64,000 nt of DNA. It comes from Planctomycetota bacterium. GTDB taxonomy: Bacteria > Planctomycetota > B15-G4. The notes beneath the pieces were generated by a model, which saw nothing but the letters and a program-made list of their open reading frames with translations, was not told the DNA's origin and made no database searches. Each line of letters begins with the position of its first letter. Position 1 is the first letter of the stretch. Shown here in pieces: positions 1-64,000 of this stretch. The stretch is from positions 1 to 64,000 of the forward strand of contig JAJDEO010000054.1 of NCBI GenBank assembly GCA_029259745.1, read 5' to 3'. The position numbers were made by a program, and so were the translations under genes.

Positions 1-102
1 CGCTCTCACGACCGTCACGCGATCCCACCTACGAAACCCGGCGGGCCCGAGCGTCGCCGCCCCCGACATCCGACGACGGCGGACCAGCACCCCCAAAAAG
101 CC

Positions 103-609
103 CTACCGCCCCAAAGCCCCCCTAACACCCCCAGCCCACCGCGATATCACCCCCCTCATCCCGACGCCGTCCAACAGCCGCGCCGCCTCCGCACGCCGTC
201 CACCGCACAACGCCACATGCGCCCGCAGCACGACGAGTCGGCTCGACTCGCCTTCGGCTTCGATCAGTTCATCGACGAGCGCCTCGCACGCGGCGCGCAG
301 CTGCCTCGCGTCGGCCTTCGACAGACCCCGTGGACTCGTCATTCCAAGGCGCTTGCAGAAGATCTCGATCTCTTCAACGATCTCCGCGGTCGCCCGTCGT
401 CCCGCAGGCCGAGCAGCGCCATCGGCACTCCGCGCCGCGACGGCCGTCGCAAGTTCCTCGGCGAGAAGTGCGAGCCGCAGCCGTCCCGCCCGGTGGGCCT
501 GCTGGACGATGCGATCGACGCGTCCGTCGCCGCTGCGACCTTCGCGCGAGAGCCACCGCAGTGCATGGGTGGCACTGCCGCTGGCCGGGACACCTGGGCG
601 CGTGTTCAT
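103..609 (-). CDS. Hypothetical Arg/Ala-rich protein, 168 aa
   Basis: I do not recognise this protein. It is basic and alanine-rich, and its second half looks like a run of amphipathic helices, as in a small helical-repeat or regulatory protein. There is no signal peptide, membrane segment or cysteine motif. The frame is open for a further 17 codons upstream, but I chose the ATG at 609 because a GGAG ribosome-binding site lies seven bases before it. The next gene on the same strand begins about 150 bases upstream, so it may be transcribed alone. That it is a real gene rests on the ribosome-binding site and on GC-biased third codon positions, not on homology. Confidence 0.55.
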   Translation of the reverse strand: MNTRPGVPASGSATHALRWLSREGRSGDGRVDRIVQQAHRAGRLRLALLAEELATAVAARSADGAARPAGRRATAEIVEEIEIFCKRLGMTSPRGLSKADARQLRAACEALVDELIEAEGESSRLVVLRAHVALCGGRRAEAARLLDGVGMRGVISRWAGGVRGALGR

Positions 610-760
610 GGAGCAACTCCTCAGCTGTGACGGTCGACGGTGATGGCGCGTTGCGAACAACGGCCAGAATGCCCGTGACGTCGAGATGACGCCACCGTCA
701 GCGCCGAGTCACACCTGTTCACTCCGAGAAATCCGACGCTGTGCCTCTGGCACACGCCGC

Positions 761-1147
761 TCAGGTGGCCTCGCCTCTCTTCGCCGCACCCCGACGGCGT
801 CGATCCCGCTCGAAGACGGCCAGATTCCGCTCGCTGGCACGGAACCAGATGTCGAAGACGTCGCCAAGCACGGGAACCGCTCCGACGAGCGCGTCAATGC
901 CGATGTTCGCAACCATGCGCCCGAGCGCCGGCTTGCTCGCCCCCATCTTCCAGGCCTGGTACGGCACCCACAGCGCCATCCCGGCGCCGAGCGCATCGCC
1001 GATGCCGGGGATCAGCCCGACGATCGAGTCGAGCCCCCAGCGCCAGGGGGTCCAGGGGATCCCGTAGGCCGCATCGAGTCGACGCGCGTGCCGGCGAAGA
1101 CGTTCGACGTCAGGGTCGTGCTCGAGGTCGTGCTCGTCGTTCGGCAT
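761..1147 (-). CDS. DUF4112 domain protein, 128 aa
   Basis: Small protein matching the DUF4112 pattern. A first half with GLIPGIGDALGAGMALWVPY is followed by NIGIDALVGAVPVLGDVFD, each half pairing a glycine-rich hydrophobic stretch with an acidic Gly-Asp. Family members are small putative membrane-associated proteins of unknown function. The N-terminus (MPNDEHDLEH) is acidic and the C-terminus strongly basic. The frame is open 25 codons further upstream, but that extension runs into the terminator hairpin at 1186-1254, so the ATG at 1147 is preferred even though it has no clear Shine-Dalgarno. The family call is fairly secure; the function is unknown. Confidence 0.75.
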   Translation of the reverse strand: MPNDEHDLEHDPDVERLRRHARRLDAAYGIPWTPWRWGLDSIVGLIPGIGDALGAGMALWVPYQAWKMGASKPALGRMVANIGIDALVGAVPVLGDVFDIWFRASERNLAVFERDRRRRGAAKRGEAT

Positions 1148-1185
1148 GGGACCAGCGTGACGAAGGAGGATCGTGGCCAGAACAT

Positions 1186-1254
1186 AAAAAGAGGGCGTGA
1201 GCGACACAGCCGACCGACCCAAGGGGTCGTTCGTACTGCGTCACTCACACCCTC
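1186..1254 (-). terminator. Long intrinsic terminator of the PRC-barrel gene
   Basis: Two arms, 1224-1254 and 1191-1220, form a hairpin of about 29 pairs around a 3-base loop, with one bulged A and one A/G mismatch. In minus-strand RNA every other imperfection is a G-U wobble, whereas in plus-strand RNA the same positions would be A/C mismatches, so the structure is specific to minus-strand transcription. On the minus strand it is followed directly by five T (A-run at 1186-1190 on the plus strand). It lies about 190 bases beyond the stop of the PRC-barrel gene. The stem is roughly two to three times longer than most bacterial intrinsic terminators. Confidence 0.85.
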
Positions 1255-1447
1255 GGTGGCGCTCGATGCTCTGAGCACGACCGGGCTCCACTGCTCGCGA
1301 CCGACCCGTCATCGGCCTCCGTGATGCGCGCACCTGTGAGCTGCGCGCCGTGGAGTTGAGCTGTGAAGCGGGGATCACGCGAGCCCTGCATGCCCGCGTT
1401 CCCATTCACCCGTCTCCGTTGTGCCCGGAGAGCGGGGAAGCGTCGTT
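1255..1447. other. Non-coding stretch between PRC-barrel stop and its terminator
   Basis: With the terminator, this makes a 300-base interval without a convincing gene. Open frames here are short and lack ribosome-binding sites. If transcription from the PRC-barrel gene stops at 1186-1254, this stretch is an unusually long 3' untranslated region that could hold a 3'-derived small RNA; no internal promoter is visible. A weak CTCCG/CGGAG hairpin lies near 1420-1440. Confidence 0.4.
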
Positions 1448-2701
1448 CTAGCGCTCGGTTCCTGACCAGAGCGCGCCACCTTTTTCATCTCGGAGATCGA
1501 ACGTGCGATCTCCCATCTCAATGGAGTTCGCGACGAAGATCACGTTGCCGCCCCAAGGAAGCTTCGTGCCGTCGACCGTGACGACAGCACGATGGGAAGC
1601 CTCGAAGTCTTCGCCGTCGAGGAATGATTTTGGTGCGACAAGGACGTCGTAGATCGGGCCGGTCTTCGTCCGCACCGTCAACCAGACGTCGTTGTTCACC
1701 GATGCCGTAGCCTTCTTCACCTGTTCGGACGTCAACCCGTCGCGAGTCTTGTCGCTGAAGTATCCGTCATGCGACACGTCGATGATGGTTCCGACGATGC
1801 GCGTGTCGGGACGGTCACGTACACGTGACGCGAGTGCGCTGTCGGAGGCCTTCGGAATCGCGTACGGCGTCCAGACATAGATGCGACGAGCGTGATGGTT
1901 CTCGTTCGACTCGTCGGTGGTGTCAGTCGTGTCGCGCCAACTGTCTTCGTCGAGCGTCTTCGCCGCAGCGACATCGCGTCGCGCGTCCTGTCCGCCTTCG
2001 GGAGCAGTGATCGCCATCGCAGGACTGCGGGGGAACGGCTCGTTCAGCTGCCGCGCCTCGTCGAAATCTGCGACGTCGGCGGCGACGATGAGTTTCCCTT
2101 CGCCGTAGCGGATCGTCTCGAGCGGGATGGCGAAGTGATCTTCGCCCATGCCGAGGAAACCGCCGCTCGCCAGGATGCCGTAGGCGCTCCCGCCGTCCGT
2201 CAAGCTCACGACGACATCGTCGAGTTCGCCGAGGGATTCGCCGCTCCAGTTCTCGACGTCGCAGTCGATGAGCCGCGAGGCACGCATGATGTGCTTGACG
2301 CGCTTGAGGCCGTGCTCACCGTCTGCGTCGGTGTCGTCATTGACGAAGGAGTCGTTGTCGCGCTCAAGCGACGCGGGCCACATCCGACGGTCGGCCGCGA
2401 TGCCGAGCGCCTCGGCCGAAGAGGCGTCGAGCTTGAAACGACCGTCCGTCCATCCGCGCGACAGTCCGTCGATGCTCGTCGCGAACGTCTCGCCGTCCAG
2501 CGTGTAGACCAAGAACTCGACTTGCCCGTCGCGCATGTCCAGCACGACATCCTTGATCTCACCTTCGAGTTCGGACGGCGGCATGCTGATTCGCGAGCCG
2601 AGAAGGTCCGAGACTTCGATCACGTCGGAGGCAGCGGTTGCGACGGATGCCGTCGCCACGAGCAGAGCCGCGCCGGAGCGCAACATCTGGGCCATACACA
2701 T
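1448..2701 (-). CDS. Exported protein with two PRC-barrel domains, 417 aa
   Basis: Begins with a signal peptide (basic MAQMLRSG, then a hydrophobic stretch to ATAASD), so it is probably exported. Two PRC-barrel-like segments follow: about residues 26-95 (DLLGSRISMP, GEIKDVVLDMRDGQVEFLVY) and about 135-200 (RLIDCDVENWSGESLGELDD, then a stretch containing GFLGMGEDHFAIPLE). The C-terminal third is acidic and contains another beta-rich segment (VGTIIDVSHDGYF). PRC barrels are small beta-barrels found in ribosome-maturation, photosynthetic and stress proteins; secreted tandem versions have no assigned role. The ATG at 2701 has an AAGGA site seven bases upstream; the frame is open 31 codons further. 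It has its own consensus sigma-54 promoter and a long terminator, so it is monocistronic. Confidence 0.75.
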   Translation of the reverse strand: MCMAQMLRSGAALLVATASVATAASDVIEVSDLLGSRISMPPSELEGEIKDVVLDMRDGQVEFLVYTLDGETFATSIDGLSRGWTDGRFKLDASSAEALGIAADRRMWPASLERDNDSFVNDDTDADGEHGLKRVKHIMRASRLIDCDVENWSGESLGELDDVVVSLTDGGSAYGILASGGFLGMGEDHFAIPLETIRYGEGKLIVAADVADFDEARQLNEPFPRSPAMAITAPEGGQDARRDVAAAKTLDEDSWRDTTDTTDESNENHHARRIYVWTPYAIPKASDSALASRVRDRPDTRIVGTIIDVSHDGYFSDKTRDGLTSEQVKKATASVNNDVWLTVRTKTGPIYDVLVAPKSFLDGEDFEASHRAVVTVDGTKLPWGGNVIFVANSIEMGDRTFDLRDEKGGALWSGTER

Positions 2702-3046
2702 GGGAGTTCCTTTCGAGCGGGTCTGTGACTTCGCATGCCGTGCGGGCGTGCAGCGCCGCTGCGGCAGTGAAATGCAAAGCAATAGGCGTGCCATCCCCGA
2801 CGATCCGCCGGTTGAAGAAATACTCCGACTGCGACGTGCGTGACCGAGTGTGCCTGTGCGAGTGTCGGAACGCTGGCGAATGAGTGGATTCGTCGAGGCT
2901 CTCGCGCTTGCACGGGCGCTCTCGGGTGCGTGCGTCGGCGGAATGAATTTTCAACGGGTTGCTCGCGCCGCACAGCGCGAACCGGGGCCCCGGGCGCTCA
3001 AAAAGGCGACTCTCGGAACCGACTTCTACAATCCGCTCCCGATCCG
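2702..3046. other. 345-base intergenic region upstream of the PRC-barrel gene
   Basis: No gene is supported here. It holds the sigma-54 promoter at 2778-2793 and, upstream of it, room for activator-binding sites. A perfect 12-base palindrome of CCGGGG/CCCCGG at 2982-2993, flanked by AGCGC and GCGCT, lies about 60 bases past the stop of the lipid kinase gene and may be its terminator, though no T-run follows. Confidence 0.5.
2778..2793 (-). promoter_or_regulatory. Sigma-54 (-24/-12) promoter for the PRC-barrel gene
   Basis: On the minus strand the site reads TGGCACGCCTATTGCT, an exact match to the sigma-54 consensus TGGCACG-N4-TTGCW with the obligatory ten bases between the GG and GC doublets. 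It faces the PRC-barrel gene and would start transcription roughly 60-70 bases before its ATG at 2701. A sigma-54 activator gene lies elsewhere in this window (24354-25901), but nothing shows that it acts here. The perfect match in an intergenic region with correct orientation and spacing makes a chance hit unlikely. Confidence 0.8.
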
Positions 3047-3940
3047 TCAGCTCGGCGTGGCGAGTTGAAGCGCCGCGGGGAGGACCGTGATCTCGGTGGG
3101 CGACGAGCCCTCGATCTCGCCGTCGACGGCGAGGATCTCTGGCGTGCGCGACTCGATGCGCACGCGGCGCGCACGCCGCACGATCACACGCTCGTCACTC
3201 ACGTGCGCTCCGTCGAAGACGCGCTGCAAGAGTTTCGTCATCGCCAGGCGCCCCATTGGCCGCACCGCGACGAGGTCGAACTCGCCGTCACCGAAGCGGG
3301 CCTCGGGCGCCATCTTCATGCCCGTGCCTGTATGGATCGTGTTGCAGGCGATCGCGAAGAGGAAGGGCCCCTCGATGACCTCGTCGTCAACGAGCAGCGC
3401 CGCGTCGTGCACGGAACGCCGTGCGACGTCGACGAGACTCGCCCACGTGTAGCGCGCCGAGCCGAGCCGTCGCCAGCGCTCGGCGCGCCGGGCGACGTCG
3501 GCGGCCATGCCGTAACCGACGACGTTGAAGGCGTGGTGGCGACGTCCATCGGCGTCGTCGATGCGCATGATGTCCAGTGGCTCGAGGTGGCCCGCGATCA
3601 GCCCGTCGACGCTGCCCAGCGGGTTGTGCAGTCCGAGGTCGTGAGCGAGGGCGTTCCCTCCGCCGGCCGGCACGAGCGCCAAGCAAGCGCGGGCGCCTTC
3701 GTCGTGCGTCATCAAGCCGGCGACGACCTCGTGCAACGTGCCGTCACCACCGACACCGACCCACGCGCGGACGTCGTCAGCATCGCGCACGATGTCGACA
3801 GCATGCCCGGCCCGCTCGGTCTCGATGACTTCCACGGGCCAACCCGCCGACGCGAGACGCTCACGCGCGGCCTGCGCTCGCTCGCCGGCGCGACCACTTC
3901 CGGCCTTGGGATTCACGAGGATGACGGTCCGTTTGCTCAC
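3047..3940 (-). CDS. Diacylglycerol/lipid kinase of the YegS/BmrU family, 297 aa
   Basis: Predicted ATP-dependent lipid kinase of the diacylglycerol-kinase catalytic family. Residues 9-16 are VNPKAGSG, residues 64-68 are the nucleotide-binding GGDGT followed by LHEVVAGL, and residues 91-96 are PAGGGN, the family's P-x-GTGN element with G in place of T. The C-terminal sandwich domain has the usual GPFLFAIACN and GDGEFDLVAV segments and VDGEI near the end. Length is typical. The start is a GTG at 3940; the much longer open frame upstream is the shadow of the cytochrome gene on the other strand. Divergent from that gene with about 117 bases between. It likely acts at the inner face of the membrane; the substrate (diacylglycerol, sphingosine-like base or other) cannot be told. 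Confidence 0.88.
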   Translation of the reverse strand: MSKRTVILVNPKAGSGRAGERAQAARERLASAGWPVEVIETERAGHAVDIVRDADDVRAWVGVGGDGTLHEVVAGLMTHDEGARACLALVPAGGGNALAHDLGLHNPLGSVDGLIAGHLEPLDIMRIDDADGRRHHAFNVVGYGMAADVARRAERWRRLGSARYTWASLVDVARRSVHDAALLVDDEVIEGPFLFAIACNTIHTGTGMKMAPEARFGDGEFDLVAVRPMGRLAMTKLLQRVFDGAHVSDERVIVRRARRVRIESRTPEILAVDGEIEGSSPTEITVLPAALQLATPS

Positions 3941-4057
3941 GTCCCCATAGTGCAATGTCCGTCGCGGCCGCCCAAGCCATCGATTCGCCGTCTCGCTCGC
4001 CACCCGCTCTCGCGCTGGCGCCTTATGCTGACGCCCGTCTTTCTCCAGGAGAACGCG

Positions 4058-7000
4058 ATGTCGAAGGTCGGGCAGACTGTGGCGCTCATTGCTGCGCTTT
4101 CGTTGGCACCTCAACTCGTCGCCCAGGGCGTCGAGTCCACGGCGACGGCGCCTTTCGCGAACTTCGAGTCTGGAGGCATCCGTCCGCTCGTCCTGCTGCC
4201 GGGCAGCGGACGACTCGCCGTCGTCAACACGCCCGATCACCGCGTGGAGTTCTACGCCGCCGCTGTTGGACAGGCGCAGGTGACGGCCCCGTTCCGGTTC
4301 CTCGGCGAGGTCTTCACCGGGCTCGAGCCCGTCGCGCTCGAGGTGAGCGACGGCACGCTGTTCGTCGCCAACACGCTGTCCGACACCGTCGCCGTCGTCG
4401 ACCTTGCCACGCAGAGCGTCATCGCGACGATCGAGGTCGGCGATGAACCGCGCGACCTGGCGATCGCCAACGGCAAGCTCTTCGTGGCAACGTCGCGCTC
4501 GAGTGCACCTTCGCTGGTGCCCGGCACGCCGATCGACAACGCGCTCGTCGTCGTCGACCTCGCGGCGCCCTACGATGTGCTCGAGCGCATCGAGATCCCC
4601 GGCCACATGCCACGCGCCCTCGAGGTCTTCGGCGACCACGTCGCCGTCATCCCGCAGAACTCGGGCAACGAGACGACGATCCTGTCGCTGCCCGAGATGC
4701 AGGCGCTGAACCTCCAACCGCTCGACCTGCTCGGCGTCGACGAGGCCTTCGAGGTCAACCCGGCGCTGGTTTCACCGGGCTTCAACGTCGGTGGATTCAA
4801 CACGAACATCTTCGGCGTCAACGGCTGGGTGATCCCCGAGACGAGCCGCATCGTCCTCGACGACGAGTTCCCCGGGCGCACGGTCGATCTCGCCGACGAC
4901 GACCTCTTCCTCGTGAACGCCACGACGTTGCAGATCGACGACACCGTGCAAGGCATCGGCACGAGCCTCTTCGACGTCGTCACCAACCCGGCCACGGGCG
5001 ACCTCTGGATCGCGAACACGAACTCCAACAATCGCACGCGCTTCGAGCCGCGTGTCCGGGGCGCGACGGTCAGCAACCGCGTCACGATCGTCACGGCCGC
5101 CGGCGATGTCGCCGAGCACATCGACCTCGCACCGCCGCTGACCACGATCCAACACGCGCAGCCGACGGCCATCGCCTTCTACAACGGCAGCGACCACACG
5201 CCGCTGGCCTACATCGGCTGCGCGGGAAGCGGCACCGTGGTCGTGCTCGATGCACTTACCGGCGCGCTCGTCGACGAACTCGACGTCGGCCTGCTCCCGA
5301 CGGGCCTCGCCGTCGATGACGATCGCAGCCTGCTCTACGTCTTCACGCGCATCGACGACACGATCCGCGCGTTCGACATCGCGAACGGCCACGCCCTCGC
5401 GGCGCGCCCGACGCCGCTGAGCTACGACCCCGAGCCCGAAGCGGTCAACATCGGCCGCGAGCATCTCTACAGCGCGCGCTCGGAAACCGGTCACGGCAAC
5501 GGCAACACGAGCTGCGCGACGTGCCACATCTCGGGCCACATCGATCAGCAGGCCTGGGACCTCGGCGACCCCGAGGGCGGCATCGGCTACTTCAACCCCG
5601 AGATCATGACCGGCTCGGTGAGCTTCGGCGGCCAGAAGGTCGCGCAGAAGAAGACGAGCATGATCCACCCGATGAAGGGCCCGATGACGACGCAGAGCCT
5701 GCGCGGTCTCGGCGTCGACGGTTCGGCGCCGTTTCATTGGCGCGGCGACCGCCCGTTCTTCCAGCACTTCCAGGGCGCCTACGTCGGACTGCTCGACGGC
5801 GGTGGGATCTCGAACGCCGACATGCAGGAGTTCGCGACATTCGTCGATTCGCTCAGCTACCCCCCGAACCCGCTGCAGCCGAAGAACCGCGAGTACGTCG
5901 ACGACGCGGCGAACGGCGCAGCGATCTACGGCCTCGTGCCCGGCGTGGCGGGCAAGCCCTACAACCAGAACTTCCCGGGCGGCACGTGCAACTCGTGCCA
6001 CACCGCGAACTTCGCCGACGGCAGCGACTTCGACGGCAGCCAACCGACCGTGAACTTCGACGCCGAGCCGCAGCTCTTCAACGCCGCGCAGCTGCGCGGT
6101 GCCTATGAGAAGGAGTTCCGCCACCTCACGGGCTTCGGGACGCTGCACGACGGCTCGCTCTCGGGCACGTTCGACTTCCTGACGAATCCGCTCATCGGCG
6201 GCGACCCCTTCCCGCTGCTCACGATCGACGAGCGCCTCGACCTCGAGGCTCTCGTGCTGCAGTGGGACACCGGCACGGCACCGGCCGTCGGAATGCAGGC
6301 GAGCTCGAGCACCGACGTCCCGAACGACGTCAGTGGCTTCCTCGCCTTCGCGGAGAGTCAGGCCATGGAAGGTCACGCTGACCTGATCGGCAAGCTCGCC
6401 GTGAACGCCGGTGTCGCCGCGCCCGTCATCGGTGTCCACTTCGCATTCGACGACCAATCGAGCACGTGGAGCTACGAGGCCGACACCGGCCGGCGCGCGA
6501 CGCAGGCCGACGTCCTCGCGGCGATCGGACAGTCGATCGTCGACGCGACATTCACGCTCGTGCCGCCGGGAACGGGTCGGCGCCTCGGCATCGACCGCGA
6601 TGAGGACGACCTGCTCGATGGCATCGAACGCGCGCTCGGCACATCGCCGCACTCGCCCGACACCGACGGCGATGGCTTCGCGGACGGTCACGAAGTTGTC
6701 TACGGAGGCCACCCGCGCATCGCCAACGCGACGCTTCCCGGCGATGTGATCGCCCCGGAGCTCACCACGCTCGAGGCCCGCGCGATCGCAACCACCACGG
6801 CCACGCTGCACGTGCAGGCCGACGAGGCCGCGAGCCTGTCGATCGCACTGGGAACGTCACCCGGCCTCGACGACCTCGGCACCGTCACCGTCGCTGCGCT
6901 GCGGCGCGTGCATGCCGTCGTGCTCGACAGCCTGCCGCCCGACACGGAAGTGAACGTCGACGTCACGGCGTCCGACCGCAACGGCTCGGCATCCACGACA

Positions 7001-7405
7001 TCGACGACATTCCTCACGGCCCCGCCCGAGTACAGCGTCGGCGACCTCGCACTCGACGCCACGCTCGACGGCTCGACGGGCGAAGTCACCGTGACGGCGC
7101 GCGTCCTGCTCGTCGACCAGGACGGCACGCCGCTGCCCGAGATGCCCGTGCGCGGACTGTGGGCCGGTGAGATCGGCACGGCCGACTTCTTCCCGATCCT
7201 CGACAGCGACGTCGACGGCTGGGCCACCTTCACCCTCGGCCCCTTCGTCGCGACGAGCGGTGCCGAAGTCACGTTCAGCCCGGCCTACATCGGCACGAAC
7301 ACAACCGGCGCAAAGGGCTTCGTCGGCTTCGGCGGCAACCGCCCCGACTTCTTCTACACGCAGATCCGCAACGCCAAGAACTCGCTCACGATCGAGCTGC
7401 CGTAG
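4058..7405 (+). CDS. Secreted beta-propeller / di-haem cytochrome c fusion, 1115 aa
   Basis: Starts at an ATG with an AGGAGA ribosome-binding site and has a signal peptide ending at LVAQ. Residues ~30-460 show YVTN-like propeller repeats (for example LFVANTLSDTVAVVDLATQ). Next is a cytochrome c peroxidase-like part with two haem c sites, CATCH at 486-490 and CNSCH at 644-648, and a KGPMTTQSLRG stretch between them. About residues 845-880 carry acidic repeats (DRDEDDLLDG, DTDGDGFADG) like thrombospondin type 3 calcium sites, and the C-terminus (~890-1115) looks fibronectin III/Ig-like. The protein probably works in the periplasm or on the surface in electron transfer or peroxide chemistry. The exact reaction is not readable. 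It stands alone, divergent from the lipid kinase and convergent with a nitroreductase. Confidence 0.85.
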   Translation: MSKVGQTVALIAALSLAPQLVAQGVESTATAPFANFESGGIRPLVLLPGSGRLAVVNTPDHRVEFYAAAVGQAQVTAPFRFLGEVFTGLEPVALEVSDGTLFVANTLSDTVAVVDLATQSVIATIEVGDEPRDLAIANGKLFVATSRSSAPSLVPGTPIDNALVVVDLAAPYDVLERIEIPGHMPRALEVFGDHVAVIPQNSGNETTILSLPEMQALNLQPLDLLGVDEAFEVNPALVSPGFNVGGFNTNIFGVNGWVIPETSRIVLDDEFPGRTVDLADDDLFLVNATTLQIDDTVQGIGTSLFDVVTNPATGDLWIANTNSNNRTRFEPRVRGATVSNRVTIVTAAGDVAEHIDLAPPLTTIQHAQPTAIAFYNGSDHTPLAYIGCAGSGTVVVLDALTGALVDELDVGLLPTGLAVDDDRSLLYVFTRIDDTIRAFDIANGHALAARPTPLSYDPEPEAVNIGREHLYSARSETGHGNGNTSCATCHISGHIDQQAWDLGDPEGGIGYFNPEIMTGSVSFGGQKVAQKKTSMIHPMKGPMTTQSLRGLGVDGSAPFHWRGDRPFFQHFQGAYVGLLDGGGISNADMQEFATFVDSLSYPPNPLQPKNREYVDDAANGAAIYGLVPGVAGKPYNQNFPGGTCNSCHTANFADGSDFDGSQPTVNFDAEPQLFNAAQLRGAYEKEFRHLTGFGTLHDGSLSGTFDFLTNPLIGGDPFPLLTIDERLDLEALVLQWDTGTAPAVGMQASSSTDVPNDVSGFLAFAESQAMEGHADLIGKLAVNAGVAAPVIGVHFAFDDQSSTWSYEADTGRRATQADVLAAIGQSIVDATFTLVPPGTGRRLGIDRDEDDLLDGIERALGTSPHSPDTDGDGFADGHEVVYGGHPRIANATLPGDVIAPELTTLEARAIATTTATLHVQADEAASLSIALGTSPGLDDLGTVTVAALRRVHAVVLDSLPPDTEVNVDVTASDRNGSASTTSTTFLTAPPEYSVGDLALDATLDGSTGEVTVTARVLLVDQDGTPLPEMPVRGLWAGEIGTADFFPILDSDVDGWATFTLGPFVATSGAEVTFSPAYIGTNTTGAKGFVGFGGNRPDFFYTQIRNAKNSLTIELP

Positions 7406-7431
7406 CACGCGTGGTCCAACGGGGCGGCAAC

Positions 7432-8052
7432 TCAGCCCAGCGCTGGGCCGTCGAGGCGATCGATCGTCACCACTTCGGACACCGGGAAGCGCTCGGTGCG
7501 GTAGGGCTTCTCGCCGCGCTGCTTGCCGAGCGTGACGAGCATCACGGGGATGTGCGTCTCTTCGTCGAGGCCGACGATGTCGGAGACCTTCTTCGGATCG
7601 AAGCCGATCATCGGACACGTCGCGAGACCCATCGTCACGGCCGCGTTCATGAGCACCATCGAGGCGAGTGATGCGCTGCGGATGGCCTCGTCGCGCTTGA
7701 GCTGCTCGTTCGTCGCGTAGAAGCCGCCGATCATCGGCACGAGCTTCTCCTGCACGGCCGGCGGCGCACTCGCGTAGACGCGCGCGGCGTCGTCATGGGC
7801 GTCGAGCTTGGCGGCGACGACGATGCAGACCGAGGCCTCCGTCACCTGCTTCTGGCCCCACGAGGCGTCCTCGACGCGCTGCCGAACGGTCGGGTCACGC
7901 AGGACGATGAAGCGCCAGTGCTGGAGGTTGTAGGACGACGGAGCACGGACCGCGAGCTCGAAGAGCGCGTGGAGATCGGCGTCGCTGACGTTGTGGTCGG
8001 GCTCGTAGGTCTTGATCGAACCGCGTTGGTGAACGGCGTCGGCGTAGTCCAT
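7432..8052 (-). CDS. Nitroreductase family FMN oxidoreductase, 206 aa
   Basis: FMN-dependent nitroreductase fold. The N-terminal RGSIKTYEPDH and APSSYNLQHWRF give the usual flavin-phosphate and dimer-interface motifs, and ASVCIVVAAK, ASLASMVLMNAA and GLATCPMIGFDP follow the family order. Family members use NAD(P)H to reduce nitro compounds, quinones or enones; the substrate cannot be named. Length is normal. It converges on the cytochrome gene with only 26 bases between stops, and sits back to back with the nuclease gene at 8160. A second, only distantly similar nitroreductase lies at 12624-13304. Confidence 0.85.
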   Translation of the reverse strand: MDYADAVHQRGSIKTYEPDHNVSDADLHALFELAVRAPSSYNLQHWRFIVLRDPTVRQRVEDASWGQKQVTEASVCIVVAAKLDAHDDAARVYASAPPAVQEKLVPMIGGFYATNEQLKRDEAIRSASLASMVLMNAAVTMGLATCPMIGFDPKKVSDIVGLDEETHIPVMLVTLGKQRGEKPYRTERFPVSEVVTIDRLDGPALG

Positions 8053-8159
8053 CAGCTCGGGCTCCGGAGGGTGGGACGAGCACGATAGCGACGTGACCTT
8101 GCCGGGGGCAGACTCGTGTTCGGACCTCGACGCTGGTTCGGACTTTGTTAGGGTGCGGG

Positions 8160-9473
8160 ATGTCCCCTCTGGAGCGCCCGTTCGTGCCCTCGTCGTTTCG
8201 ATTCGTCCACGCTGCCGACCTGCACCTCGACACGCCGTATCGCTGTCGCACCGGCGAGCTGCGTCGCCAACTCCAAGCCGCCGGCCGCGCTGCCTTTCGC
8301 GCGCTGATCGACCTCTGTCTCGCCGAGCGTGTGCACGCGCTCGTGCTCGCGGGCGATGTCTTCGACCACGATCGTCTCACCCTCTCGACAGAGGGCTTCC
8401 TCGGCGACGAACTCACGCGCGTCACGCAGGCCGGGATCACCGTCGTCGCGATCAGCGGCAACCACGACCCGGGCCAGGAGCACGACCGCGCGCGTCCGAT
8501 CGGCTGGCCGACGGAGCGCTTCACGCTCGTCACCACGCACGAGACGCAGCAGATCGACGTCACGCACGGCGGCGAACTCGTCGGCACGATCGTTGCGTCG
8601 GGCCACCGCACGCATCGCGACACCGAGAACCTCGCGCAGGGCTACGACGTTCCACAGGTTGACGTGCCCGCCGTGGCGGTGTTGCACACGCAGGTCGAGA
8701 GCGCGCACGAGTCGGCCGCGCACCGCCCGTACGCACCGTGCTCCGTCGACGACCTGGCCGCGCGTGAGTTCGACTACTGGGCGCTCGGACATGTGCACCG
8801 CCGCCAGCGAGTGCTCGAACGTCCCACAGCACACTACTCCGGCAATCTCCAGGGCCGACACTTCGCCGAGACGGGCGCCAAGGGTGCGTTGGTCGTCGAG
8901 GTCGCGTCACGCGGCTCGGTGCCCGAGGTCACGTTCCGCCCGCTCGCGCCCGTGCGCTGGGAGCGCTTGGCGCTCGACGACCTCGACGATGCCGAGACGT
9001 TGGCCGACCTGACCGAGCGCGTGCGCCAAAAGTTCGACGTCGTGCGCGCGGGGTCCGACGTCCTCGACGACCAGCGCTGGATGTTGCGCGTTGAACTCTC
9101 GGGAGCCTGCCCGCTCGCTGCCGAGCTGCGCCGCGAAGACGAACTCGCCGAGCGCTTGGCAAGCGAGCTGTCGCGCCACGGCGTGCTCGACGTCGAGCTG
9201 CGCGATGTCGGCGTCACGGTGCCCGTCGACCTCGACGTCCACCGTCACCAGCCGCACCTGCTCGGCGAGGTGCTCGCCCTCTGCGAAGCCGCGCTCGAAG
9301 ACGACGCGCTGCTCGAACGCCTCGCCCCCGAACACCTCGCGCACAGCGACCTGCCCGGCGGCACATCCGACGACGCCCTGGCGGCCAAGCGCGACTACCT
9401 GCGCTCACTGCTCGAAGGGCTCGACCTCTCGGCGGCCGAGCTGCTGCTGCGTCCCGAGGGAGCGTCGCGATGA
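8160..9473 (+). CDS. SbcD/YhaO-like metallophosphoesterase nuclease (copy 1), 437 aa
   Basis: Calcineurin-like phosphoesterase of the DNA-repair nuclease type (SbcD, Mre11, YhaO). Metal-binding motifs are in order: D20-x-H22, GDVFD 65-69, GNHD 100-103, a His in VLHTQVES and GHVH 210-213. The C-terminal ~170 residues form the capping/partner-binding part. It should cut DNA ends with the ATPase encoded next, whose ATG overlaps this stop (ATGA). I chose the ATG at 8160; a TTG five codons earlier is possible. A paralogous gene with the same motif spacing lies at 18199-19527. The YhaO rather than SbcD assignment follows from the partner. Confidence 0.9.
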   Translation: MSPLERPFVPSSFRFVHAADLHLDTPYRCRTGELRRQLQAAGRAAFRALIDLCLAERVHALVLAGDVFDHDRLTLSTEGFLGDELTRVTQAGITVVAISGNHDPGQEHDRARPIGWPTERFTLVTTHETQQIDVTHGGELVGTIVASGHRTHRDTENLAQGYDVPQVDVPAVAVLHTQVESAHESAAHRPYAPCSVDDLAAREFDYWALGHVHRRQRVLERPTAHYSGNLQGRHFAETGAKGALVVEVASRGSVPEVTFRPLAPVRWERLALDDLDDAETLADLTERVRQKFDVVRAGSDVLDDQRWMLRVELSGACPLAAELRREDELAERLASELSRHGVLDVELRDVGVTVPVDLDVHRHQPHLLGEVLALCEAALEDDALLERLAPEHLAHSDLPGGTSDDALAAKRDYLRSLLEGLDLSAAELLLRPEGASR

Positions 9474-12400
9474 GGATCGACGGGTGGAACATCGAAGCCT
9501 TCGGCGCGCTGCAGAACTTCGTCGTCGACGACCTCGGCGACGCCGGCGTCGTCGTGATCCTGGGCGACAACGAGTCGGGCAAGTCGACGCTCGCGGCGTT
9601 CTTCGAGACGATGCTCTACGGTTTCCGGCCGGCGAGTCGCGACAAGCATCCCTACGTGCGCCAGGACAGCCAACGCGCCGAGGGCATGCTGCGGCTCGAG
9701 CTGTCCGACGGGCAGGTCGCCGAGGTTCATCGCCGGTTGCTCTCGGCGCCGAAGGGTCAGGCCACGATCACGCCACGTCCGCCGCGGCGCCGGCGTCGTC
9801 GCGAGCAAACGGGCCCGACGCTGTTCGAGGCCGGCGCCGACGGCGCGTCCGCAGAGGTCGCGCAGCCCGAGGCCCCCGCCACGAACGCCGCCGCCGTGCA
9901 AGTCGACATCGGCAACCAACCGCTCACGTGGGTCGAGGCCGTCCCGCGTCCCCTCTATCGCAGCCTGCACGCACTCACGCTCGACGACGCACGCGAACTC
10001 GATCAGGGCACGTGGGAGCAGGTCGAGGACCGTCTCCTCGGCGGCGCTCACCTGCCGTTCTTGCGCCCGGCGCGCGAAGCCATCGATGAGGCCTCGAGTC
10101 AGGCCGACGCCCTGTGGCGCGCCGACAATCGCGGCAAGCCACGCATCAAGCAGCTGCGCGACGAACTGCGCACAGCGCGGCAAGCACAGAGCGATGCGCG
10201 CGACCGGCATCGCCGCTTGCGCGAGATCCAGCGCGAGCTCAGCGACGTGGAAGCCCAGAGCACCGAGGCGCGACACGAACTCGAACGCCGTAAGCACGAC
10301 CTCGCGCGCGCGCAGCTCGCCGTGCGTTGGCGTGCGATCCAGGCTCTCGAACAACGCGCCGACGCCGTGCTCGCCGATGTCACCCTGCCGGCCGACCCAC
10401 AGACCACGCGCGCCGAGATGCTGCGTCGTGTCGAAGAACTCGACGAGCAGCTCGACGAGAAGCTGCGCGCGCGGGCGCGTCACCGCGCCGAAACCGAGCC
10501 GTCGGACGAAGCGCAGGCGCTGCTCGCGGAGGCCGATGAGATCTCCGCGCTCGGCGCCGTCCGGGGCGCACACGACCAGGACCTCCGCGATGTCGACGAC
10601 CTCGGCCGCACGGCGACGGCGCTCGACGCAACGTTCGCGGAGCGCGCGCGCGGCTGGTTCGACGGGGAGATCGACACGGCGCTGCTGGAGTCGCTCGACG
10701 GAGCCACGCTGTCCGACCTCGCCGAACGCGTCGAGCACGCCGAGCGAACGGTGATCGATGTCGAGCGCGCACACGATGCCGCGCAGGCCGCGCATCGCAA
10801 AGCAACACGTCAGCTCGACGCCCTGCCGAGCGCCGAGGCCGAACGCGAGTCGCGCGCCCAGCTCACGAAGCTCCGTCAGCTCTCCGAGCTCGAGAGTCTG
10901 CTGCGCATGCCGTTGTTTCAGCGCGACGTCGTCGACGCGCGCCCGGGCGACCAGCGCACGAGTCGCTCCGTGGCCATCGCGCTCGTCATCCTCGGCTCCG
11001 TGCTGGCCGTCGTCGCCGTGGTATTCCCGGCCGATGAGATCCTGCTGTCGTTCGTCATCGCCGCGATCGGCGCGCAGTTCATCATCGGCGCCCTGATCCT
11101 CGTCGCGCTCGATCGACGCCGCGCGCCCCAGGCCGTCGCCTCGCCGCTGGCGCAACGCGACGAGCTCCGGGCCGACCTCGGGATCAACGAAGGCGATACA
11201 GAGACGGCGATCGACACGGCCGAGGACACCGTGCGGCGTGCCACCTGGCGCACTGCCATCGAGCGCGAGATCGCCTCGACGTCCGAGCATGCCGCCGAGG
11301 CCGAGCGGGCCGTCGCGCTGGCCCACGAGGCGCGCGACAAGGCACGCTCGAGTTTCCTCTCGGCGCTCGCAGGTTGGCCGCTCACCGACCGGGCGCGCAA
11401 GGCCCCGACCACAGCGCTCGTCGCGGCGCTCGACCGCGTGGCGTCCGTGGCGCGCGAACGCGCCGAGGCCCAGATCCGACTCGACGCGGCCTCGCAGCGC
11501 GTCGAAGAGCGGCGGCGCCGGGCGAATGCGCTCGTCGCCCGGCTCGATGTCGCAGCGGGCGACGAACCGATGAGCCCGATCGCGACGCTGGCACGCAAGC
11601 TTTCCGACGCTCAACAGCTCGCCGGCAGAGCGGAGCTGGCACGCCGTGAGTTGCCGGAGGTCGACGCACTCATCGAAAAGCTCGACGCGCGCAAGCGGGA
11701 GGCCACGACCGAACTGGCCGCGCTGGAAACCACGCTCGCGGAGCTCGGTGACGGTGAACGTCACGACGTCGCAGCGATCGAGAGTGGCCTGGCCCACGCG
11801 GTCGCGGCCATTGATGCCCGGCGACAGGCGCGCGCGCGCCGCGAGGCGCTCGACGACGGCTGGGAAGACATGCTCGCCGAGGGCGCCGAGGAGATCGACG
11901 AACTCGAGACGACGGCCGCCGTCGCGGAGCTCGAAGAGCGTTTGGGTGACTTGCGCCACCGCCGCGGATCGCTCGAAGAAGAGCGCCGCACGCTGGGATC
12001 GCTGGCCACGCTCGACGACGCCGACGGCGCGCTGGCCGCGCTCGAGGACGAGATCACGCACGTCGAGCGGCAGCGTGATCGCTGGGCGCTGTTGGCCTCG
12101 CTCGTCCGCGAAGGCGACCGCCGCTACCGCCAAGAACACCAACCCGACGTCGTGCGCCGGGCCTCGCGCGATATCGCCGCACTGACGGGCGGACGCTACA
12201 CGGCTCTCGATGTCGAGTCGGTCGACGGTCGCTCGCGCCTGCGCGTCGTCCCCGCCGGTGACGTCTACCCACGCCCGGTCGAGAGCGCCCACCGCCCGCT
12301 GAGCCGCGGCACCCGCGAGCAGATCCACCTCGCCTTTCGCCTCGCCCTGGCCGAACACCTCGACGCCGCCGAGCCCCTGCCGCTGCTGCTCGACGAGATG

Positions 12401-12613
12401 CTGATGACGTGGGACCCGAAGCGCCTCGACGAAGGTGCGGCGCGGTTGGGGCGCGTCGGCAAGAACCGCCAGGTGTTCGTGTTCACGTGCCAGCCCGAGC
12501 TCGCCTCGCGCCTGTCACGCGCGATCGGTGCGCGGATCGTGAAGACGCCTTCACTCCCGCCGGTGGCCGAGGCGCCTTCGGTGGCCGAGACGGCGCCCAC
12601 GCCGAACGAGTAA
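9470..12613 (+). CDS. YhaN-like SMC/Rad50-type ATPase with mid-protein membrane helices (copy 1), 1047 aa
   Basis: ABC-type ATPase of the YhaN/SbcC class. Walker A is GDNESGKST at 32-40, the ABC signature is LSRGTREQIHLAF near the C-terminus, and Walker B is LPLLLDE at ~970-976. Between the heads are two long charged coiled-coil arms. Where SbcC has a zinc hook, this protein has two hydrophobic helices at about 500-548 (SVAIALVILGSVLAVVAVVF and a second of similar length), which would anchor the hinge in the membrane as in the YhaN family. An Arg-run (PPRRRRRRE) followed by a low-complexity stretch near 105-145 is inserted in the N-terminal head and is absent from copy 2. Translationally coupled to the nuclease by ATGA. 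Likely role: end processing or nucleoid-membrane DNA repair. Confidence 0.9.
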   Translation: MRIDGWNIEAFGALQNFVVDDLGDAGVVVILGDNESGKSTLAAFFETMLYGFRPASRDKHPYVRQDSQRAEGMLRLELSDGQVAEVHRRLLSAPKGQATITPRPPRRRRRREQTGPTLFEAGADGASAEVAQPEAPATNAAAVQVDIGNQPLTWVEAVPRPLYRSLHALTLDDARELDQGTWEQVEDRLLGGAHLPFLRPAREAIDEASSQADALWRADNRGKPRIKQLRDELRTARQAQSDARDRHRRLREIQRELSDVEAQSTEARHELERRKHDLARAQLAVRWRAIQALEQRADAVLADVTLPADPQTTRAEMLRRVEELDEQLDEKLRARARHRAETEPSDEAQALLAEADEISALGAVRGAHDQDLRDVDDLGRTATALDATFAERARGWFDGEIDTALLESLDGATLSDLAERVEHAERTVIDVERAHDAAQAAHRKATRQLDALPSAEAERESRAQLTKLRQLSELESLLRMPLFQRDVVDARPGDQRTSRSVAIALVILGSVLAVVAVVFPADEILLSFVIAAIGAQFIIGALILVALDRRRAPQAVASPLAQRDELRADLGINEGDTETAIDTAEDTVRRATWRTAIEREIASTSEHAAEAERAVALAHEARDKARSSFLSALAGWPLTDRARKAPTTALVAALDRVASVARERAEAQIRLDAASQRVEERRRRANALVARLDVAAGDEPMSPIATLARKLSDAQQLAGRAELARRELPEVDALIEKLDARKREATTELAALETTLAELGDGERHDVAAIESGLAHAVAAIDARRQARARREALDDGWEDMLAEGAEEIDELETTAAVAELEERLGDLRHRRGSLEEERRTLGSLATLDDADGALAALEDEITHVERQRDRWALLASLVREGDRRYRQEHQPDVVRRASRDIAALTGGRYTALDVESVDGRSRLRVVPAGDVYPRPVESAHRPLSRGTREQIHLAFRLALAEHLDAAEPLPLLLDEMLMTWDPKRLDEGAARLGRVGKNRQVFVFTCQPELASRLSRAIGARIVKTPSLPPVAEAPSVAETAPTPNE

Positions 12614-12623
12614 AGTGGCGGGC

Positions 12624-13304
12624 ATGCAACCCGCCGAGTTCGTCCCGCTCACCGATCGCTACGTCCCGACCACCTCGCCCGAGGAGGCCTCGGCGGCGTT
12701 TCACGACGTCATGCGTCGTCGTCGCACCGTGCGCATGTTCAGCGACGCGCCGGTCTCGCGCGAGACGATCGAGAACGTCGTGCGCACGGCGACGACCGCG
12801 CCGAGCGGTGCGAACAAGCAGCCGTGGCGCTTCGTCTGCGTGCAGGACCCGGAGATCAAGCGCAAGATCCGCGAGGCCGCCGAGGAAGAGGAGCGCGAGT
12901 TCTACGGCTCGCGCGCGGGCCAGCGCTGGCTCGAGGATCTCGCGCCGCTCGGCACCGACGAGAACAAGGAGTTCCTCGAGATTGCGCCGTGGCTGATCGT
13001 CGTCTTCAAGTGCGTGAAGGGCGACGACGGCGGCGCGGTCTATTACCCGGCCGAGTCGGTTGGCATCGCCACGGGCTTCCTGCTCGCGGCCGCCCACCAC
13101 GCGGGTCTCGCGACGGTCACGCACACGCCGAGCCCGATGAACTTCCTCTCCGAAGTCCTCGGCCGCCCGGCCCACGAGCGCGCCTTCGTGCTCGTCCCCG
13201 TCGGCTACCCATCCGACGATTGCATGGTCCCCGCCGAGGCGCTTCATCGCCGCCCGCTCGACGAGGTCATGATCATCGATCGCGGAAACGGTTCACCCGC
13301 CTGA
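12624..13304 (+). CDS. Iodotyrosine deiodinase-like nitroreductase, 226 aa
   Basis: Flavin reductase of the iodotyrosine deiodinase branch. RRRRTVRMFSDAPVSRETIE, APSGANKQPWRF, the lid EEEEREFYGSR with RWLEDLAPLGT, ESVGIATGFLL, THTPSPMNFL and VPVGYPSDD all fit that branch. Bacterial relatives reductively dehalogenate halotyrosines or reduce related phenols; the physiological substrate here is unknown. The ATG at 12624 is preferred, with GTG at 12615 possible; either lies within a dozen bases of the preceding ATPase stop, so the gene is probably the third member of that operon. Confidence 0.85.
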   Translation: MQPAEFVPLTDRYVPTTSPEEASAAFHDVMRRRRTVRMFSDAPVSRETIENVVRTATTAPSGANKQPWRFVCVQDPEIKRKIREAAEEEEREFYGSRAGQRWLEDLAPLGTDENKEFLEIAPWLIVVFKCVKGDDGGAVYYPAESVGIATGFLLAAAHHAGLATVTHTPSPMNFLSEVLGRPAHERAFVLVPVGYPSDDCMVPAEALHRRPLDEVMIIDRGNGSPA

Positions 13305-14283
13305 TTCTCGGACGATCTGCTGCGGTCGCCTCTGATTCCCTCCTGCCCGTGTTGAAGCGACGTTTCTGACCCTCGCCGGTCAACCCTGGTCAGAAGCCGC
13401 GCTTCGCCTTGCCAGCAAGGCCCGGCCGTGAATCATCCGCGTCAACCGCCTGTCGCGGTCCGTGCGCACGGGTGCGCCTTGAGACAAGCGGCTCGCGGCT
13501 CGCCGCGGCTGCCGACGGCACGCACCGACGCGTGGGCCGGCGCCCCGGAAAAGTCATCTCTCGCGTCGGTGCGTGAGATCGCCGGCAAATCGGGGGATTG
13601 ACGCGCGCCTGTGCAGCTCGCGCGACGAACTCATGCGTGTGCTCGCGCGCGACTTCGGATTTTGTCGCCGCGAAAAGCGGGGTTCGTGCGGATACGGGGT
13701 CCAGATACGGACGTCGTGGCAACACGGCGCTGAAAAGGGACGAAGCGGACCCGAGACGGCAAGGACCAACGATGCGAATGACGAGGCGGGCGTTCGACGC
13801 AAGTATCCATCGTCGGACACCAGAGCCGACTGTGAAGGCCCTACCAGCCCTTGGCGGAAGTCATCGGGCTTCATGAAACGGGAGTGCACGCAGCATGAGC
13901 GGAAGGTTGCTGAAGTGTTTCGACAACGCCGAGTGACACAGATTTCGGCAAGTCGACAGCAACTCCCGGACCGCTCCTCCCGCAAGTCGTCGCACATCTG
14001 CGACGAAATCGCTGATTCGAAGATCTTGGCGAATCGGCTGTCGACACTTCGCCATGCGCGTCGTCCTGGCCTGCCGTGCATGGCAGTTCTCTGACGCGCC
14101 GCTGCGATGAGGAACTGCCGCTGTGGTTTTCGCAGCCATGCGGTGTCCCTCAGAGAGAACCGGACAATTGGGGACAGCGAAGAGCTGGGCAATCTGCCGA
14201 AGAGAATCGAGTTCGGCCCGGGGCGAGAATCCGCTTGGGATCGCCGGAGACGATTCGTCGGAATCGGAAAAGGTGGAGGAGGA
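13305..14283. other. 979-base stretch without a convincing gene
   Basis: This is the largest gap in the window. Open frames on both strands here lack ribosome-binding sites, lack the GC-biased third positions of the neighbours, and overlap one another. A hairpin lies at 13362-13397. The last ~180 bases must hold the promoter for the exported protein at 14284, but no clear -35/-10 or -24/-12 site is visible. The stretch may hold remains of a lost gene or an unrecognised RNA; I see no direct evidence for either. Confidence 0.4.
13362..13397 (+). terminator. Possible terminator hairpin after the nitroreductase
   Basis: Arms 13362-13371 and 13388-13397 pair over ten positions (core TTCTGACC/GGTCAGAA, one wobble) around a 16-base loop, about 60 bases past the stop. 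No T-run follows, so this is only a candidate. Confidence 0.3.
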
Positions 14284-15384
14284 ATGATGAACACACTGAT
14301 GACGCGTGTGGCGCTGGGCGTCGCACTGACCGTGATGCCGGCCTCGGCACTGAGCCAAGTTGAATCCACAGCGCTGGTGAGCGCGGCCAAGGAACTCGAG
14401 TTCGACATCGGTCGCAAGACCGTCACCGGCGCGAAGGTCGAATCCAAACTGCGCCCCGCGATCGTGATCGCGCTGAACGACTGGGCGCCGCTCGCACGCG
14501 AGCTCGGCCTCAACGTCGTCGTCTGCGAGGAAGCCGACTGCATCCTGCTCGGCACCGTCGACCGCAAGAGCTTGCGCGAACCCGCCAAGAGCATCGACGA
14601 GGCTCACGAGCTGTTCGCCGATCTCCTCGCTGCGGCCGCCGAACGCGACTACGAACGCCTCCCCGAACCGCGCGCCGCCGTCGGCTTCCTGTTCGACCGC
14701 GAGGGCTTCGGGAGCGACGCCTGGGACGTCATCCTCGACGAACTCGCCGACCGCCGCTTCCTCATGGAGAGCACGGCCGAGCAGTACAAGCGCGACCCCG
14801 GGCCCCTGGCACTACGTCGCGACCTCGTGTTCCTCCAGTCGACGGACGATCTCGCAGGCGATGCCGGCGCAGGTGACGACGAGTTCCGTCTCGAGAACGA
14901 AGTGGCGCACAAGTACACCCAAGCGCTTGTCCGCCAGCACTTCGGTCAGGTTCCCGAGGCACTGCGCTACGGCATGGGTTACGTCGCCGAGCAGCGCGTG
15001 CACGGCGACATCTACACCTTCAACATGTCCGGCTTCGTGTCGACCGACCACCACTTCGGATGGCCGAAGAAGGTGGCCGACTTCACGAAGGACGTCTCGA
15101 AGGACTGGACGCCGACGAAGGCGTTGCTCGACGAGACAGCGTCCGGCCTCGCCGAACCATCACAGATGTTCGCCTGGGCGACGCTCGACTACCTGAACTC
15201 CAAAGAGCCCGAGCTGCTGTGCGACATGCTCACGCGCCTCGCCGACGCCCACGCCGACAACGACCCGCAAGACCGCGCGATGTCCTACAACGGCGACGAG
15301 GATGAGACGGTCGCGATCCTCGACGAATGCTGCGCCGACATCACGGCAAAGACCCTCGGCAAGCACATCAAGCGCGTAAGGTGA
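14284..15384 (+). CDS. Exported protein with degenerate zincin-like motif, 366 aa
   Basis: Begins with ATGATG behind a strong GGAGGAGG site and a signal peptide ending near ASALSQ. The middle resembles secreted gluzincin-type peptidases of Planctomycetota: residues 205-209 read N-E-V-A-H where HExxH is expected, and the following LRYGMGYVAE at 227-236 matches the usual WLxEGLAEY except that the glutamate metal ligand is replaced by Tyr229. Two of three zinc ligands are therefore missing, so it is probably an inactive peptidase fold used for binding. The C-terminus has three more cysteines and no membrane segment. It converges on the VWA gene with 16 bases between stops. The family assignment is inference from local pattern only. 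Confidence 0.7.
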   Translation: MMNTLMTRVALGVALTVMPASALSQVESTALVSAAKELEFDIGRKTVTGAKVESKLRPAIVIALNDWAPLARELGLNVVVCEEADCILLGTVDRKSLREPAKSIDEAHELFADLLAAAAERDYERLPEPRAAVGFLFDREGFGSDAWDVILDELADRRFLMESTAEQYKRDPGPLALRRDLVFLQSTDDLAGDAGAGDDEFRLENEVAHKYTQALVRQHFGQVPEALRYGMGYVAEQRVHGDIYTFNMSGFVSTDHHFGWPKKVADFTKDVSKDWTPTKALLDETASGLAEPSQMFAWATLDYLNSKEPELLCDMLTRLADAHADNDPQDRAMSYNGDEDETVAILDECCADITAKTLGKHIKRVR

Positions 15385-15400
15385 CGCGCCGCCCAGCCCC

Positions 15401-16510
15401 CTACCGCACCGAACGTCGACGGTTGCGCATGTAGTCGACGAGCACGAACGAACCGATGTCGTCGGGGCGACTGTAGTAGGCGCGACCGTGATTCACTTCC
15501 GTGAACGTCTCGATGAAGTTCACGAGCACGGGTTCGTCGGTGAGCATGAACGTCGTGATCGGGATGTTGAGGCGACGGCACTGCGCGGCTTCGTCGAGCG
15601 TCGCGTTGACGATGCGCTCGTCGAGACCGAAGGGGTTCTTGTAGAGGTCGCCGTTGCGTTCCGTGATCACCGAGGGCTTGCCGTCCGTGATCATGAACAC
15701 CTGACGGTTGGCCTGGCGCGTCGTGCGCAGGATGTCCTGGGCCATGCGCAGGCCGGCCTTCGTGTTCGTGTGGAACGGTCCGACACCGAGGTACGGAAGA
15801 TCGTCGAGCGGGACGACACTGGCTTCGTCACCGAAAGTCACGACGTGTAGCGCGTCCTTCGGGTACTTGGTCTTGATCAACTCGGTGAGCGCGAGAGCCA
15901 CGCGCTTGGCCGGCGTGATGCGGTCCTCACCGTAGAGGATCATCGAGTGGCTGATGTCGATCAGAAGCACCGTTGCGCATGACGAGGCGTGCTCGGTTTC
16001 GTACACCTGCAGGTCGTCCTCGGTGATCGACAGCTCGCCGCTGCCACCGAAGGCCGTGCGCTTCAAAGCGTTCGACACTGTTCCCGGGGCGTCGAGCAAC
16101 GACAGCGAGTCGCCGAACTCGTAGGGACGCGTTTCGGGAAGCCGCTCGTTGCCGACACCCCCGTGCGGTGTGCGGTGATCGCCGGCGGCGTCGCGCTGCA
16201 AGTTGCCGAAGATGGCGTCGAGCGAATCGCTGCGGATGATCTGCTCGCCGCGTTTCGTCAGCTGCATGCGGCCCTTGGCGTCCGTCGAAACGGCCCTCTG
16301 ATCTTCGAGATACCGACGCACGTCATCGATCGTGAAGCGTTCGTTGAAGAGCCCGTTGCGACGACCCCACTCTTCCATGTGCTGCAGCGCCAGCTCGACG
16401 TCACCGTTCGTCTGCAACAACAGGTGATTGAAGATCTCGTGGAGCTGCTGCAACAGCTTGCGCAGGTTGCGTTCCAGCGGATCGAAGCGGCTGTAGCGGA
16501 ACTCGACCAT
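15401..16510 (-). CDS. VWA-domain protein partnered with MoxR-like ATPase, 369 aa
   Basis: An N-terminal helical region (~1-150) precedes a von Willebrand A domain with the metal-ion adhesion motif D185-I-S-H-S189, then TNTKAGLRMAQDIL and MITDGKPS, the second and third coordinating loops. There is no signal peptide, so it acts in the cytoplasm. The MoxR-like ATPase gene ends three bases upstream, and such pairs form AAA+/VWA chaperone complexes that insert metal or remodel client enzymes, as with BchI/BchD or CbbQ/CbbO. No client enzyme is encoded beside the pair, so the target is open. Confidence 0.87.
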   Translation of the reverse strand: MVEFRYSRFDPLERNLRKLLQQLHEIFNHLLLQTNGDVELALQHMEEWGRRNGLFNERFTIDDVRRYLEDQRAVSTDAKGRMQLTKRGEQIIRSDSLDAIFGNLQRDAAGDHRTPHGGVGNERLPETRPYEFGDSLSLLDAPGTVSNALKRTAFGGSGELSITEDDLQVYETEHASSCATVLLIDISHSMILYGEDRITPAKRVALALTELIKTKYPKDALHVVTFGDEASVVPLDDLPYLGVGPFHTNTKAGLRMAQDILRTTRQANRQVFMITDGKPSVITERNGDLYKNPFGLDERIVNATLDEAAQCRRLNIPITTFMLTDEPVLVNFIETFTEVNHGRAYYSRPDDIGSFVLVDYMRNRRRSVR

Positions 16511-16513
16511 GGC

Positions 16514-17995
16514 TTACGAGTCGCGCAGGCTTTGGGCCATCTCGTCGAACACGTCCTTGTAGACGCGCCCGCCGATGATCTCGTTGCGCGCAACGAGCGA
16601 GGCCTGGTGCAGCCCCTCGAGCACGAGTTCCATCACGGCGACACGTTCGGCACCGTCCTTGATGTCGAGGTGTGCCTTGACCACGTCTTCGAGCCCGGGG
16701 ACGTCACCGAGCTTCGTCGCGAGCTCGGCGTCGGACAGCATGTCCGAGACATCGAGTGAGTTGCCGGCACCGAACCAGTCGAGGATCGGCTTGTACTCGG
16801 CACTCGTGTCGGCTGCCTTCGGAGCCCCGGCGCCGAGCGCGTCGGGGAAGTGCACGTCGAACACCTCACGCGTCGCCTTGCCGACGAGGTGATGCGCGAC
16901 GGACTGGGCGCCTTCGCGCTCACCCTCGAACACCAGCTCGACCTTGCCCGTGATCGCCGACATCGCCGACAGCACGTCGGAGACACGCGTCGTCGCGACG
17001 GACGCTCCCGTCAGCAGCGCGCGCCGCTCGGCATTCGAGACGACGTTCTCCATCAGCGAGATCGTCATGCGCGCACTCACGCCGGAGTTCTGGTCGACGA
17101 ACTCGCTGTCGCGCGCCGCGAACGCGACCTCTTCGATGAGGATCTGCATCCACTCGGGCACTCTGACCTCGATCGACTCGTCGCCGTCGCGCTTCACCCA
17201 CGCTTCCTGGCGCGTGATCTCCATCGACTCCTCGACCGTGCGCGGGTAGTGCGTGAGGATCTGCGAGGCGATGCGGTCGCGCAGCGGCGTGATGATGTTG
17301 CCGCGGTTGGTGTAGTCCTCGGGGTTGGCCGAGAAGGTGAGGCACATGTCGAGCGGCATGCGGATCGGGAAGCCGCGGATCTGGATGTCACCCTCTTCGA
17401 GGATGTTCAGCAGGCCGACCTGGATGCGGGCCTGGAGGTCGGGCAGCTCGTTGATCGCGAAGATCCCGCGGTTGGCGCGCGGCACGATCCCGAAGTGGAT
17501 CACGTCGGGGTCGGCGAACGTGAGCTTGCGGGTGGCCGCCTTGATGGGGTCGATGTCGCCGATGAGGTCTGAGATCGTGACATCGGGCGTGGCGAGCTTC
17601 TCGTGGTAGCGCTCGGCGCGCGGAAGCCACTCGATCGGCGCCGCGTCGCCCTCCTCGGCCAGCAGCCGATGCCCGAACGTGCTGATCGGCGCGAAGGGGT
17701 CGTCGTGAACCTCCGAGCCGGCCAGGAACGGGATCTCGTCGTCGAGCAAGCGCGGCAGGGCCCGCAGCATGCGCGTCTTGGCCTGGCCTCGCAGCCCCAG
17801 GAGGATGAAATCGTGACCCGAGAGAATCGCGTTCTGGACCTGCGGGATCACCGTCTTGTCGTAGCCGATGACGCCGGGGAAGACGGGCTCGCCGGCGCGC
17901 ATCAAGCGCACCAGATTGCGACGCATCTCGCGTTTGACGGTGCAAGGCGTCCAACCAGAGGCCTTGAGTTCTCCGAACGTCGTGGGCTTCGTCAT
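16514..17995 (-). CDS. MoxR/magnesium-chelatase-like AAA+ ATPase, 493 aa
   Basis: AAA+ ATPase of the MoxR/magnesium-chelatase class. Walker A GLRGQAKT is at 67-74. The Walker B region GIFAINELP (177-185) has Asn-Glu where most members have Asp-Glu, which I have seen in this subfamily. FSANPEDYTNRGNIITPLRD is the sensor/arginine-finger stretch. The C-terminal ~170 residues form a helical domain specific to the longer, chelatase-like members. It presumably powers a chaperone with the VWA protein encoded three bases downstream. The start at 17995 is the first ATG followed by family-like sequence; the 17 codons upstream are proline-rich and unlikely. Divergent from the second nuclease operon with about 200 bases between. 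Confidence 0.88.
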   Translation of the reverse strand: MTKPTTFGELKASGWTPCTVKREMRRNLVRLMRAGEPVFPGVIGYDKTVIPQVQNAILSGHDFILLGLRGQAKTRMLRALPRLLDDEIPFLAGSEVHDDPFAPISTFGHRLLAEEGDAAPIEWLPRAERYHEKLATPDVTISDLIGDIDPIKAATRKLTFADPDVIHFGIVPRANRGIFAINELPDLQARIQVGLLNILEEGDIQIRGFPIRMPLDMCLTFSANPEDYTNRGNIITPLRDRIASQILTHYPRTVEESMEITRQEAWVKRDGDESIEVRVPEWMQILIEEVAFAARDSEFVDQNSGVSARMTISLMENVVSNAERRALLTGASVATTRVSDVLSAMSAITGKVELVFEGEREGAQSVAHHLVGKATREVFDVHFPDALGAGAPKAADTSAEYKPILDWFGAGNSLDVSDMLSDAELATKLGDVPGLEDVVKAHLDIKDGAERVAVMELVLEGLHQASLVARNEIIGGRVYKDVFDEMAQSLRDS

Positions 17996-18198
17996 CGGTG
18001 TGCGGGGCGGCCTGGGGGTGGGAAGTGGGAAGCGCGACGGTAACACGCTGTAGCCCGGCGCTGCCGTCGGCGCCAGGCCGTGCTGCTCGGGGTTCGCGAC
18101 AAATCAACGCAGATCGAGGTGAGCGTCAAGCCACCCCGGGTGGACTGCCGATTGGAACGTGACGCGTTCCCCTCACTCCACCCCATCTGCGACGACCC

Positions 18199-19527
18199 AT
18201 GGCGACGTTCCAGTTCGTGCATTGCGCCGACCTCCACCTCGACAGCCCGTTTCATTCTTCGGTCGGACGACTGCGGCGACACCTCGACGACGCACGCCGC
18301 ACGGCGGTCGTGCGCCTCGTCGACCTCTGCCTCGCCGAGCGCGTCCACGCGCTGCTCATCGCGGGCGACATGTTCGATGAAGCCCGCCTGACCCTCGAAA
18401 CCGAGGCGTTCCTCGTCGAGCAGTTCCGACGCCTCACCGATCAGGGCATCACCGTCGTCGCCGTCGCGGGCAACCATGACCCAGGCCGGGACAACGGACG
18501 ACTCTCCCGCGTGCCGTGGCCGAAGGAGCGCTTCCACCTCCTGCGCGGCCCCGAGCCGCAAGAGGTGATCGTGCGCGACGACGGCGGATCCCCCGTCGGA
18601 CGCGTCTACGGAGTGGGCCACATGACGGCCACCGAGGGCGGCAACCTCGTGGCGGCCTTCCCGAGCGTCGAGGGCAACGACCCCGCGGTCGGCATCGTCC
18701 ACTGCCTCGTCGACGGCGTCGATTATGCATGGCGGCATCCCCATCGCGCACCCTGCTCGATCGACGACTTCACGGACCACGGCATCCACTACTGGGCCCT
18801 CGGCCACGTCCACACGCGGCAGGAGGTGCTCGACCAACCGGTTGCCCACTACCCCGGCAACCTCATCGGCCGTCACTTCGCCGAGCCGGGCGCCAAGGGC
18901 GCACTCGTCGTGTCGGTGAAGAGTGGCGGTGAGACGAACGTCACCTTCCGCCCCCTGGCGCGCACGCGCTTCGAACGCGTCGAGCCCGTCGGCCTCACGA
19001 TGGTGCAGGATCTCGCCCAGCTGACGGCGGCCGTCGAACTCGCCTTCGAGGGCATTGCCACGTCGCCTGAGGTTCTCGACGACCAGGAATGGCTCGTGCG
19101 CGTCGAGCTCAAGGGGGCCTGCCCGATCGCCGAACAGCTCGGCCGCGAACAGGTCCGCGGCGAACTCGCCGATCGTCTCCAAGACGCCCTCGGAGCGCTC
19201 GACGTCGAAGTTCTCGACACGGGGCTCACGCAGGTGCGCGACGTCGCCGAACACCGCGGTCAGGCCGACCTCCTCGGCCTCTCGCTCGAAGTCATCGACG
19301 ACGCGCTCGAAGACTCGAATCTGCTCGACCAACTCGCCCATGGACTGCTGACGGTCTCGGAGATGACCGACGTCGGAGCCAAGCGCCGCGCCGTGCGCGA
19401 GCTGCTCTCCGACCTCGACCTCCTCGCGGCCGAAACGCTGATCGCCGAGGCGAGCCACACACCACACGACAACCTCACCAGTGCTGACGTCTTGGACGTC
19501 CACAACAACTCGGAGACCACCCGATGA
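18199..19527 (+). CDS. SbcD/YhaO-like metallophosphoesterase nuclease (copy 2), 442 aa
   Basis: Paralogue of the gene at 8160-9473 with the same motifs: D11-x-H13, GDMFD 56-60, GNHD 91-94, a His in GIVHCLVDG and GHVH 202-205. Stretches such as CLAERVHAL and NLIGRHFAEPGAKGALVV are almost the same in both copies, and the C-terminal partner-binding half keeps EWLVRVELKGACPIAEQL. The active site looks complete. The stop overlaps the start of the ATPase gene (ATGA), so the two are translated together. About 20 C-terminal residues after the last family block are polar and probably disordered. Confidence 0.9.
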   Translation: MATFQFVHCADLHLDSPFHSSVGRLRRHLDDARRTAVVRLVDLCLAERVHALLIAGDMFDEARLTLETEAFLVEQFRRLTDQGITVVAVAGNHDPGRDNGRLSRVPWPKERFHLLRGPEPQEVIVRDDGGSPVGRVYGVGHMTATEGGNLVAAFPSVEGNDPAVGIVHCLVDGVDYAWRHPHRAPCSIDDFTDHGIHYWALGHVHTRQEVLDQPVAHYPGNLIGRHFAEPGAKGALVVSVKSGGETNVTFRPLARTRFERVEPVGLTMVQDLAQLTAAVELAFEGIATSPEVLDDQEWLVRVELKGACPIAEQLGREQVRGELADRLQDALGALDVEVLDTGLTQVRDVAEHRGQADLLGLSLEVIDDALEDSNLLDQLAHGLLTVSEMTDVGAKRRAVRELLSDLDLLAAETLIAEASHTPHDNLTSADVLDVHNNSETTR

Positions 19528-22500
19528 GACTCGATCACATCGACATCCGCGCATTCGGAACACTGCGCGACGTGTCCTTCAGCGGGCTGGCCGGTCACGA
19601 CGTCGTCGTCCTGTTGGGCGGCAACGAGAGTGGCAAGTCCACACTCCGTGAGTTCCTCGGTGAGAGTCTCTACGGCTTCCGCCCGGGTCGCCTCGCCGAC
19701 CACGCCTATGCCCCGCAGGACGGCAGTCCGATCGCGGGCAAGTCGGGCTGGGTCCTCGACGATGGGACCACAGCCGCTGTCGAGCGGTCGCTGGCCAAGA
19801 TGCCCGAGGGCATGCTGACGACGGCCGGCGGAACCGAGGCGATCGGCAATCACCCGTTGCCTTGGGTCGGCTCGCTATCGTCGTCGATGTTCCGCTCGGT
19901 GCACGCGATGACCTTCGACTCGCTCAGCACGCTCTCGCACGAGGCGTGGGACGAGATCGAACGGCGCCTGCTCGGCGGGACGGCGAGCTGCTCGCTGCGC
20001 TCGATCGACAGCGCGCTCGCGACGCTCGACCGTCGCGCCACGATCGAACACGACGGAAGCGTCTCGACACGCTCCGTCGACGGACGCCTCGGCGAACGCC
20101 TGCAGAAGCTGCGCGGGCGCCGTGAACTCGCCGCCCAGCGCCTCGCACGCCTGCTCGAAATCCGCGCCGAACTCGCCGACGTCGAGGTCTCGATCGAGCT
20201 GACGCGCGACGAGCTGCAGACGAGTCGTGCGCGCCTTTCGCGCGCCGAAGTCCTGCTGCCGGTTCTGCGTCGTCTCGAGGAAGTCGCGCGCCTGCGCACT
20301 CTCTCGACGGAGTGGATCGACAAGGACGACCTGCCCGACGACGTCCGCGGCCAGTACGAACGCCTCAGCCAGGAAGCGCGCCAGCTGCGCACCGAGGCGG
20401 CGCGGCTCGACGGCGAGATCGAACAGCAGCGCCGACGCGTCGAACTGACCGACGCCGAGCACAAGATCCTCAAGCACGAGGATGCGGTCCGCTCGCTCTT
20501 CGACCAGTCGGCCGTGCACCAGCAGGACCTCGTGCACGTCAACGACCTCGACCGTGACGAGACCGCACAGCAGGCCGTGCTCGACTCCGGCGCCTCGCCG
20601 TCGCTCTCCGGACCGTTCGACGCCGAAGCGCGCGCGGCTCTCGACCGGCTCTCGTTCCCCGAGCTGCGCGAGCGCGTCAAGGCCTACGAAGAGACACGCC
20701 GCCAGCCCGAGCACGCCAAGGCCTCCGTGGCGTTGCTGAACGAGACCGTCGAGCACACGAAGAAGGAGCTCGAAGCCTTCCCGTCCGACGACGAGATGAA
20801 GCGCCTCAATCAGCGCGAGCGTGCGCTGATGTCGGTGCAGATGCACGAGCAGGTGCTCGCCGCACTGCGCAAGGAGCAGCGCCATTCGGCTTCGTCGAAG
20901 GACGCCAAGAACGCGTCGAAGATGAAGGAGATGATGCCCGCCTACGGGATGATCGGCGCGGGCATCGTGCTCGTCGGCCTACTCATCGGCGGCGCCGCCT
21001 CGGACATCGCTGTCGTCGGCCTGATCGCCCTGGCGCTGATCGGCGCAGGCGTCATGAAGATCAAGGGCAGCGGCTCCAAGACGGCCAGCAGCGGCAGCGA
21101 AGACCGCATGAAGGTGCTCGAAAAGGACGTCCGTCGCCTGCGCGCGAGCCTCGAGCTCGACCAGGACGCCGACGTCGCTCCGCACCTCGAGGACATCCGC
21201 GCCAAGCTCGCCAAGACGCGTGGCCGCGAGGCGCTCGAAGCGCGCATGGTCCAGGCCGTCAAGAAGGTCGAAGAGACCGAGGCCGACCTGCTCCAAGCGC
21301 AGTCGAAGGCCGACGCCGCCAGCGGCGCCGTGGCCGCGCTCCTCGCCGGCTTCCCGATCGCCGAGCGCGCCCTCGCGAGCCCCGACTCGGACCTCCTCGT
21401 CGAGCTCGAGAAGCTGCGCGACTCGATCCGTGCCGTGACGAAGGCCAAGCTCGAGCGCGAGGCCATCGTGAAGCGCTGCGAGCAGCGTGAAGCGCAGGCG
21501 CAGATCGTCGCCGCGACGCTCGGTGAGACGCTGCGCGGCAAGGCGATGGACGCCGTCGGACTCTGGTTTGAGCGTCTTCAACAGGCCGTCTCGTCGCGTC
21601 AGCGCGCGAGTGAAGCCAGCGCCGAACTCGAACGCCTCGAGGCCGACCGGGCCGAGACGCAGACGGGCATCGATGGCGCGGGCCGCGAGTTCGACACGCT
21701 GTCGACTCGTCTCCGTCAGCTCGACCCCGACAGTCAGGATCCCGGTGAGGGTCTCAACCGCCTCGAGCAGGCGCGCAGCTACCTGCGTGACGCCGACTCG
21801 CTCGAACGCTCGCTGCACGCCGAGATCCCGGACTGGGCCGAGCGCCGCGACGAGGCTCAGCTGCTCATCGAGAGCGGCGAGGATCTCGACCTTCCGGCCG
21901 AGGAGCGCGCCTCGCTGCGTGACTCGATCCTCGACCTCGACCGGTCGCTCAACCGTGCTCTCAGCACCCAGGCCCGCCTGATCGCCGAACGCGACGAACT
22001 CGTCACACGGCCCAAGCTGCACGACATCGAGGGCGAGATCGCCGGCCTCGAGGAGCAGCGGACGCGCTCACGCGTCACGCACGACCGCATGGCCCTGCTC
22101 AGCTCGGTGCTGCGCGAAGGCGAGTTGCGCTACCGCGACCGCTACCAGCACGAGCTGCTGCGGTCGGCGTCGAGCTACGTGTCGGCCTTCACGGGCGGGC
22201 GCTATTCACGCGTCTCGGTCGACGGCTCGACGCTGTCGCCGAGCGGCACGCCGACGCTGAGCGTGGTCGACATGGCGAGCCCCGACGAGCCCAGCGTGCC
22301 CGTCGCCTCTCCGATGAGTCGCGCGACCCGCAGCCAGATCCAGCTCGCGCTGCGTCTGGCGCTCGCGGATCAGCTCGATGGCGCCCAGGCCCTGCCCGTC
22401 TTCCTCGACGAGGCCTTCGTCGATTGGGACGACGAACGCATCGGATTCGGGGCCGCGACGGTGCGTGACCTCGGTCAGCAGCGCCAAGTCATCGTTTCGA

Positions 22501-22637
22501 CATCGCGCGCCGATGTCGCCCAACGCCTGGCCTCCGAGGCCGGCGCTCGGGTGATCGAACTCGGTCCCGCGCGGCGCGCCAGCTCGACCATCGAGACCGC
22601 GAAGGCCTGGTCAGCAACGCCTGCTTCCCTCGCCTGA
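19524..22637 (+). CDS. YhaN-like SMC/Rad50-type ATPase with mid-protein membrane helices (copy 2), 1037 aa
   Basis: Paralogue of the ATPase at 9470-12613 with the same architecture. Walker A is GGNESGKST at 32-40, two coiled-coil arms follow, then two hydrophobic helices at about 475-515 (GMIGAGIVLVGLLIGGAASD and IAVVGLIALALIGAGVM), the C-terminal signature SRATRSQIQLALRLA and Walker B LPVFLDE at ~957-963. It lacks the Arg-rich head insertion of copy 1, and its signature has A in place of G in SRGTR. Otherwise the copies diverge strongly in the coils, so the duplication is old or the operons arrived separately. Expected to work with the nuclease encoded just upstream, at the membrane. Confidence 0.9.
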   Translation: MRLDHIDIRAFGTLRDVSFSGLAGHDVVVLLGGNESGKSTLREFLGESLYGFRPGRLADHAYAPQDGSPIAGKSGWVLDDGTTAAVERSLAKMPEGMLTTAGGTEAIGNHPLPWVGSLSSSMFRSVHAMTFDSLSTLSHEAWDEIERRLLGGTASCSLRSIDSALATLDRRATIEHDGSVSTRSVDGRLGERLQKLRGRRELAAQRLARLLEIRAELADVEVSIELTRDELQTSRARLSRAEVLLPVLRRLEEVARLRTLSTEWIDKDDLPDDVRGQYERLSQEARQLRTEAARLDGEIEQQRRRVELTDAEHKILKHEDAVRSLFDQSAVHQQDLVHVNDLDRDETAQQAVLDSGASPSLSGPFDAEARAALDRLSFPELRERVKAYEETRRQPEHAKASVALLNETVEHTKKELEAFPSDDEMKRLNQRERALMSVQMHEQVLAALRKEQRHSASSKDAKNASKMKEMMPAYGMIGAGIVLVGLLIGGAASDIAVVGLIALALIGAGVMKIKGSGSKTASSGSEDRMKVLEKDVRRLRASLELDQDADVAPHLEDIRAKLAKTRGREALEARMVQAVKKVEETEADLLQAQSKADAASGAVAALLAGFPIAERALASPDSDLLVELEKLRDSIRAVTKAKLEREAIVKRCEQREAQAQIVAATLGETLRGKAMDAVGLWFERLQQAVSSRQRASEASAELERLEADRAETQTGIDGAGREFDTLSTRLRQLDPDSQDPGEGLNRLEQARSYLRDADSLERSLHAEIPDWAERRDEAQLLIESGEDLDLPAEERASLRDSILDLDRSLNRALSTQARLIAERDELVTRPKLHDIEGEIAGLEEQRTRSRVTHDRMALLSSVLREGELRYRDRYQHELLRSASSYVSAFTGGRYSRVSVDGSTLSPSGTPTLSVVDMASPDEPSVPVASPMSRATRSQIQLALRLALADQLDGAQALPVFLDEAFVDWDDERIGFGAATVRDLGQQRQVIVSTSRADVAQRLASEAGARVIELGPARRASSTIETAKAWSATPASLA

Positions 22638-22660
22638 CGAACTGACTCGATTCGAGACAC

Positions 22661-22692
22661 ACCCTCGTCCTCACATCTGCGGGGACGAGGGT
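22661..22692 (+). terminator. Hairpin after the second nuclease/ATPase operon
   Basis: A perfect 10-base inverted repeat (ACCCTCGTCC at 22661-22670, GGACGAGGGT at 22683-22692) with a 12-base loop lies 24 bases past the ATPase stop. There is no T-run, but the position fits a terminator. Confidence 0.55.
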
Positions 22693-22835
22693 GACACGGA
22701 CCTTCGGGTCGATCTGAGTTCACTCTTGTGTTCTCAGCGTCGAAAAGAGGGCTGCTCGAATCGACGAGATCGGGCATCATGGAACGCTCAGCAACTATCC
22801 GGGGCCACCTTCTTGTCAGGGGGGTGGACGAGCTG

Positions 22836-24344
22836 ATGATCACACCACCGCCGATTGCCGACCGCGTGTCGGCACTCCATCGATGCGTACTCTGTGCGCT
22901 CACGGTGGCGGTATGTACCTCGATCATCTCGGCTCAGGTCAGCAGCCGCGTCACCTGGAAGCGCCTCCTCGACCGCGATGATGCGAACCGGAACGGTCGG
23001 ATCGAGGCCGGCGAATACAGCGGCAGCACGCGTTCGTTCGCGCGCTTCGACAAGGACGACAGCGGCTCGCTGAGCGAGGATGAACTCGGCGTGCGCCTCG
23101 ACGCCCGCCCCACCACCACGGCATCAGCGCCGATCTCGCGCCGCGCCGCGCGTGCCGAGGCTCGCCAGGCCGACGCCATGTCGCAGCTGAAGCTGCGCCA
23201 GGCCGCGCTCTTGATGTTCCAGGTCGATGAGTTCGACGACGACGCACGCACACTGACACGCGATGAGTTCCTGCGCGGATGGTCGGCACACGACATCGAT
23301 CGCGACACGCGCTTGACGCTGCGTGAACTGACGGCCGCACCCAGCGAGGGTCGCCGCCGCCTCACGGGCTTGGCCGCCGAGGCCTACGCCGAGCTGCTGC
23401 ACGAAGCGATCGACACCAACGAGGATGGCTACGCCGATCGCGTTGAAGGCCTGCGTTGGTTCGACGAGCGCGCCACGGGGCTGCGCAACGACGAGCTCAC
23501 GATCGACACGCTCGACGACGACCGCTCGGCGATCGTTCGGGGCGCGTACGACGAAGTCTCGACGAGCCGCTCGGCGCCGAGCCGTGACGACCAACTCGCC
23601 GCGACGCGTGAAGACGACATCACGCCCGTCGAGCGCCCCCAACGCCCGGCGCGCGAGGACGACATCGCGTCGGCCACACCCGTTCGGCCGACACCCGCCC
23701 GCGTCGCGCTGGCCAAGGAACGCGAGACAACTCCGACCGACGTTGCCCGCGCGCCGCAGCGCACCGAGGTTCGTGACGGCACGCCCACTCCCGCCCCCGC
23801 CGCGCGCGTCGATGACAGCGCAGCAGTGGCCACGGTGACTCGACCCGTCAGCGCGGGCCGCGGCCGTGAAACCGTGGCAGCAACACGCGGGGCGGCCGGT
23901 CGCGACGAAGCCGAAGGTACGGCACGCCCCGTCGTTTCGCCGCGCGCAGGCGCGAGTGACACCGCGAGTGAGACAGAGAAGCAAGTCACGCGCGGTGACC
24001 TCACCACGTCGCTGCGCGACAAGACCGAAAAGCAGCGCACGCACGCCGCCGAGCCCGAGCGCACGGACGAGCAAGCCGAGCGCGTCGTCCAGCCCAAGCC
24101 GCGTGTCGAGCCCAAGAAGCAGCCCAAGAATCAGCCCAAGGCGAAGGGCAGCGCGAAGAGTGGCGACAAGAAGGACGGCAAGAAGAAGAAGGACGCCGCC
24201 GCGACGACGTCAACGAAGCCGCGCGGCAAGGCCCGCACCGACGACAGCCCGGCCGAGCAGAAGAGTGCCGACGCCGAAGAGCAGCCGGCGAGCACCGAAG
24301 AGGCCCCGCGCACCAAGCGAGCAAAGCTCAAGAAGGATCGCTGA
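22836..24344 (+). CDS. Secreted EF-hand protein with long basic/acidic tail, 502 aa
   Basis: A signal peptide (MITPPPIADR, then CVLCALTVAVCTSIISAQ) leads into EF-hand-like calcium loops: DANRNGRIEAGEY and DKDDSGSLSEDEL near the N-terminus, weaker DEFDDDARTLTRDEF and DIDRDTRLTLREL, and DTNEDGYADRVEGL. About residues 250-502 are low-complexity, rich in Arg, Thr, Pro and Glu, then a lysine-rich segment (KKQPKNQPKAK, GDKKDGKKKK). Such tails are disordered and may bind polyanions or cell-wall polymer. The start at 22836 is chosen because the signal peptide begins there; the frame is open 36 codons further. The catalytic role, if any, is unknown. It converges on the sigma-54 activator gene with 9 bases between stops. 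Confidence 0.8.
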   Translation: MITPPPIADRVSALHRCVLCALTVAVCTSIISAQVSSRVTWKRLLDRDDANRNGRIEAGEYSGSTRSFARFDKDDSGSLSEDELGVRLDARPTTTASAPISRRAARAEARQADAMSQLKLRQAALLMFQVDEFDDDARTLTRDEFLRGWSAHDIDRDTRLTLRELTAAPSEGRRRLTGLAAEAYAELLHEAIDTNEDGYADRVEGLRWFDERATGLRNDELTIDTLDDDRSAIVRGAYDEVSTSRSAPSRDDQLAATREDDITPVERPQRPAREDDIASATPVRPTPARVALAKERETTPTDVARAPQRTEVRDGTPTPAPAARVDDSAAVATVTRPVSAGRGRETVAATRGAAGRDEAEGTARPVVSPRAGASDTASETEKQVTRGDLTTSLRDKTEKQRTHAAEPERTDEQAERVVQPKPRVEPKKQPKNQPKAKGSAKSGDKKDGKKKKDAAATTSTKPRGKARTDDSPAEQKSADAEEQPASTEEAPRTKRAKLKKDR

Positions 24345-24353
24345 GGCGCCCCG

Positions 24354-25901
<1,548 letters not shown>

Positions 25902-25964
25902 GGGTTCCCAGGGTAGCCGGACACCACCTGAGATCTCACGCCCGATCGCCGAGCGGAGGCCCTC

Positions 25965-26753
25965 TCACTCGCGCCTCACCACGACACGGTCCGCGAGCTC
26001 GTTCTCATCGTCGGGTGTGCCTGGAGCGTGGCCGGCGAGAATGTCCCCCACGAGCTGCAGCGCATCGATCAGACCGGTGCGCAGCGAGCCGGCCCGGATC
26101 CCCGCCAGGACGGCCCGATCGACGGGCACCCAGGCGTCGTCGGCCACGTCGCTCGCGATGCCTTCGTCGGCCAGCACGACGACGCGTCGCTCGAGCAGGC
26201 TCACGAAGACGAGCACGCCGGTGCGCCCCACGGTCTCCTGGAGGCCCTGGGTCACGAACTCCTGGAGCGCTTGCTCTTCGGCGACTTCCGTGGCCCGTCG
26301 CTCGGAGATGAATGTTCGCTGGACGTCCGGAAGGAACGCCGCGAGGAGCGCGCCAAGCGCCCCGAGTCCGAGCTGGCAGAGCAGCAAGAGGATGGGCGAG
26401 GTCCACGGAAGGATGTCGATCAGCAGCAGCGACCCGAGCAGCAGCGCCGCGAGCGCCGCCCCCCAACGCGCGCCGGGGTGACGGTCCGAGCGTTCGACGA
26501 TCACGGGCACGACTTCACCGACTGTCCGTGTCTCGGCCGCGCGCACCGCAGCACGCACGTCGGCCTGGGCGGCCTCATCGAGGACGACGACGGCGCGGTA
26601 GCGCTCGCGCCGCCACCACGCCCGCAGCAACAGCGCCACGAGGGCGATGACCGCCACCCAGGGACCGAAGCGCCCGAGTTGAATCAACAGCGACTCGCCC
26701 ACGTCGGCCGGCGTCCACTCACCCTCGTTGGCCAGCAACAGCGCGAGCGTCAT
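25965..26753 (-). CDS. TPM-domain membrane protein, 262 aa
   Basis: Third gene of a LemA-TPM-TPM operon. After a short N-terminal part there is one membrane helix (~26-45, WVAVIALVALLLRAWW), a TPM-like segment (TVGEVVPVIVERSDRH), a hydrophobic hairpin (ALLLGSLLLIDILPW and LLLLCQLGLGALGALLAAFL), then a second conserved half with GRTGVLVFVSLLERRVVVLAD. TPM domains are found in plant photosystem II repair proteins and in many bacterial membrane proteins of unclear role. The ATG at 26753 begins seven bases after the stop of the preceding gene; the upstream extension would run through that gene's Gly-rich tail in another frame and is rejected. Confidence 0.82.
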   Translation of the reverse strand: MTLALLLANEGEWTPADVGESLLIQLGRFGPWVAVIALVALLLRAWWRRERYRAVVVLDEAAQADVRAAVRAAETRTVGEVVPVIVERSDRHPGARWGAALAALLLGSLLLIDILPWTSPILLLLCQLGLGALGALLAAFLPDVQRTFISERRATEVAEEQALQEFVTQGLQETVGRTGVLVFVSLLERRVVVLADEGIASDVADDAWVPVDRAVLAGIRAGSLRTGLIDALQLVGDILAGHAPGTPDDENELADRVVVRRE

Positions 26754-26760
26754 CTCGAAA

Positions 26761-27561
26761 TCACCAGCCACCAGAAGCCCCTCCACCTGAGAACCCGCCA
26801 CCGCCACCGAAGCCCCCGAAACCACCACCACCACCACCTCCGAAGCCGCCACCGCCGCTCCCGCCCCACTGTCCGCCGCCAGTGCGACGGTGCGACGACG
26901 ACCACATGCTCGAGGCCAGCCACCACGTCAACCACCCGCCGCGTCCACCGCCTCCGCCGCCTCCGCGAAGTGCGCTCAACACGACGAACAGCAGGATGAA
27001 CGCGACGAGCGAACCGGACTGCGTTCGCTGGCGCGGAGAGCGTGCCGACTTCTCGAGCACGGCATAGTCGCCGCCTGCCGCTGCGTGCAGCGCCTCGATC
27101 CCGGCGCGCATGCCGCCACCGAAGTCGCCTGCCTTGAAGCGCGGCGTGATGACGTCGCGGATGATACGGCCGGCGATCGAGTCGGGGATGACACCCTCGA
27201 GTCCACGGCCGACTTCGATGCGCATCTTGCGGTCGTCGCGCGACACGACGAGGATTGCACCGTCGTTGACGTCGGCTCGCCCGATCTCCCACGTGCGCGC
27301 AACTTCGCGCGCGAGCCCCTCGATCGTCTGATTGCCCAGAGCGGGCACCGTGAGCAGCGCGATCTCGTGCCCGGAGCCCTCCTGGTAGCTCTCCATCAAC
27401 TCTTCGAGCGCACGCTCTTCGCCCGCACTGAGCATGTCGCCGAGGTCGGTCACCCAACCGTCATTGGCGGGAATCTGCCCCACGACCGACGGCACGGTGA
27501 CGGCGAGCAGACAGGCGACGACGAGCGCGCGCAGATTGAAGGGGCGCGACGCGGCGATCAT
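26761..27561 (-). CDS. TPM-domain protein (YgcG-like) with Gly-rich tail, 266 aa
   Basis: Exported TPM-domain protein. It has a signal peptide (LVVACLLAVTVPSVVGQ), then the TPM fold at ~30-155 with WVTDLGDMLSAGEERALEEL, EIALLTVPAL, ARTWEIGRADVNDGAILVV and the signature RKMRIEVGRGLEG. A membrane helix follows near residues 180-200, and the end is an almost pure Gly/Phe/Trp/Ser tail from about 202. This order is typical of YgcG-like proteins encoded next to LemA. The start overlaps the stop of lemA by four bases (ATGA). Function: membrane or envelope maintenance, unproven. Confidence 0.9.
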   Translation of the reverse strand: MIAASRPFNLRALVVACLLAVTVPSVVGQIPANDGWVTDLGDMLSAGEERALEELMESYQEGSGHEIALLTVPALGNQTIEGLAREVARTWEIGRADVNDGAILVVSRDDRKMRIEVGRGLEGVIPDSIAGRIIRDVITPRFKAGDFGGGMRAGIEALHAAAGGDYAVLEKSARSPRQRTQSGSLVAFILLFVVLSALRGGGGGGGRGGWLTWWLASSMWSSSHRRTGGGQWGGSGGGGFGGGGGGGFGGFGGGGGFSGGGASGGW

Positions 27562-28205
27562 TTGTCTCCGCCGAAGTCGATCACCGGAGCTTCCGTCGTC
27601 CCTTCCTCGAAGTCGAGCTGCGGACGCTCTTCGAACCCACCGAAGCCGGCGACGAACACACCCGGGAAGGTGCGCACGGACGTGTTGTAGGTCTTGACGG
27701 CGCTGATGTAGTCGATGCGCGCGACGTTGATCCGGTTCTCGGTACCCTCGAGCTGGTCTTGCAACGAGAGGAAGTTCTGCGTCGCCTTGAGCGTGGGGTA
27801 CTGCTCGGCGACGACGAGCAGGCGGCTGAGCGCACCGCCGAGCGAGCTCTGTGCCTTGAGGTATTCCTGGAGCTGCGCGGGGTCGGTCGGCGCTCCCTCA
27901 GGAAGCTGCATCCGGCCGACAGACGCGCGCGCCTCGGTCACGGCTTGTAGCGTCGAGGCCTCGAAGTCGGCCGCGCCCTTCACCGTCTCGACGAGCTGTG
28001 GCACGAGGTCGAAGCGACGCTTGTACTGACTGCCAACCTCGCTCCAACGCTGCTCGACGAGTTCATCGTTCGAGACGATCGTGTTGTACGTGCCCACCGT
28101 GAAGCGATACGCGATGAACAGGATGATGAGCAACCCGACAAGCGAGAGGATGCAGCCCTTGCCGACGGCGCCGCGCGTAGAGCGCTGAGGATGTGTCGAG
28201 GTCAT
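27558..28205 (-). CDS. lemA: LemA family protein, 215 aa
   Basis: LemA family: one N-terminal membrane helix (~19-36, CILSLVGLLIILFIAYRF) followed by a long helical domain with the family sequence YNTIVSNDELVEQRWSEVGS, then YKRRFDLVPQLVETVKG and, later, LVVAEQYPTLKATQNFLSLQ. The acidic C-terminus is variable. It is the first gene of a three-gene operon with two TPM-domain proteins; the start codon follows a GGAG site and the stop overlaps the next start. LemA/TPM operons recur widely, but the biochemical role is unknown. A small GGGGCC/GGCCCC hairpin at 28229-28243 between the MFS gene and this start could separate their transcription. Confidence 0.93.
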   Translation of the reverse strand: MTSTHPQRSTRGAVGKGCILSLVGLLIILFIAYRFTVGTYNTIVSNDELVEQRWSEVGSQYKRRFDLVPQLVETVKGAADFEASTLQAVTEARASVGRMQLPEGAPTDPAQLQEYLKAQSSLGGALSRLLVVAEQYPTLKATQNFLSLQDQLEGTENRINVARIDYISAVKTYNTSVRTFPGVFVAGFGGFEERPQLDFEEGTTEAPVIDFGGDK

Positions 28206-28286
28206 GAGGTCTCCAGGGTTCGGGATATGGGGCCGTGGGCCCCAGATCGCTGTTAGTGGGAATCGGCAGCGCCGTCTTGTGCCCGT

Positions 28287-29573
28287 TCACGTGGTTGACG
28301 AGACGGCCGATGACGCTCCCGGGCCCGGCGTCGAACGGAAGGGATCGAGAATCTTCGAGCGCCAGATGACGATCACGGTCGTCACCATCAGGACGGACGA
28401 CACCACGAACACCGAGCGCAGGCTCAGTGCCGCGGCGATGAAGCCGCCCGCAAGCGGTCCGAGCGCAAAGGCAAGCGCGAGCGACGAGAATGCCAGCCCG
28501 TGCGCACCGCCACGCTGCTCGCGCGTGGAGCTTCGCGAGGACAGAGCATAGACCGCCGGGAGGACCCCCGCCATGAAGGCGCCGGAGGCAAAGCGCAGGA
28601 AGAGCAGCGGCTCGACGGTGGTGACGAGTGCTTGGGGGAACTGCGCCAGGCCCGTGCCGAGGCCGCAGAGGATCAACGTGCGACCGTAGCCGTGGCGGTC
28701 GCCGATCCACGCCCACAGCGGCGTACAGAAGAGCGTCGCCGCCGCGCGCACGGAGTGGGTGTAGCCCGTCGTCGTCGCGACACGCTCGGGATCGACGCCA
28801 TCGAGCGTCGGAACGAAGAGCGCGAGGATCGGATCGGCGAGGGCCGAGCCGAAGCGGAGCGTGAAGACGGCGATGAGCAGCGTCCGCATCGGACCACCAC
28901 CGAGCAGGATGGCGACATCGGCGAGCACACGGCGCATGAGCTCGACGACCGGGAGGTCGCGGAGCGCCGAGGTGAGCGGCGGGCGCGCGTTGCCCTCGCC
29001 GTCGGTCGACGGCTCGACGGCGAACAGCGACACGACCAGCACCGCGACGAGTGACAGAGCCGAGGTGATCAGGAAGACGGTCTCGAAGCCGAAGCGATCC
29101 GCGATCGCACCGCCGAAGAACGCGCCGCCGAGCATGCCGACGAGCACGCCCGTCTGCAGCGTCCCGGCCACGCCGGCCTGACGATTCTCGGGCGCGTCGA
29201 CGGACACGAGCGTGATCGAGGGCGCGATGTAGCCCGAGAACAATCCCTGCAGCAGACGCAGCGCGAGCAGTGACCACGGTCCCGGCGCAAACGCCATCAG
29301 GCCGACGAAGACCGTGATCGCCATGTTCGCACGCACGATCATGACCTTGCGGCCGAGACGATCGCCGAGCGCGCCCCAGACCGGAGCCATGAAAGCCGCG
29401 ACGAGCGGTGCCGCACCCGTGATGACGCCCGACCAGATGCGAACCGTCGGTGCGTCACCGATGCCCATCTGCTCGAGATGCAGCGGCAGGAACGGAACGA
29501 CGGCCATCATGCCGACAGCCGTGATCAGGTTGGCGGTCCATACGACCACCGCGTTTCGTCGCCAGCGCTCCAT
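28287..29573 (-). CDS. Major facilitator superfamily transporter, 428 aa
   Basis: Twelve-helix MFS permease, probably of the drug:H+ antiporter group. The cytoplasmic loop 2-3 signature is GALGDRLGRKVMI, helix 5 has GTLQTGVLVGMLGGAFFGGA (a motif C-like Gly-rich run), and the second half repeats a weaker loop motif WAWIGDRHGYGRTLI. A central charged loop (EPSTDGEGNARPP) separates the two six-helix halves. Length is typical. It probably exports a small molecule with the proton gradient; the substrate is unknown. It lies on the same strand between the diiron protein and lemA but is spaced from both. Confidence 0.9.
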   Translation of the reverse strand: MERWRRNAVVVWTANLITAVGMMAVVPFLPLHLEQMGIGDAPTVRIWSGVITGAAPLVAAFMAPVWGALGDRLGRKVMIVRANMAITVFVGLMAFAPGPWSLLALRLLQGLFSGYIAPSITLVSVDAPENRQAGVAGTLQTGVLVGMLGGAFFGGAIADRFGFETVFLITSALSLVAVLVVSLFAVEPSTDGEGNARPPLTSALRDLPVVELMRRVLADVAILLGGGPMRTLLIAVFTLRFGSALADPILALFVPTLDGVDPERVATTTGYTHSVRAAATLFCTPLWAWIGDRHGYGRTLILCGLGTGLAQFPQALVTTVEPLLFLRFASGAFMAGVLPAVYALSSRSSTREQRGGAHGLAFSSLALAFALGPLAGGFIAAALSLRSVFVVSSVLMVTTVIVIWRSKILDPFRSTPGPGASSAVSSTT

Positions 29574-29651
29574 CGCGTCGAGGTTAACCCGTCGTCACGC
29601 TCCACCGCGAGGAGCGGACGGGCGCAGCGCGGCGCGTGTCGGCCACGGCCG

Positions 29652-30431
29652 TCACCCGCGCGAGGCGTGTACCTTCGCGCGCAGGGCTCGCACGTCGCGG
29701 TCCTGCGCCTCGGCGCCGGGCGCCGGTCCGTGGTCGAGACGCGCGAGGACGGCGTCCCAGAGGGCTGCTCGCAGATCGAGACTCCAGAGGGCCCCGCGCC
29801 GCACGAGCGCCGCGTCCGCCGGAGTGGTCACGAGCCGCCGCAGCGCCTCCGACATCCACGCACCGTGATCGACATCCTGCTCCTGGTGGGCCGTGAAGTA
29901 CAGCGCATCGGCCGCGGCGACGCCGTGGGCCTCGAGCGCCGGAACGATGCGCGAGAACATGTCCGGGATCGCCCACTCGTGTCCGGGCCCGAGGGCGCCG
30001 AGACCCACGAGGTACGGCTCCGAGCGACACGTCCGCAGGTGTCCCTCGACGAAGTCCCAGACCGTGTCGTCGAGCGGTTGGCAGTCGATCGCATCGGCAG
30101 CAACGCCGAGCGACGTCAGGAAGCGCCGGTAGAGCACCTCGTGGTCGTCGCCATCGGTGCCCTCGCCGTACTCGTTCACGAGCACCTTCGCGAGCCAGAG
30201 CTTCTCCATCGACGAGGGCGCGCGCAGGAGGAGCCACTCCATGTACGTGGTGAAGCAACCGACGAGAGCGACGTGTTGGAGACCGAACACTGAGAGCGCG
30301 GAGCGGTCGCGGGCGAGGCGCTCGAAGAGCGGATGACGCACGGCACGGTGCGTGAGCACCTCGCGCTCGAGAGCGTCCATCCAACTCGGCAGTCGGGACA
30401 CATCGGCAGCCGGTTCGGAAAACGTCGACAT
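29652..30431 (-). CDS. Haem-oxygenase-like iron-containing redox protein, 259 aa
   Basis: All-helical protein resembling the haem-oxygenase-like diiron group (TenA/PqqC/CADD relatives). Candidate metal or active-site residues are in NEYGEGTDGDDHEV, in GPGHEWAIPDMF and in TAHQEQDVDHGAWM, where the spacing of Glu, Asp and His matches the family. Members oxidise or cleave small molecules with a non-haem diiron centre; the substrate is not predictable. I chose the ATG at 30431, where family-like sequence begins; one 15 bases upstream is also possible. A small hairpin at 29598-29616 (CGCTCC/GGAGCG) follows the stop. It is alone, with the large secreted protein gene further upstream on the same strand. 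Confidence 0.75.
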   Translation of the reverse strand: MSTFSEPAADVSRLPSWMDALEREVLTHRAVRHPLFERLARDRSALSVFGLQHVALVGCFTTYMEWLLLRAPSSMEKLWLAKVLVNEYGEGTDGDDHEVLYRRFLTSLGVAADAIDCQPLDDTVWDFVEGHLRTCRSEPYLVGLGALGPGHEWAIPDMFSRIVPALEAHGVAAADALYFTAHQEQDVDHGAWMSEALRRLVTTPADAALVRRGALWSLDLRAALWDAVLARLDHGPAPGAEAQDRDVRALRAKVHASRG

Positions 30432-30510
30432 CACATCGGGTCTCATGGAAGGCGTGGCGCAGGGTGATAGCACGATGCACACGGCGAAAGCCAGCGGCTC
30501 GACAACGTGC

Positions 30511-30546
30511 CACGGGGCGGCTCCCGAATGTGGGAACCGCCCCGTG
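30511..30546 (-). terminator. Terminator hairpin of the 720-residue secreted protein gene
   Basis: Arms CACGGGGCGG (30511-30520) and CCGCCCCGTG (30537-30546) pair perfectly and continue inward for four more pairs after one mismatch, with a 6-base loop. The hairpin lies 27 bases past the stop at 30574 on the minus strand. No T-run follows. Confidence 0.65.
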
Positions 30547-30573
30547 ATCAATCACGTCAACTGCGTGCGACGA

Positions 30574-32736
30574 CTACTGGATGTCGATGCGCAGGCCGTT
30601 GGCCAGCTCGATCAGTGAGATCGGGCCGGTGGTGACGTCGCCGGCGAGAATGCCGACGTTGAGACCCGAAGCCGAACCGGGGATGAAGAGCGGAACGCTG
30701 ACTTCACCACCGACGAACATCACGGGCGCTGCCGGGAAGAGCACGAAGTCGGCCAGCGGGATGCCGTCGACGTCCGAGATCGCGAAGAGCGCGTGGTCGG
30801 TCCCGCCGCGCATCTCGATGTTGACCATCCCGCCCGGTGCCGGACCCACGACGTCAGCCGTGAGGTTCAAGCAGGCCGGAGCGAGCGTCGCAGCGTTGAG
30901 GATGTTCGCGCCGGGACCCGCCTCGTGCATGCCGAGAACGCCGTTGCGCGTGCCCGGAGCCTGCGTACTCGTGAAGCCGAAGCTGTAGAGGTACTGCAGC
31001 TCCAGCGGACCGGCCTTCTTGCTCTCACCACCGACGAAGACCTCGGGGAAGGTCCAGGTCAGGTTCCCGCCCGAAACAACCGCCTGCCAGTCGTTCGACG
31101 GATGCGTGTCACCGTCGTAGAACTGGATGTCGGTCGGGTTGGCGCAAACCGGAACGCTGAACGAACCGACGTTGCGGTCCATCGTCCAGTTGAAGAGCGA
31201 GTACTCGTAGCGCCAGGTGCCGTTGCCGTTGTCGATCGTGTTGACAGCGAGGATGGCCTCACCGTCAGCCGTGCCGTTGCCCACCGTGGTGATCATGTCG
31301 GCATCCGACCAGCGCAGGATCGCCGGGCCTTCGACGAGCGGGTTGCCCGATGCACTCGACGGCGTCTGGAAGCTCCACGAGAAGCCGTTCCAGTTCATCG
31401 TGCAGCGACGCGAACCGATGTTGTTGAACTTGTTCACGTCCTCGCGGACGAGGTACATGGCTTCGTAGTAGTACGTCGCACCGGGGTTGTCGAGGTCGGA
31501 GTCGAGCACCTCGAGGCGGTGGTTCACCGGACCGAGGCCGCTGCCGGTCTCACTGCGGTTGCAGTCGACGGGCGTCCCGTCGAAGTACGACCCCTCGCAG
31601 TCCCACTCGCTCGTGAAGGCGTTCCACTCGTTGCGCGGGCCGAGATAGAAGCGATCGGCGTTGTTGAACGTGCCGTAGGTGTCCGAGCAACCGATGCCGA
31701 GGAACGTGCCGTTGCTCGGGACCTGACACGGGATGCACTGGCTGTTGCTCAGCGCGAAGAATCCGTGCTTCATCCAAGAAGTGCCGACCTGCTCGAACTT
31801 ACCGTCCAGCTCGCGGTAGAGCGTCATCGCAATACCGGGGTGGTTCTCCTGCATCGGCGCCTGCCACGGCACGTTGACGCTGCCGAAGTTGCACGATGTC
31901 GTCGCCATCGAAAGACCGGCGGTGCCGTTCGGGAACGTCCCCGTGCGGCCCATCTGCGTGATCGAGTTGAGGATCCCGAGCGTGACGTCCGTGCTGCCGC
32001 CGTCGCCGAGGTCGTTGAACTCACCCGTGTAGGGCGTGTTCGGGTTCTGGCCTTCGGGGTAGCTGTAGGGACGGTTGAACTCGATGGCCGTCATCTCGGC
32101 ATGGCCGACGCCGATCACGAGGTCCGTGAGGTCGGGGCGACCGAGCTTGCGCGACAGCGTGTCGGTGATGAAGAGGTCCCAGGCCTTGACGCGCAGGACG
32201 CTAGGCGGCTCGTGGTCGCCCGGCGTCGTGTAGCCCGCCGTCGGACCGTACATGACCTTGACGTAGCAGAGGCGCATGTCGTCACCCTGCGTGTCGCCCG
32301 GCTGCGTCAGGAAGAAGTAGTCAGGATCCGGCTCGCCGCCCGGTCCGTCGTTGAAGACGTCGGCAGCGCGGATGTCGAAGTTCGTGAAGTCGACCGTACG
32401 GCCGGTGCTCGGCGACGTGATGCGGAAGCCACCGACGGCACGAATCGTGCCGCCCAGGATGCCGTACGGGACGAAGTTGCCCTCCTCGTTGACGAGGAAG
32501 CGTAGGTCGGACGTGGGGTCGATCTCGAAGGAGACATCGACGCCTTCCATTTGGATCGACTCGGCGTCGACCTCGGCCGTGGGAAGCAGCTCAACCTGCA
32601 AACCGGCGTCGGCCAGGTTCGCGTCGAGCAGGTTCAGCGCGAGCGTACCGCCGTCGACGCGGTAGGCCTGGTACTCCTGGGCGACCGCGGGAACAGACAG
32701 GGCGCAGGCCAGCAGGAGGCCGTGAAGAGGTTTCAT
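30574..32736 (-). CDS. Large secreted protein of unknown function, 720 aa
   Basis: Has a clear signal peptide (MKPLHGLLLACALSVPAVAQ) and no internal membrane helix. The mature protein is acidic, rich in Thr, Asn, Gly and aromatic residues, and beta-rich by appearance; about ten cysteines scattered through the middle (CNFGS, CIPCQ, GCSD, DCEG, DCNRS) could form disulfides. The last ~100 residues (from about PACLNLTADV) form a small beta module resembling C-terminal modules in other secreted planctomycete proteins. No enzyme motif is recognised. It is followed by a strong hairpin and divergent from the membrane glycosyltransferase gene with 213 bases between, where I see no clear promoter. Probably an extracellular or surface protein. 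Confidence 0.75.
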   Translation of the reverse strand: MKPLHGLLLACALSVPAVAQEYQAYRVDGGTLALNLLDANLADAGLQVELLPTAEVDAESIQMEGVDVSFEIDPTSDLRFLVNEEGNFVPYGILGGTIRAVGGFRITSPSTGRTVDFTNFDIRAADVFNDGPGGEPDPDYFFLTQPGDTQGDDMRLCYVKVMYGPTAGYTTPGDHEPPSVLRVKAWDLFITDTLSRKLGRPDLTDLVIGVGHAEMTAIEFNRPYSYPEGQNPNTPYTGEFNDLGDGGSTDVTLGILNSITQMGRTGTFPNGTAGLSMATTSCNFGSVNVPWQAPMQENHPGIAMTLYRELDGKFEQVGTSWMKHGFFALSNSQCIPCQVPSNGTFLGIGCSDTYGTFNNADRFYLGPRNEWNAFTSEWDCEGSYFDGTPVDCNRSETGSGLGPVNHRLEVLDSDLDNPGATYYYEAMYLVREDVNKFNNIGSRRCTMNWNGFSWSFQTPSSASGNPLVEGPAILRWSDADMITTVGNGTADGEAILAVNTIDNGNGTWRYEYSLFNWTMDRNVGSFSVPVCANPTDIQFYDGDTHPSNDWQAVVSGGNLTWTFPEVFVGGESKKAGPLELQYLYSFGFTSTQAPGTRNGVLGMHEAGPGANILNAATLAPACLNLTADVVGPAPGGMVNIEMRGGTDHALFAISDVDGIPLADFVLFPAAPVMFVGGEVSVPLFIPGSASGLNVGILAGDVTTGPISLIELANGLRIDIQ

Positions 32737-32949
32737 CTTGGGGTCCGAGAGAGGAGCGGAGAGAGGACGCGCACCGCGGAGACGGGTATCGGGAGAGAGC
32801 CGCGGGCTGTCACAGTCTATGCCGGAGTCAGGAAAGCGTCGACACGGCGTCTCGATTCAACACGGCGGAATCCAGGCGCCGATTGAGACGACCCCGATGA
32901 GCGCGCACACTGGCTGGTCCACGAGCATGCCGCCGGAGCCCCCATCGCC

Positions 32950-34578
32950 GTGAATGACGCCCCAGCACCGGCCGTCGTGCGCCTCCGAGAAATCGTTCCT
33001 CTTGGGCTCATCGGCCTCGCCGTCCGCGCGTTGAGCTGGTCGACGACCCCCGTCATGATGAACGACGGGCCCGACTTCCTCTGGCAGGCGGATCAGCTCC
33101 TCGCCGGACAGGCCGGCGCCGCCCTCGCCCACCCCTATCACCCGCTCTATGGGGCCCTGATCGCCGCGCTGGCGTGGATCTCCAACCTGGCCACCGACAG
33201 CGCCGCCATCATCGTGTCGATCCTCGCCGGCGTGCTGACCGTGGTCGCCATCACCTGCGCCACGGCACGGCTCGTGCGCGGCTCCGGGGCCCGCCGCGTC
33301 ACCCTCGCGACGGGCCTGGTCGCCGCCGTCCACCCGCGGGCCGTGAACTACTCGGCCGAGATCTCGAGCGACGGCGTGTTTCTGGCCTGTGTCACGCTCG
33401 CCGTGGCCACGCTCCTCGCCGGCATCGAGCGGCGCTCAGCCTCGCGCCAGGTCGCCGCCGGACTGCTGGCCGGCCTCGCCTACCTCGCTCGTCCCGAGGG
33501 GCTCTTCGTCGGCGCGGTCGTGGCACTCTGGATGGCGACGACGGCCATGCGCGAGCGCGAGGTCGGGCGCGTGGTCTCCGTCGGGGCCCGCGTCGCACTC
33601 GGAACGGTGATCGGCGTGGCGCCCTACGTCGGCGCGATCCACGAGATTTCCGGGGAGTGGGCTCTCTCGATGAAGCCGTCGGTCGGCGCCGTCGGCCTCA
33701 CGAACATCACCGAAGAGACGGGCGAGGTGCCCGCGACGTCGCCACACGGTTGGGCCGAGGTCGTACCCGCTGCGGCCGCGAGCCCCGCACCGAGTGACCA
33801 GACCCCGCGGACGCGCGTGATCGTCGCCTACCCCGCGCAGCGCGACGACCCCATCGCGAAAACCGCTGAGGTGACGCTCGGGACACTGCGCCCCGAAGGC
33901 GTCATCCTCTTCGTGATCGGCGCCCTCGCCATGGCGGCCCGCCGCGACCGACGCGCGCTGCTCGCCGCGATCGTGACGCTCATGCTTGCATGGTGCGCGC
34001 TCACGACCGTGCACGTGGCGAGTCACGGCTACATCAGCAATCGGCATCAGATGATCGCGTGGGCCCTGGCGACACCCTGCATGGGCGCCGGTCTCGTCGC
34101 TCTGGCGCGCCGCGACCGCCCGCTCGCCTGGCGCGTCCCGGCCTGGGCCCTGCTCGCACTGCTGCTCGTCAGCATGACGCACTACGCGACGTGGCCGCGT
34201 CGCTACGACGAAGTCTACGTCGCACACGCTGCCGAGTGGAGTCGCTCCGTCACCGAGCCGGACGCGGCCGTGGCGATTCCGCGCCGCCGCTGGGGACACG
34301 CGACGGGACGCCGCGGGCTGATCGTGAGTTTCCCCGTCCACGAGAGCGACATGCTCAAGAAGATGCGCCGCGAAGGCGTGACGCACTACGTCGGCAAGCT
34401 CGAAGACGTCGACCCCGCCTGGCTGTCGCCGCAGCGCTTCGAAATCGTGGCGGTCTTCGGGCCCGACGAGACGCACCCCGCGCACCGGTCCACGCCACGA
34501 CCGTGGTGGTGGCGCTGGGGACTGCGCGAACCGGATGCCGACGACACGGCCGTCGTCCTGCGTTGGAACGGCAACTGA
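32950..34578 (+). CDS. Glycosyltransferase-39-like polytopic membrane protein, 542 aa
   Basis: Starts at a GTG with a GGAG site upstream. About 9-11 membrane helices are visible, beginning VPLGLIGLAVRAL, with a first periplasmic loop holding acidic NDGPDFLWQADQLL, then an HPYHPLYGAL segment. This is the layout of PMT/ArnT-type glycosyltransferases, where acidic residues in the first loop are catalytic. SAEISSDGVFLACV in a middle helix and ARPEGLFVGA also fit that fold. The C-terminal ~150 residues are soluble. It probably moves a sugar from a polyprenyl-phosphate donor to a lipid or protein outside the membrane; neither substrate is known. Convergent with the thioredoxin-fold gene. Confidence 0.78.
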   Translation: MNDAPAPAVVRLREIVPLGLIGLAVRALSWSTTPVMMNDGPDFLWQADQLLAGQAGAALAHPYHPLYGALIAALAWISNLATDSAAIIVSILAGVLTVVAITCATARLVRGSGARRVTLATGLVAAVHPRAVNYSAEISSDGVFLACVTLAVATLLAGIERRSASRQVAAGLLAGLAYLARPEGLFVGAVVALWMATTAMREREVGRVVSVGARVALGTVIGVAPYVGAIHEISGEWALSMKPSVGAVGLTNITEETGEVPATSPHGWAEVVPAAAASPAPSDQTPRTRVIVAYPAQRDDPIAKTAEVTLGTLRPEGVILFVIGALAMAARRDRRALLAAIVTLMLAWCALTTVHVASHGYISNRHQMIAWALATPCMGAGLVALARRDRPLAWRVPAWALLALLLVSMTHYATWPRRYDEVYVAHAAEWSRSVTEPDAAVAIPRRRWGHATGRRGLIVSFPVHESDMLKKMRREGVTHYVGKLEDVDPAWLSPQRFEIVAVFGPDETHPAHRSTPRPWWWRWGLREPDADDTAVVLRWNGN

Positions 34579-34606
34579 CCGACGCGCCCGAAGAGTCAGG
34601 CAGCGC

Positions 34607-35851
34607 CTACTCGGCGAGGAGTTCCTCGACGGTTGCCGTGAATCGCGCGCGCAGTGCCGTGTAGCGCTCGCCCGTCGCGGGACCTGTGAAGCCCGTGTGG
34701 ACCGAGTGCACGCGCCCATCGCCGTGCAGGAAGATCGTCGTCGGATAGGAGCGCACGCGATCGAGCAGGCCGAGCGTCGCGGTGGCCTTCGACTTGTCGG
34801 CCAGGCCCGCGACGAGGATCGGGTAGCTCACGCCGTGGGCCTGGGCGTAGGTGCGCACCTGACGCGCGTCGCGCTCGAAGTCACCGGTCAGCTCGAAGGC
34901 GAGCCCGAGCACGGACAGCCCCTCGTCGCCGTACGTCTCGGCGAGACGCACCATCTCGGCGCTCGCGTCATGGCAGTTCGGGCACCACGAGCCGAACACG
35001 TGCAGGATGCGTGCCTTTCCGGCGAACGCCGGGTCGGCGAGTGAGCGGCGCACGCCGTCGAGGTCGGGGAATGTCAGGTCGGCGAGCGACGTCGGACCGC
35101 CCGTCCAGCGCGTTTGCTCGTAGGCGCCGGGAAGCGTCATGTCGGGTGCGCGCGTGGCCGTCCACGTGTCGTGCCACTGGTTGCCGGACCAGAAGTCACC
35201 GACGACGGAACCGTCGTCCTGCATATGCGCATGAAACAGGAAGGCATGTCCGCCGTCGAAGCAGCTGAGGCGCAGCCGCCGACCGTCTTGGCGCCCCGCG
35301 AGGAAGCGATAGTCGCCCGTGGTCGTGAGGAACGTGCCGGACGCGCGGCCTTCCGGGTCGACGTCGAACTCGCCGACGGCCGCGTCGTCATCCGTCGCGA
35401 ACGTCACCTTCCAGCGCCCGGTCAGCGGCTCGTCGACGCCGGGCTCCCCGTCGATGAAGCGTTCGCTCTCACCGACGACGGCGTGGAAGTCGACACGTGC
35501 CCAGCTGTCGGCGCCGCGGCGCTTCGTCCACGTCCCTTCGAGCAGCGCGCCTCCGGGTGCCAGCACAGCCTCGATGCGCGAGTCGTAGTGCGTGATGTCG
35601 AGCACGAGCGTGCGGCCATCCCACGACACGCGCGGAACGGCGATTCGTTCGTCGCCGTTGACGAGTGTCGCACGCCATTCGTCGCCGTCGGCGATGCGAC
35701 CCAAGTCGAGACCGAACGGCAGCGCGCCGCCGGGCGTCGAGAGCCAAGCACGCCAGATACCCGTCGCCGGAACCTCCGACGATTGGGGGACAGAACCAAG
35801 CGCAGAGACAGACATCAAGAGCAAGCTCGACAGAAGCATAGAGGTGGTCAT
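34607..35851 (-). CDS. Exported TlpA-like thioredoxin-fold protein, 414 aa
   Basis: Signal peptide (MTTSMLLSSLLLMSVSALGS), an N-terminal ~230-residue beta-rich region with repeated GTW/GTF-type strands, and a C-terminal TlpA/ResA-type thioredoxin domain from about 255. The redox motif is WCPNC with C290 and C293, preceded by ILHVFGS and followed by the cis-proline region RSYPTTIFL. It likely reduces or isomerises disulfides, or delivers electrons, outside the cytoplasmic membrane. The start is chosen at the signal peptide; the frame is open 23 codons further. Such two-part proteins are common in Bacteroidota and Planctomycetota with unknown partner. Divergent from the ASPIC/UnbV gene. Confidence 0.85.
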   Translation of the reverse strand: MTTSMLLSSLLLMSVSALGSVPQSSEVPATGIWRAWLSTPGGALPFGLDLGRIADGDEWRATLVNGDERIAVPRVSWDGRTLVLDITHYDSRIEAVLAPGGALLEGTWTKRRGADSWARVDFHAVVGESERFIDGEPGVDEPLTGRWKVTFATDDDAAVGEFDVDPEGRASGTFLTTTGDYRFLAGRQDGRRLRLSCFDGGHAFLFHAHMQDDGSVVGDFWSGNQWHDTWTATRAPDMTLPGAYEQTRWTGGPTSLADLTFPDLDGVRRSLADPAFAGKARILHVFGSWCPNCHDASAEMVRLAETYGDEGLSVLGLAFELTGDFERDARQVRTYAQAHGVSYPILVAGLADKSKATATLGLLDRVRSYPTTIFLHGDGRVHSVHTGFTGPATGERYTALRARFTATVEELLAE

Positions 35852-36117
35852 GGGCACGTCATACCAGACGGATTCTGCTCCGAGCACCGTTCGTACTTTT
35901 CTGAGCACCCGTTGCTCCAAATCCCCTGATACACTCCCAACCTGTCAGAGGAACCATCGTCGCCCAGCAGTTGCCGTGGGGGTCACGGTTCGTCGCTCGA
36001 CACTCTTGAGTTCGAACGACACGGCGTTGTGTGCGGGCAGCACGCAACGCCGCAACTGCTCGCGACGAGTCTAGTGGTCATGGAAAGCGGGGCGCTCCGT
36101 CCCGGAGGAGGCATCTA

Positions 36118-38715
36118 GTGTCAACAACTCGAATTCTGCGGCAGGCGTCTGCGGTTGCAGCGTGTTCACTCATCGGATCAACACTCGCGGCGCAGGGCCT
36201 CGAAGGTGAATCGATGATCGACCCGCTGCGCGGTCAGTTCGTCGAGCGCGCCCTTCAGGCCGGACTTGACCACCTCGCGATCGCGGGCATGGATCGCATC
36301 AACGAAACGGGGATCACAACGTGGGCTCAGGCTGGTATGGCGACCGGTGACCTCGACGGCAACGGCCTGCCGGACGTCGTCGTCGCGGGCGGCGTCGCCA
36401 ACAACTCCGTCTTCCTCCAGCAGCTCGATGGAACGTTCATCGACGCCACCGTCGCCGCCGGCATCAACGCCGGAGAGTACGACCGCTCGGTCGCTCTCGG
36501 GGACATCGATCGCGACGGCGATCTCGACCTCTTCCTCGGTGCACTCGACCGCGGTGCCGGCGCCATGCCTGGCCGCAGTCGTATGTACATAAACGACGGC
36601 AGCGGTGTTTTCAGCGACATCACCGCGCTGTCGGGTACGCGTGGCTCGGGCCACTCGGTCTACGCCAAGTTCTTCGACATCGACGCCGACGGCTGGCTCG
36701 ATCTCTACGTCGGCGAGTTCCACGGGACGAACAACCACCTCTATCGCAACAACTCGAACCTGTCGTTCACGGACGTCACCGACGCCGTGGGGCTCACGGC
36801 CGGCGGCTCGACCCACGCCGTGGCGATCGGCGACATGGACAACGATCGTCGTCCCGACGTCGTCGTCGGTCAGGACTACACGGTGAACAACATCGCGGGC
36901 CTGCCGAACAACGACGACGACGGCCTGTTCTTGAACCACGCCACGGGGTCCTTCACGGACGTCGCCGTCGGCGGCCAGTTCAACACCAAGGCCGCCGTGA
37001 TGGGACTGGCGCTCGTCGACGTCAACTACGATGCACGGGTCGACGTCTACAAGACCAACGCAGGGCCGAACTTCCTCCACATCAACCACGGCTGGCCACA
37101 CTCCGGCCTGCCCTTCACGGAAGAGGCGGCGGCGTACGGCATCGTGGGACAGTTCATCGTCGACGAAGGCGAGACGGCGCCGGGAACGGACGCAGCCGTG
37201 GGCTGGGCGGCCCTGTTCTTCAACGCCGACCTCGATCCGTGGCTCGACCTCTACGTGACGAACGGTCACATCCCGGGCGGCGACCCGATGGTGGCCGGCA
37301 CAGCTCTGTACCAGGAGAACTTCTTCTACCGTGGACTCGGCCCGTCAGGCGGCTTCGGCTTCCACGAACAGGCCAAGGCCAAGGGGCTGTTCTCGGAGAT
37401 CGACGACCGCGGGGCGGCCATGGGTGATCTTGACCTCGACGGCGACGTCGACCTGCTCGTGATGTCCCCCGGCGGACGGCTCCGCTACTACGAGAACCGT
37501 CTCGACCGCCATGATCAGGGCTTCCTCCGTGTCGACTTCGCGACGACGTCGTCGGCGCCCAACGGAATCGGCACGCAGGTCGCGCGCATCGACGACAGCA
37601 ACCGCCGTCACCTGCGGCTCGTCGGGTCGAGTGGCCCGACGGCGTCGAACAATGCCATCGAGGCGCTCTTCGGTCTCGGCCACGAGCCCACGGCCGACTT
37701 GCTCGTCCGGTTCCCGTCGGGCATCGCCATGCCGCTGACGGACATCCCGGCGAACACGCACCTCACGGTCGCCGAGCCGCTGCTCGTCACGGTCAGTGAC
37801 ACGGTGGTCATCGCGCTCGACGACCTCGGTCCCACCGATCCGCAGACCACGTCGTTCACGGTCACGGCCCACGCCCACTCGAAGTCGGGCCAGCCCTTGA
37901 GCTTCGACGCCGTCTGCTCCATTGAGTGCATCGATGCCACGCCCCTCACGGGCGTCGTCTCCCTCGGCAGCGGTTCGTTCCGGCGCGAGTTCCGCGTGCC
38001 GAACTCGCCCGGCGAGCTGCGCGTGGCGACGACGTTCGACGACTTCTCGCCGATGATCGAGCCGCGCGTGCACGTGCTCGGCGCAGTCGACGCCGCGCAG
38101 TCGCTGATCACGATCACGCCGGAGAGTGTGCGCGCCGGTTCGGGCGACGTGGTCACCGTCACCGTCACTCCCCGTGACGCGCTTGGCCGCGCGTTTCCGC
38201 CTGGAAAGACCGTGCTCATGAGCCTCGATGGACTGGGGCCGATCAGCCCACCGGTCGACCTCGGTGACGGGCGCTACGAGGCACAGTTCGCCGCGCCGGC
38301 ACTCGCGGGTTCGGCATCGCTGGATGTCTTCGTCAACGGCGTCGAAATCCTCGACGCGGCGGCCGTCGAGGCCGCCGACAGCGTCTCGGCCACGGAAACG
38401 ATCGCGACGCTCTACGAGGAAGTCCCCAACCCACTCCACCAGCTCAACGCTCACATCATGATGGTCGAGCTGACGCCGGTGGATGGCGTGGGGCGCCGAC
38501 TCGGTCCCGGCGTCGACGTCGAGATCGCGCTCGCGCTTGCGCCGGGTTCGGTTCCGGCGACGGTGCCCGTCGAGCGCATCCTTCATCAGAACGACGGCAA
38601 CATCGGTTTCGTCATCATCAAGCCGATCGAGGAGATCTTCGGCGGTACGGCCGAGGGGATTTACGAGGTGACGATCGACGGCACGCTCGTCGTCTCGCAG
38701 GCCTTCGCCTTCTGA
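36118..38715 (+). CDS. Secreted FG-GAP/ASPIC-UnbV (CRTAC1-like) protein, 865 aa
   Basis: The GTG start at 36118 has a strong GGAGGAGG site; a signal peptide follows, ending near TLAAQ. Residues ~50-460 form an FG-GAP/VCBS propeller with repeated acidic calcium loops: DIDRDGDLDLFLG, DIDADGWLDLYVG, DMDNDRRPDVVVG, DVNYDARVDVYKT and DLDLDGDVDLLVM. An ASPIC/UnbV module follows at ~465-560, with GIGTQVARI, the segment LFGLGHEPTADLLVRFPSG and PANTHLTVAEP. The C-terminal ~300 residues hold invasin-like Ig repeats (for example VRAGSGDVVTVTVTPRDALG). Surface or matrix binding is likely. It is followed by a strong hairpin. Confidence 0.9.
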   Translation: MSTTRILRQASAVAACSLIGSTLAAQGLEGESMIDPLRGQFVERALQAGLDHLAIAGMDRINETGITTWAQAGMATGDLDGNGLPDVVVAGGVANNSVFLQQLDGTFIDATVAAGINAGEYDRSVALGDIDRDGDLDLFLGALDRGAGAMPGRSRMYINDGSGVFSDITALSGTRGSGHSVYAKFFDIDADGWLDLYVGEFHGTNNHLYRNNSNLSFTDVTDAVGLTAGGSTHAVAIGDMDNDRRPDVVVGQDYTVNNIAGLPNNDDDGLFLNHATGSFTDVAVGGQFNTKAAVMGLALVDVNYDARVDVYKTNAGPNFLHINHGWPHSGLPFTEEAAAYGIVGQFIVDEGETAPGTDAAVGWAALFFNADLDPWLDLYVTNGHIPGGDPMVAGTALYQENFFYRGLGPSGGFGFHEQAKAKGLFSEIDDRGAAMGDLDLDGDVDLLVMSPGGRLRYYENRLDRHDQGFLRVDFATTSSAPNGIGTQVARIDDSNRRHLRLVGSSGPTASNNAIEALFGLGHEPTADLLVRFPSGIAMPLTDIPANTHLTVAEPLLVTVSDTVVIALDDLGPTDPQTTSFTVTAHAHSKSGQPLSFDAVCSIECIDATPLTGVVSLGSGSFRREFRVPNSPGELRVATTFDDFSPMIEPRVHVLGAVDAAQSLITITPESVRAGSGDVVTVTVTPRDALGRAFPPGKTVLMSLDGLGPISPPVDLGDGRYEAQFAAPALAGSASLDVFVNGVEILDAAAVEAADSVSATETIATLYEEVPNPLHQLNAHIMMVELTPVDGVGRRLGPGVDVEIALALAPGSVPATVPVERILHQNDGNIGFVIIKPIEEIFGGTAEGIYEVTIDGTLVVSQAFAF

Positions 38716-38746
38716 GTAACGGCTGCGAGATTCAAGGCTTCGAACA

Positions 38747-38781
38747 CCGCGCCCCGTCGCTCCCCGAGCGGCGGGGCGCGG
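38747..38781 (+). terminator. Strong GC-rich hairpin between convergent genes
   Basis: Arms 38747-38762 and 38766-38781 pair over 16 positions with one wobble around a CCC loop. It lies 31 bases past the ASPIC/UnbV stop and 17 bases past the stop of the convergent gene, so it can serve both. No long T-run on either side. Confidence 0.7.
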
Positions 38782-38798
38782 ATCGTTGTGCGCGGCTG

Positions 38799-39197
38799 TC
38801 AAGCGTCGTCGCCGATGACAGCGCCCATGTCGAAGTTCAGCGTGACGCCGACGTCCAGCTCACGGATCAGCCGCAACGCCGCCGGCGGAATCCCGACCAG
38901 TCCCCCACTGTCATCGGAGAGCAAGCCAAGGCAGACGTCCGCGTGATCAGCGTCCGCGATGCACTCGGCGAACACGCGCTTGTGCTGCTCGACGACCGAC
39001 CACAGCAACTCGAGCTGTTCGTGCATCTCCAGCGAGCGATCCGAGGTCGCGTGGAGCACCCATCCGTCGTGCTCGCAGCGGAACTTCGTCGACACTCCCT
39101 GCGGGTCGCCCTTGCGGTACTCGTGCGTGGGACGCACGCCCTCGAGTTCAGCGAGCCGTGCGTGCCACTGGCCGGCACCGAAGATCCGCAGGCTCAC
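38799..39197 (-). CDS. DUF4279-like cytoplasmic protein, 132 aa
   Basis: Small acidic protein with a pattern like DUF4279: an N-terminal strand LRIFGAG, a charged KGDPQG segment, GWVLHATSD, a helix EMHEQLELLWSVVEQHK and a C-terminal LIRELDVGVTLNFDMGAVI. The domain is found alone in many bacteria and its function is not known. There is no signal peptide. It starts 20 bases after the stop of the molybdopterin oxidoreductase gene on the same strand, so the two may be co-transcribed. The family call is from memory of the pattern. Confidence 0.6.
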   Translation of the reverse strand: MSLRIFGAGQWHARLAELEGVRPTHEYRKGDPQGVSTKFRCEHDGWVLHATSDRSLEMHEQLELLWSVVEQHKRVFAECIADADHADVCLGLLSDDSGGLVGIPPAALRLIRELDVGVTLNFDMGAVIGDDA

Positions 39198-39217
39198 GGT
39201 GAACTCTGCGGCGCGGG

Positions 39218-41188
39218 CTATCGCGACACCTCATCCGCGACGAGCCGTACGCACTGGTCGTAGAGGGCCGCGCCGCCGCCCGCATCCGTCTCGCGCGCCT
39301 CGATGAGTGCGTTGGCACAGCGCCCGTCGCGCAGCTGGCCGCCCTTGGGGAGCACGACGAGCCCCGGGCGGACGGTGTCGTCGTGCACGACCGTCACGCG
39401 CATGGCGCCGACAGTGCTCTCAAGCGTTGCCGTGCTTCCATCCGCGTGGCCGCTGGCCGACGTCGGGTGGACGCGTGCGGACGCGAGGGCGTCACCGAGG
39501 TCGATCGACCACTGCGACGACTGGGCCGCGGAGGTCGAGATCGCCATGAGCGTGAGCGGGAAGTTTGCGTCGGCGGGCGCCTCGTGGGCCGGCACGCGAT
39601 CGAGCAGCTGCACCTTGCCGGACGCCGTCGCGACGCGGCCGTCGTCGAAGAGGACCTCGCGTGCGAAGGGGTTGCGCACGGGGCCCGCGCGAAGGGCGTC
39701 GATGCCCGCGTCGACCGTGTCGAGCCGCTTCGTCACGCGACGTTTCCAGTCGTCGATCGAGCCCGCCATGACGTCGGCGAGCCCGAGGCGTTCGGCCAGG
39801 CCCTGGAGGATATGGAGTTCATGCCGCGGCCCGGGCGCGTGGGGATCGAGCGGAAGACTCGACGCAGGCGGCGCGACGGCCGGGCGCGACTCGCGCAGCC
39901 AGTGGTTGCCGTAGGCGCCGACGAGATCGCTGTCCTCGAGCAGCGTCAGCGTTGGGAGGACGAGCGATGCGACGTCGGTGGTGTCGGTCGGGTGGGTGTC
40001 GACGACGATGGTGAAACGCTCGGCGAGGGCCGCGCGCACGACGGGCGTCTCGGGCAACATCGCGACGGGATTGCCGGCCGTCACCCAGACGACGTCGACG
40101 GGCGGGCTGCTCGCGGCGCGCAACTCGCGCCCGAGGCACGGTTCGCTCAAGGATCGCGGCGCGACGTCGAGGCCGCGCACGAAGTCCGTGTCGAACGCCG
40201 TGCGTCGACCGAAGTAGTAGCTCGCTCCGCCGCCCGGAACGCCGAGGTGTCCGACGAGCGCCGCGAGGGCGTCGATCGCGCGCACCGTGGCCGCGCCGTT
40301 GAAGCGCCGCGCCATGCCCCACCCGACGAGGATCGCGGACGGGCCCGCGTCGACGTAGCGCTCGGCGAGCTGTTCGACATCGCGCGTCGGGACGTCGGCG
40401 AGCTGTGACCAGCCGGCCACGTCATGCTCGCCGACGAGCGCGAGATACGTCTCGAGGTTGTCGCAGCGCTCAGCGGCGGATGCATGCACGCGACCGTGAT
40501 CGAAGGCCCAGCGCGCGATCGCCAGCGCGAGCGCGGCGTCACCACCGGGGCGCGGCTGGATGAACGTCTCACAGAGCGAGGCGGCCTGCGTGCGCACCGG
40601 ATCGATGCCGACGATCGTCGCACCGCCGGCACGTGCATCGCGCAGGATCGGCAGCAGGTGCACACCCGACACGTGCGGGTTCTTGCCCCAGATGACGATC
40701 GTCTTGCTGTTGAGCAGGTCGAACGCGTCGTGACTGTCGGCGACTCCGAAGTCGCGCTCCTGCGCCCACTCTCCGGCACCCGAGCAGATGTCGCCGCGCT
40801 TGATCGTGACCGGGCCGAACTGCTCGAACAGATAGCTGCTCGTGGCCTTGAGGATCCCGAGGCTGCCGCCCGACATGTAGTGCATGATCGCGGCCGGGCC
40901 GTGCTCGGTGCGCGCTGCGAGGAGACGTTCAGCAGCCGCATCGAGCGCCACGTCCCAGCTCACGGGTTCGAGTTGGCCCTTGCGACGCAGCAGCGGTTCG
41001 GTGATGCGATCGGACGCGTACTGTCGGGCCAGGAAGCGGCCCGTGCGCTCGCAGAGAAAGCCGCGCGTGATCGGATCGTCGCGGCTGCCGCCGAGTTTGA
41101 TGGCGCGGCCCGACGCGTCGACGGTGACGGCGAGCGTGCAGGCGTCGGGGCAGTCGCGGTTGCAGGCCGTGTTCACGATGGACGTCAT
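39218..41188 (-). CDS. Molybdopterin-dependent oxidoreductase with 4Fe-4S site, 656 aa
   Basis: Catalytic subunit of the DMSO-reductase superfamily. An N-terminal iron-sulfur motif C9-x3-C13-x3-C17-x28-C46 is followed by the molybdopterin-binding domains (PAAIMHYMSGGSLG, TIVIWGKNP, TIVGIDPVRTQAA, VWVTAGNPVAMLP) and the C-terminal cofactor-binding domain (FPLTLMAIS, LVVLPKG). The pocket region has RGDICSGAGEW. There is no Tat signal, so it is probably cytoplasmic, and no electron-transfer subunit or cofactor-chaperone gene lies beside it. The reaction is unknown; assimilatory or acetylene-hydratase-like relatives share this stand-alone form. Confidence 0.9.
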   Translation of the reverse strand: MTSIVNTACNRDCPDACTLAVTVDASGRAIKLGGSRDDPITRGFLCERTGRFLARQYASDRITEPLLRRKGQLEPVSWDVALDAAAERLLAARTEHGPAAIMHYMSGGSLGILKATSSYLFEQFGPVTIKRGDICSGAGEWAQERDFGVADSHDAFDLLNSKTIVIWGKNPHVSGVHLLPILRDARAGGATIVGIDPVRTQAASLCETFIQPRPGGDAALALAIARWAFDHGRVHASAAERCDNLETYLALVGEHDVAGWSQLADVPTRDVEQLAERYVDAGPSAILVGWGMARRFNGAATVRAIDALAALVGHLGVPGGGASYYFGRRTAFDTDFVRGLDVAPRSLSEPCLGRELRAASSPPVDVVWVTAGNPVAMLPETPVVRAALAERFTIVVDTHPTDTTDVASLVLPTLTLLEDSDLVGAYGNHWLRESRPAVAPPASSLPLDPHAPGPRHELHILQGLAERLGLADVMAGSIDDWKRRVTKRLDTVDAGIDALRAGPVRNPFAREVLFDDGRVATASGKVQLLDRVPAHEAPADANFPLTLMAISTSAAQSSQWSIDLGDALASARVHPTSASGHADGSTATLESTVGAMRVTVVHDDTVRPGLVVLPKGGQLRDGRCANALIEARETDAGGGAALYDQCVRLVADEVSR

Positions 41189-41239
41189 CGGCGCAGGATA
41201 TCAAGACGCGCGGAACCCATGACCCACTGAACCTGCGAC

Positions 41240-43264
41240 TCACGGCTCGACGAGCATGAGCTCGACGTCGGCGTCCTCGCCGGCCGCGAGGGTGACCACG
41301 TGTGGCTCGCTGACGGCTGTCGATTGCACGCCGGTGAGCGTGTACTCACCGGGCAGCAAGTCGTCGAACACAACCCGGCCTGACTCATCGGCTCGGCGTG
41401 GGCGCCATGAGCGCCGACCGTCCTGCGTGGCAAGCTCGACCTCCGCGAACGGAGCCAGACCACCGGCGCGGCGGACCGTGACGACCAGTCGCGCAGCGCG
41501 CGGAAGGTCGACGGTGACGAAGGGCGCGTCGCGCGCGGCGACGAGAACCTCGGTTTGCACGATCGAGTGTCCCTCGGCGTGCAGCGTGAAACGGTAGCTC
41601 GCGCCGTCGACGAGGCCCGTGATCGCGTGCAGTCCGTCTTCGCCGGCACGCGAGAGTCGGCGCGGTCCGTCGACACGCCAGGTCTCGCCCTTGCGCCGCT
41701 CGCGCGCCAGCAGCACGCGCTCGACGCGTCCTCCGCCGACCGAGACGACCTCGAGACGCAGCCCGGCAGCTCCGCTCTCGACCTCCTCGGGCAGCCCTGA
41801 CACCGGACGCCCGAAAGGCCCGGTCGGCTCGGCGACGGCGTCTCCGCGGACGACGAGGACGTGCCCCTTCGTTCCCGGCCGGACACCGTGCAGCTTTCCG
41901 CCGCGCGCGCTCGTCGCGATGACCGTCGACCCGGGAGGCGCGTATGCCAACGCGTAGAACCCCGCCGGCTCGATTCCCTCGAGGACGAAGCTGCCGTCCT
42001 CGCCGACCGAAGCGTGCGGCGTCTCGGCGGGGACATCGAAGTACGCGATGTCGGGCGACGTCCAGCGCGCGACCACGCTGCCGAGCGTGATGTTGTCTCC
42101 GCGCTGGTCGACCACGACACCCTCGATCGTCGTGAGCGGGTCGAGCATCAGGACGACGTCGCGCTCGCCCTCGGTGCCCTGAAGGAGGAGTTCCCGCGAC
42201 GCGGATGTGCCCCAGCCCTCCGCCCACACGCCGAGTCGGTAGCGCCCAGCGAGCGGGAGCGGCAGCTCGAAGCGCCCCGTCGAGTCCGTCACGACGGCGG
42301 CCGACACGTCCAAAGCAACGATCCCGGGCGGCAGGGAACGGTCGACGCTGCGAAGGATCCGCACGGTGGCGTCCGCCAGAGGAGCGACAGGCCCTCCTGA
42401 GCGCCGCCCCGACACGGAACCGACCACGGCGACGGCGCCCGGAAGATGCAACGTGATCTCGCGCGCCACGGAGAGATCGAGCCACGCAATTTCCGTCGTC
42501 TCAGTGCCGAACCAAGCCGAAACGCCGAGAACGCCCGGCTGACCGGACAGCGTGACGACGCCGTTCTCGTCTGTGCGTCGCTCACCGTGCGCCCACGGTT
42601 CAGCGCCCTGGAAGTCGAAACGCGCGATGTCGACGACGACGACCGCGTCGGCGCTCGGTGCGCCGCCGGCATCCACGACACGCACGCGCAACGTCCGCCC
42701 CGCCTCGACGACGAGCACGCCGCGCCCTTCACCCAACTCGATCCCCCGCTGCGCGCGCGAGATCTCACCGGCGTCCGTGCGTGCCACCACGCGCGCGTTC
42801 GCCGTCACATCTTCGAACGCGACGCGACCTTCGCCGTCCGTGCGTGCGCTCGCCGTCGGCACGAGCGCAGCTTGCAAGGAGAGCCCTTCGGCCCGCCGCC
42901 GTGCGAGGTCAGCATCGACCCGTTCGGCGAACACTTCCACGAGAGCGTCGGCCACCGGAGCGCCGCGCCCATCGATGACGAGCAGATCGATCTCGAACCC
43001 CTCGATCGCAACGCTCGGCTCGAAGGGTGTGATCGTGCGACGCTCGACGACGAGTGGGCGCGACTCCGACGTCGCATCGACGCCGGTCGGTGTCGAGGGC
43101 GCGGTGAGTGCCTCAGCGGCGCCCTCCGGTTGCGTGACGTCGTACGGCGCGATGTCGGTGCCCGGCGCCTCGCGCAGCAGCCACATCGCCGTCACCGACA
43201 CGGCACCGAACACGGCGAGAATCCACGGCAGCTCACGCACGAGTTGAACGTTTCGGCGGGCCAC
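41240..43264 (-). CDS. Membrane-anchored protein with repeated carboxypeptidase-regulatory-like domains, 674 aa
   Basis: One N-terminal membrane helix (~12-30, LPWILAVFGAVSVTAMWLL) then an acidic linker (~35-85) and a chain of Ig-like beta domains of the carboxypeptidase-regulatory/SD-repeat kind. Units such as EIDLLVIDGRGAPVADALVEV, TLRVRVVDAGGAPSADAVVV, TTIEGVVVDQRGDNITLGSV and ARLVVTVRRAGGLAPFAEVEL are repeated about every 90-100 residues, with DENGVVTLSGQPG and DESGRVVFDDLLPGEYTL as typical second halves. No enzyme motif. Probably an envelope protein with a structural or binding role. Its neighbour on the same strand downstream is the molybdopterin enzyme, 51 bases away, with no evident functional tie. 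Confidence 0.82.
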   Translation of the reverse strand: MARRNVQLVRELPWILAVFGAVSVTAMWLLREAPGTDIAPYDVTQPEGAAEALTAPSTPTGVDATSESRPLVVERRTITPFEPSVAIEGFEIDLLVIDGRGAPVADALVEVFAERVDADLARRRAEGLSLQAALVPTASARTDGEGRVAFEDVTANARVVARTDAGEISRAQRGIELGEGRGVLVVEAGRTLRVRVVDAGGAPSADAVVVVDIARFDFQGAEPWAHGERRTDENGVVTLSGQPGVLGVSAWFGTETTEIAWLDLSVAREITLHLPGAVAVVGSVSGRRSGGPVAPLADATVRILRSVDRSLPPGIVALDVSAAVVTDSTGRFELPLPLAGRYRLGVWAEGWGTSASRELLLQGTEGERDVVLMLDPLTTIEGVVVDQRGDNITLGSVVARWTSPDIAYFDVPAETPHASVGEDGSFVLEGIEPAGFYALAYAPPGSTVIATSARGGKLHGVRPGTKGHVLVVRGDAVAEPTGPFGRPVSGLPEEVESGAAGLRLEVVSVGGGRVERVLLARERRKGETWRVDGPRRLSRAGEDGLHAITGLVDGASYRFTLHAEGHSIVQTEVLVAARDAPFVTVDLPRAARLVVTVRRAGGLAPFAEVELATQDGRRSWRPRRADESGRVVFDDLLPGEYTLTGVQSTAVSEPHVVTLAAGEDADVELMLVEP

Positions 43265-43358
43265 GACGAGAATCCGGGGAGAGCACTTCGCGCGTTCTCA
43301 CGGGCGCGTGCAGAATAGGCGCGGGCAGGGCTGACGACGCCCCGCCGAGACGAGTCAC

Positions 43359-43371
43359 GTGATGGTATCAC
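43359..43371. promoter_or_regulatory. Operator-like palindrome upstream of the GNAT gene
   Basis: Perfect inverted repeat GTGAT-GGT-ATCAC, centred 26 bases before the TTG start of the GNAT gene, in the divergent region shared with the carboxypeptidase-regulatory-like protein. It could be a repressor site or chance; nothing else supports it. Confidence 0.25.
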
Positions 43372-43390
43372 CCTCCGTTTCGAGGACACC

Positions 43391-43948
43391 TTGACCCCGC
43401 AGATCCGGCCCGCCGCGCTGAGCGACCTGTCCGCGCTCACGGCCCTCTACAACCACTACGTCACCACGACGGCCGTGACGTTCGACATCGAACCGTTCAC
43501 GGTCGAGGCACGTCGGTCGTGGTTCGACACGTTCGACACGACCGGACCACACCGACTCTTCGTCGCTGTCGACACCGAACGCGGCGCGGCCGACCTCGCG
43601 GTCGACGACGGCACACTCGCGGGTTGCGTGTTCAGCGGCACCTTCAAGACCAAGCCCGCCTACGCGACGACGGTCGAGTCGTCGATCTACGTCGCACCGA
43701 ACGCCACGGGTCGCGGCCTCGGCCCACGCCTCTACGAGACGCTCTTCGATGCCCTGGGCGGCCTCGACTTGCATCGTGTGTTCGCCGGCATCGCCCTGCC
43801 GAACCCGGCATCGATCGCGCTGCACGAGCGCTTCGGCTTTCAGCGCGTCGGCGTGCTCGACGAGGTCGGACGCAAGTTCGGCCGGTACTGGAGTGTCGCC
43901 TGGTACGAGAAGCACCTCGATGCGGTCACGCATCCGGATCGTTCCTGA
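43391..43948 (+). CDS. GNAT N-acetyltransferase, phosphinothricin-acetyltransferase-like, 185 aa
   Basis: Single GNAT domain. IRPAALSDLSALTALYNHYV at the start, VTFDIEPFT, a central strand GCVFSGTFKTKPAYATTVES, the acetyl-CoA site YVAPNATGRGLGPRLYETLF and GIALPNPASIALHERFGF with FQRVGVL after it match the phosphinothricin/methionine-sulfone acetyltransferase branch. It should acetylate a small amine or amino acid analogue with acetyl-CoA in the cytoplasm. Length is typical. The start is TTG at 43391 with a GAGGA site upstream. The TIR-like gene follows on the same strand after 120 bases; I see no functional link. Confidence 0.88.
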   Translation: MTPQIRPAALSDLSALTALYNHYVTTTAVTFDIEPFTVEARRSWFDTFDTTGPHRLFVAVDTERGAADLAVDDGTLAGCVFSGTFKTKPAYATTVESSIYVAPNATGRGLGPRLYETLFDALGGLDLHRVFAGIALPNPASIALHERFGFQRVGVLDEVGRKFGRYWSVAWYEKHLDAVTHPDRS

Positions 43949-44068
43949 GTCGGCGTCACGTCACACGGGCACGCTTCTGCGGATCGAAGGAAGCGACACG
44001 GTCGGCGCGCGCGGACATCGCGGGCGACCGTGCCTTCGGTGCGTAGGCCGCCGGTGAAGGGAAAGACC

Positions 44069-44899
44069 ATGGAGAATGCCGAGCCCGCGCTCTCGTTCGA
44101 GGCCTACGAGGTCCTCACGGAGCGTTTGGCGCACTTGACGACGCATGCCGAGTCGATCCGGCCGCGCCCGTGGCAATACGTCATCGCTGCGGCAGTCGGA
44201 TGGTTGGTGTGCGGCCTCATCAGCGTCGCTCTCACGTCGGTGCCGGGCTCCTCGGCCGAGACCACGCAGACTGCGATCACGGGCGGGTTCGCGCTGCTCG
44301 GAGTCGTTCTCGGCCCGCTCATCATCGCCCGCCGCCGAGCACGCCGGGCGCTTGCAGAGCAGATCGATCAGACCCGCGATGCGCTCATCGAGCTCAATCG
44401 CCCGGTGCCTGAAGCCACCCCTGACAACGCCGGCAAGGCCGCTGAGCGCGCCAAGTGCCGCGTGTTCATCGCGCACGGTCACGCGCACGAGCACCTCACG
44501 ACCGTGAAGGAGTTCCTGCGCGCGCTCGACCTCGACCCGATCGTCATGACCGAGAAAGCTCGCAGCGGCGCGACGGTGATCGAGCAACTCACGGCTCTCG
44601 GCGATGTCGACTACGCCGTCATCCTCATGACGCCCGACGACATGGGAGGCCTTGCCAGCGCACCACCGGAAACCTACCGCCCGCGCCCGCGCCAGAATGT
44701 GCTGCTCGAACTCGGCTACTTCGTCGGACGCCTCGGCCGCCAGTCGGTCGGCGTCCTCACGGCGCCTGACCTCGAGCTGCCCTCGAATCTCCACGGCGTG
44801 CTGCACACCAAGCTCGACGAGGGCGGTCGCTGGAGGTTCGACCTCACGAAGGAACTCCGTGCTGCCGGCCTGCCCGTCGACGCCAACTCCCTCGTGTGA
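44069..44899 (+). CDS. Membrane-anchored TIR-like protein (CAP12/Pycsar-effector type), 276 aa
   Basis: Residues ~130-276 match the TIR-like nucleotide-binding domain annotated as the CAP12/Pycsar effector TIR (PF10137): CRVFIAHGHAHEHL (from 130), a TEKARSGATVIEQL segment, YAVILMTPDDMGG, RPRPRQNVLLELGYFVGRLG with the likely catalytic Glu214, LPSNLHGVLHTKLDEGG and ELRAAGLPVD. Relatives degrade NAD+ when triggered during phage infection. Before it lie an N-terminal cytoplasmic segment, two membrane helices (~37-58 and ~69-87) and a basic RRRARR stop, which would put the TIR domain in the cytosol. The ATG at 44069 has an AAGGG site. No cyclase or dinucleotide synthase gene is adjacent, so the trigger is unknown. 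A non-defence role is possible. Confidence 0.85.
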   Translation: MENAEPALSFEAYEVLTERLAHLTTHAESIRPRPWQYVIAAAVGWLVCGLISVALTSVPGSSAETTQTAITGGFALLGVVLGPLIIARRRARRALAEQIDQTRDALIELNRPVPEATPDNAGKAAERAKCRVFIAHGHAHEHLTTVKEFLRALDLDPIVMTEKARSGATVIEQLTALGDVDYAVILMTPDDMGGLASAPPETYRPRPRQNVLLELGYFVGRLGRQSVGVLTAPDLELPSNLHGVLHTKLDEGGRWRFDLTKELRAAGLPVDANSLV

Positions 44900-45142
44900 T
44901 CAGACGTCCATCGTCGCTGTGATCGCGAGGATCGCGCGCGCATGGCTGCCCGTGATGTCCGCGTGATCGAAAACCGCGATCTCGTCGTCGAGGTCGACGC
45001 GCGTCGTCATTCCGCGGTGTGTGACGTTGGGCAGCACCGCAGCGCGTGAGTGACGTCCCCGGCTGCGCTGACCGTGAAGGCGCGTGGCTTCGTCGACGAA
45101 GTGCCTCGCGATCGCGGGTTGCGCTTCGTCCTCCTGAATCAC
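44900..45142 (-). CDS. Possible small protein after the anti-sigma gene, 80 aa
   Basis: Weakly supported open frame from a GTG at 45142, five bases after the anti-sigma stop, to a stop that abuts the TIR-like gene stop. The last ~36 codons (from ATG ACG ACG) have G or C in nearly every third position, as real genes here do, and the frame ends in an acidic then helical segment (DLDDEIAVFDHADITGSHAR). The first half is less regular and there is no good ribosome-binding site; translational coupling to the anti-sigma gene is possible. No family is recognised. Otherwise this is a 248-base gap with nothing else visible. Confidence 0.35.
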   Translation of the reverse strand: MIQEDEAQPAIARHFVDEATRLHGQRSRGRHSRAAVLPNVTHRGMTTRVDLDDEIAVFDHADITGSHARAILAITATMDV

Positions 45143-45147
45143 GCCGT

Positions 45148-45411
45148 TCAGGCGCGGCGCGCCTTCAAGATCGCCTGGATGAGCTGTTCGGGCACGTCTT
45201 CGGCCGGCGCCTTGCCCGCGTCGTCGCACAAGACCTGCGTCGCCTTCACCGTCACGTCGTAGCTACGCAGGTAGGACACGCAGGGTGGGCACATCGAGAG
45301 GTGGCTCTCGAACGCCGTGCGCTGCGCGTCGGGCAGCTCGCCGTCGCGGTAGGCCAGGATGAAGTCGACGAACTCGCGACAGTTGATGGAGGTGTGGTCG
45401 TCGGAGGTCAT
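45148..45411 (-). CDS. Zinc-finger anti-sigma factor (ZAS type), 87 aa
   Basis: Short soluble protein with the anti-sigma zinc motif: C11, then H37, C41 and C44 in HLSMCPPC, the His-x3-Cys-x2-Cys element of RsrA/ChrR-type anti-sigma domains (zf-HC2). There is no membrane helix, so unlike many partners of ECF sigma factors it works in the cytoplasm, possibly sensing redox or metal through its zinc site. It starts within the stop of the sigma gene (ATGA overlap), which couples their translation and fits a 1:1 complex. Function by family; the signal is unknown. Confidence 0.85.
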   Translation of the reverse strand: MTSDDHTSINCREFVDFILAYRDGELPDAQRTAFESHLSMCPPCVSYLRSYDVTVKATQVLCDDAGKAPAEDVPEQLIQAILKARRA

Positions 45412-46031
45412 GCCGCAGGCTCGCGGAAGTGGGGATCGAGGAGTGTGCGCAGGGCCTGGCGGGCTCGATGCAGGCGCGTCTTGACGACGCTCTGGGTGAC
45501 ATCGAGCCGCTCGGCAGTCTCGGCCGTGTTCAGCTGTTCGATGTCACGCAATACGAGGACGGTTCGGTAATCCTCGGGAAGTCTTTGGATCGCTGCGCGG
45601 ACGAGTTCGCGTGACTCATTGCGGTTCACTTCCGCGAGGGCCGATTCGCCCCAGTCGTTGATCGGCTCGACATGGTGCGCCGCGTCGTCGTTCGCGAACT
45701 TCGGCAGCAGATCGTCGATCGCGACCTCCGGCTTGCGCCGGCGTGTGCGCAGCTTCATCAGAGCCGCGTTGACGACGATCCGATGCATCCAGGTCGACAG
45801 CTTCGAGCCACCCTTGAAGCGGTCGATCGACTTGAAGGCCTGGAGAAACGCGTCCTGCACGGCGTCCTGGGCATCGGCTTCGCGCGGGAGCAGGCGCCGC
45901 GCCACGGACAGCAGACGCGGCGTGAGGCCGCGGACGAGCTGCTCGAACGCCTCCTCGTCACCCGCCTGGAGTGCCGTGAGCAGCTCGGCTTCGTCGCGGT
46001 CGCGCGGCTTAGGCGCTGATCCGGGGGACAT
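45408..46031 (-). CDS. ECF RNA polymerase sigma factor, 207 aa
   Basis: Sigma-70 family, extracytoplasmic-function group. Region 2 contains LLSVARRLLPREADAQDAVQ then DAFLQAFKSIDRFKGGSKLS and TWMHRIVVNAALMKLRTRRR, and region 4 has LPEDYRTVLVLRDIEQLNTA then ETAERLDVTQSVVKTRLHRA. No region 3, as usual. The ATG at 46031 follows an AGGAG site; the longer open frame upstream lacks family sequence. Co-encoded with a zinc anti-sigma factor. It may transcribe its own operon; I could not identify a matching promoter. The membrane coiled-coil gene 68 bases upstream on the same strand may belong to the same unit. Confidence 0.92.
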   Translation of the reverse strand: MSPGSAPKPRDRDEAELLTALQAGDEEAFEQLVRGLTPRLLSVARRLLPREADAQDAVQDAFLQAFKSIDRFKGGSKLSTWMHRIVVNAALMKLRTRRRKPEVAIDDLLPKFANDDAAHHVEPINDWGESALAEVNRNESRELVRAAIQRLPEDYRTVLVLRDIEQLNTAETAERLDVTQSVVKTRLHRARQALRTLLDPHFREPAA

Positions 46032-46099
46032 CGGAAACTCCTGGAGGTTGGCGTCGCTGGGCGGCGGCTCGGTTCCGAGCGCGTCGAGAGCAGTCCGGG

Positions 46100-46828
46100 T
46101 CAGGGAGATCGTGGTCGGATCGAGAGCCCGCCCGACGAGCGCAGCTCGATGACATAGCGCCCATTCTCGCGTGTTTCGACATACGGCGCCTCGCCATGCA
46201 GCGCGCGCACGCCGAGCTCCGCCGCCGCCTCGGGATCGTTCGCGTAGTCCCAGAAGCGCCGCCACAGGTCGCGCAGCGCGGGGTCCTCGCCGTCTCCGTC
46301 ATCGGCATAGGGCGCCGGTTGGTCGCCGATGGGGTCGAGTTCCAAGCCCTCGCTCGGCGCCTGCGACTCCCCGAAGAGACGTCGGAAGAGCACCAACGAC
46401 GTGCCGCGCAGGGCGTCGCCGCCCTCGACGAACTCGTCCTCGAACTTGATCACGAGGCCGTCGACGTAGACGACACGCCCCTCGATCGTGGTCGCGCGCG
46501 GGCTACCGAGGCGCCGGCCGCCGTCACCGACCTCCTGGAACTCGATGTCGGTGAACACCTTCCCGTCGGCGTCTTTGTACTGACGCACGACATCGAGGTG
46601 CGCCACGCGGTGGTCGACTTTCAGCAGCTTCAGCGCCACTTCGAGGTCGGCGACGCGCTCCTGGCTGTCGGCGAGGTCGTTGGCGAGCACGGCGATCTTC
46701 GCGTCGCGCTCGATCAGCGCCCGCTTGTGGTCTTGCTTGGCCTCGTCGAAACGGTTGAAGCCGAGGTAGGCGAGCACGACGACAGCCCCGTAGACGAGCG
46801 TCCGCATCGCGATGTTGATGTTGCTCAT
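46100..46828 (-). CDS. Membrane-anchored coiled-coil protein of unknown function, 242 aa
   Basis: The ATG at 46828 follows a strong GAGGAGG site. One N-terminal membrane helix (~10-25, LVYGAVVVLAYLGF) leads into a coiled coil (~28-75, ERDAKIAVLANDLADSQERV). A compact domain follows with DVVRQYKDADGKVFTDIEFQ and TTIEGRVVYVDGLVIKFEDE, then an acidic stretch and a terminal helical and beta part (RDLWRRFWDYANDPEAAAEL). The order resembles envelope proteins of other planctomycetes, but I know no named family. The domain faces the periplasm if the helix is a signal anchor. It lies between the RRM gene and the sigma factor gene on one strand, so a role in the sigma pathway, for example as a sensor, is possible but unproven. 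Confidence 0.75.
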   Translation of the reverse strand: MSNINIAMRTLVYGAVVVLAYLGFNRFDEAKQDHKRALIERDAKIAVLANDLADSQERVADLEVALKLLKVDHRVAHLDVVRQYKDADGKVFTDIEFQEVGDGGRRLGSPRATTIEGRVVYVDGLVIKFEDEFVEGGDALRGTSLVLFRRLFGESQAPSEGLELDPIGDQPAPYADDGDGEDPALRDLWRRFWDYANDPEAAAELGVRALHGEAPYVETRENGRYVIELRSSGGLSIRPRSP

Positions 46829-46874
46829 CGTGCCTCCTCTACGCGTTGTCGGAGCGCCGGATCGGTCTGCCGAC

Positions 46875-47174
46875 TCAGACGAGTCCTTCACCACCACCGG
46901 CACCGTGCGGAACCCACTTGTGCGGGCCTTCGTGACGTCCGAGGTGCTCGACGACGCGCAGGTTGCGCCCGTTGAACTTCGCCCCGTTCAAGGCGGCGAT
47001 GGCCGCGTCGGCCGCGTCGGGCTCCATCGTGATCATCGCGAAGCCGCGTCCCAGCCCCGTGACGAGGTCGAGCACGGCGCGCGCTTCGTGCACCGTGCCG
47101 TAGGACGCGAAGACCTCCGCGAGTTCATCGTTCGACGTGCTGGGCGGGATGTTGCCGACGTAGATCGTCTTCAC
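46875..47174 (-). CDS. RRM RNA-binding protein, 99 aa
   Basis: A single RNA recognition motif. RNP-2 is IYVGNI at 4-9 and RNP-1 is GRGFAMIT at 42-49, with the helix ELAEVFASYGTVHEARAVLD between them and AIAALNGAKFNGRNLRV after. The short C-terminus is His/Gly-rich. Bacterial single-RRM proteins of this size are common in cyanobacteria and planctomycetes and are often cold-induced, binding mRNA. The start is a GTG at 47174 (VKTIYVG), with an AGAGGT site; the frame is open 27 codons further but not family-like. A 107-base gap precedes it. Confidence 0.9.
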   Translation of the reverse strand: MKTIYVGNIPPSTSNDELAEVFASYGTVHEARAVLDLVTGLGRGFAMITMEPDAADAAIAALNGAKFNGRNLRVVEHLGRHEGPHKWVPHGAGGGEGLV

Positions 47175-47281
47175 GGACGGGAAACCTCTGGACGGACAGG
47201 GTGGTGTGATCGGCCGGTTGACGACGTGTCGTCGACGGGCATTGCAGGGCCGCATCCTAGCGAATCACCATCGTGCGCCCA

Positions 47282-49618
47282 TCACCCATCGCCGGGCTCG
47301 TCCGCGGTCTCATCGAGATAGCCCATGGCGCGCAGGGCCTCGACGGCAGCGGCATCGAGCGTGGCTGCATCGCCTCCACCGGCGACGGGCGTGAGGGTCG
47401 CCTCGAGCTCCGCGAGACGCCGACGCAGGCGCTCGACGCGCTCGGGCTGGCGCGCCGCGAGATTGACCGTTCCGGTGGGATCGGCGTCTTCGTCGAAGAG
47501 CGTCACCCGCTTGCCGGGGCCGAGCATGAGGACGAAATCGCCGTCGCTGAGTCGGCGGAGATCGTCGAGTGACGCGAGCAGCGGCCGGTCCGGCGCCGCC
47601 GGCTCGAGCAGCGAGACACCGCTCATCTCGGCCGGGATCTCGGCCGCGGCGAGGTCGAGCAGCGTCGGAGTGATGTCGACGATCGTCGAGCGCCGGGCGC
47701 TGCGCGGGTCGCGCGGCGGCAGGCCCGCACGCGCCGGCCACTGCACGACGAGCGGGACGTCGATGAGCTCGGCGTGCAGCGAGTGTCCGTGGCCGAGCGC
47801 GCCGTGCTCGAAGAACTCCTCGCCGTGGTCGGACGTGATGAAGACGGCGACGTCGTCGAGGTCGATGACGTCGCCCATGGCCGTGAGCGTCTCGACGACG
47901 ATCTCGTCGATGCGCGCGGCGCCGGCGTCGTACATGCGCCGCACGTAGCCGATGTCGTCGTCACTGAGCGTCAGCCGCCCCTCCGTGAACGGAAAGATGA
48001 CGTCCGTGTAGTCGACGTCTTTTCCGGCGAGCTGACCGTCGTACGGGTTGGCGGGATTCTCGAAGCGCGGATCGTGCACATACGTGGCGTGGACGTAGTA
48101 CGTGTGCAGCAGCAGGAAGAACGGACGCTCGCTGCGACGTGTCGCGAGCCAGTCGACGGCCGCGCCCCACTCGGGTACGCGATCGTGGTCCGAACGTGCC
48201 ACGAAGACGTCGAAGCCGCGGTCGAGTCCGAAGGGTCGCGCCACGTAGCCGCCGCCGGTGTACGCGCGCGTCTCGTAGCCGACGTCGCGGAGCAGCTCCG
48301 CGATGTGCGGGAGCCCCGCGCCCATGGTTTCGTTGGCTTTGTCGACGGTGTGCTGCGCGGGGTCGAGCCCCGAGAGCATCGAGACGGTTGCGGGCAGCGT
48401 CCACGGCGCGGGCGAGCGCGTCGTGACGTAGCGCGTGGCGCGCCCCTCGGCCCACCGGTCGAGCGCGGGCGTCGTCCGCGGCTGCTGCTTGCCGTACGTG
48501 TCGTCGCGCAGCGTGTCCAGGACGATGAGGATGGCGCTCGGGCGGGCTGGCGCGGGCATCCCGCGTCCGACGCTGCGCAAACCCGAGAACGCCACGTAGT
48601 CGAACGCCACGTCGTCGGCCTCGCCCCCATCGGTGACGAGCCACAGCGTGCAGCGCGGATCGTCGAGCACCCCGCCGAGCGGCACCGTGACGTCGCGCCA
48701 GGCCTCGCCCGGCTGCACCGTGTCGCTCCAGAGCTCGACGCGCTCGAGCTGTCGTTCGACGACCAGGGACACGCGTGCCCCGTCCGAAACGGCCGGCTTC
48801 CGAACCGGCGAACCCGAGACCGACACGAAGCCGTAGTCGACCATCCCGACAGCGAAGGAGATCGCCTCGACGTCACGGACGTCGACGTCGAAGCCGAGCG
48901 CGCCGGGCGGCGGAAGGAGCAGGGCGTCGCGCGTGGTGCCTTGGAGGTCGATGCGACGGACGAGCACGTCGGCGTCGGGGAGCTCGTCGGGGTGCGTCAG
49001 GACACGCGGAAACGCGCTGTCGTCGAGGCGCTCCTCGTCGATCCCGCCCGACCACTCCCAGGCTCCGCGCGAGGCGCCGTCGTCCCCCGCGTAGCGCACC
49101 GTGAACGACGTCGGTGGCGCTTCCCCCAGCAACGCCAACCTGCCCGTCGCGGCCGTGAACCAGACGAGCACGCCGACCTTCGGGCCCACGAAGACGACGT
49201 CCGCCGAGTCGACCTCGGCCCACTCTTCACCGATGCGCAGCAGCTCGTCACCGTCGCACGTGACGGTGCACTCGCCGCGCGGCAGATCGAGTCGGATCGC
49301 GTCGCGCAGGTGCCAACGCCGAGCGTCGCTCGGCAACTCGGCCGAGCCGGGAAGACGGTTGAGAAACACCTCGATGTCGGGACGCTTGCCGAGCGTCCAG
49401 TCGGAGGCCTCGTACGTGACCTCGAGCGGACCCGACGAGGCCGACTCGATCTGCGGCGGCAGGCTGCTCGCGGGAAGCGACACGAGGCGCGCGTCGTCGA
49501 CCGCCTCGAGTAACGACATCCCGGGCCTGAACGCCACGTCGTCCGGCGAGACGGGCGCGGGTCCGCAGGCCGTGAGTGCCGCGAGAATCAGCCCGGAAAC
49601 GTAGCGCAGGGAAGCCAT
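47282..49618 (-). CDS. Sulfatase-like (alkaline phosphatase superfamily) lipoprotein, 778 aa
   Basis: Lipoprotein signal with lipobox LTAC (LILAALTACGP), so it is anchored to a membrane. Residues ~25-360 are a beta-rich region with no assigned family. From ~360 the sulfatase fold begins: ILIVLDTLRDDTYG (metal site), then SPAPWTLPATVSMLSGLDP, the strand PFFLLLHTYYVHATYVHDPR, ITSDHGEEFFEHGALGHGHS and VDITPTLLDL. The sulfatase nucleophile box C/S-x-P-x-R is absent; in its place is PWTLPA, in which Thr may be the nucleophile as in LtaS-like phosphotransferases. It might act as a phosphatase or phosphoglycerol transferase rather than a sulfatase. No sulfatase-maturating enzyme is nearby. Confidence 0.85.
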   Translation of the reverse strand: MASLRYVSGLILAALTACGPAPVSPDDVAFRPGMSLLEAVDDARLVSLPASSLPPQIESASSGPLEVTYEASDWTLGKRPDIEVFLNRLPGSAELPSDARRWHLRDAIRLDLPRGECTVTCDGDELLRIGEEWAEVDSADVVFVGPKVGVLVWFTAATGRLALLGEAPPTSFTVRYAGDDGASRGAWEWSGGIDEERLDDSAFPRVLTHPDELPDADVLVRRIDLQGTTRDALLLPPPGALGFDVDVRDVEAISFAVGMVDYGFVSVSGSPVRKPAVSDGARVSLVVERQLERVELWSDTVQPGEAWRDVTVPLGGVLDDPRCTLWLVTDGGEADDVAFDYVAFSGLRSVGRGMPAPARPSAILIVLDTLRDDTYGKQQPRTTPALDRWAEGRATRYVTTRSPAPWTLPATVSMLSGLDPAQHTVDKANETMGAGLPHIAELLRDVGYETRAYTGGGYVARPFGLDRGFDVFVARSDHDRVPEWGAAVDWLATRRSERPFFLLLHTYYVHATYVHDPRFENPANPYDGQLAGKDVDYTDVIFPFTEGRLTLSDDDIGYVRRMYDAGAARIDEIVVETLTAMGDVIDLDDVAVFITSDHGEEFFEHGALGHGHSLHAELIDVPLVVQWPARAGLPPRDPRSARRSTIVDITPTLLDLAAAEIPAEMSGVSLLEPAAPDRPLLASLDDLRRLSDGDFVLMLGPGKRVTLFDEDADPTGTVNLAARQPERVERLRRRLAELEATLTPVAGGGDAATLDAAAVEALRAMGYLDETADEPGDG

Positions 49619-49771
49619 GGTCGGGCGAGGTGTCTCGTGGTCGGAGGACGCGGTTGTCTGGCCCGCGGTGCGATCTTCACTCGTCGGACGTCGCACGTCC
49701 ACCGCCAGAGTCTCCCGCGTCGCGTGCGCGCGACCGTTACACTCGTCGACATCTCGTGGGAGTTGGCCGGC

Positions 49772-51070
49772 ATGCTGAATCGACGTACCGTCCTCGCAGC
49801 ACCCGCGGCCTTCGCGGCAGCTCACGCGCTGACGCCGAGCGCGCCGGTGGATGCCGAGCGCGTACGCGAGGCCCTGGCCGCGGTGGTGGCACGATCGCCC
49901 GACGACCTCGCTCGTGACAACGACTTCTGGGCATCGATCGCGCGCGCCTTCGACGTCGACCGCAGCCTCGTGAACTTCAACAACGGCGGCGTGAGCCCGA
50001 CGGTCGCCACGTCGCTGACGGCCATGAAGCGCCACCTCGACCACACCAACACGGCGCCCTCCAAGGTGCTCTGGACGACGCTCCGCCCCCAGCGCGAAGC
50101 GGTACGCCAGCAGCTCGCGCATGCACTCGGCACGAGCCCCGACGAAGTCGCGTTCACGCGCAACGCCTCCGAAAGCCTGCAAACCGTGCAGTTCGGTGTC
50201 GACCTCGCGCGCGGCGACGAGGTGCTGGCCAACGACCAAGACTACCCGCGCATGATCAACTCGTTCCGCCAGCGCGAGCGGCGCGAAGGCGTCGTGCTGA
50301 AGACGATCGCGATCCCGACGCCGTGCGAGGACGACGACGAGGTCGTGCGCCGCTACGAAGCCGCGATCACTCCGCGCACGAGGCTGATCCTCGTCTCGCA
50401 CGTCATCAACCTCACGGGCCAAGTGCTCCCCGTCACGAAGATCGCCGCGCTCGGTCGGCGGCGCGGCGTCCCCGTGCTCGTCGACGGAGCCCACGCCTTT
50501 GCCCACATCCCGACACCGATCGACGAGATCGGCGCCGACTTCTACGCGGCCAGTCTGCACAAGTGGCTCTTCGCGCCGATCGGCACGGGCTTCCTGCACG
50601 TGCGACGCGAACGCATCGCCGAGGTCTGGCCGATGATGGCCGCCCACGAGGGCATCGAGTCGGACATCCGCAAGTTCGAGCAGATCGGCACGCACCCGCT
50701 CGCGCCGCTGCTCGCGATCGCCGAGGCGCTGACGTTCCACGAGACGCTCGGCGCCGAACGCAAACTCGCGCGGCTCGTGCACCTGCGCGACAGCTGGGCG
50801 CGGCGGCTGCTGGAGAACGATCGGGTCCGCCTGCACACGAGCCTGAAGCCGGGATTTTCCGGCGGCATTGCGACGTTCGAGATCGAGGGGGTCGATACTC
50901 GGGATCTGTACGGGTGGCTCTGGAACGAGCGACGGATCCTCACCTCGCCCGTCGTGCGCGACGACTTCTCGGGCCTGCGCGTCAGCCCGAGTGTCTACAC
51001 GACGATGGGTGAGATCGAGCGCTTCTGCTCGTCCGTCGAGCACGTCCTCGAGCACGGTCTGCCCACGTGA
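49772..51070 (+). CDS. Class V aminotransferase with Arg-Arg signal, 432 aa
   Basis: PLP-dependent fold type I, class V (isopenicillin N epimerase/cysteine desulfurase-like). The PLP lysine is K264 in ASLHKWLFAPIGTGFL; VPVLVDGAHAFAHIP gives the Asp/His that clamp the cofactor ring and EVAFTRNASESLQTV the phosphate site. The N-terminus, NRRTVLAAPAAFAAAHALTP, looks like a Tat signal, so the folded, cofactor-loaded enzyme may be exported. It could be an epimerase, desulfurase or desulfhydrase; the substrate is unknown. The ATG at 49772 has GGGAG about 10 bases upstream. It overlaps the nucleotidyltransferase gene (GTGA) and is divergent from the sulfatase-like gene. Confidence 0.87.
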   Translation: MLNRRTVLAAPAAFAAAHALTPSAPVDAERVREALAAVVARSPDDLARDNDFWASIARAFDVDRSLVNFNNGGVSPTVATSLTAMKRHLDHTNTAPSKVLWTTLRPQREAVRQQLAHALGTSPDEVAFTRNASESLQTVQFGVDLARGDEVLANDQDYPRMINSFRQRERREGVVLKTIAIPTPCEDDDEVVRRYEAAITPRTRLILVSHVINLTGQVLPVTKIAALGRRRGVPVLVDGAHAFAHIPTPIDEIGADFYAASLHKWLFAPIGTGFLHVRRERIAEVWPMMAAHEGIESDIRKFEQIGTHPLAPLLAIAEALTFHETLGAERKLARLVHLRDSWARRLLENDRVRLHTSLKPGFSGGIATFEIEGVDTRDLYGWLWNERRILTSPVVRDDFSGLRVSPSVYTTMGEIERFCSSVEHVLEHGLPT

Positions 51071-51825
51071 CGCCGCGCGACGAACTCATCGAAGTGATCG
51101 CGCGGGCGCTGGGCGACGAGCACCGTGTGCGCGCGCTGTGGGAGGCCGGGTCGACGGCCTTCGGGCGCAACGACGAGCACTCCGATGTCGACCTGATCGC
51201 CGTGGTCGCGGACGGCACGACCGACGCCGCGCTCGCGCTGCTCGACGAGAACCTGCGCGCGTGGAGCGCCGTCGACGTCGTCTGGCACGTCCCGCGCCCG
51301 ACCTGGCACGGGCACGCGCAGGTGTTCTATCGCCTCGAGCGCGCCGGTCCGCTGTGTCTTGTCGACTTCGTGGCCGCCGAGTCCTCGTCGAGCAGCTCCA
51401 GCTGGTTCCTCGAGCCCGAGCGCCACGGCACACCGCGCGTCCTCTTCGACCACGACGACCTCGTCGCGCCAGCGCGCTTCGACGCCGACGCGTGGGCCGA
51501 TACGATCAAAGAGCGCCGCGAGCAGCTGCGCCTGCGCCACGGCCTCTTCACGCACTTCGTCGACAAGGAACTCGCTCGCGGCAACCTGCTCGGCGCCCGT
51601 GCCGCGTTTGACGACTTCGTCCTGCGGCCGCTGCATGAGCTGCTGCGCACCGTTCACTGCCCTGAACGCTACGACTACGCCTGGCGCTACTCGCACACCG
51701 ATCTGCCGCGCGAGATCGTGACGCGTCTCGAGTCGCTCGTGTTCGTCGGACACACCGACGACCTGCGCCGCAAGACGGTCGAGGCGCGCGCATGGATCGA
51801 CGAGCTGCTTCGGTCAGCGTCCTGA
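51067..51825 (+). CDS. MNT-type nucleotidyltransferase-domain protein, 252 aa
   Basis: An N-terminal nucleotidyltransferase fold with the active-site pattern G28-S29 ... D40-x-D42 (GSTAFGRNDEHSDVDL) and a likely third carboxylate in the strand VDVVWHV. A run of seven serines (105-115 region) and a C-terminal helical domain (~150-252) follow. It resembles minimal nucleotidyltransferases that adenylylate aminoglycosides or toxins, or DNA-polymerase-beta-like proteins of unknown role; no HEPN partner gene is present, so a toxin-antitoxin pair is unlikely. GTG start overlaps the stop of the aminotransferase gene, so the two are translated together. Confidence 0.8.
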   Translation: MTPRDELIEVIARALGDEHRVRALWEAGSTAFGRNDEHSDVDLIAVVADGTTDAALALLDENLRAWSAVDVVWHVPRPTWHGHAQVFYRLERAGPLCLVDFVAAESSSSSSSWFLEPERHGTPRVLFDHDDLVAPARFDADAWADTIKERREQLRLRHGLFTHFVDKELARGNLLGARAAFDDFVLRPLHELLRTVHCPERYDYAWRYSHTDLPREIVTRLESLVFVGHTDDLRRKTVEARAWIDELLRSAS

Positions 51826-51868
51826 CGGCCTATACTCCCCCGAGTCGCCACGCCCTCGAGACCGCTCG

Positions 51869-53026
51869 TTGCCCAAAGCCCTCGCACGCCTCCTGCTCCT
51901 CACCGCCGTGACGGCCGTGCTCATCGCGCTCGCCGAGCTGGCCGCGCGCGCGCTGACGCCGCCTCCCGCGCCCTTCCTCGAGCCGCGCACGATCTATCGC
52001 GCGCAGGGCAAGCGTGGCCCGGTCGGGAAGTGGTCGCTTGACGCCGTGATGCGCAAGAGCACCGACCCCTACCTGCGCGAGCTCCACGGCGAGTTCTTCC
52101 CAGATGTGAAGTTCCGCATCTGCTACGACGCCAGCACGGGCGATCGACGTCCGTACATGGACGAGAACGGCTGCGTGCTGGTCGAGATCAACGAGGATCG
52201 CCTGCGCGGTCCACGCGTTCCTCTCGACAAGCCAGCGAACACGTTTCGGGTCGCCGCGATCGGCGACTCGTTCACGTTCGGCGACGGCGTGCCGTGGGAC
52301 ATCACGTGGCCCGAAGGCGTGCGGCGACTGCTCGGCGAACGTCTCGCCGCCCAGCCCGTCACGAGCGCCGATGGCGAGACCTGGCAAGGCTGCGACACGG
52401 TCAACCTCGGCGTCCCCGGCTACGAGGTGCGCGACTGCGAGGTCTACATGCGGCACCGCGCGCTCGACTACGAGCCCGACACGATCGTCTACGCGCTGTT
52501 CCTCAACGACATCCTGCCCGAGAAGTCCGACACCTCGCAGGACATCGAACTCGCCGAGGCCTATCGCCTCGCCAACCTTCCGCCGACGTGGCTCGAAGAG
52601 CGCTCGTACCTCTGGCGCATGGCGACGAAGTCTCGTGCGCAGGATCAGCTCGCGAGCGTCCTCGCGCACCAGTACCACGACGCGATCGAGCCCGGCAGCA
52701 AAACGTGGAAGCACGTCCGGCAGTGCGTCGGGCGCATGAAGACCGGGGCCGACGCGCGCGACATCGACTACCGCATCGTCATCTTCCCTGCGCTCGTCGG
52801 CCTGCACGACGGCTACCCCTACGACGCCGTCCACGCTTCGCTCCACAGCCTCTTCGATATCTACGAGATCCCGTGGATCGACATGCTCGACCACTACCGC
52901 GGCTACCGAGCGAGCGACCTCTGGGTCCACAGCACCGACCACCACCCGAACGAGATCGCACTGGGCCTCGCGTCCGAGGCGATCGCCGAGTGGATCATCG
53001 ACGACGTGTTCGAAGGGGAAGAGTGA
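51869..53026 (+). CDS. SGNH/GDSL hydrolase-type membrane-anchored protein, 385 aa
   Basis: N-terminal signal anchor (~7-27, LLLLTAVTAVLIALAELAA), then an SGNH hydrolase domain: block I AAIGDSFTFGDGV with nucleophile S134, block II Gly in VNLGVPGYEVRD, block III Asn in LFLNDILP, and block V with D357 and H359 in STDHHPNEIAL. All four blocks are present, so an active esterase or deacetylase outside the membrane is likely, acting perhaps on polysaccharide or lipid. Such proteins are frequent near glycan-assembly genes, but none is adjacent. Start: TTG at 51869; no upstream ATG in frame. Confidence 0.85.
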   Translation: MPKALARLLLLTAVTAVLIALAELAARALTPPPAPFLEPRTIYRAQGKRGPVGKWSLDAVMRKSTDPYLRELHGEFFPDVKFRICYDASTGDRRPYMDENGCVLVEINEDRLRGPRVPLDKPANTFRVAAIGDSFTFGDGVPWDITWPEGVRRLLGERLAAQPVTSADGETWQGCDTVNLGVPGYEVRDCEVYMRHRALDYEPDTIVYALFLNDILPEKSDTSQDIELAEAYRLANLPPTWLEERSYLWRMATKSRAQDQLASVLAHQYHDAIEPGSKTWKHVRQCVGRMKTGADARDIDYRIVIFPALVGLHDGYPYDAVHASLHSLFDIYEIPWIDMLDHYRGYRASDLWVHSTDHHPNEIALGLASEAIAEWIIDDVFEGEE

Positions 53027-53241
53027 GTGCGCGGGCCTGGTGGACCCCGGCCTGCCCAGAGCGCCCCCGGCACCGCAGGCGTCTTCAGCCTCGGAGCCCG
53101 AGTCGCTTACCCTGAAAATTTGAACTCAGACTTCAATTCTTCACGGTGCGATCACTGTCGATGATCGACCGCCCGGGTGCCCTCACCGACCTCCGCCGAA
53201 CGGAGCGACGTCAACGCTGGCGGAGACGCGCCGCCCCCGCG

Positions 53242-55005
53242 CTACTCGTCGTCATCCAAGAACACGTTGAACGTCGAGCCTTCGCCGGCGTGCAACAGCT
53301 CGTAGGCGTGGCCGGGTGACTCGGCGTGGTAGAGCTGGCGCTGGATCGTGCGGTCGGACGTGACGAGGCGCGCGAGGGCGGCGAGCACCTGGAGGTGGCG
53401 GTCGCGTTCGTTGTCGGGCGTCGCCAGGACGACCATGCAGTGGACGGGAACGCCGTCGGGAGTTTCGAAGGGCAGGCCGACCGAGCTGATGCCCATCGCG
53501 CCGACCATCGCCACGCCGTTCTCGAGGATGCCGTGCGGCACGGCGAGTCCGTCGCCGAAGCACGTCGACATGTCGCGCTCACGTTCGAGCACCGACGCCA
53601 AGAGCTCGTCGCGGTCGGCCTCGAGACGGTTGCTGCGGATCAGCACCCCGACGAGTTGCGTGATCGCCTCTTCCTTCGTCTGCGCGCGCAGGTCCGTGAC
53701 GATGTTCTCTTCGTGCAGGAAGTCGATGAGCCGCGCTCGATCCTGCCCCGCGTCGCCCGACTTCATCAGCGCGCGCCGGCCCAAGATCGGGCCGATGATC
53801 TCGTTGATCGCCACGGTCGTGAGGCCGATCGCGAGAAGCGTCGGCGCGATGCTCTCGAGCGCCGGGTCGTCCTGGATGAAGAGCAGCAGACCCACGGCGA
53901 CACCGGCCTGCGGGACGAGCGCGGCGCCGAGATGCTTGCGGACGCTCTCGGTGGCCTTCGCGACCGTCAGCGCGAGGCGCGCGGCGATGATCTTTCCGAA
54001 CATGCGCGCGAGCACGACAGCGGCGACGAGTCCGCCGGCGACGCGCAGCTGACCGAAGTCGAGATGCGCACCGGCAAGCGTGAAGAACACGGCGAAGATC
54101 GCGTCGCGCACGTTCACGAACGCCGACTCGACGATCTCGTCCTTGTCGGGCGTGAGGTTCGCGAGCGTGACGCCGAGGAACAGGCACGCGAGCATCGGTG
54201 AGAGCCCCAGCGCGTCGGCGACGCCCGAGGCCAAGAGCACCGTGATGACCGAACCCGTCGCGAGCTTCTCGGATGAGAACACATGCCGCGTCGCGAGGAC
54301 GAGCGCGCCGCCGGCCGCCGCGCCGAGCAGGCCGGTCGCGAGGATCTCCTTGAGCGGGCCGATCACGTACTCGGATGCGGATGGCGTCCCGAGTCCGTCG
54401 AGGCCGACACTCGCGGCACGGTGCGCGGCCTCGAAGAGCGCGATGCAGGCGATGTTGTTCAGCGCGACGGCGCCGACGAGCGTCTTCGTGAAGACACCCC
54501 GACTGCGCGTCTCGTGGACGAGCGCGACGATCGTGGCCGGCGCCGTGCTGATCGCCAGGGCCGCGAGCAGCAACCCGACGCGCCACGAAGCGCCGGCGAG
54601 GTAGACCGTCGCGCCATAGACGACCAGCGGCGTGATCGTCACTTCGGCCAAGAGCAGCAGACCGAGCCGCGTGTGCGCGTTGCGGAGCCGCCTGAGATTC
54701 AGATGCCCGCCCACCGTCACGGCGATGAGCCCGAGCGCGAAGTGGGTGACAGGTTGGAGGCGCGCCACGTCGACGTGCGAGAACGCGTGCAGCACGCTGT
54801 CGCCGAGGATGATGCCAGCCACGATCTGGCCCGTGACGCCCGCCATGCCGAGGCGTCGCGCAAGCGCGCCGAACGCGAGCCCGGCCACAACGACGACGGC
54901 CAAGACGAGCAGTGGGTCGGCGTCGGGGATCAACGGGTCGACGATGGGTCGGCTCCAAGGGACGGGCAAGGCCCAGACGATCCACAACCCTCCGCCAGCG
55001 ATCAA
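53242..55005 (-). CDS. Cation:proton antiporter (CPA2-like) fused to PTS EIIA domain, 587 aa
   Basis: Residues ~25-425 form a 12-13-helix CPA2-type Na+/K+:H+ exchanger (for example LAFGALARRLGMAGVTGQIV, SVITVLLASGVADALGLSPM, SAFVNVRDAIFAVFFTLAGA). After a linker, residues ~435-575 form a PTS EIIA type-2 (fructose/mannitol-like) domain with the phospho-acceptor H491 in GLAVPHGILENG. Phosphorylation by HPr in other fused or partner systems would let the sugar-phosphate status control transport; no EI or HPr gene is present in this window. The start at 55005 is the first Met of the reading frame after a short extension. It converges on the SGNH gene, with 215 bases of featureless spacer. Confidence 0.88.
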   Translation of the reverse strand: MIAGGGLWIVWALPVPWSRPIVDPLIPDADPLLVLAVVVVAGLAFGALARRLGMAGVTGQIVAGIILGDSVLHAFSHVDVARLQPVTHFALGLIAVTVGGHLNLRRLRNAHTRLGLLLLAEVTITPLVVYGATVYLAGASWRVGLLLAALAISTAPATIVALVHETRSRGVFTKTLVGAVALNNIACIALFEAAHRAASVGLDGLGTPSASEYVIGPLKEILATGLLGAAAGGALVLATRHVFSSEKLATGSVITVLLASGVADALGLSPMLACLFLGVTLANLTPDKDEIVESAFVNVRDAIFAVFFTLAGAHLDFGQLRVAGGLVAAVVLARMFGKIIAARLALTVAKATESVRKHLGAALVPQAGVAVGLLLFIQDDPALESIAPTLLAIGLTTVAINEIIGPILGRRALMKSGDAGQDRARLIDFLHEENIVTDLRAQTKEEAITQLVGVLIRSNRLEADRDELLASVLERERDMSTCFGDGLAVPHGILENGVAMVGAMGISSVGLPFETPDGVPVHCMVVLATPDNERDRHLQVLAALARLVTSDRTIQRQLYHAESPGHAYELLHAGEGSTFNVFLDDDE

Positions 55006-55177
55006 GCACGACCCGACTCCGACGTCGCCCCCGTTCGACCGGACTTCACGATTCTGTGCGTCAAGGCTTCGCCACGAGACACCACCGCCATCCTTGTTCG
55101 GCGTCCCCGATCACGCCTCTTCGACTCTCAGCGGGGCGACACCCGCATCATCCCCAAGGAACACGGAGACATCTCCG

Positions 55178-56482
55178 ATGAAGATCGAGACCGCACTCTC
55201 AGCACTCGCATCATTGGCTCTCACGGCCGCGGCCCCCGCCCAGACGGGTGGCTACGTCTCGATTTCCCCCGTCGAGACGTACGGCCAGAACATCGCGACG
55301 CACGACGGTTCGTGTCATTCGTGCAACAAGCACGTGCCGTTCGTCGGGTACCGCAGCTTCTCGCAGCAGGCATGGGGCGAGCACCACGGCGAGGCCGCTG
55401 CGCTGCGGGACGCCTACTTCCACCGCGCGTTCCCCTACGGACTGACGATCGGTGACGCACGCGTCGCGCCGGGTCCGACCTTCGGCCTGCAGTTCACGTC
55501 GAGCTACGGCGTCGAGTGCTTCCTGCCGAACGAGTACGACCCGACGAGCCTCCACATCAGCGCCGTCAACCCGGCCGGTCCGGTGTACGGCAGCGGCGGC
55601 GCCTTTGCGGGACGTCTCATCGCGGCGAAGCTGAACGCCGAGTTCGATCGCATCGGTGTGCTCGGCCTCGCGCCGCACTCCACGCTCGGCGAGATGATCG
55701 TCGTCGGCGGCGTCGACCACGACCTGCGCGGCTACACGGTCGACCACATCATCGAGATCGCCGACCAGACGATCGCGGGCGTCTTCGGTCACCTCCACAA
55801 CCACTACGACATGGAACGTCGTTGCGTGGATGTGAACGGTGATGGCTACGCCGACGTGTCGGCCGAGGAACTGTTCGACGCATTGCGCACGATCAACAAG
55901 AACTTCCGCGACGGCTATGAAGATCGCGGCAACCTCGCCGTGCCCTTCTGCTCGGCCTGCACGCAGGTGAGCGTCTACAAGCCCGCACCGGTCTACCCGA
56001 AGCCCTACGTCAAGACGGTGGTCTACGGCACCTGCCACGTGCACGGTGACTACGGCTACGGCAGCGCCTGTGCCTACGGGAAGTGCTCGGCGCCGCACGG
56101 CAAGGTCGTGTTCCACGGCAAGAAGGACTACGGACACGACGACGACCATGGCCACAAGAAGAAGCATGTGTCCGTGAGCGTCAACCTCGGTCACGTGTCG
56201 ATCAACGCCGGCAAGTCGTACGCGACTGGCAAGAACACGCCCTACGGCCAGAAGAGCGGCAAGAGCGCCCAAGGTTCGAAGCAGCCCGTCGCGACAAAGG
56301 GCGGCGGCAAGGTCGTCTTCAGCAACGTGAAGCCTCAGGCGACGAAGACGACGAAGAAGGCACAGCCGCAGAAGTCGAAGCCCCAGAAGAACGCGGCCGC
56401 GAAGTCGGTCGCCGCGATCAAGACGCGGGCACGCCTCGCCGGAGTGAACCCGCGCCGCGTCCTGCGCAAGAGCAAGCCCTGA
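55178..56482 (+). CDS. Secreted protein, NPx/AKLN repeat-domain family (copy A), 434 aa
   Basis: Signal peptide (LALTAAAPAQ), then a ~220-residue domain also found in the next gene: SFSQQAWGE, FPYGLTIGD, VNPAGPVYGSGGAFAGRLIA, AAKLNAEFDRIG, VDHIIEIADQTIAGV, a calcium-loop-like DVNGDGYADVS and INKNFRDGY. The pattern (xQxxWG, FPxGLxIG, NPxxxxxGxxxGxLxAxKLN) recalls an unnamed domain I have seen in many secreted proteins of environmental bacteria. The C-terminal ~180 residues are low-complexity: Cys/Tyr-rich (CSACTQVSVYK, GTCHVHGDYGYG), His/Lys-rich (FHGKKDYGHDDDHGHKKKH) and then Lys/Gln/Ala-rich, suggesting metal or polyanion binding. Followed by a strong terminator. Function unknown. Confidence 0.75.
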   Translation: MKIETALSALASLALTAAAPAQTGGYVSISPVETYGQNIATHDGSCHSCNKHVPFVGYRSFSQQAWGEHHGEAAALRDAYFHRAFPYGLTIGDARVAPGPTFGLQFTSSYGVECFLPNEYDPTSLHISAVNPAGPVYGSGGAFAGRLIAAKLNAEFDRIGVLGLAPHSTLGEMIVVGGVDHDLRGYTVDHIIEIADQTIAGVFGHLHNHYDMERRCVDVNGDGYADVSAEELFDALRTINKNFRDGYEDRGNLAVPFCSACTQVSVYKPAPVYPKPYVKTVVYGTCHVHGDYGYGSACAYGKCSAPHGKVVFHGKKDYGHDDDHGHKKKHVSVSVNLGHVSINAGKSYATGKNTPYGQKSGKSAQGSKQPVATKGGGKVVFSNVKPQATKTTKKAQPQKSKPQKNAAAKSVAAIKTRARLAGVNPRRVLRKSKP

Positions 56483-56510
56483 CCGCGAATCACGCGCCGA
56501 CGTCACGCGC

Positions 56511-56545
56511 CCCGCGTCACCCTTTCGAGGGTGGCGCGGGTTTTT
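56511..56545 (+). terminator. Classic intrinsic terminator after copy A
   Basis: Arms 56511-56523 and 56528-56540 pair over 13 positions (one G-T wobble) around a TTCG tetraloop, followed at once by five T (56541-56545). It is 28 bases past the stop of the gene. Confidence 0.92.
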
Positions 56546-56599
56546 CACATCCCCGCCATCAAACATCCCCCGCGTGCAGAGGGAATGTGCTCGGCGATG

Positions 56600-56615
56600 T
56601 GGCATTTCCCTCGCA
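56600..56615 (+). promoter_or_regulatory. Possible sigma-54-like promoter before copy B
   Basis: TGGCATTTCCCTCGCA keeps the GG doublet, exactly ten bases, then GC, and matches the sigma-54 consensus except at the CG after GGCA and the second T of TTGC. It would start transcription about 120 bases before the gene at 56747. Weaker than the site at 2778-2793. Confidence 0.35.
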
Positions 56616-56746
56616 GAGCCCCGAGAAACGGTGCCTTCGCGCGAGGCACGCGAACGTCACCGCCCTCGCCAGGCACCGAACGCGTCTCCGCAATCAGAGG
56701 CGATCCCCGATCCGCCTCACTGATCGCAACCCTTGGAGATGACACC

Positions 56747-57631
56747 ATGAAGAACCCCACACGACGTGCTCTCGCGGGCTGTGCCGTGCTCGCCCTCGGC
56801 TTGGCCTCTGCACAGGACGCCGCTGTGCGCGGCGACGACGTCAAGCCCGCCGAAGACGTGGCCGGCAAGGTCGGCATCGACGCGTTCCACACCTACTCCC
56901 AGCGCGCCTGGGGCGACATGTGCATGGGCACCGACGCGCCGTCCTGCTGGCGCGACACGCACTTCGCCGCGCTCTTCCCGATGGGCCTGGTCATCGGCGA
57001 CACCGACGGCCTCGACACCGACGACGCCCACGCGCTCGTCTTCGAGACGCCCGAGGCACTCGGCGAGTTCCTGCCCCTTGCGGACGACGCCGACGTGACG
57101 TCGCTGCAGCAGTCACTGACAAACCCGGCGCCCACCGAGCGCGGCCTCGGCGGCGCCATGACGGGCGAGTTGATCGCCGCGAAGCTCAACGTCGCGTTCG
57201 ACCAGCGCGGCCTCATGCCGACGTCGATGGAACGTACCGCGCTCTCGGAGCTCGTCTACATCGACGGCGTCACTCCGTCGCTCGTCGGACGCTCCGTCGG
57301 CGACATCATCCGCCTCGCTGACGACGCGATCGCCGGCGTCCACGGCCCGTTCGCCAACTCGGCCGCAGTCGCGACGAAGAGTCTCGACACCGACGACGAC
57401 GGAACCGGTGACACCTCGCTTCACGACGTCCACATCGCGCTCGCCCTGCTCAACGGCAACTTCGCCAACGGCAAGACGAACGCCGGTCACCTCGCCGTGC
57501 CTGTCGAACGCCTCGCCGACAAGCTCGAGAAGCAACGCCGCGCACGCGCTGACACGGCCGACGCCGAGAGCGACACCGACGGCACGCCCGAAGACGACAG
57601 TGACACCGACGATGGCGGCGGCCGTCGCTGA
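56747..57631 (+). CDS. Secreted protein, NPx/AKLN repeat-domain family (copy B), 294 aa
   Basis: Paralogue of the gene just upstream. A signal peptide (CAVLALGLASAQ) and the same domain: YSQRAWGD, FPMGLVIGD, NPAPTERGLGGAMTGELIA, AAKLNVAFDQRG, GDIIRLADDAIAGVHG, a calcium loop DTDDDGTGDTS and a LLNGNFANGK segment. The tail is short and acidic instead of His/Lys-rich. The order of blocks is the same in both genes, so they arose by duplication and then gained different tails. The ATG at 56747 follows TTGGAG. Bounded by a terminator on the left and several hairpins on the right, so it is its own transcription unit. Function unknown. Confidence 0.78.
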   Translation: MKNPTRRALAGCAVLALGLASAQDAAVRGDDVKPAEDVAGKVGIDAFHTYSQRAWGDMCMGTDAPSCWRDTHFAALFPMGLVIGDTDGLDTDDAHALVFETPEALGEFLPLADDADVTSLQQSLTNPAPTERGLGGAMTGELIAAKLNVAFDQRGLMPTSMERTALSELVYIDGVTPSLVGRSVGDIIRLADDAIAGVHGPFANSAAVATKSLDTDDDGTGDTSLHDVHIALALLNGNFANGKTNAGHLAVPVERLADKLEKQRRARADTADAESDTDGTPEDDSDTDDGGGRR

Positions 57632-57641
57632 CGCGCAGCAA

Positions 57642-57680
57642 GGCTGAAACGCGAGCGTCCCCCACGCCCGCGTTTCGGCC
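57642..57680 (+). terminator. Hairpin 1 after copy B
   Basis: Arms 57642-57653 and 57669-57680 pair over 12 positions with one wobble, ten bases past the stop. No T-run. Confidence 0.55.
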
Positions 57681-57691
57681 GAGTATCCCCC

Positions 57692-57724
57692 CTGCGAGCC
57701 GTGGCGTTTTTCCACGGCTCGCAG
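57692..57724 (+). terminator. Hairpin 2 after copy B
   Basis: Perfect 13-pair stem (57692-57704 with 57712-57724) around a CGTTTTT loop. Stronger than the first; the T-rich stretch is in the loop, not after the stem. Confidence 0.55.
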
Positions 57725-57726
57725 CG

Positions 57727-57786
57727 CCCTGCAGAGGCCTCAACTCCCCACTCCTCGCTCGACACACCGACGAGGCCTCTGCGGGG
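57727..57786 (+). repeat. Inverted repeat 3, 15-pair arms
   Basis: Arms 57727-57741 and 57772-57786 pair over 15 positions with one wobble around a 30-base loop, followed by CATTTTC. Together with the two hairpins before it and a smaller one at 57801-57821 (CCGCTGC/GCAGCGG) it makes a run of four stem-loops in 180 bases upstream of the next gene. Confidence 0.5.
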
Positions 57787-57897
57787 CATTTTCATCTCGG
57801 CCGCTGCGGCACTCGCAGCGGATGTCGCATTTTCCGCGCATCACGCGGTCGCGTTTCACGGTCATGACGTGGGCCATTTATCCACGGATGATCACTC

Positions 57898-59094
57898 ATG
57901 AACGCCATGCGAACTCTGCTATTCGGCACAGCCCTGACGATCGGGATGTCGACCACTCTTGCCGCCAACTTCGCGCCCGTCACGACGACCGACGAGTACA
58001 TCGGCTCACTGCAGTCCCTGAGCGTCGACCTCTGGGGCCAAGATCACATCGACGTCGCGAACAACTGGGTGATCTTCCTCCTCGACTCCCCGGCGAATCA
58101 GCTCGCAAGCGTCGACGGGAACTACCTCGGAAACCCGTTCACGCTCGACATCTCTTACGCGCAGCTCCTCAACAACGACGAGATCGCAGCCGACCCGTCG
58201 GCGCCTGCGAACGCTGCGACGACGATGGCCTCATGGGGATTCGAAGCGTCGTTCATCGCCGCATCGATCAGTGCTCCGGGCAGCACGGACCACGAGATCA
58301 CGGCCAACACCTACACGGCCACACTTCCAGGTATCGGTCTGCTGCACTTCATGCAGATCTTCAATCGGCTCGACGAGGCCTGGCCCGTCGACCTGACGGC
58401 CCCGGACACCGCGGCGGCCACTGCCGAACGTCACGTCGTGAAGCCGCGGAAGTTTTTTCCCGGAGAATCGACCGCAAGCTATCTCGCACTCAGTGATCCG
58501 TGCGCGAACCCCGACGATCCCCAGGCGCCGCAGGACCTGCCCACGACGACAGCCGGCTGGCCGTGCGGGTATGACGACCTGCTCGCGCCGATCTTTTGCC
58601 AGCTCTGCAATCCGCACGGCGTGCACTTCATCTTTGATTTCGAGTGCCAGAAGGTCTGCTGTGATGCGTACCAAGCTGCCATGGTTGCGGCAGCCACGGC
58701 CTGGAACTCGGCCTCGGACAGCGCGTGGACGACGCGCAACGACTGGGTCACCTCGGCGAAGGCAACACTGGAAGGGGAAGGCCGTGCAGCGGGGATCGGC
58801 GGCGGCAGCATCATGGTCGCCGGCCTCCTCACGATCGTCGCAGGCGTGGCGACCGGCGGCGTTGGCGCCGTGATCCTCATCGCTGCCGGCGGAGGCACGG
58901 TGATCGGCGGCGGCGTCGGCACAGCCGCCTACGTCGAAGGTGCGCTCGACACGTACAACGCGTCGGTCGCGAGCTACAACGCGAGCTACTGCACCAACAT
59001 CGGCAACGCACTGAACGCCTTCAACAACGCGGCGAACGACGCACTCGCCAAGGCGTTCGAATGCCTGTGCATGTGCTGCGAGTTGATCCACTGA
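57898..59094 (+). CDS. Secreted Cys-rich protein with Gly-zipper segment, 398 aa
   Basis: The signal peptide is MRTLLFGTALTIGMSTTLAA. The first half (to ~190) is beta-rich with an LWGQDH segment like the LWG/AWG of the two previous proteins, but I see no further homology. Then comes a Cys-rich part (GWPCGYDD, FCQLCNPHG, CQKVCCDAY), a helical stretch, a long Gly/Ala-rich hydrophobic segment (~300-345, GVGAVILIAAGGGTVIGGGV) with GxxxG-like spacing, and a Cys-rich end (CLCMCCELIH). The Gly-zipper could insert in a membrane, as in pore-forming or biofilm proteins; this is inference. Start at 57898, where two Met codons lie close. Followed by a strong terminator. Function unknown. Confidence 0.75.
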   Translation: MNAMRTLLFGTALTIGMSTTLAANFAPVTTTDEYIGSLQSLSVDLWGQDHIDVANNWVIFLLDSPANQLASVDGNYLGNPFTLDISYAQLLNNDEIAADPSAPANAATTMASWGFEASFIAASISAPGSTDHEITANTYTATLPGIGLLHFMQIFNRLDEAWPVDLTAPDTAAATAERHVVKPRKFFPGESTASYLALSDPCANPDDPQAPQDLPTTTAGWPCGYDDLLAPIFCQLCNPHGVHFIFDFECQKVCCDAYQAAMVAAATAWNSASDSAWTTRNDWVTSAKATLEGEGRAAGIGGGSIMVAGLLTIVAGVATGGVGAVILIAAGGGTVIGGGVGTAAYVEGALDTYNASVASYNASYCTNIGNALNAFNNAANDALAKAFECLCMCCELIH

Positions 59095-59116
59095 CAGACA
59101 GCAACGAGCAGACAAG

Positions 59117-59151
59117 AGCGCCCGCGTCTCGATACCCGAGACGCGGGCGTT
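59117..59151 (+). terminator. Terminator hairpin after the Cys-rich protein
   Basis: Perfect 13-pair stem (59119-59131 with 59137-59149) around a 5-base loop, extendable to 59117-59151, 22 bases past the stop. No T-run beyond TT. The convergent gene at 59240 may also use it. Confidence 0.7.
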
Positions 59152-59239
59152 CCGATGTCGTCACGCCCCGACGAGATCGAAGCGTTGCCGCAGAGTCCAT
59201 TCTGCGAGCCGCGGCGACAAGTGCGCGACCCAACGGCGA

Positions 59240-61111
59240 TCACGGTTGGAGAAAAAGCGGCACCGGACTACTCGAGAAGAACGCGATCCCTCCGGGCTCG
59301 AACAGCACGAACGCATGGTCGACCTTCGTACCGATCAGGAACTCGGGCGCTCCGGGATCGACGATGATGTTGACCGTGGCCTGGCCGAGTCCGTCGAGGA
59401 CGCCTACGCTGCCAAACTTCGCCTGGATATCCGCATCGCCGAAGAGCAGCGCAAAGTACGTGTCCTGGTTCAGTGGGATCTGGACGCCGCCGATCTCGAT
59501 GCCGGGTAACGTGCCGCTGGCCGAGCCGAGCACGATGAAGTCCTTGCCGGCGTTGGCGGGCCCAGCGTCGAGCGTCAACACCTGCGTGCCGCCCGCCGAG
59601 ACCGACACGACGTCGATGTCGGACGTCAGCGCAGCCTGGGGCTTGATCGTGAACGTCAGGTCGTAGACGTAGAGACCCGGGACACTCGGGTTGTCGAGCA
59701 GGTGGACGAGCTGCTGCGTGATGTCGGGCGCCGGGCCGCCGGTAGTGTCCTCCGAGCGGGTCGTCGTCCAGGCGTTGACGACGTCGCCTGAGCCGCCGAC
59801 GTCGTACGACACGCGCGATCCGTCGGGACCCGTGCGGGCGACGAGCGCGAGGTCGTAGGTCGACAGGTCGAAGGCGTCGGCGCGGACGTAGCGCCAGCCG
59901 GTGTTCGACACGAGAACCTCGATGCGGCCCATGAGGTCGGACGGGCTCGGCGCCTTCGTGACTGTCGCGTCCATCTCGACGCCGCCCACCGAGTACGACG
60001 CGCGCACGGTATCGACCGCGCCCATGCTGCCGTCGAGGCGATTCGGAAGGCTCGCGAACGTGACGGGGTCGGTGGCGAGCGGCGCCGTCGGGTCGATCAC
60101 GAGGAAATCGGCGAGGCCGTCGTCGAGACCGGACGGCACGAGCGGCGAGTTTTTCTCGACCGCGTGGAACAGGTCGTGGATCGCGATGCCGTCGATCAGC
60201 GAGAGGTCGGACGAGCCGGTGCCGCCGACGTGCTGGAAGGTCACGTCCATGTCGATGAACTGGCCCTTCAGCGACGACGTCATGAGCCAGCGCGCGACGG
60301 TGCTCTCGCCACCGGGGAGGTCGCCGAACGCGACCTTGTCGAGCGCGGGCTTCGCAGCGCTACCCGCGATCTCGGCTCCGAGCACCTGATAAACGACGGC
60401 CAATCCCATCTCGTTGCTCGTGAGCTCAGGCTCCGAAGTCTTGATGCTGAGGTTCTTCGCGTCGCCGAAACCGACGTTGCGAACACGCAGGCCGAGGTTG
60501 AAGGGTTCGGCCGGCTCGACGATGTCGAACGTGAACGGGTCGTCGGAGTAGACCGTCGACTGGAGGTAGTAGTCGAGCAGCAGACTCGGCTGCGGGGCGA
60601 CCTGGACCTCGACCGGGAACAGCGGGACGACGATCGGCGTGCCGGCGAGTTCATGGCGCAGCTCACCGCCGATGAAGAATGTCTCGGTGTCGGGACCGGG
60701 GACGGCAGCGTCGAACGCAAGGATGTCCCACCGAGCCGTCGTCTTTGCCTGGGGGAAGCCGTCGCCGAGGGCGAACGTATCGGGAGTGCAGCCGGTGAAC
60801 TGCGTGACGAGCCCCGGTCCCACAACGCCGGTAACTTCGGGCGGTGGCACGAAGAAGAGGTCGTTCGCGGGCTGGCCGTCGGCGTCGGTGATCTCGAGAC
60901 AGACCTCGATGTCCTCCAGCAGCTCCGTCGTGGCGTTGTCGATCGTGAGGGTCGCGCTGAAGGCTTGGCGCGTCAGCACGAGCTGCTGCTCGATCTGGAT
61001 CGTGACCTGGGCGCAGAGCGCGTCATCGGGCGTCGCCGCGCCAAGGGACGGCGCGAGCGGCACTGCCAGCGCAGCGCTGATCAGCGCCACTCGCATCGTC
61101 TTTCCACCCAT
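59240..61111 (-). CDS. Secreted beta-rich protein with recurring C-terminal module, 623 aa
   Basis: The ATG at 61111 follows an AGGGGA site and a signal peptide (VALISAALAVPLAPSLGAA). Several Ig/CARDB-like segments follow (SATLTIDNATTELLEDIEVC, PAEPFNLGLRVRNVGFGDAK, ARWLMTSSLKGQFIDMDVTF). The last ~110 residues form a module with LDAGPANAGKDFIVLGSASG, IEIGGVQIPLNQDTYFALLF, GVLDGLGQATVNI and the ending FFSSSPVPLFLQP; I recall close equivalents at the ends of many secreted proteins in deep-branching planctomycetes. It may be a sorting or anchoring tag. It is 57 bases downstream of the next gene on the same strand and probably shares its operon. No enzyme motif. Confidence 0.78.
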   Translation of the reverse strand: MGGKTMRVALISAALAVPLAPSLGAATPDDALCAQVTIQIEQQLVLTRQAFSATLTIDNATTELLEDIEVCLEITDADGQPANDLFFVPPPEVTGVVGPGLVTQFTGCTPDTFALGDGFPQAKTTARWDILAFDAAVPGPDTETFFIGGELRHELAGTPIVVPLFPVEVQVAPQPSLLLDYYLQSTVYSDDPFTFDIVEPAEPFNLGLRVRNVGFGDAKNLSIKTSEPELTSNEMGLAVVYQVLGAEIAGSAAKPALDKVAFGDLPGGESTVARWLMTSSLKGQFIDMDVTFQHVGGTGSSDLSLIDGIAIHDLFHAVEKNSPLVPSGLDDGLADFLVIDPTAPLATDPVTFASLPNRLDGSMGAVDTVRASYSVGGVEMDATVTKAPSPSDLMGRIEVLVSNTGWRYVRADAFDLSTYDLALVARTGPDGSRVSYDVGGSGDVVNAWTTTRSEDTTGGPAPDITQQLVHLLDNPSVPGLYVYDLTFTIKPQAALTSDIDVVSVSAGGTQVLTLDAGPANAGKDFIVLGSASGTLPGIEIGGVQIPLNQDTYFALLFGDADIQAKFGSVGVLDGLGQATVNIIVDPGAPEFLIGTKVDHAFVLFEPGGIAFFSSSPVPLFLQP

Positions 61112-61168
61112 CGTGGTATTCCCCTGCTTCCGGATTGTCGTCTGGTTCGTGTGGTTGTGTCGCATCGA

Positions 61169-64000
61169 TCAACCCTCCTGGCAGCCGGCGGGCACAGTGA
61201 TCGGGGGAGGGGGCGTGGTGATCGGCGCAGCGGGGCCGCCACCGCCGCTGCCTCCTCCGCCGAACGTTCCGCCGTCGCCGCCCTCCGGTCCACTGGCCGT
61301 ACCACCGCCTCCACCGGGGTTGCTCGGGTCCGGCGGGATCGGCGGGGGCGGATCCGTCGGCGGCGGAAGGTCGGTCGGGGGCGTATCGCCGATCGCCGTC
61401 GGGCACACGCCCGACGGCGTCTTGTAGAAGAGCGGGCTCCAGTAGTCGGCAGCGTTTTCGCCGAGCAGGAGCCAGTGGCGCGTACCCCAAGGCACGGACG
61501 TGTTACAGAGATCGGCCGGCGCGTCGGAGATCCGTTGCACGACGAGTGGGACGACGACGCTCTGGAACGCACCGAGCTCGCCGATCGTCACGAGCTCGGG
61601 CTCGACGTCGAATCCCGGGAGGTCCGGCGTGAAGAGTTCCATGCCGAACGCGGACACGAGCCCGAAGTTCGTGACCGACACGTCGATCTGCCGGGTCTCG
61701 CCGGGCAACAGGTCAAGACAGAGTGGGCTCGGCTGCAGGATGATCGTCGGCACCGGGACCGCCGTCTCGAACGTCGCCTCGATCGTGATGTCGTAGACGT
61801 CCTCGACCTCCGTCGGCTCGACGGTCCACGAGTAACTGACCGCCTGGAACGAGATGAACCGCTCCAATTCGGTCGTCACGCCCGGGACCACTTCGACGTT
61901 CCAGGACGTCGTGTTGTGCTGCTCGGCGGAGATCTCGAGGCGGTACACGCCCTCGATCACCGTCGGGAACGTCACCTCGCCGTTCAGGCCGGTCTTGCCG
62001 CGGTGGCGCAGCGTGCCGTCGATCGTGTCGAACAGCTTCACCTCGGCACCGGCCACCTTCGGCCCTTCGCCGTCGAGCAGCGCATCGCGAATCGGCGGCG
62101 TGCCGCCCCCGCCGAGCGGCGGCGAGCCGGGCGCGAAAAAGGCCGGCGTGACGGACGGCGCCGTGTCGACCGTGGACGTCCCGCCACCGCTCGGGAACCA
62201 GCCATCGGGGCCGAGGAACGTCAGCTCGTCGATGACCTCGACAACGAGCGAGCCTGTGGCCGTCGACGTGACGAGCAGGTCGAACGGCATGTCGGCGATC
62301 GGCTCGTTCCCATCGAGGTCGACGACGCCGGCGTACCCGGTTCCGGCCGGCACGGCGAGCGACGGTGTCACGTGCACGACGACGTCGACGCTCTGCCCCG
62401 GCGCGATCGTGCCGATGTCGCTCGGGCTCCCGAGTGCGAGGATCGAACCGAGCGGGCAGTTGAACCCGGGGTTCGCGATGCACGGGACGCTGGCCGTCAC
62501 ACCGGTGGCCGGCGCGCCTCCGACGTTCGTCAGCGTGAACGTCAGCGTCGTCAGGTCGCCCTTGACCACGTCGGCCTCGAGCTTCGCGACGCTGGCGACA
62601 ATATCGGGCACAGCCGTGCTCACGAAGGTCGGCACGTCGACCATCTCGACGAGGACCGACGACGCACCGACGTCGGCACTCACCTCGAGCGCGACGTCGA
62701 TCGGCGTCGACGGGTCGGGTGCGGGCCCCGTGGCCGTCACCTCGAGCACGAGCGGCGCCGTGCCGTAGGCCGAGATCGCCGAGGGCGCCGTCACGCCCAC
62801 GAGCTGCACGAACGGCGGCAGCCCGACGACCTGCACGTCGATGCCGGTCACCGTCGCGTCGCCGGGGTTGCGCAGCGTGGTCTGGACCGACGTGGTCTCG
62901 CCTTCGGTGACACTGAGCACGACGAGCGACGGGATCGCGTCGAGTCCGACGAGCGTGAAGCTGTCCTGCGGCGGGTCGATCTGCGGGTCTTCCACGACGG
63001 CCGGGTGGTCGGCGTAGAGGTCGAAGGTGCCGGCCTCACCGGGGACGGGTTCGAACAGCAGCGAGTAGTCGCCGTTGGCGTCGGAGACGACGTCGTAGAC
63101 GCGGCGCGTGTTGCCGACACGAACGCGCACCGTCGCCTCGGCGTCCGGGATCGTGACGAGCGGATCGGAGACGTCGACGATCTGGCCGGTGATCGGGATC
63201 AACACGTCACCGGGGCCCTCGGATGCCGCCGCCACGTCGACGGCCGTCGCGACCGTGGCCGTGTAGCCGGGTCCGACGACGTCGATCGGCAGGGCGAGCA
63301 CGTTGTTGCCCTCGTCGGTCTCGGCGATCGTGCCGAACACGTCGGCTTCGAACAGCACGAACCAGTCCCCCGCCGCGGCCGGCAGCACGAGCGACGCGAC
63401 GTCCTGCGGGTCGTCCATGCCGGGCTCGAGGAAGCCGTTCTCGGAGCGCGTCGCGATCAGCGTGTCGCCGCCGCCGAGGAACGCGTCGGCGGACAGCCAT
63501 GCGCGCGTGGAACGCTGGCCGTAGGCCGTGCCGAGGCCGTCGCCGTCGGAGTCGACGTTGCCGACGGTCCACGCGACGGTGGCGTGCGTGCCGATGAACA
63601 GTTCGCCGTACTCGCCGTCGATCGAGCCGGACACGACCTGCAGGTCGGGCAGCGACGACTGTTCGATCAGCGTGACGTTCGGTGCGGCGGTGGTGTTGTC
63701 GCTCTTCGTGATCTCGGTCACGAGCTGGTTCAGCGCGTCGGTGCGGACGATCACGCGGTACGGGCCGCTCAGCCCAGCCGGGACGTCGACGGTGACCTCA
63801 CGCAGCTCGCTGCCGTCGGCCGGCAGGTCGCCCGCCGACGCCGTGAACGGGAAGGTGCCGACCAAGAAGTCGCCGCCGAAGAACGCGTCGCTCGACAGGT
63901 ACACGCGGTCCTGCCACACGCCGACGGCCTCGCCGGTGCCGACGTTCGCGGTGTTCCACGTCACCGTCATCGGCGCGCCGTCGCCGGCCGTCGCGGGGGC
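61169..64000 (-). CDS. Large secreted CARDB/Ig-like protein, 5' end off the window (>=943 aa)
   Basis: The frame stays open to the right edge, so the N-terminus is missing. Two or more CARDB-like repeats start the visible part (MTVTWNTANVGTGEAVGVWQ, DRVYLSSDAFFGGD, ATVAWTVGNVDSDGDGLGTA), with ETDEGNNVL and KSDNTTAAPNV at repeat ends. Then come carboxypeptidase-regulatory-like and Ig-like units (GLNGEVTFPTVIEGVYRLEI, VEVVPGVTTELERF) and Ala/Pro-rich linkers. It ends with a Pro/Gly-rich tail (PPTDPPPPIPPDPSNPGGGG) and a final AGCQEG. A surface-adhesive or structural protein is likely. It is probably the first gene of an operon with the next gene on the minus strand. No catalytic motif is visible. 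Confidence 0.8.
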   Translation of the reverse strand, partial: APATAGDGAPMTVTWNTANVGTGEAVGVWQDRVYLSSDAFFGGDFLVGTFPFTASAGDLPADGSELREVTVDVPAGLSGPYRVIVRTDALNQLVTEITKSDNTTAAPNVTLIEQSSLPDLQVVSGSIDGEYGELFIGTHATVAWTVGNVDSDGDGLGTAYGQRSTRAWLSADAFLGGGDTLIATRSENGFLEPGMDDPQDVASLVLPAAAGDWFVLFEADVFGTIAETDEGNNVLALPIDVVGPGYTATVATAVDVAAASEGPGDVLIPITGQIVDVSDPLVTIPDAEATVRVRVGNTRRVYDVVSDANGDYSLLFEPVPGEAGTFDLYADHPAVVEDPQIDPPQDSFTLVGLDAIPSLVVLSVTEGETTSVQTTLRNPGDATVTGIDVQVVGLPPFVQLVGVTAPSAISAYGTAPLVLEVTATGPAPDPSTPIDVALEVSADVGASSVLVEMVDVPTFVSTAVPDIVASVAKLEADVVKGDLTTLTFTLTNVGGAPATGVTASVPCIANPGFNCPLGSILALGSPSDIGTIAPGQSVDVVVHVTPSLAVPAGTGYAGVVDLDGNEPIADMPFDLLVTSTATGSLVVEVIDELTFLGPDGWFPSGGGTSTVDTAPSVTPAFFAPGSPPLGGGGTPPIRDALLDGEGPKVAGAEVKLFDTIDGTLRHRGKTGLNGEVTFPTVIEGVYRLEISAEQHNTTSWNVEVVPGVTTELERFISFQAVSYSWTVEPTEVEDVYDITIEATFETAVPVPTIILQPSPLCLDLLPGETRQIDVSVTNFGLVSAFGMELFTPDLPGFDVEPELVTIGELGAFQSVVVPLVVQRISDAPADLCNTSVPWGTRHWLLLGENAADYWSPLFYKTPSGVCPTAIGDTPPTDLPPPTDPPPPIPPDPSNPGGGGGTASGPEGGDGGTFGGGGSGGGGPAAPITTPPPPITVPAGCQEG

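Follow-up and report, generated by a model that had tools for sequence, protein, structure and literature searches.

An exact sigma-54 promoter element ahead of a gene for an exported PRC-barrel protein, found in a 64,000-nucleotide stretch of planctomycetotal DNA (hereafter the window), raises the question of whether this gene is truly controlled by sigma-54 and, if so, which activator would open its promoter and to what end. PRC-barrel and CsbD proteins, common among the proteins that stress induces, have no known function. The question was approached by sequence comparison within the window, across the remainder of the genome (5.88 Mb in 70 contigs, 91% complete) and among related and more distant bacteria, and the features of the window that bear on it are collected in Table 1.

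Table 1. Features of the window relevant to control of the PRC-barrel gene
Feature	Position	Strand	Evidence
DUF4112 gene, downstream of the PRC-barrel gene	761..1222	-	PF13430
PRC-barrel gene, 417 aa	1448..2701	-	PF05239 at residues 138-209, E 1.1e-13
Sigma-54 -24/-12 promoter element, TGGCACGCCTATTGCT	2778..2793	-	0 mismatches
Dispersed-repeat copy of 163 bp, bounded by terminal inverted repeats	2802..2964	-	Alignment and ends; lies between candidate activator site and promoter
Terminator-like hairpin behind the lipid-kinase gene	3007..3021	-	1 observed, 0.3 expected in shuffles
Candidate activator (enhancer) site, core TTGTAGAA/TTCTACAA at 3024-3031	3018..3037	-	Word common to the C39 and C59 PRC promoters, the mscS promoter and promoters of G008 and G002
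Diacylglycerol/YegS-type lipid kinase gene, upstream, start approximate	3047..4174	-	PF00781 and PF19279
Sigma-54-activator family protein	24354..25901	-	PF00158, E 6.2e-71

Read from 2793 to 2778, the element is TGGCACG-CCTA-TTGCT, with the GG of the -24 region and the GC of the -12 region ten bases apart and every position of the TGGCACG-N4-TTGCW context matched, and the sequence, strand and coordinates given for it in a preliminary description were correct. The ATG at 2701 lies 76 nt past the end of the motif, in agreement with the earlier estimate of about 80 bases, and is preceded by an AAGGA ribosome-binding site; if C2779 is the -12 base, transcription would begin near 2767. The encoded protein bears one PRC domain and a signal peptide judged by eye. 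Markov models of orders 0-2 trained on 300 kb of the same genome put the expectation for an exact TGGCACGNNNNTTGCW at 0.013-0.021 occurrences per 64 kb and 1.2-1.9 in the whole genome. Since sites with 2 mismatches show no excess in the window (20 observed versus 26.3 expected), only the near-exact match is informative there. Among 40 window genes whose upstream regions were scored, the PRC gene alone reached 25.25 or more out of a possible 29. No sigma-70-like promoter was found in 2650-3100, and Rfam gave no match at gathering score over positions 1-8000. By every sequence test available, the promoter is convincing.

The DUF4112 gene follows the PRC gene on the same strand after a gap of about 230-300 nt, and the two are possibly co-transcribed. 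A comparable order is seen in G008, a genome from another family of the order, where a DUF4112 gene comes two genes past a csbD that stands behind both a candidate activator word (discussed below) and a sigma-54 site. The lipid-kinase gene upstream probably lies outside the PRC operon, and the candidate activator site is situated directly past its stop codon.

The genome encodes a single RpoN (PF04552, E 2.5e-54, in a 516-aa frame) together with 17 Sigma54_activat matches, 11 of them strong. A regular-expression check found a GAFTGA-type loop in 8 of these 11, while the six weaker matches include other AAA proteins, such as one resembling ClpB. The pattern TGGCACGNNNNTTGCW occurs 11 times genome-wide, versus 4 for the same pattern read backwards as a control, and the preliminary proposal to scan for further sites was taken up: TGGCAYGNNNNTTGCW, which allows Y at position 6, has 13 genomic sites versus 1.6-2.6 expected and 4 in the backward control. 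All 13 lie between called genes, and 12 are no more than 250 nt from a start on the same strand. For sites with up to one mismatch there is no genomic excess (78 versus 111 in the backward control), so that their placement alone is informative; 25 of the 65 one-mismatch sites fall within 250 nt of a same-strand start and 39 lie between called genes, the latter count being an upper estimate because the gene caller was a simple one, which failed to call the lipid kinase and places some starts too far upstream.

Behind the 13 TGGCAYGNNNNTTGCW sites are genes for three PRC proteins, Hsp20, a ClpB-like protein, a BON protein, an ECF-sigma-like protein (by eye), a membrane protein lacking Pfam matches and four exported proteins (by eye), with one site geneless; the one of the four exported proteins that was scanned (at C63) has no Pfam match. 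One-mismatch sites precede genes for CsbD, MscS, DnaK, Dps (of the ferritin family), DUF2383, hemerythrin, Cpn60 and a short-chain dehydrogenase, among others. Across this genome and its relatives, the stress genes found behind sigma-54 sites include those for PRC, CsbD, BON, MscS, Dps, Usp and trehalose.

Several further sites were observed during these scans. Past the geneless exact site (C28:61473-61488), no gene is called for 1 kb and a terminator-like hairpin follows after about 90 nt; the site is unexplained, the candidates being a small RNA, a phage region or chance. Two divergent exact sites about 140 bp apart (C13:29062-29232) each have an exported protein behind them. The exact site at C17:63508-63523 lies 77 nt ahead of the ECF-sigma-like gene, where a cascade is possible. 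A second kinase/activator pair is found immediately ahead of dnaK (C42:64500-68100), with TGGCACGGTCTTTGTT 85 nt before the dnaK start. Another genome, G049, holds 40 TGGCAYGNNNNTTGCW matches, mostly identical copies of TGGCACGACCCTTGCT on many contigs, which probably represent a repeat carrying the motif.

Pfam returns five PRC domain matches in four genes of this genome, and exact sites precede three of them (C50, the contig of the window; C39; C59), an outcome with a chance probability of about 8e-8 if 4800 genes are assumed. The fourth PRC gene (C60) is located behind csbD, with a DUF883 gene behind; scored alone it yields P 0.068, and the site precedes the leading csbD, which has TGGCACGGCATGTGCA (1 mismatch) 108 nt upstream. 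PRC matches were found in 13 of the 58 genomes searched, this genome included. In the 12 relatives, 8 of 18 PRC genes have a best upstream sigma-54-like site at P<=0.01 against simulated sequence (G002, one of two; G008, two of three; G009, one of two; G016, both; G022 and G047, the only one in each), and the weakest of these eight scores is matched by just one of the 40 window genes, the PRC gene itself. A convincing site is absent at the other 10 of the 18, and six of the 12 genomes have none at P<=0.01. From this recurrence, PRC genes appear to belong to a sigma-54 stress regulon, and sigma-54 control appears to be a lineage feature of the PRC and stress set. The preliminary description had called such control unusual for a PRC-barrel protein, a view that is not supported because sites precede PRC genes as a rule in this lineage; its underlying proposal of sigma-54 control with an ATP-driven activator is well supported at the sequence level by the presence of RpoN and of the strong activator matches, by sites at all four PRC operons and by their recurrence in relatives.

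A search for words shared among upstream regions returned TTCTACAA in 5 of 17, with 0.2 expected, and this word, which occurs 11 times in 300 kb, is a candidate activator site. As it was first found post hoc, by searching many words, it was tested in other genomes. In the clear cases the word lies 230 bp from the -24 element in the window, 71 bp at C39, 81 bp at C59 and 61 bp before mscS, and the csbD of this genome has ATCTACAA at 81 bp. One further copy, ahead of an SDR gene (SDR13), is probably coding and was discounted, and the other top words from the search for inverted repeats and gapped words were mostly GC-rich noise, with only TTCTACAA supportable elsewhere. The word was not seen before the Hsp20, ClpB, DnaK or Dps genes of this genome.

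Among relatives, a G008 PRC gene (C341) has TTCTACAAACGCG 70 bp before its sigma-54 site, and TTCTACAA is absent near the PRC-gene sites of G002, G009, G016, G022 and G047. When 392 genomes of the phylum were searched for the word together with a site, 49 had a match, and G008 ranked at the top with five (control 0), all of which read TTCTACAAACG. These five precede genes for PRC, CsbD, a Usp/SpoIIAA/DUF2383 protein, a CBS protein and an unnamed product followed by Usp, and after this last locus comes a trehalose-6-phosphate synthase gene with a site of its own. A DUF883 gene of G002 has the word 70 bp ahead of its site. The opposite orientation of the word gave three matches in three of 14 genomes of the order, including that before mscS here. 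The shared word is limited to PRC, CsbD and MscS in this genome, and to PRC, CsbD, Usp, CBS and DUF883 in relatives.

The dispersed repeat occupies most of the region 2800-3040. It measures about 165-175 bp, carries terminal inverted repeats near TAGCAGCCYGTTGAARAACT and looks like a MITE. Scoring of 40 of 202 candidates gave at least 43 further matches in the genome; 40 of these exceed 140 bases, and two of the long copies stand in tandem at C24. The window copy is only about 83-87% identical to the others and is therefore not new. One of its ends is 8 bp upstream of the -24 element, the other 59 bp from the TTCTACAA core. Subtraction of the 163-bp copy from the 230 bp between core and -24 leaves 67 bp, which falls inside the range of 58-90 bp seen in the remaining clear pairs and so fits the reading of an insertion; no empty site without the repeat was seen. 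Palindromes for an activator had been anticipated in 2800-3040, and the inverted repeats there belong mostly to the dispersed element, with the candidate activator site on its far side.

The search for an activator might begin with the one encoded in the window, but a regular-expression check found no GAFTGA-type loop in it and it is for this reason a weak candidate. This protein adjoins unrelated genes. The best candidate appears to be a histidine kinase and NtrC-type regulator pair at C24, whose pairing with the word we infer from sequence context. Its regulator combines a PF00072 receiver, a PF00158 Sigma54_activat domain, a PF02954 Fis-type HTH and a GAFTGA loop, the domain make-up of the NtrC family; compared with the named NtrC-type regulators of NCBIfam (NtrC, AtoC, ZraR, PrsR and others), none of the best 25 of 93 families matched at its curated cut-off. 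The pair stands between mscS, divergent and bearing both word and site, and a BON gene with an exact site. The best match to the regulator in G002 (60%) lies directly upstream of the word, an exact site and a csbD-like gene (by eye), past which are a second exact site and a gene for iron/manganese superoxide dismutase. The G009 match (49%) has two PRC genes next on the same strand, and that of G016 (54%) has a PRC gene about 3 kb away.

In a tree of 42 regulators, with rows picked by hand, the C24 regulator, its paralog at C23, the G002, G009 and G016 matches and 23 named rows form one clade (98/98); C42, C56, C21 and the best matches of G008 and G011 fall outside. The recognition helix reads LKTLYARL in C24, C23 and G002 and LKTLYNRL in most other members shown, a difference that, speculatively, could go with a different binding site. 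Relatives of the regulator in named genomes come from several phyla, and of 593 confirmed matches 80 loci were retained, with flanks of up to 6 kb and no matched control. These flanks contain PRC at 7 loci (in Cupriavidus and others), trehalose synthase at 19, BON at 7 and DUF883 at 5, and 38 of the 80 hold at least one sought stress family. Stress neighbours were found at 30 of 55 loci with regulator identity of at least 47% versus 8 of 25 below that value, which is not significant (Fisher P 0.09). Two Cupriavidus loci present TGGCCCG-N4-TTGCA ahead of genes leading into PRC, and the one word-plus-site pair among the 80 loci looks incidental. A peptide-pattern scan of the named genomes revealed no relatives of the PRC protein of the window.

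Taken at the level of sequence, these observations make it fairly probable that the element works as a sigma-54 promoter within a stress regulon, activated by the C24 pair through TTCTACAA with looping over the repeat. RNA polymerase with RpoN would wait in a closed state at 2793..2778 until the histidine kinase, on sensing a stress, phosphorylates the NtrC-family regulator paired with it. The regulator would then bind near TTCTACAA (3018-3037), loop over the intervening DNA and open the promoter using ATP, and the exported PRC-barrel protein, perhaps with the DUF4112 protein, would be made alongside other PRC proteins, CsbD, MscS and further envelope or osmotic stress proteins, a role in stress being presumed for it as well. 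With the 163-bp repeat in between, the loop would have grown from about 67 to 230 bp, a change that enhancer-type promoters can tolerate.

Other readings deserve consideration. With eleven strong activator matches to choose from, the promoter could be real and yet answer to a different activator, for example the C23 paralog, which shares the clade of C24, or the C42 pair beside dnaK, with TTCTACAA bound by another protein. The draft of G008, in which the word is present yet no member of the regulator clade was found, speaks for such an arrangement, whereas C24 adjoins a word-bearing promoter here, its G002 match adjoins another, C42 falls outside the clade and the candidate within the window lacks the loop; we judge this alternative the less likely one, while giving it real weight. 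The position of the repeat, exactly between word and promoter and a mere 8 bp from the -24 element, would also suit a decayed or silenced copy, in which the activator site was uncoupled from the promoter and the PRC gene is silent or otherwise driven. Sigma-54 activators generally tolerate distance to the promoter, though, and the -24/-12 element is still a perfect consensus even though the repeat is not new, which leaves this reading improbable.

Least likely is a chance match, with the PRC gene transcribed from another promoter. The backward control does yield 4 matches against 11 genome-wide, and the window shows no excess at 2 mismatches, but so small an expectation per window for an exact site, its recurrence at the other three PRC operons and in relatives, and the want of a sigma-70-like site at 2650-3100 all count against chance.

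Parallels to the proposed regulon can be drawn from the accessible text of several reports. The EcfG regulons of alphaproteobacteria hold PRC-barrel, csbD and mscS as general-stress genes (PMC6599016; PMC7083833), and the EcfG/PhyR response thus overlaps in its targets with the set described here, but its switch is an ECF sigma factor whereas the present promoters are of the sigma-54 type. For Planctomycetia, predicted sigma-54 promoters have been reported for chaperones, MscS (COG0668) and Usp (COG0589) (Carrera-Reyna et al. 2025; PMC12316311), all of which are shared with the sigma-54-linked genes of this genome or its relatives; the main text of that paper does not include PRC, CsbD or trehalose, and neither an activator site nor a regulator appears to be proposed there. 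NmpR from Myxococcus xanthus is an NtrC-type protein that acts on Usp and CBS genes through sigma-54, but it is linked to low oxygen and the site GCGCA-N5-TGCGC, with no PRC in the text of the paper (PMC11841059). An NmpR-type regulon was rejected here: that site is not enriched, 4 mismatches separate it from the best match at the promoter of the window, and matches with 2 mismatches occur elsewhere at the background rate (0.71 per 300 bp). DVU3305 of Desulfovibrio vulgaris is, like the candidate proposed here, a two-component sigma-54 activator with a general-stress label, its targets being annotated 'General stress response, transmembrane transport'; only two operons are given for it in the table and no PRC in the main text, and the likeness is one of description (PMC4641369). 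PRC-barrel is not mentioned in the accessible text of Francke et al. (2011; PMC3162934). Among the papers listed in a literature search, none reports sigma-54 control of PRC-barrel or CsbD genes, which is no proof of absence.

Beyond the single locus, it is conceivable, if tentative, that sigma-54 runs a general stress response in place of sigma-S, sigma-B or EcfG, in which a clade of NtrC-type regulators spanning this phylum, Acidobacteriota, Myxococcota and Pseudomonadota commands PRC, CsbD, BON, trehalose and MscS genes, and in which this order employs a TTCTACAAACG enhancer that serves the window promoter across a mobile-element insertion. If true, such a response would be strictly gated by its activator, unlike the logic of sigma competition that underlies sigma-S, sigma-B and EcfG. 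We know of no general stress regulator described for this lineage, and the present analysis offers it a concrete candidate regulator, binding word and list of targets. The PRC promoter of the window would, in addition, provide a natural experiment on enhancer distance, at 67 versus 230 bp.
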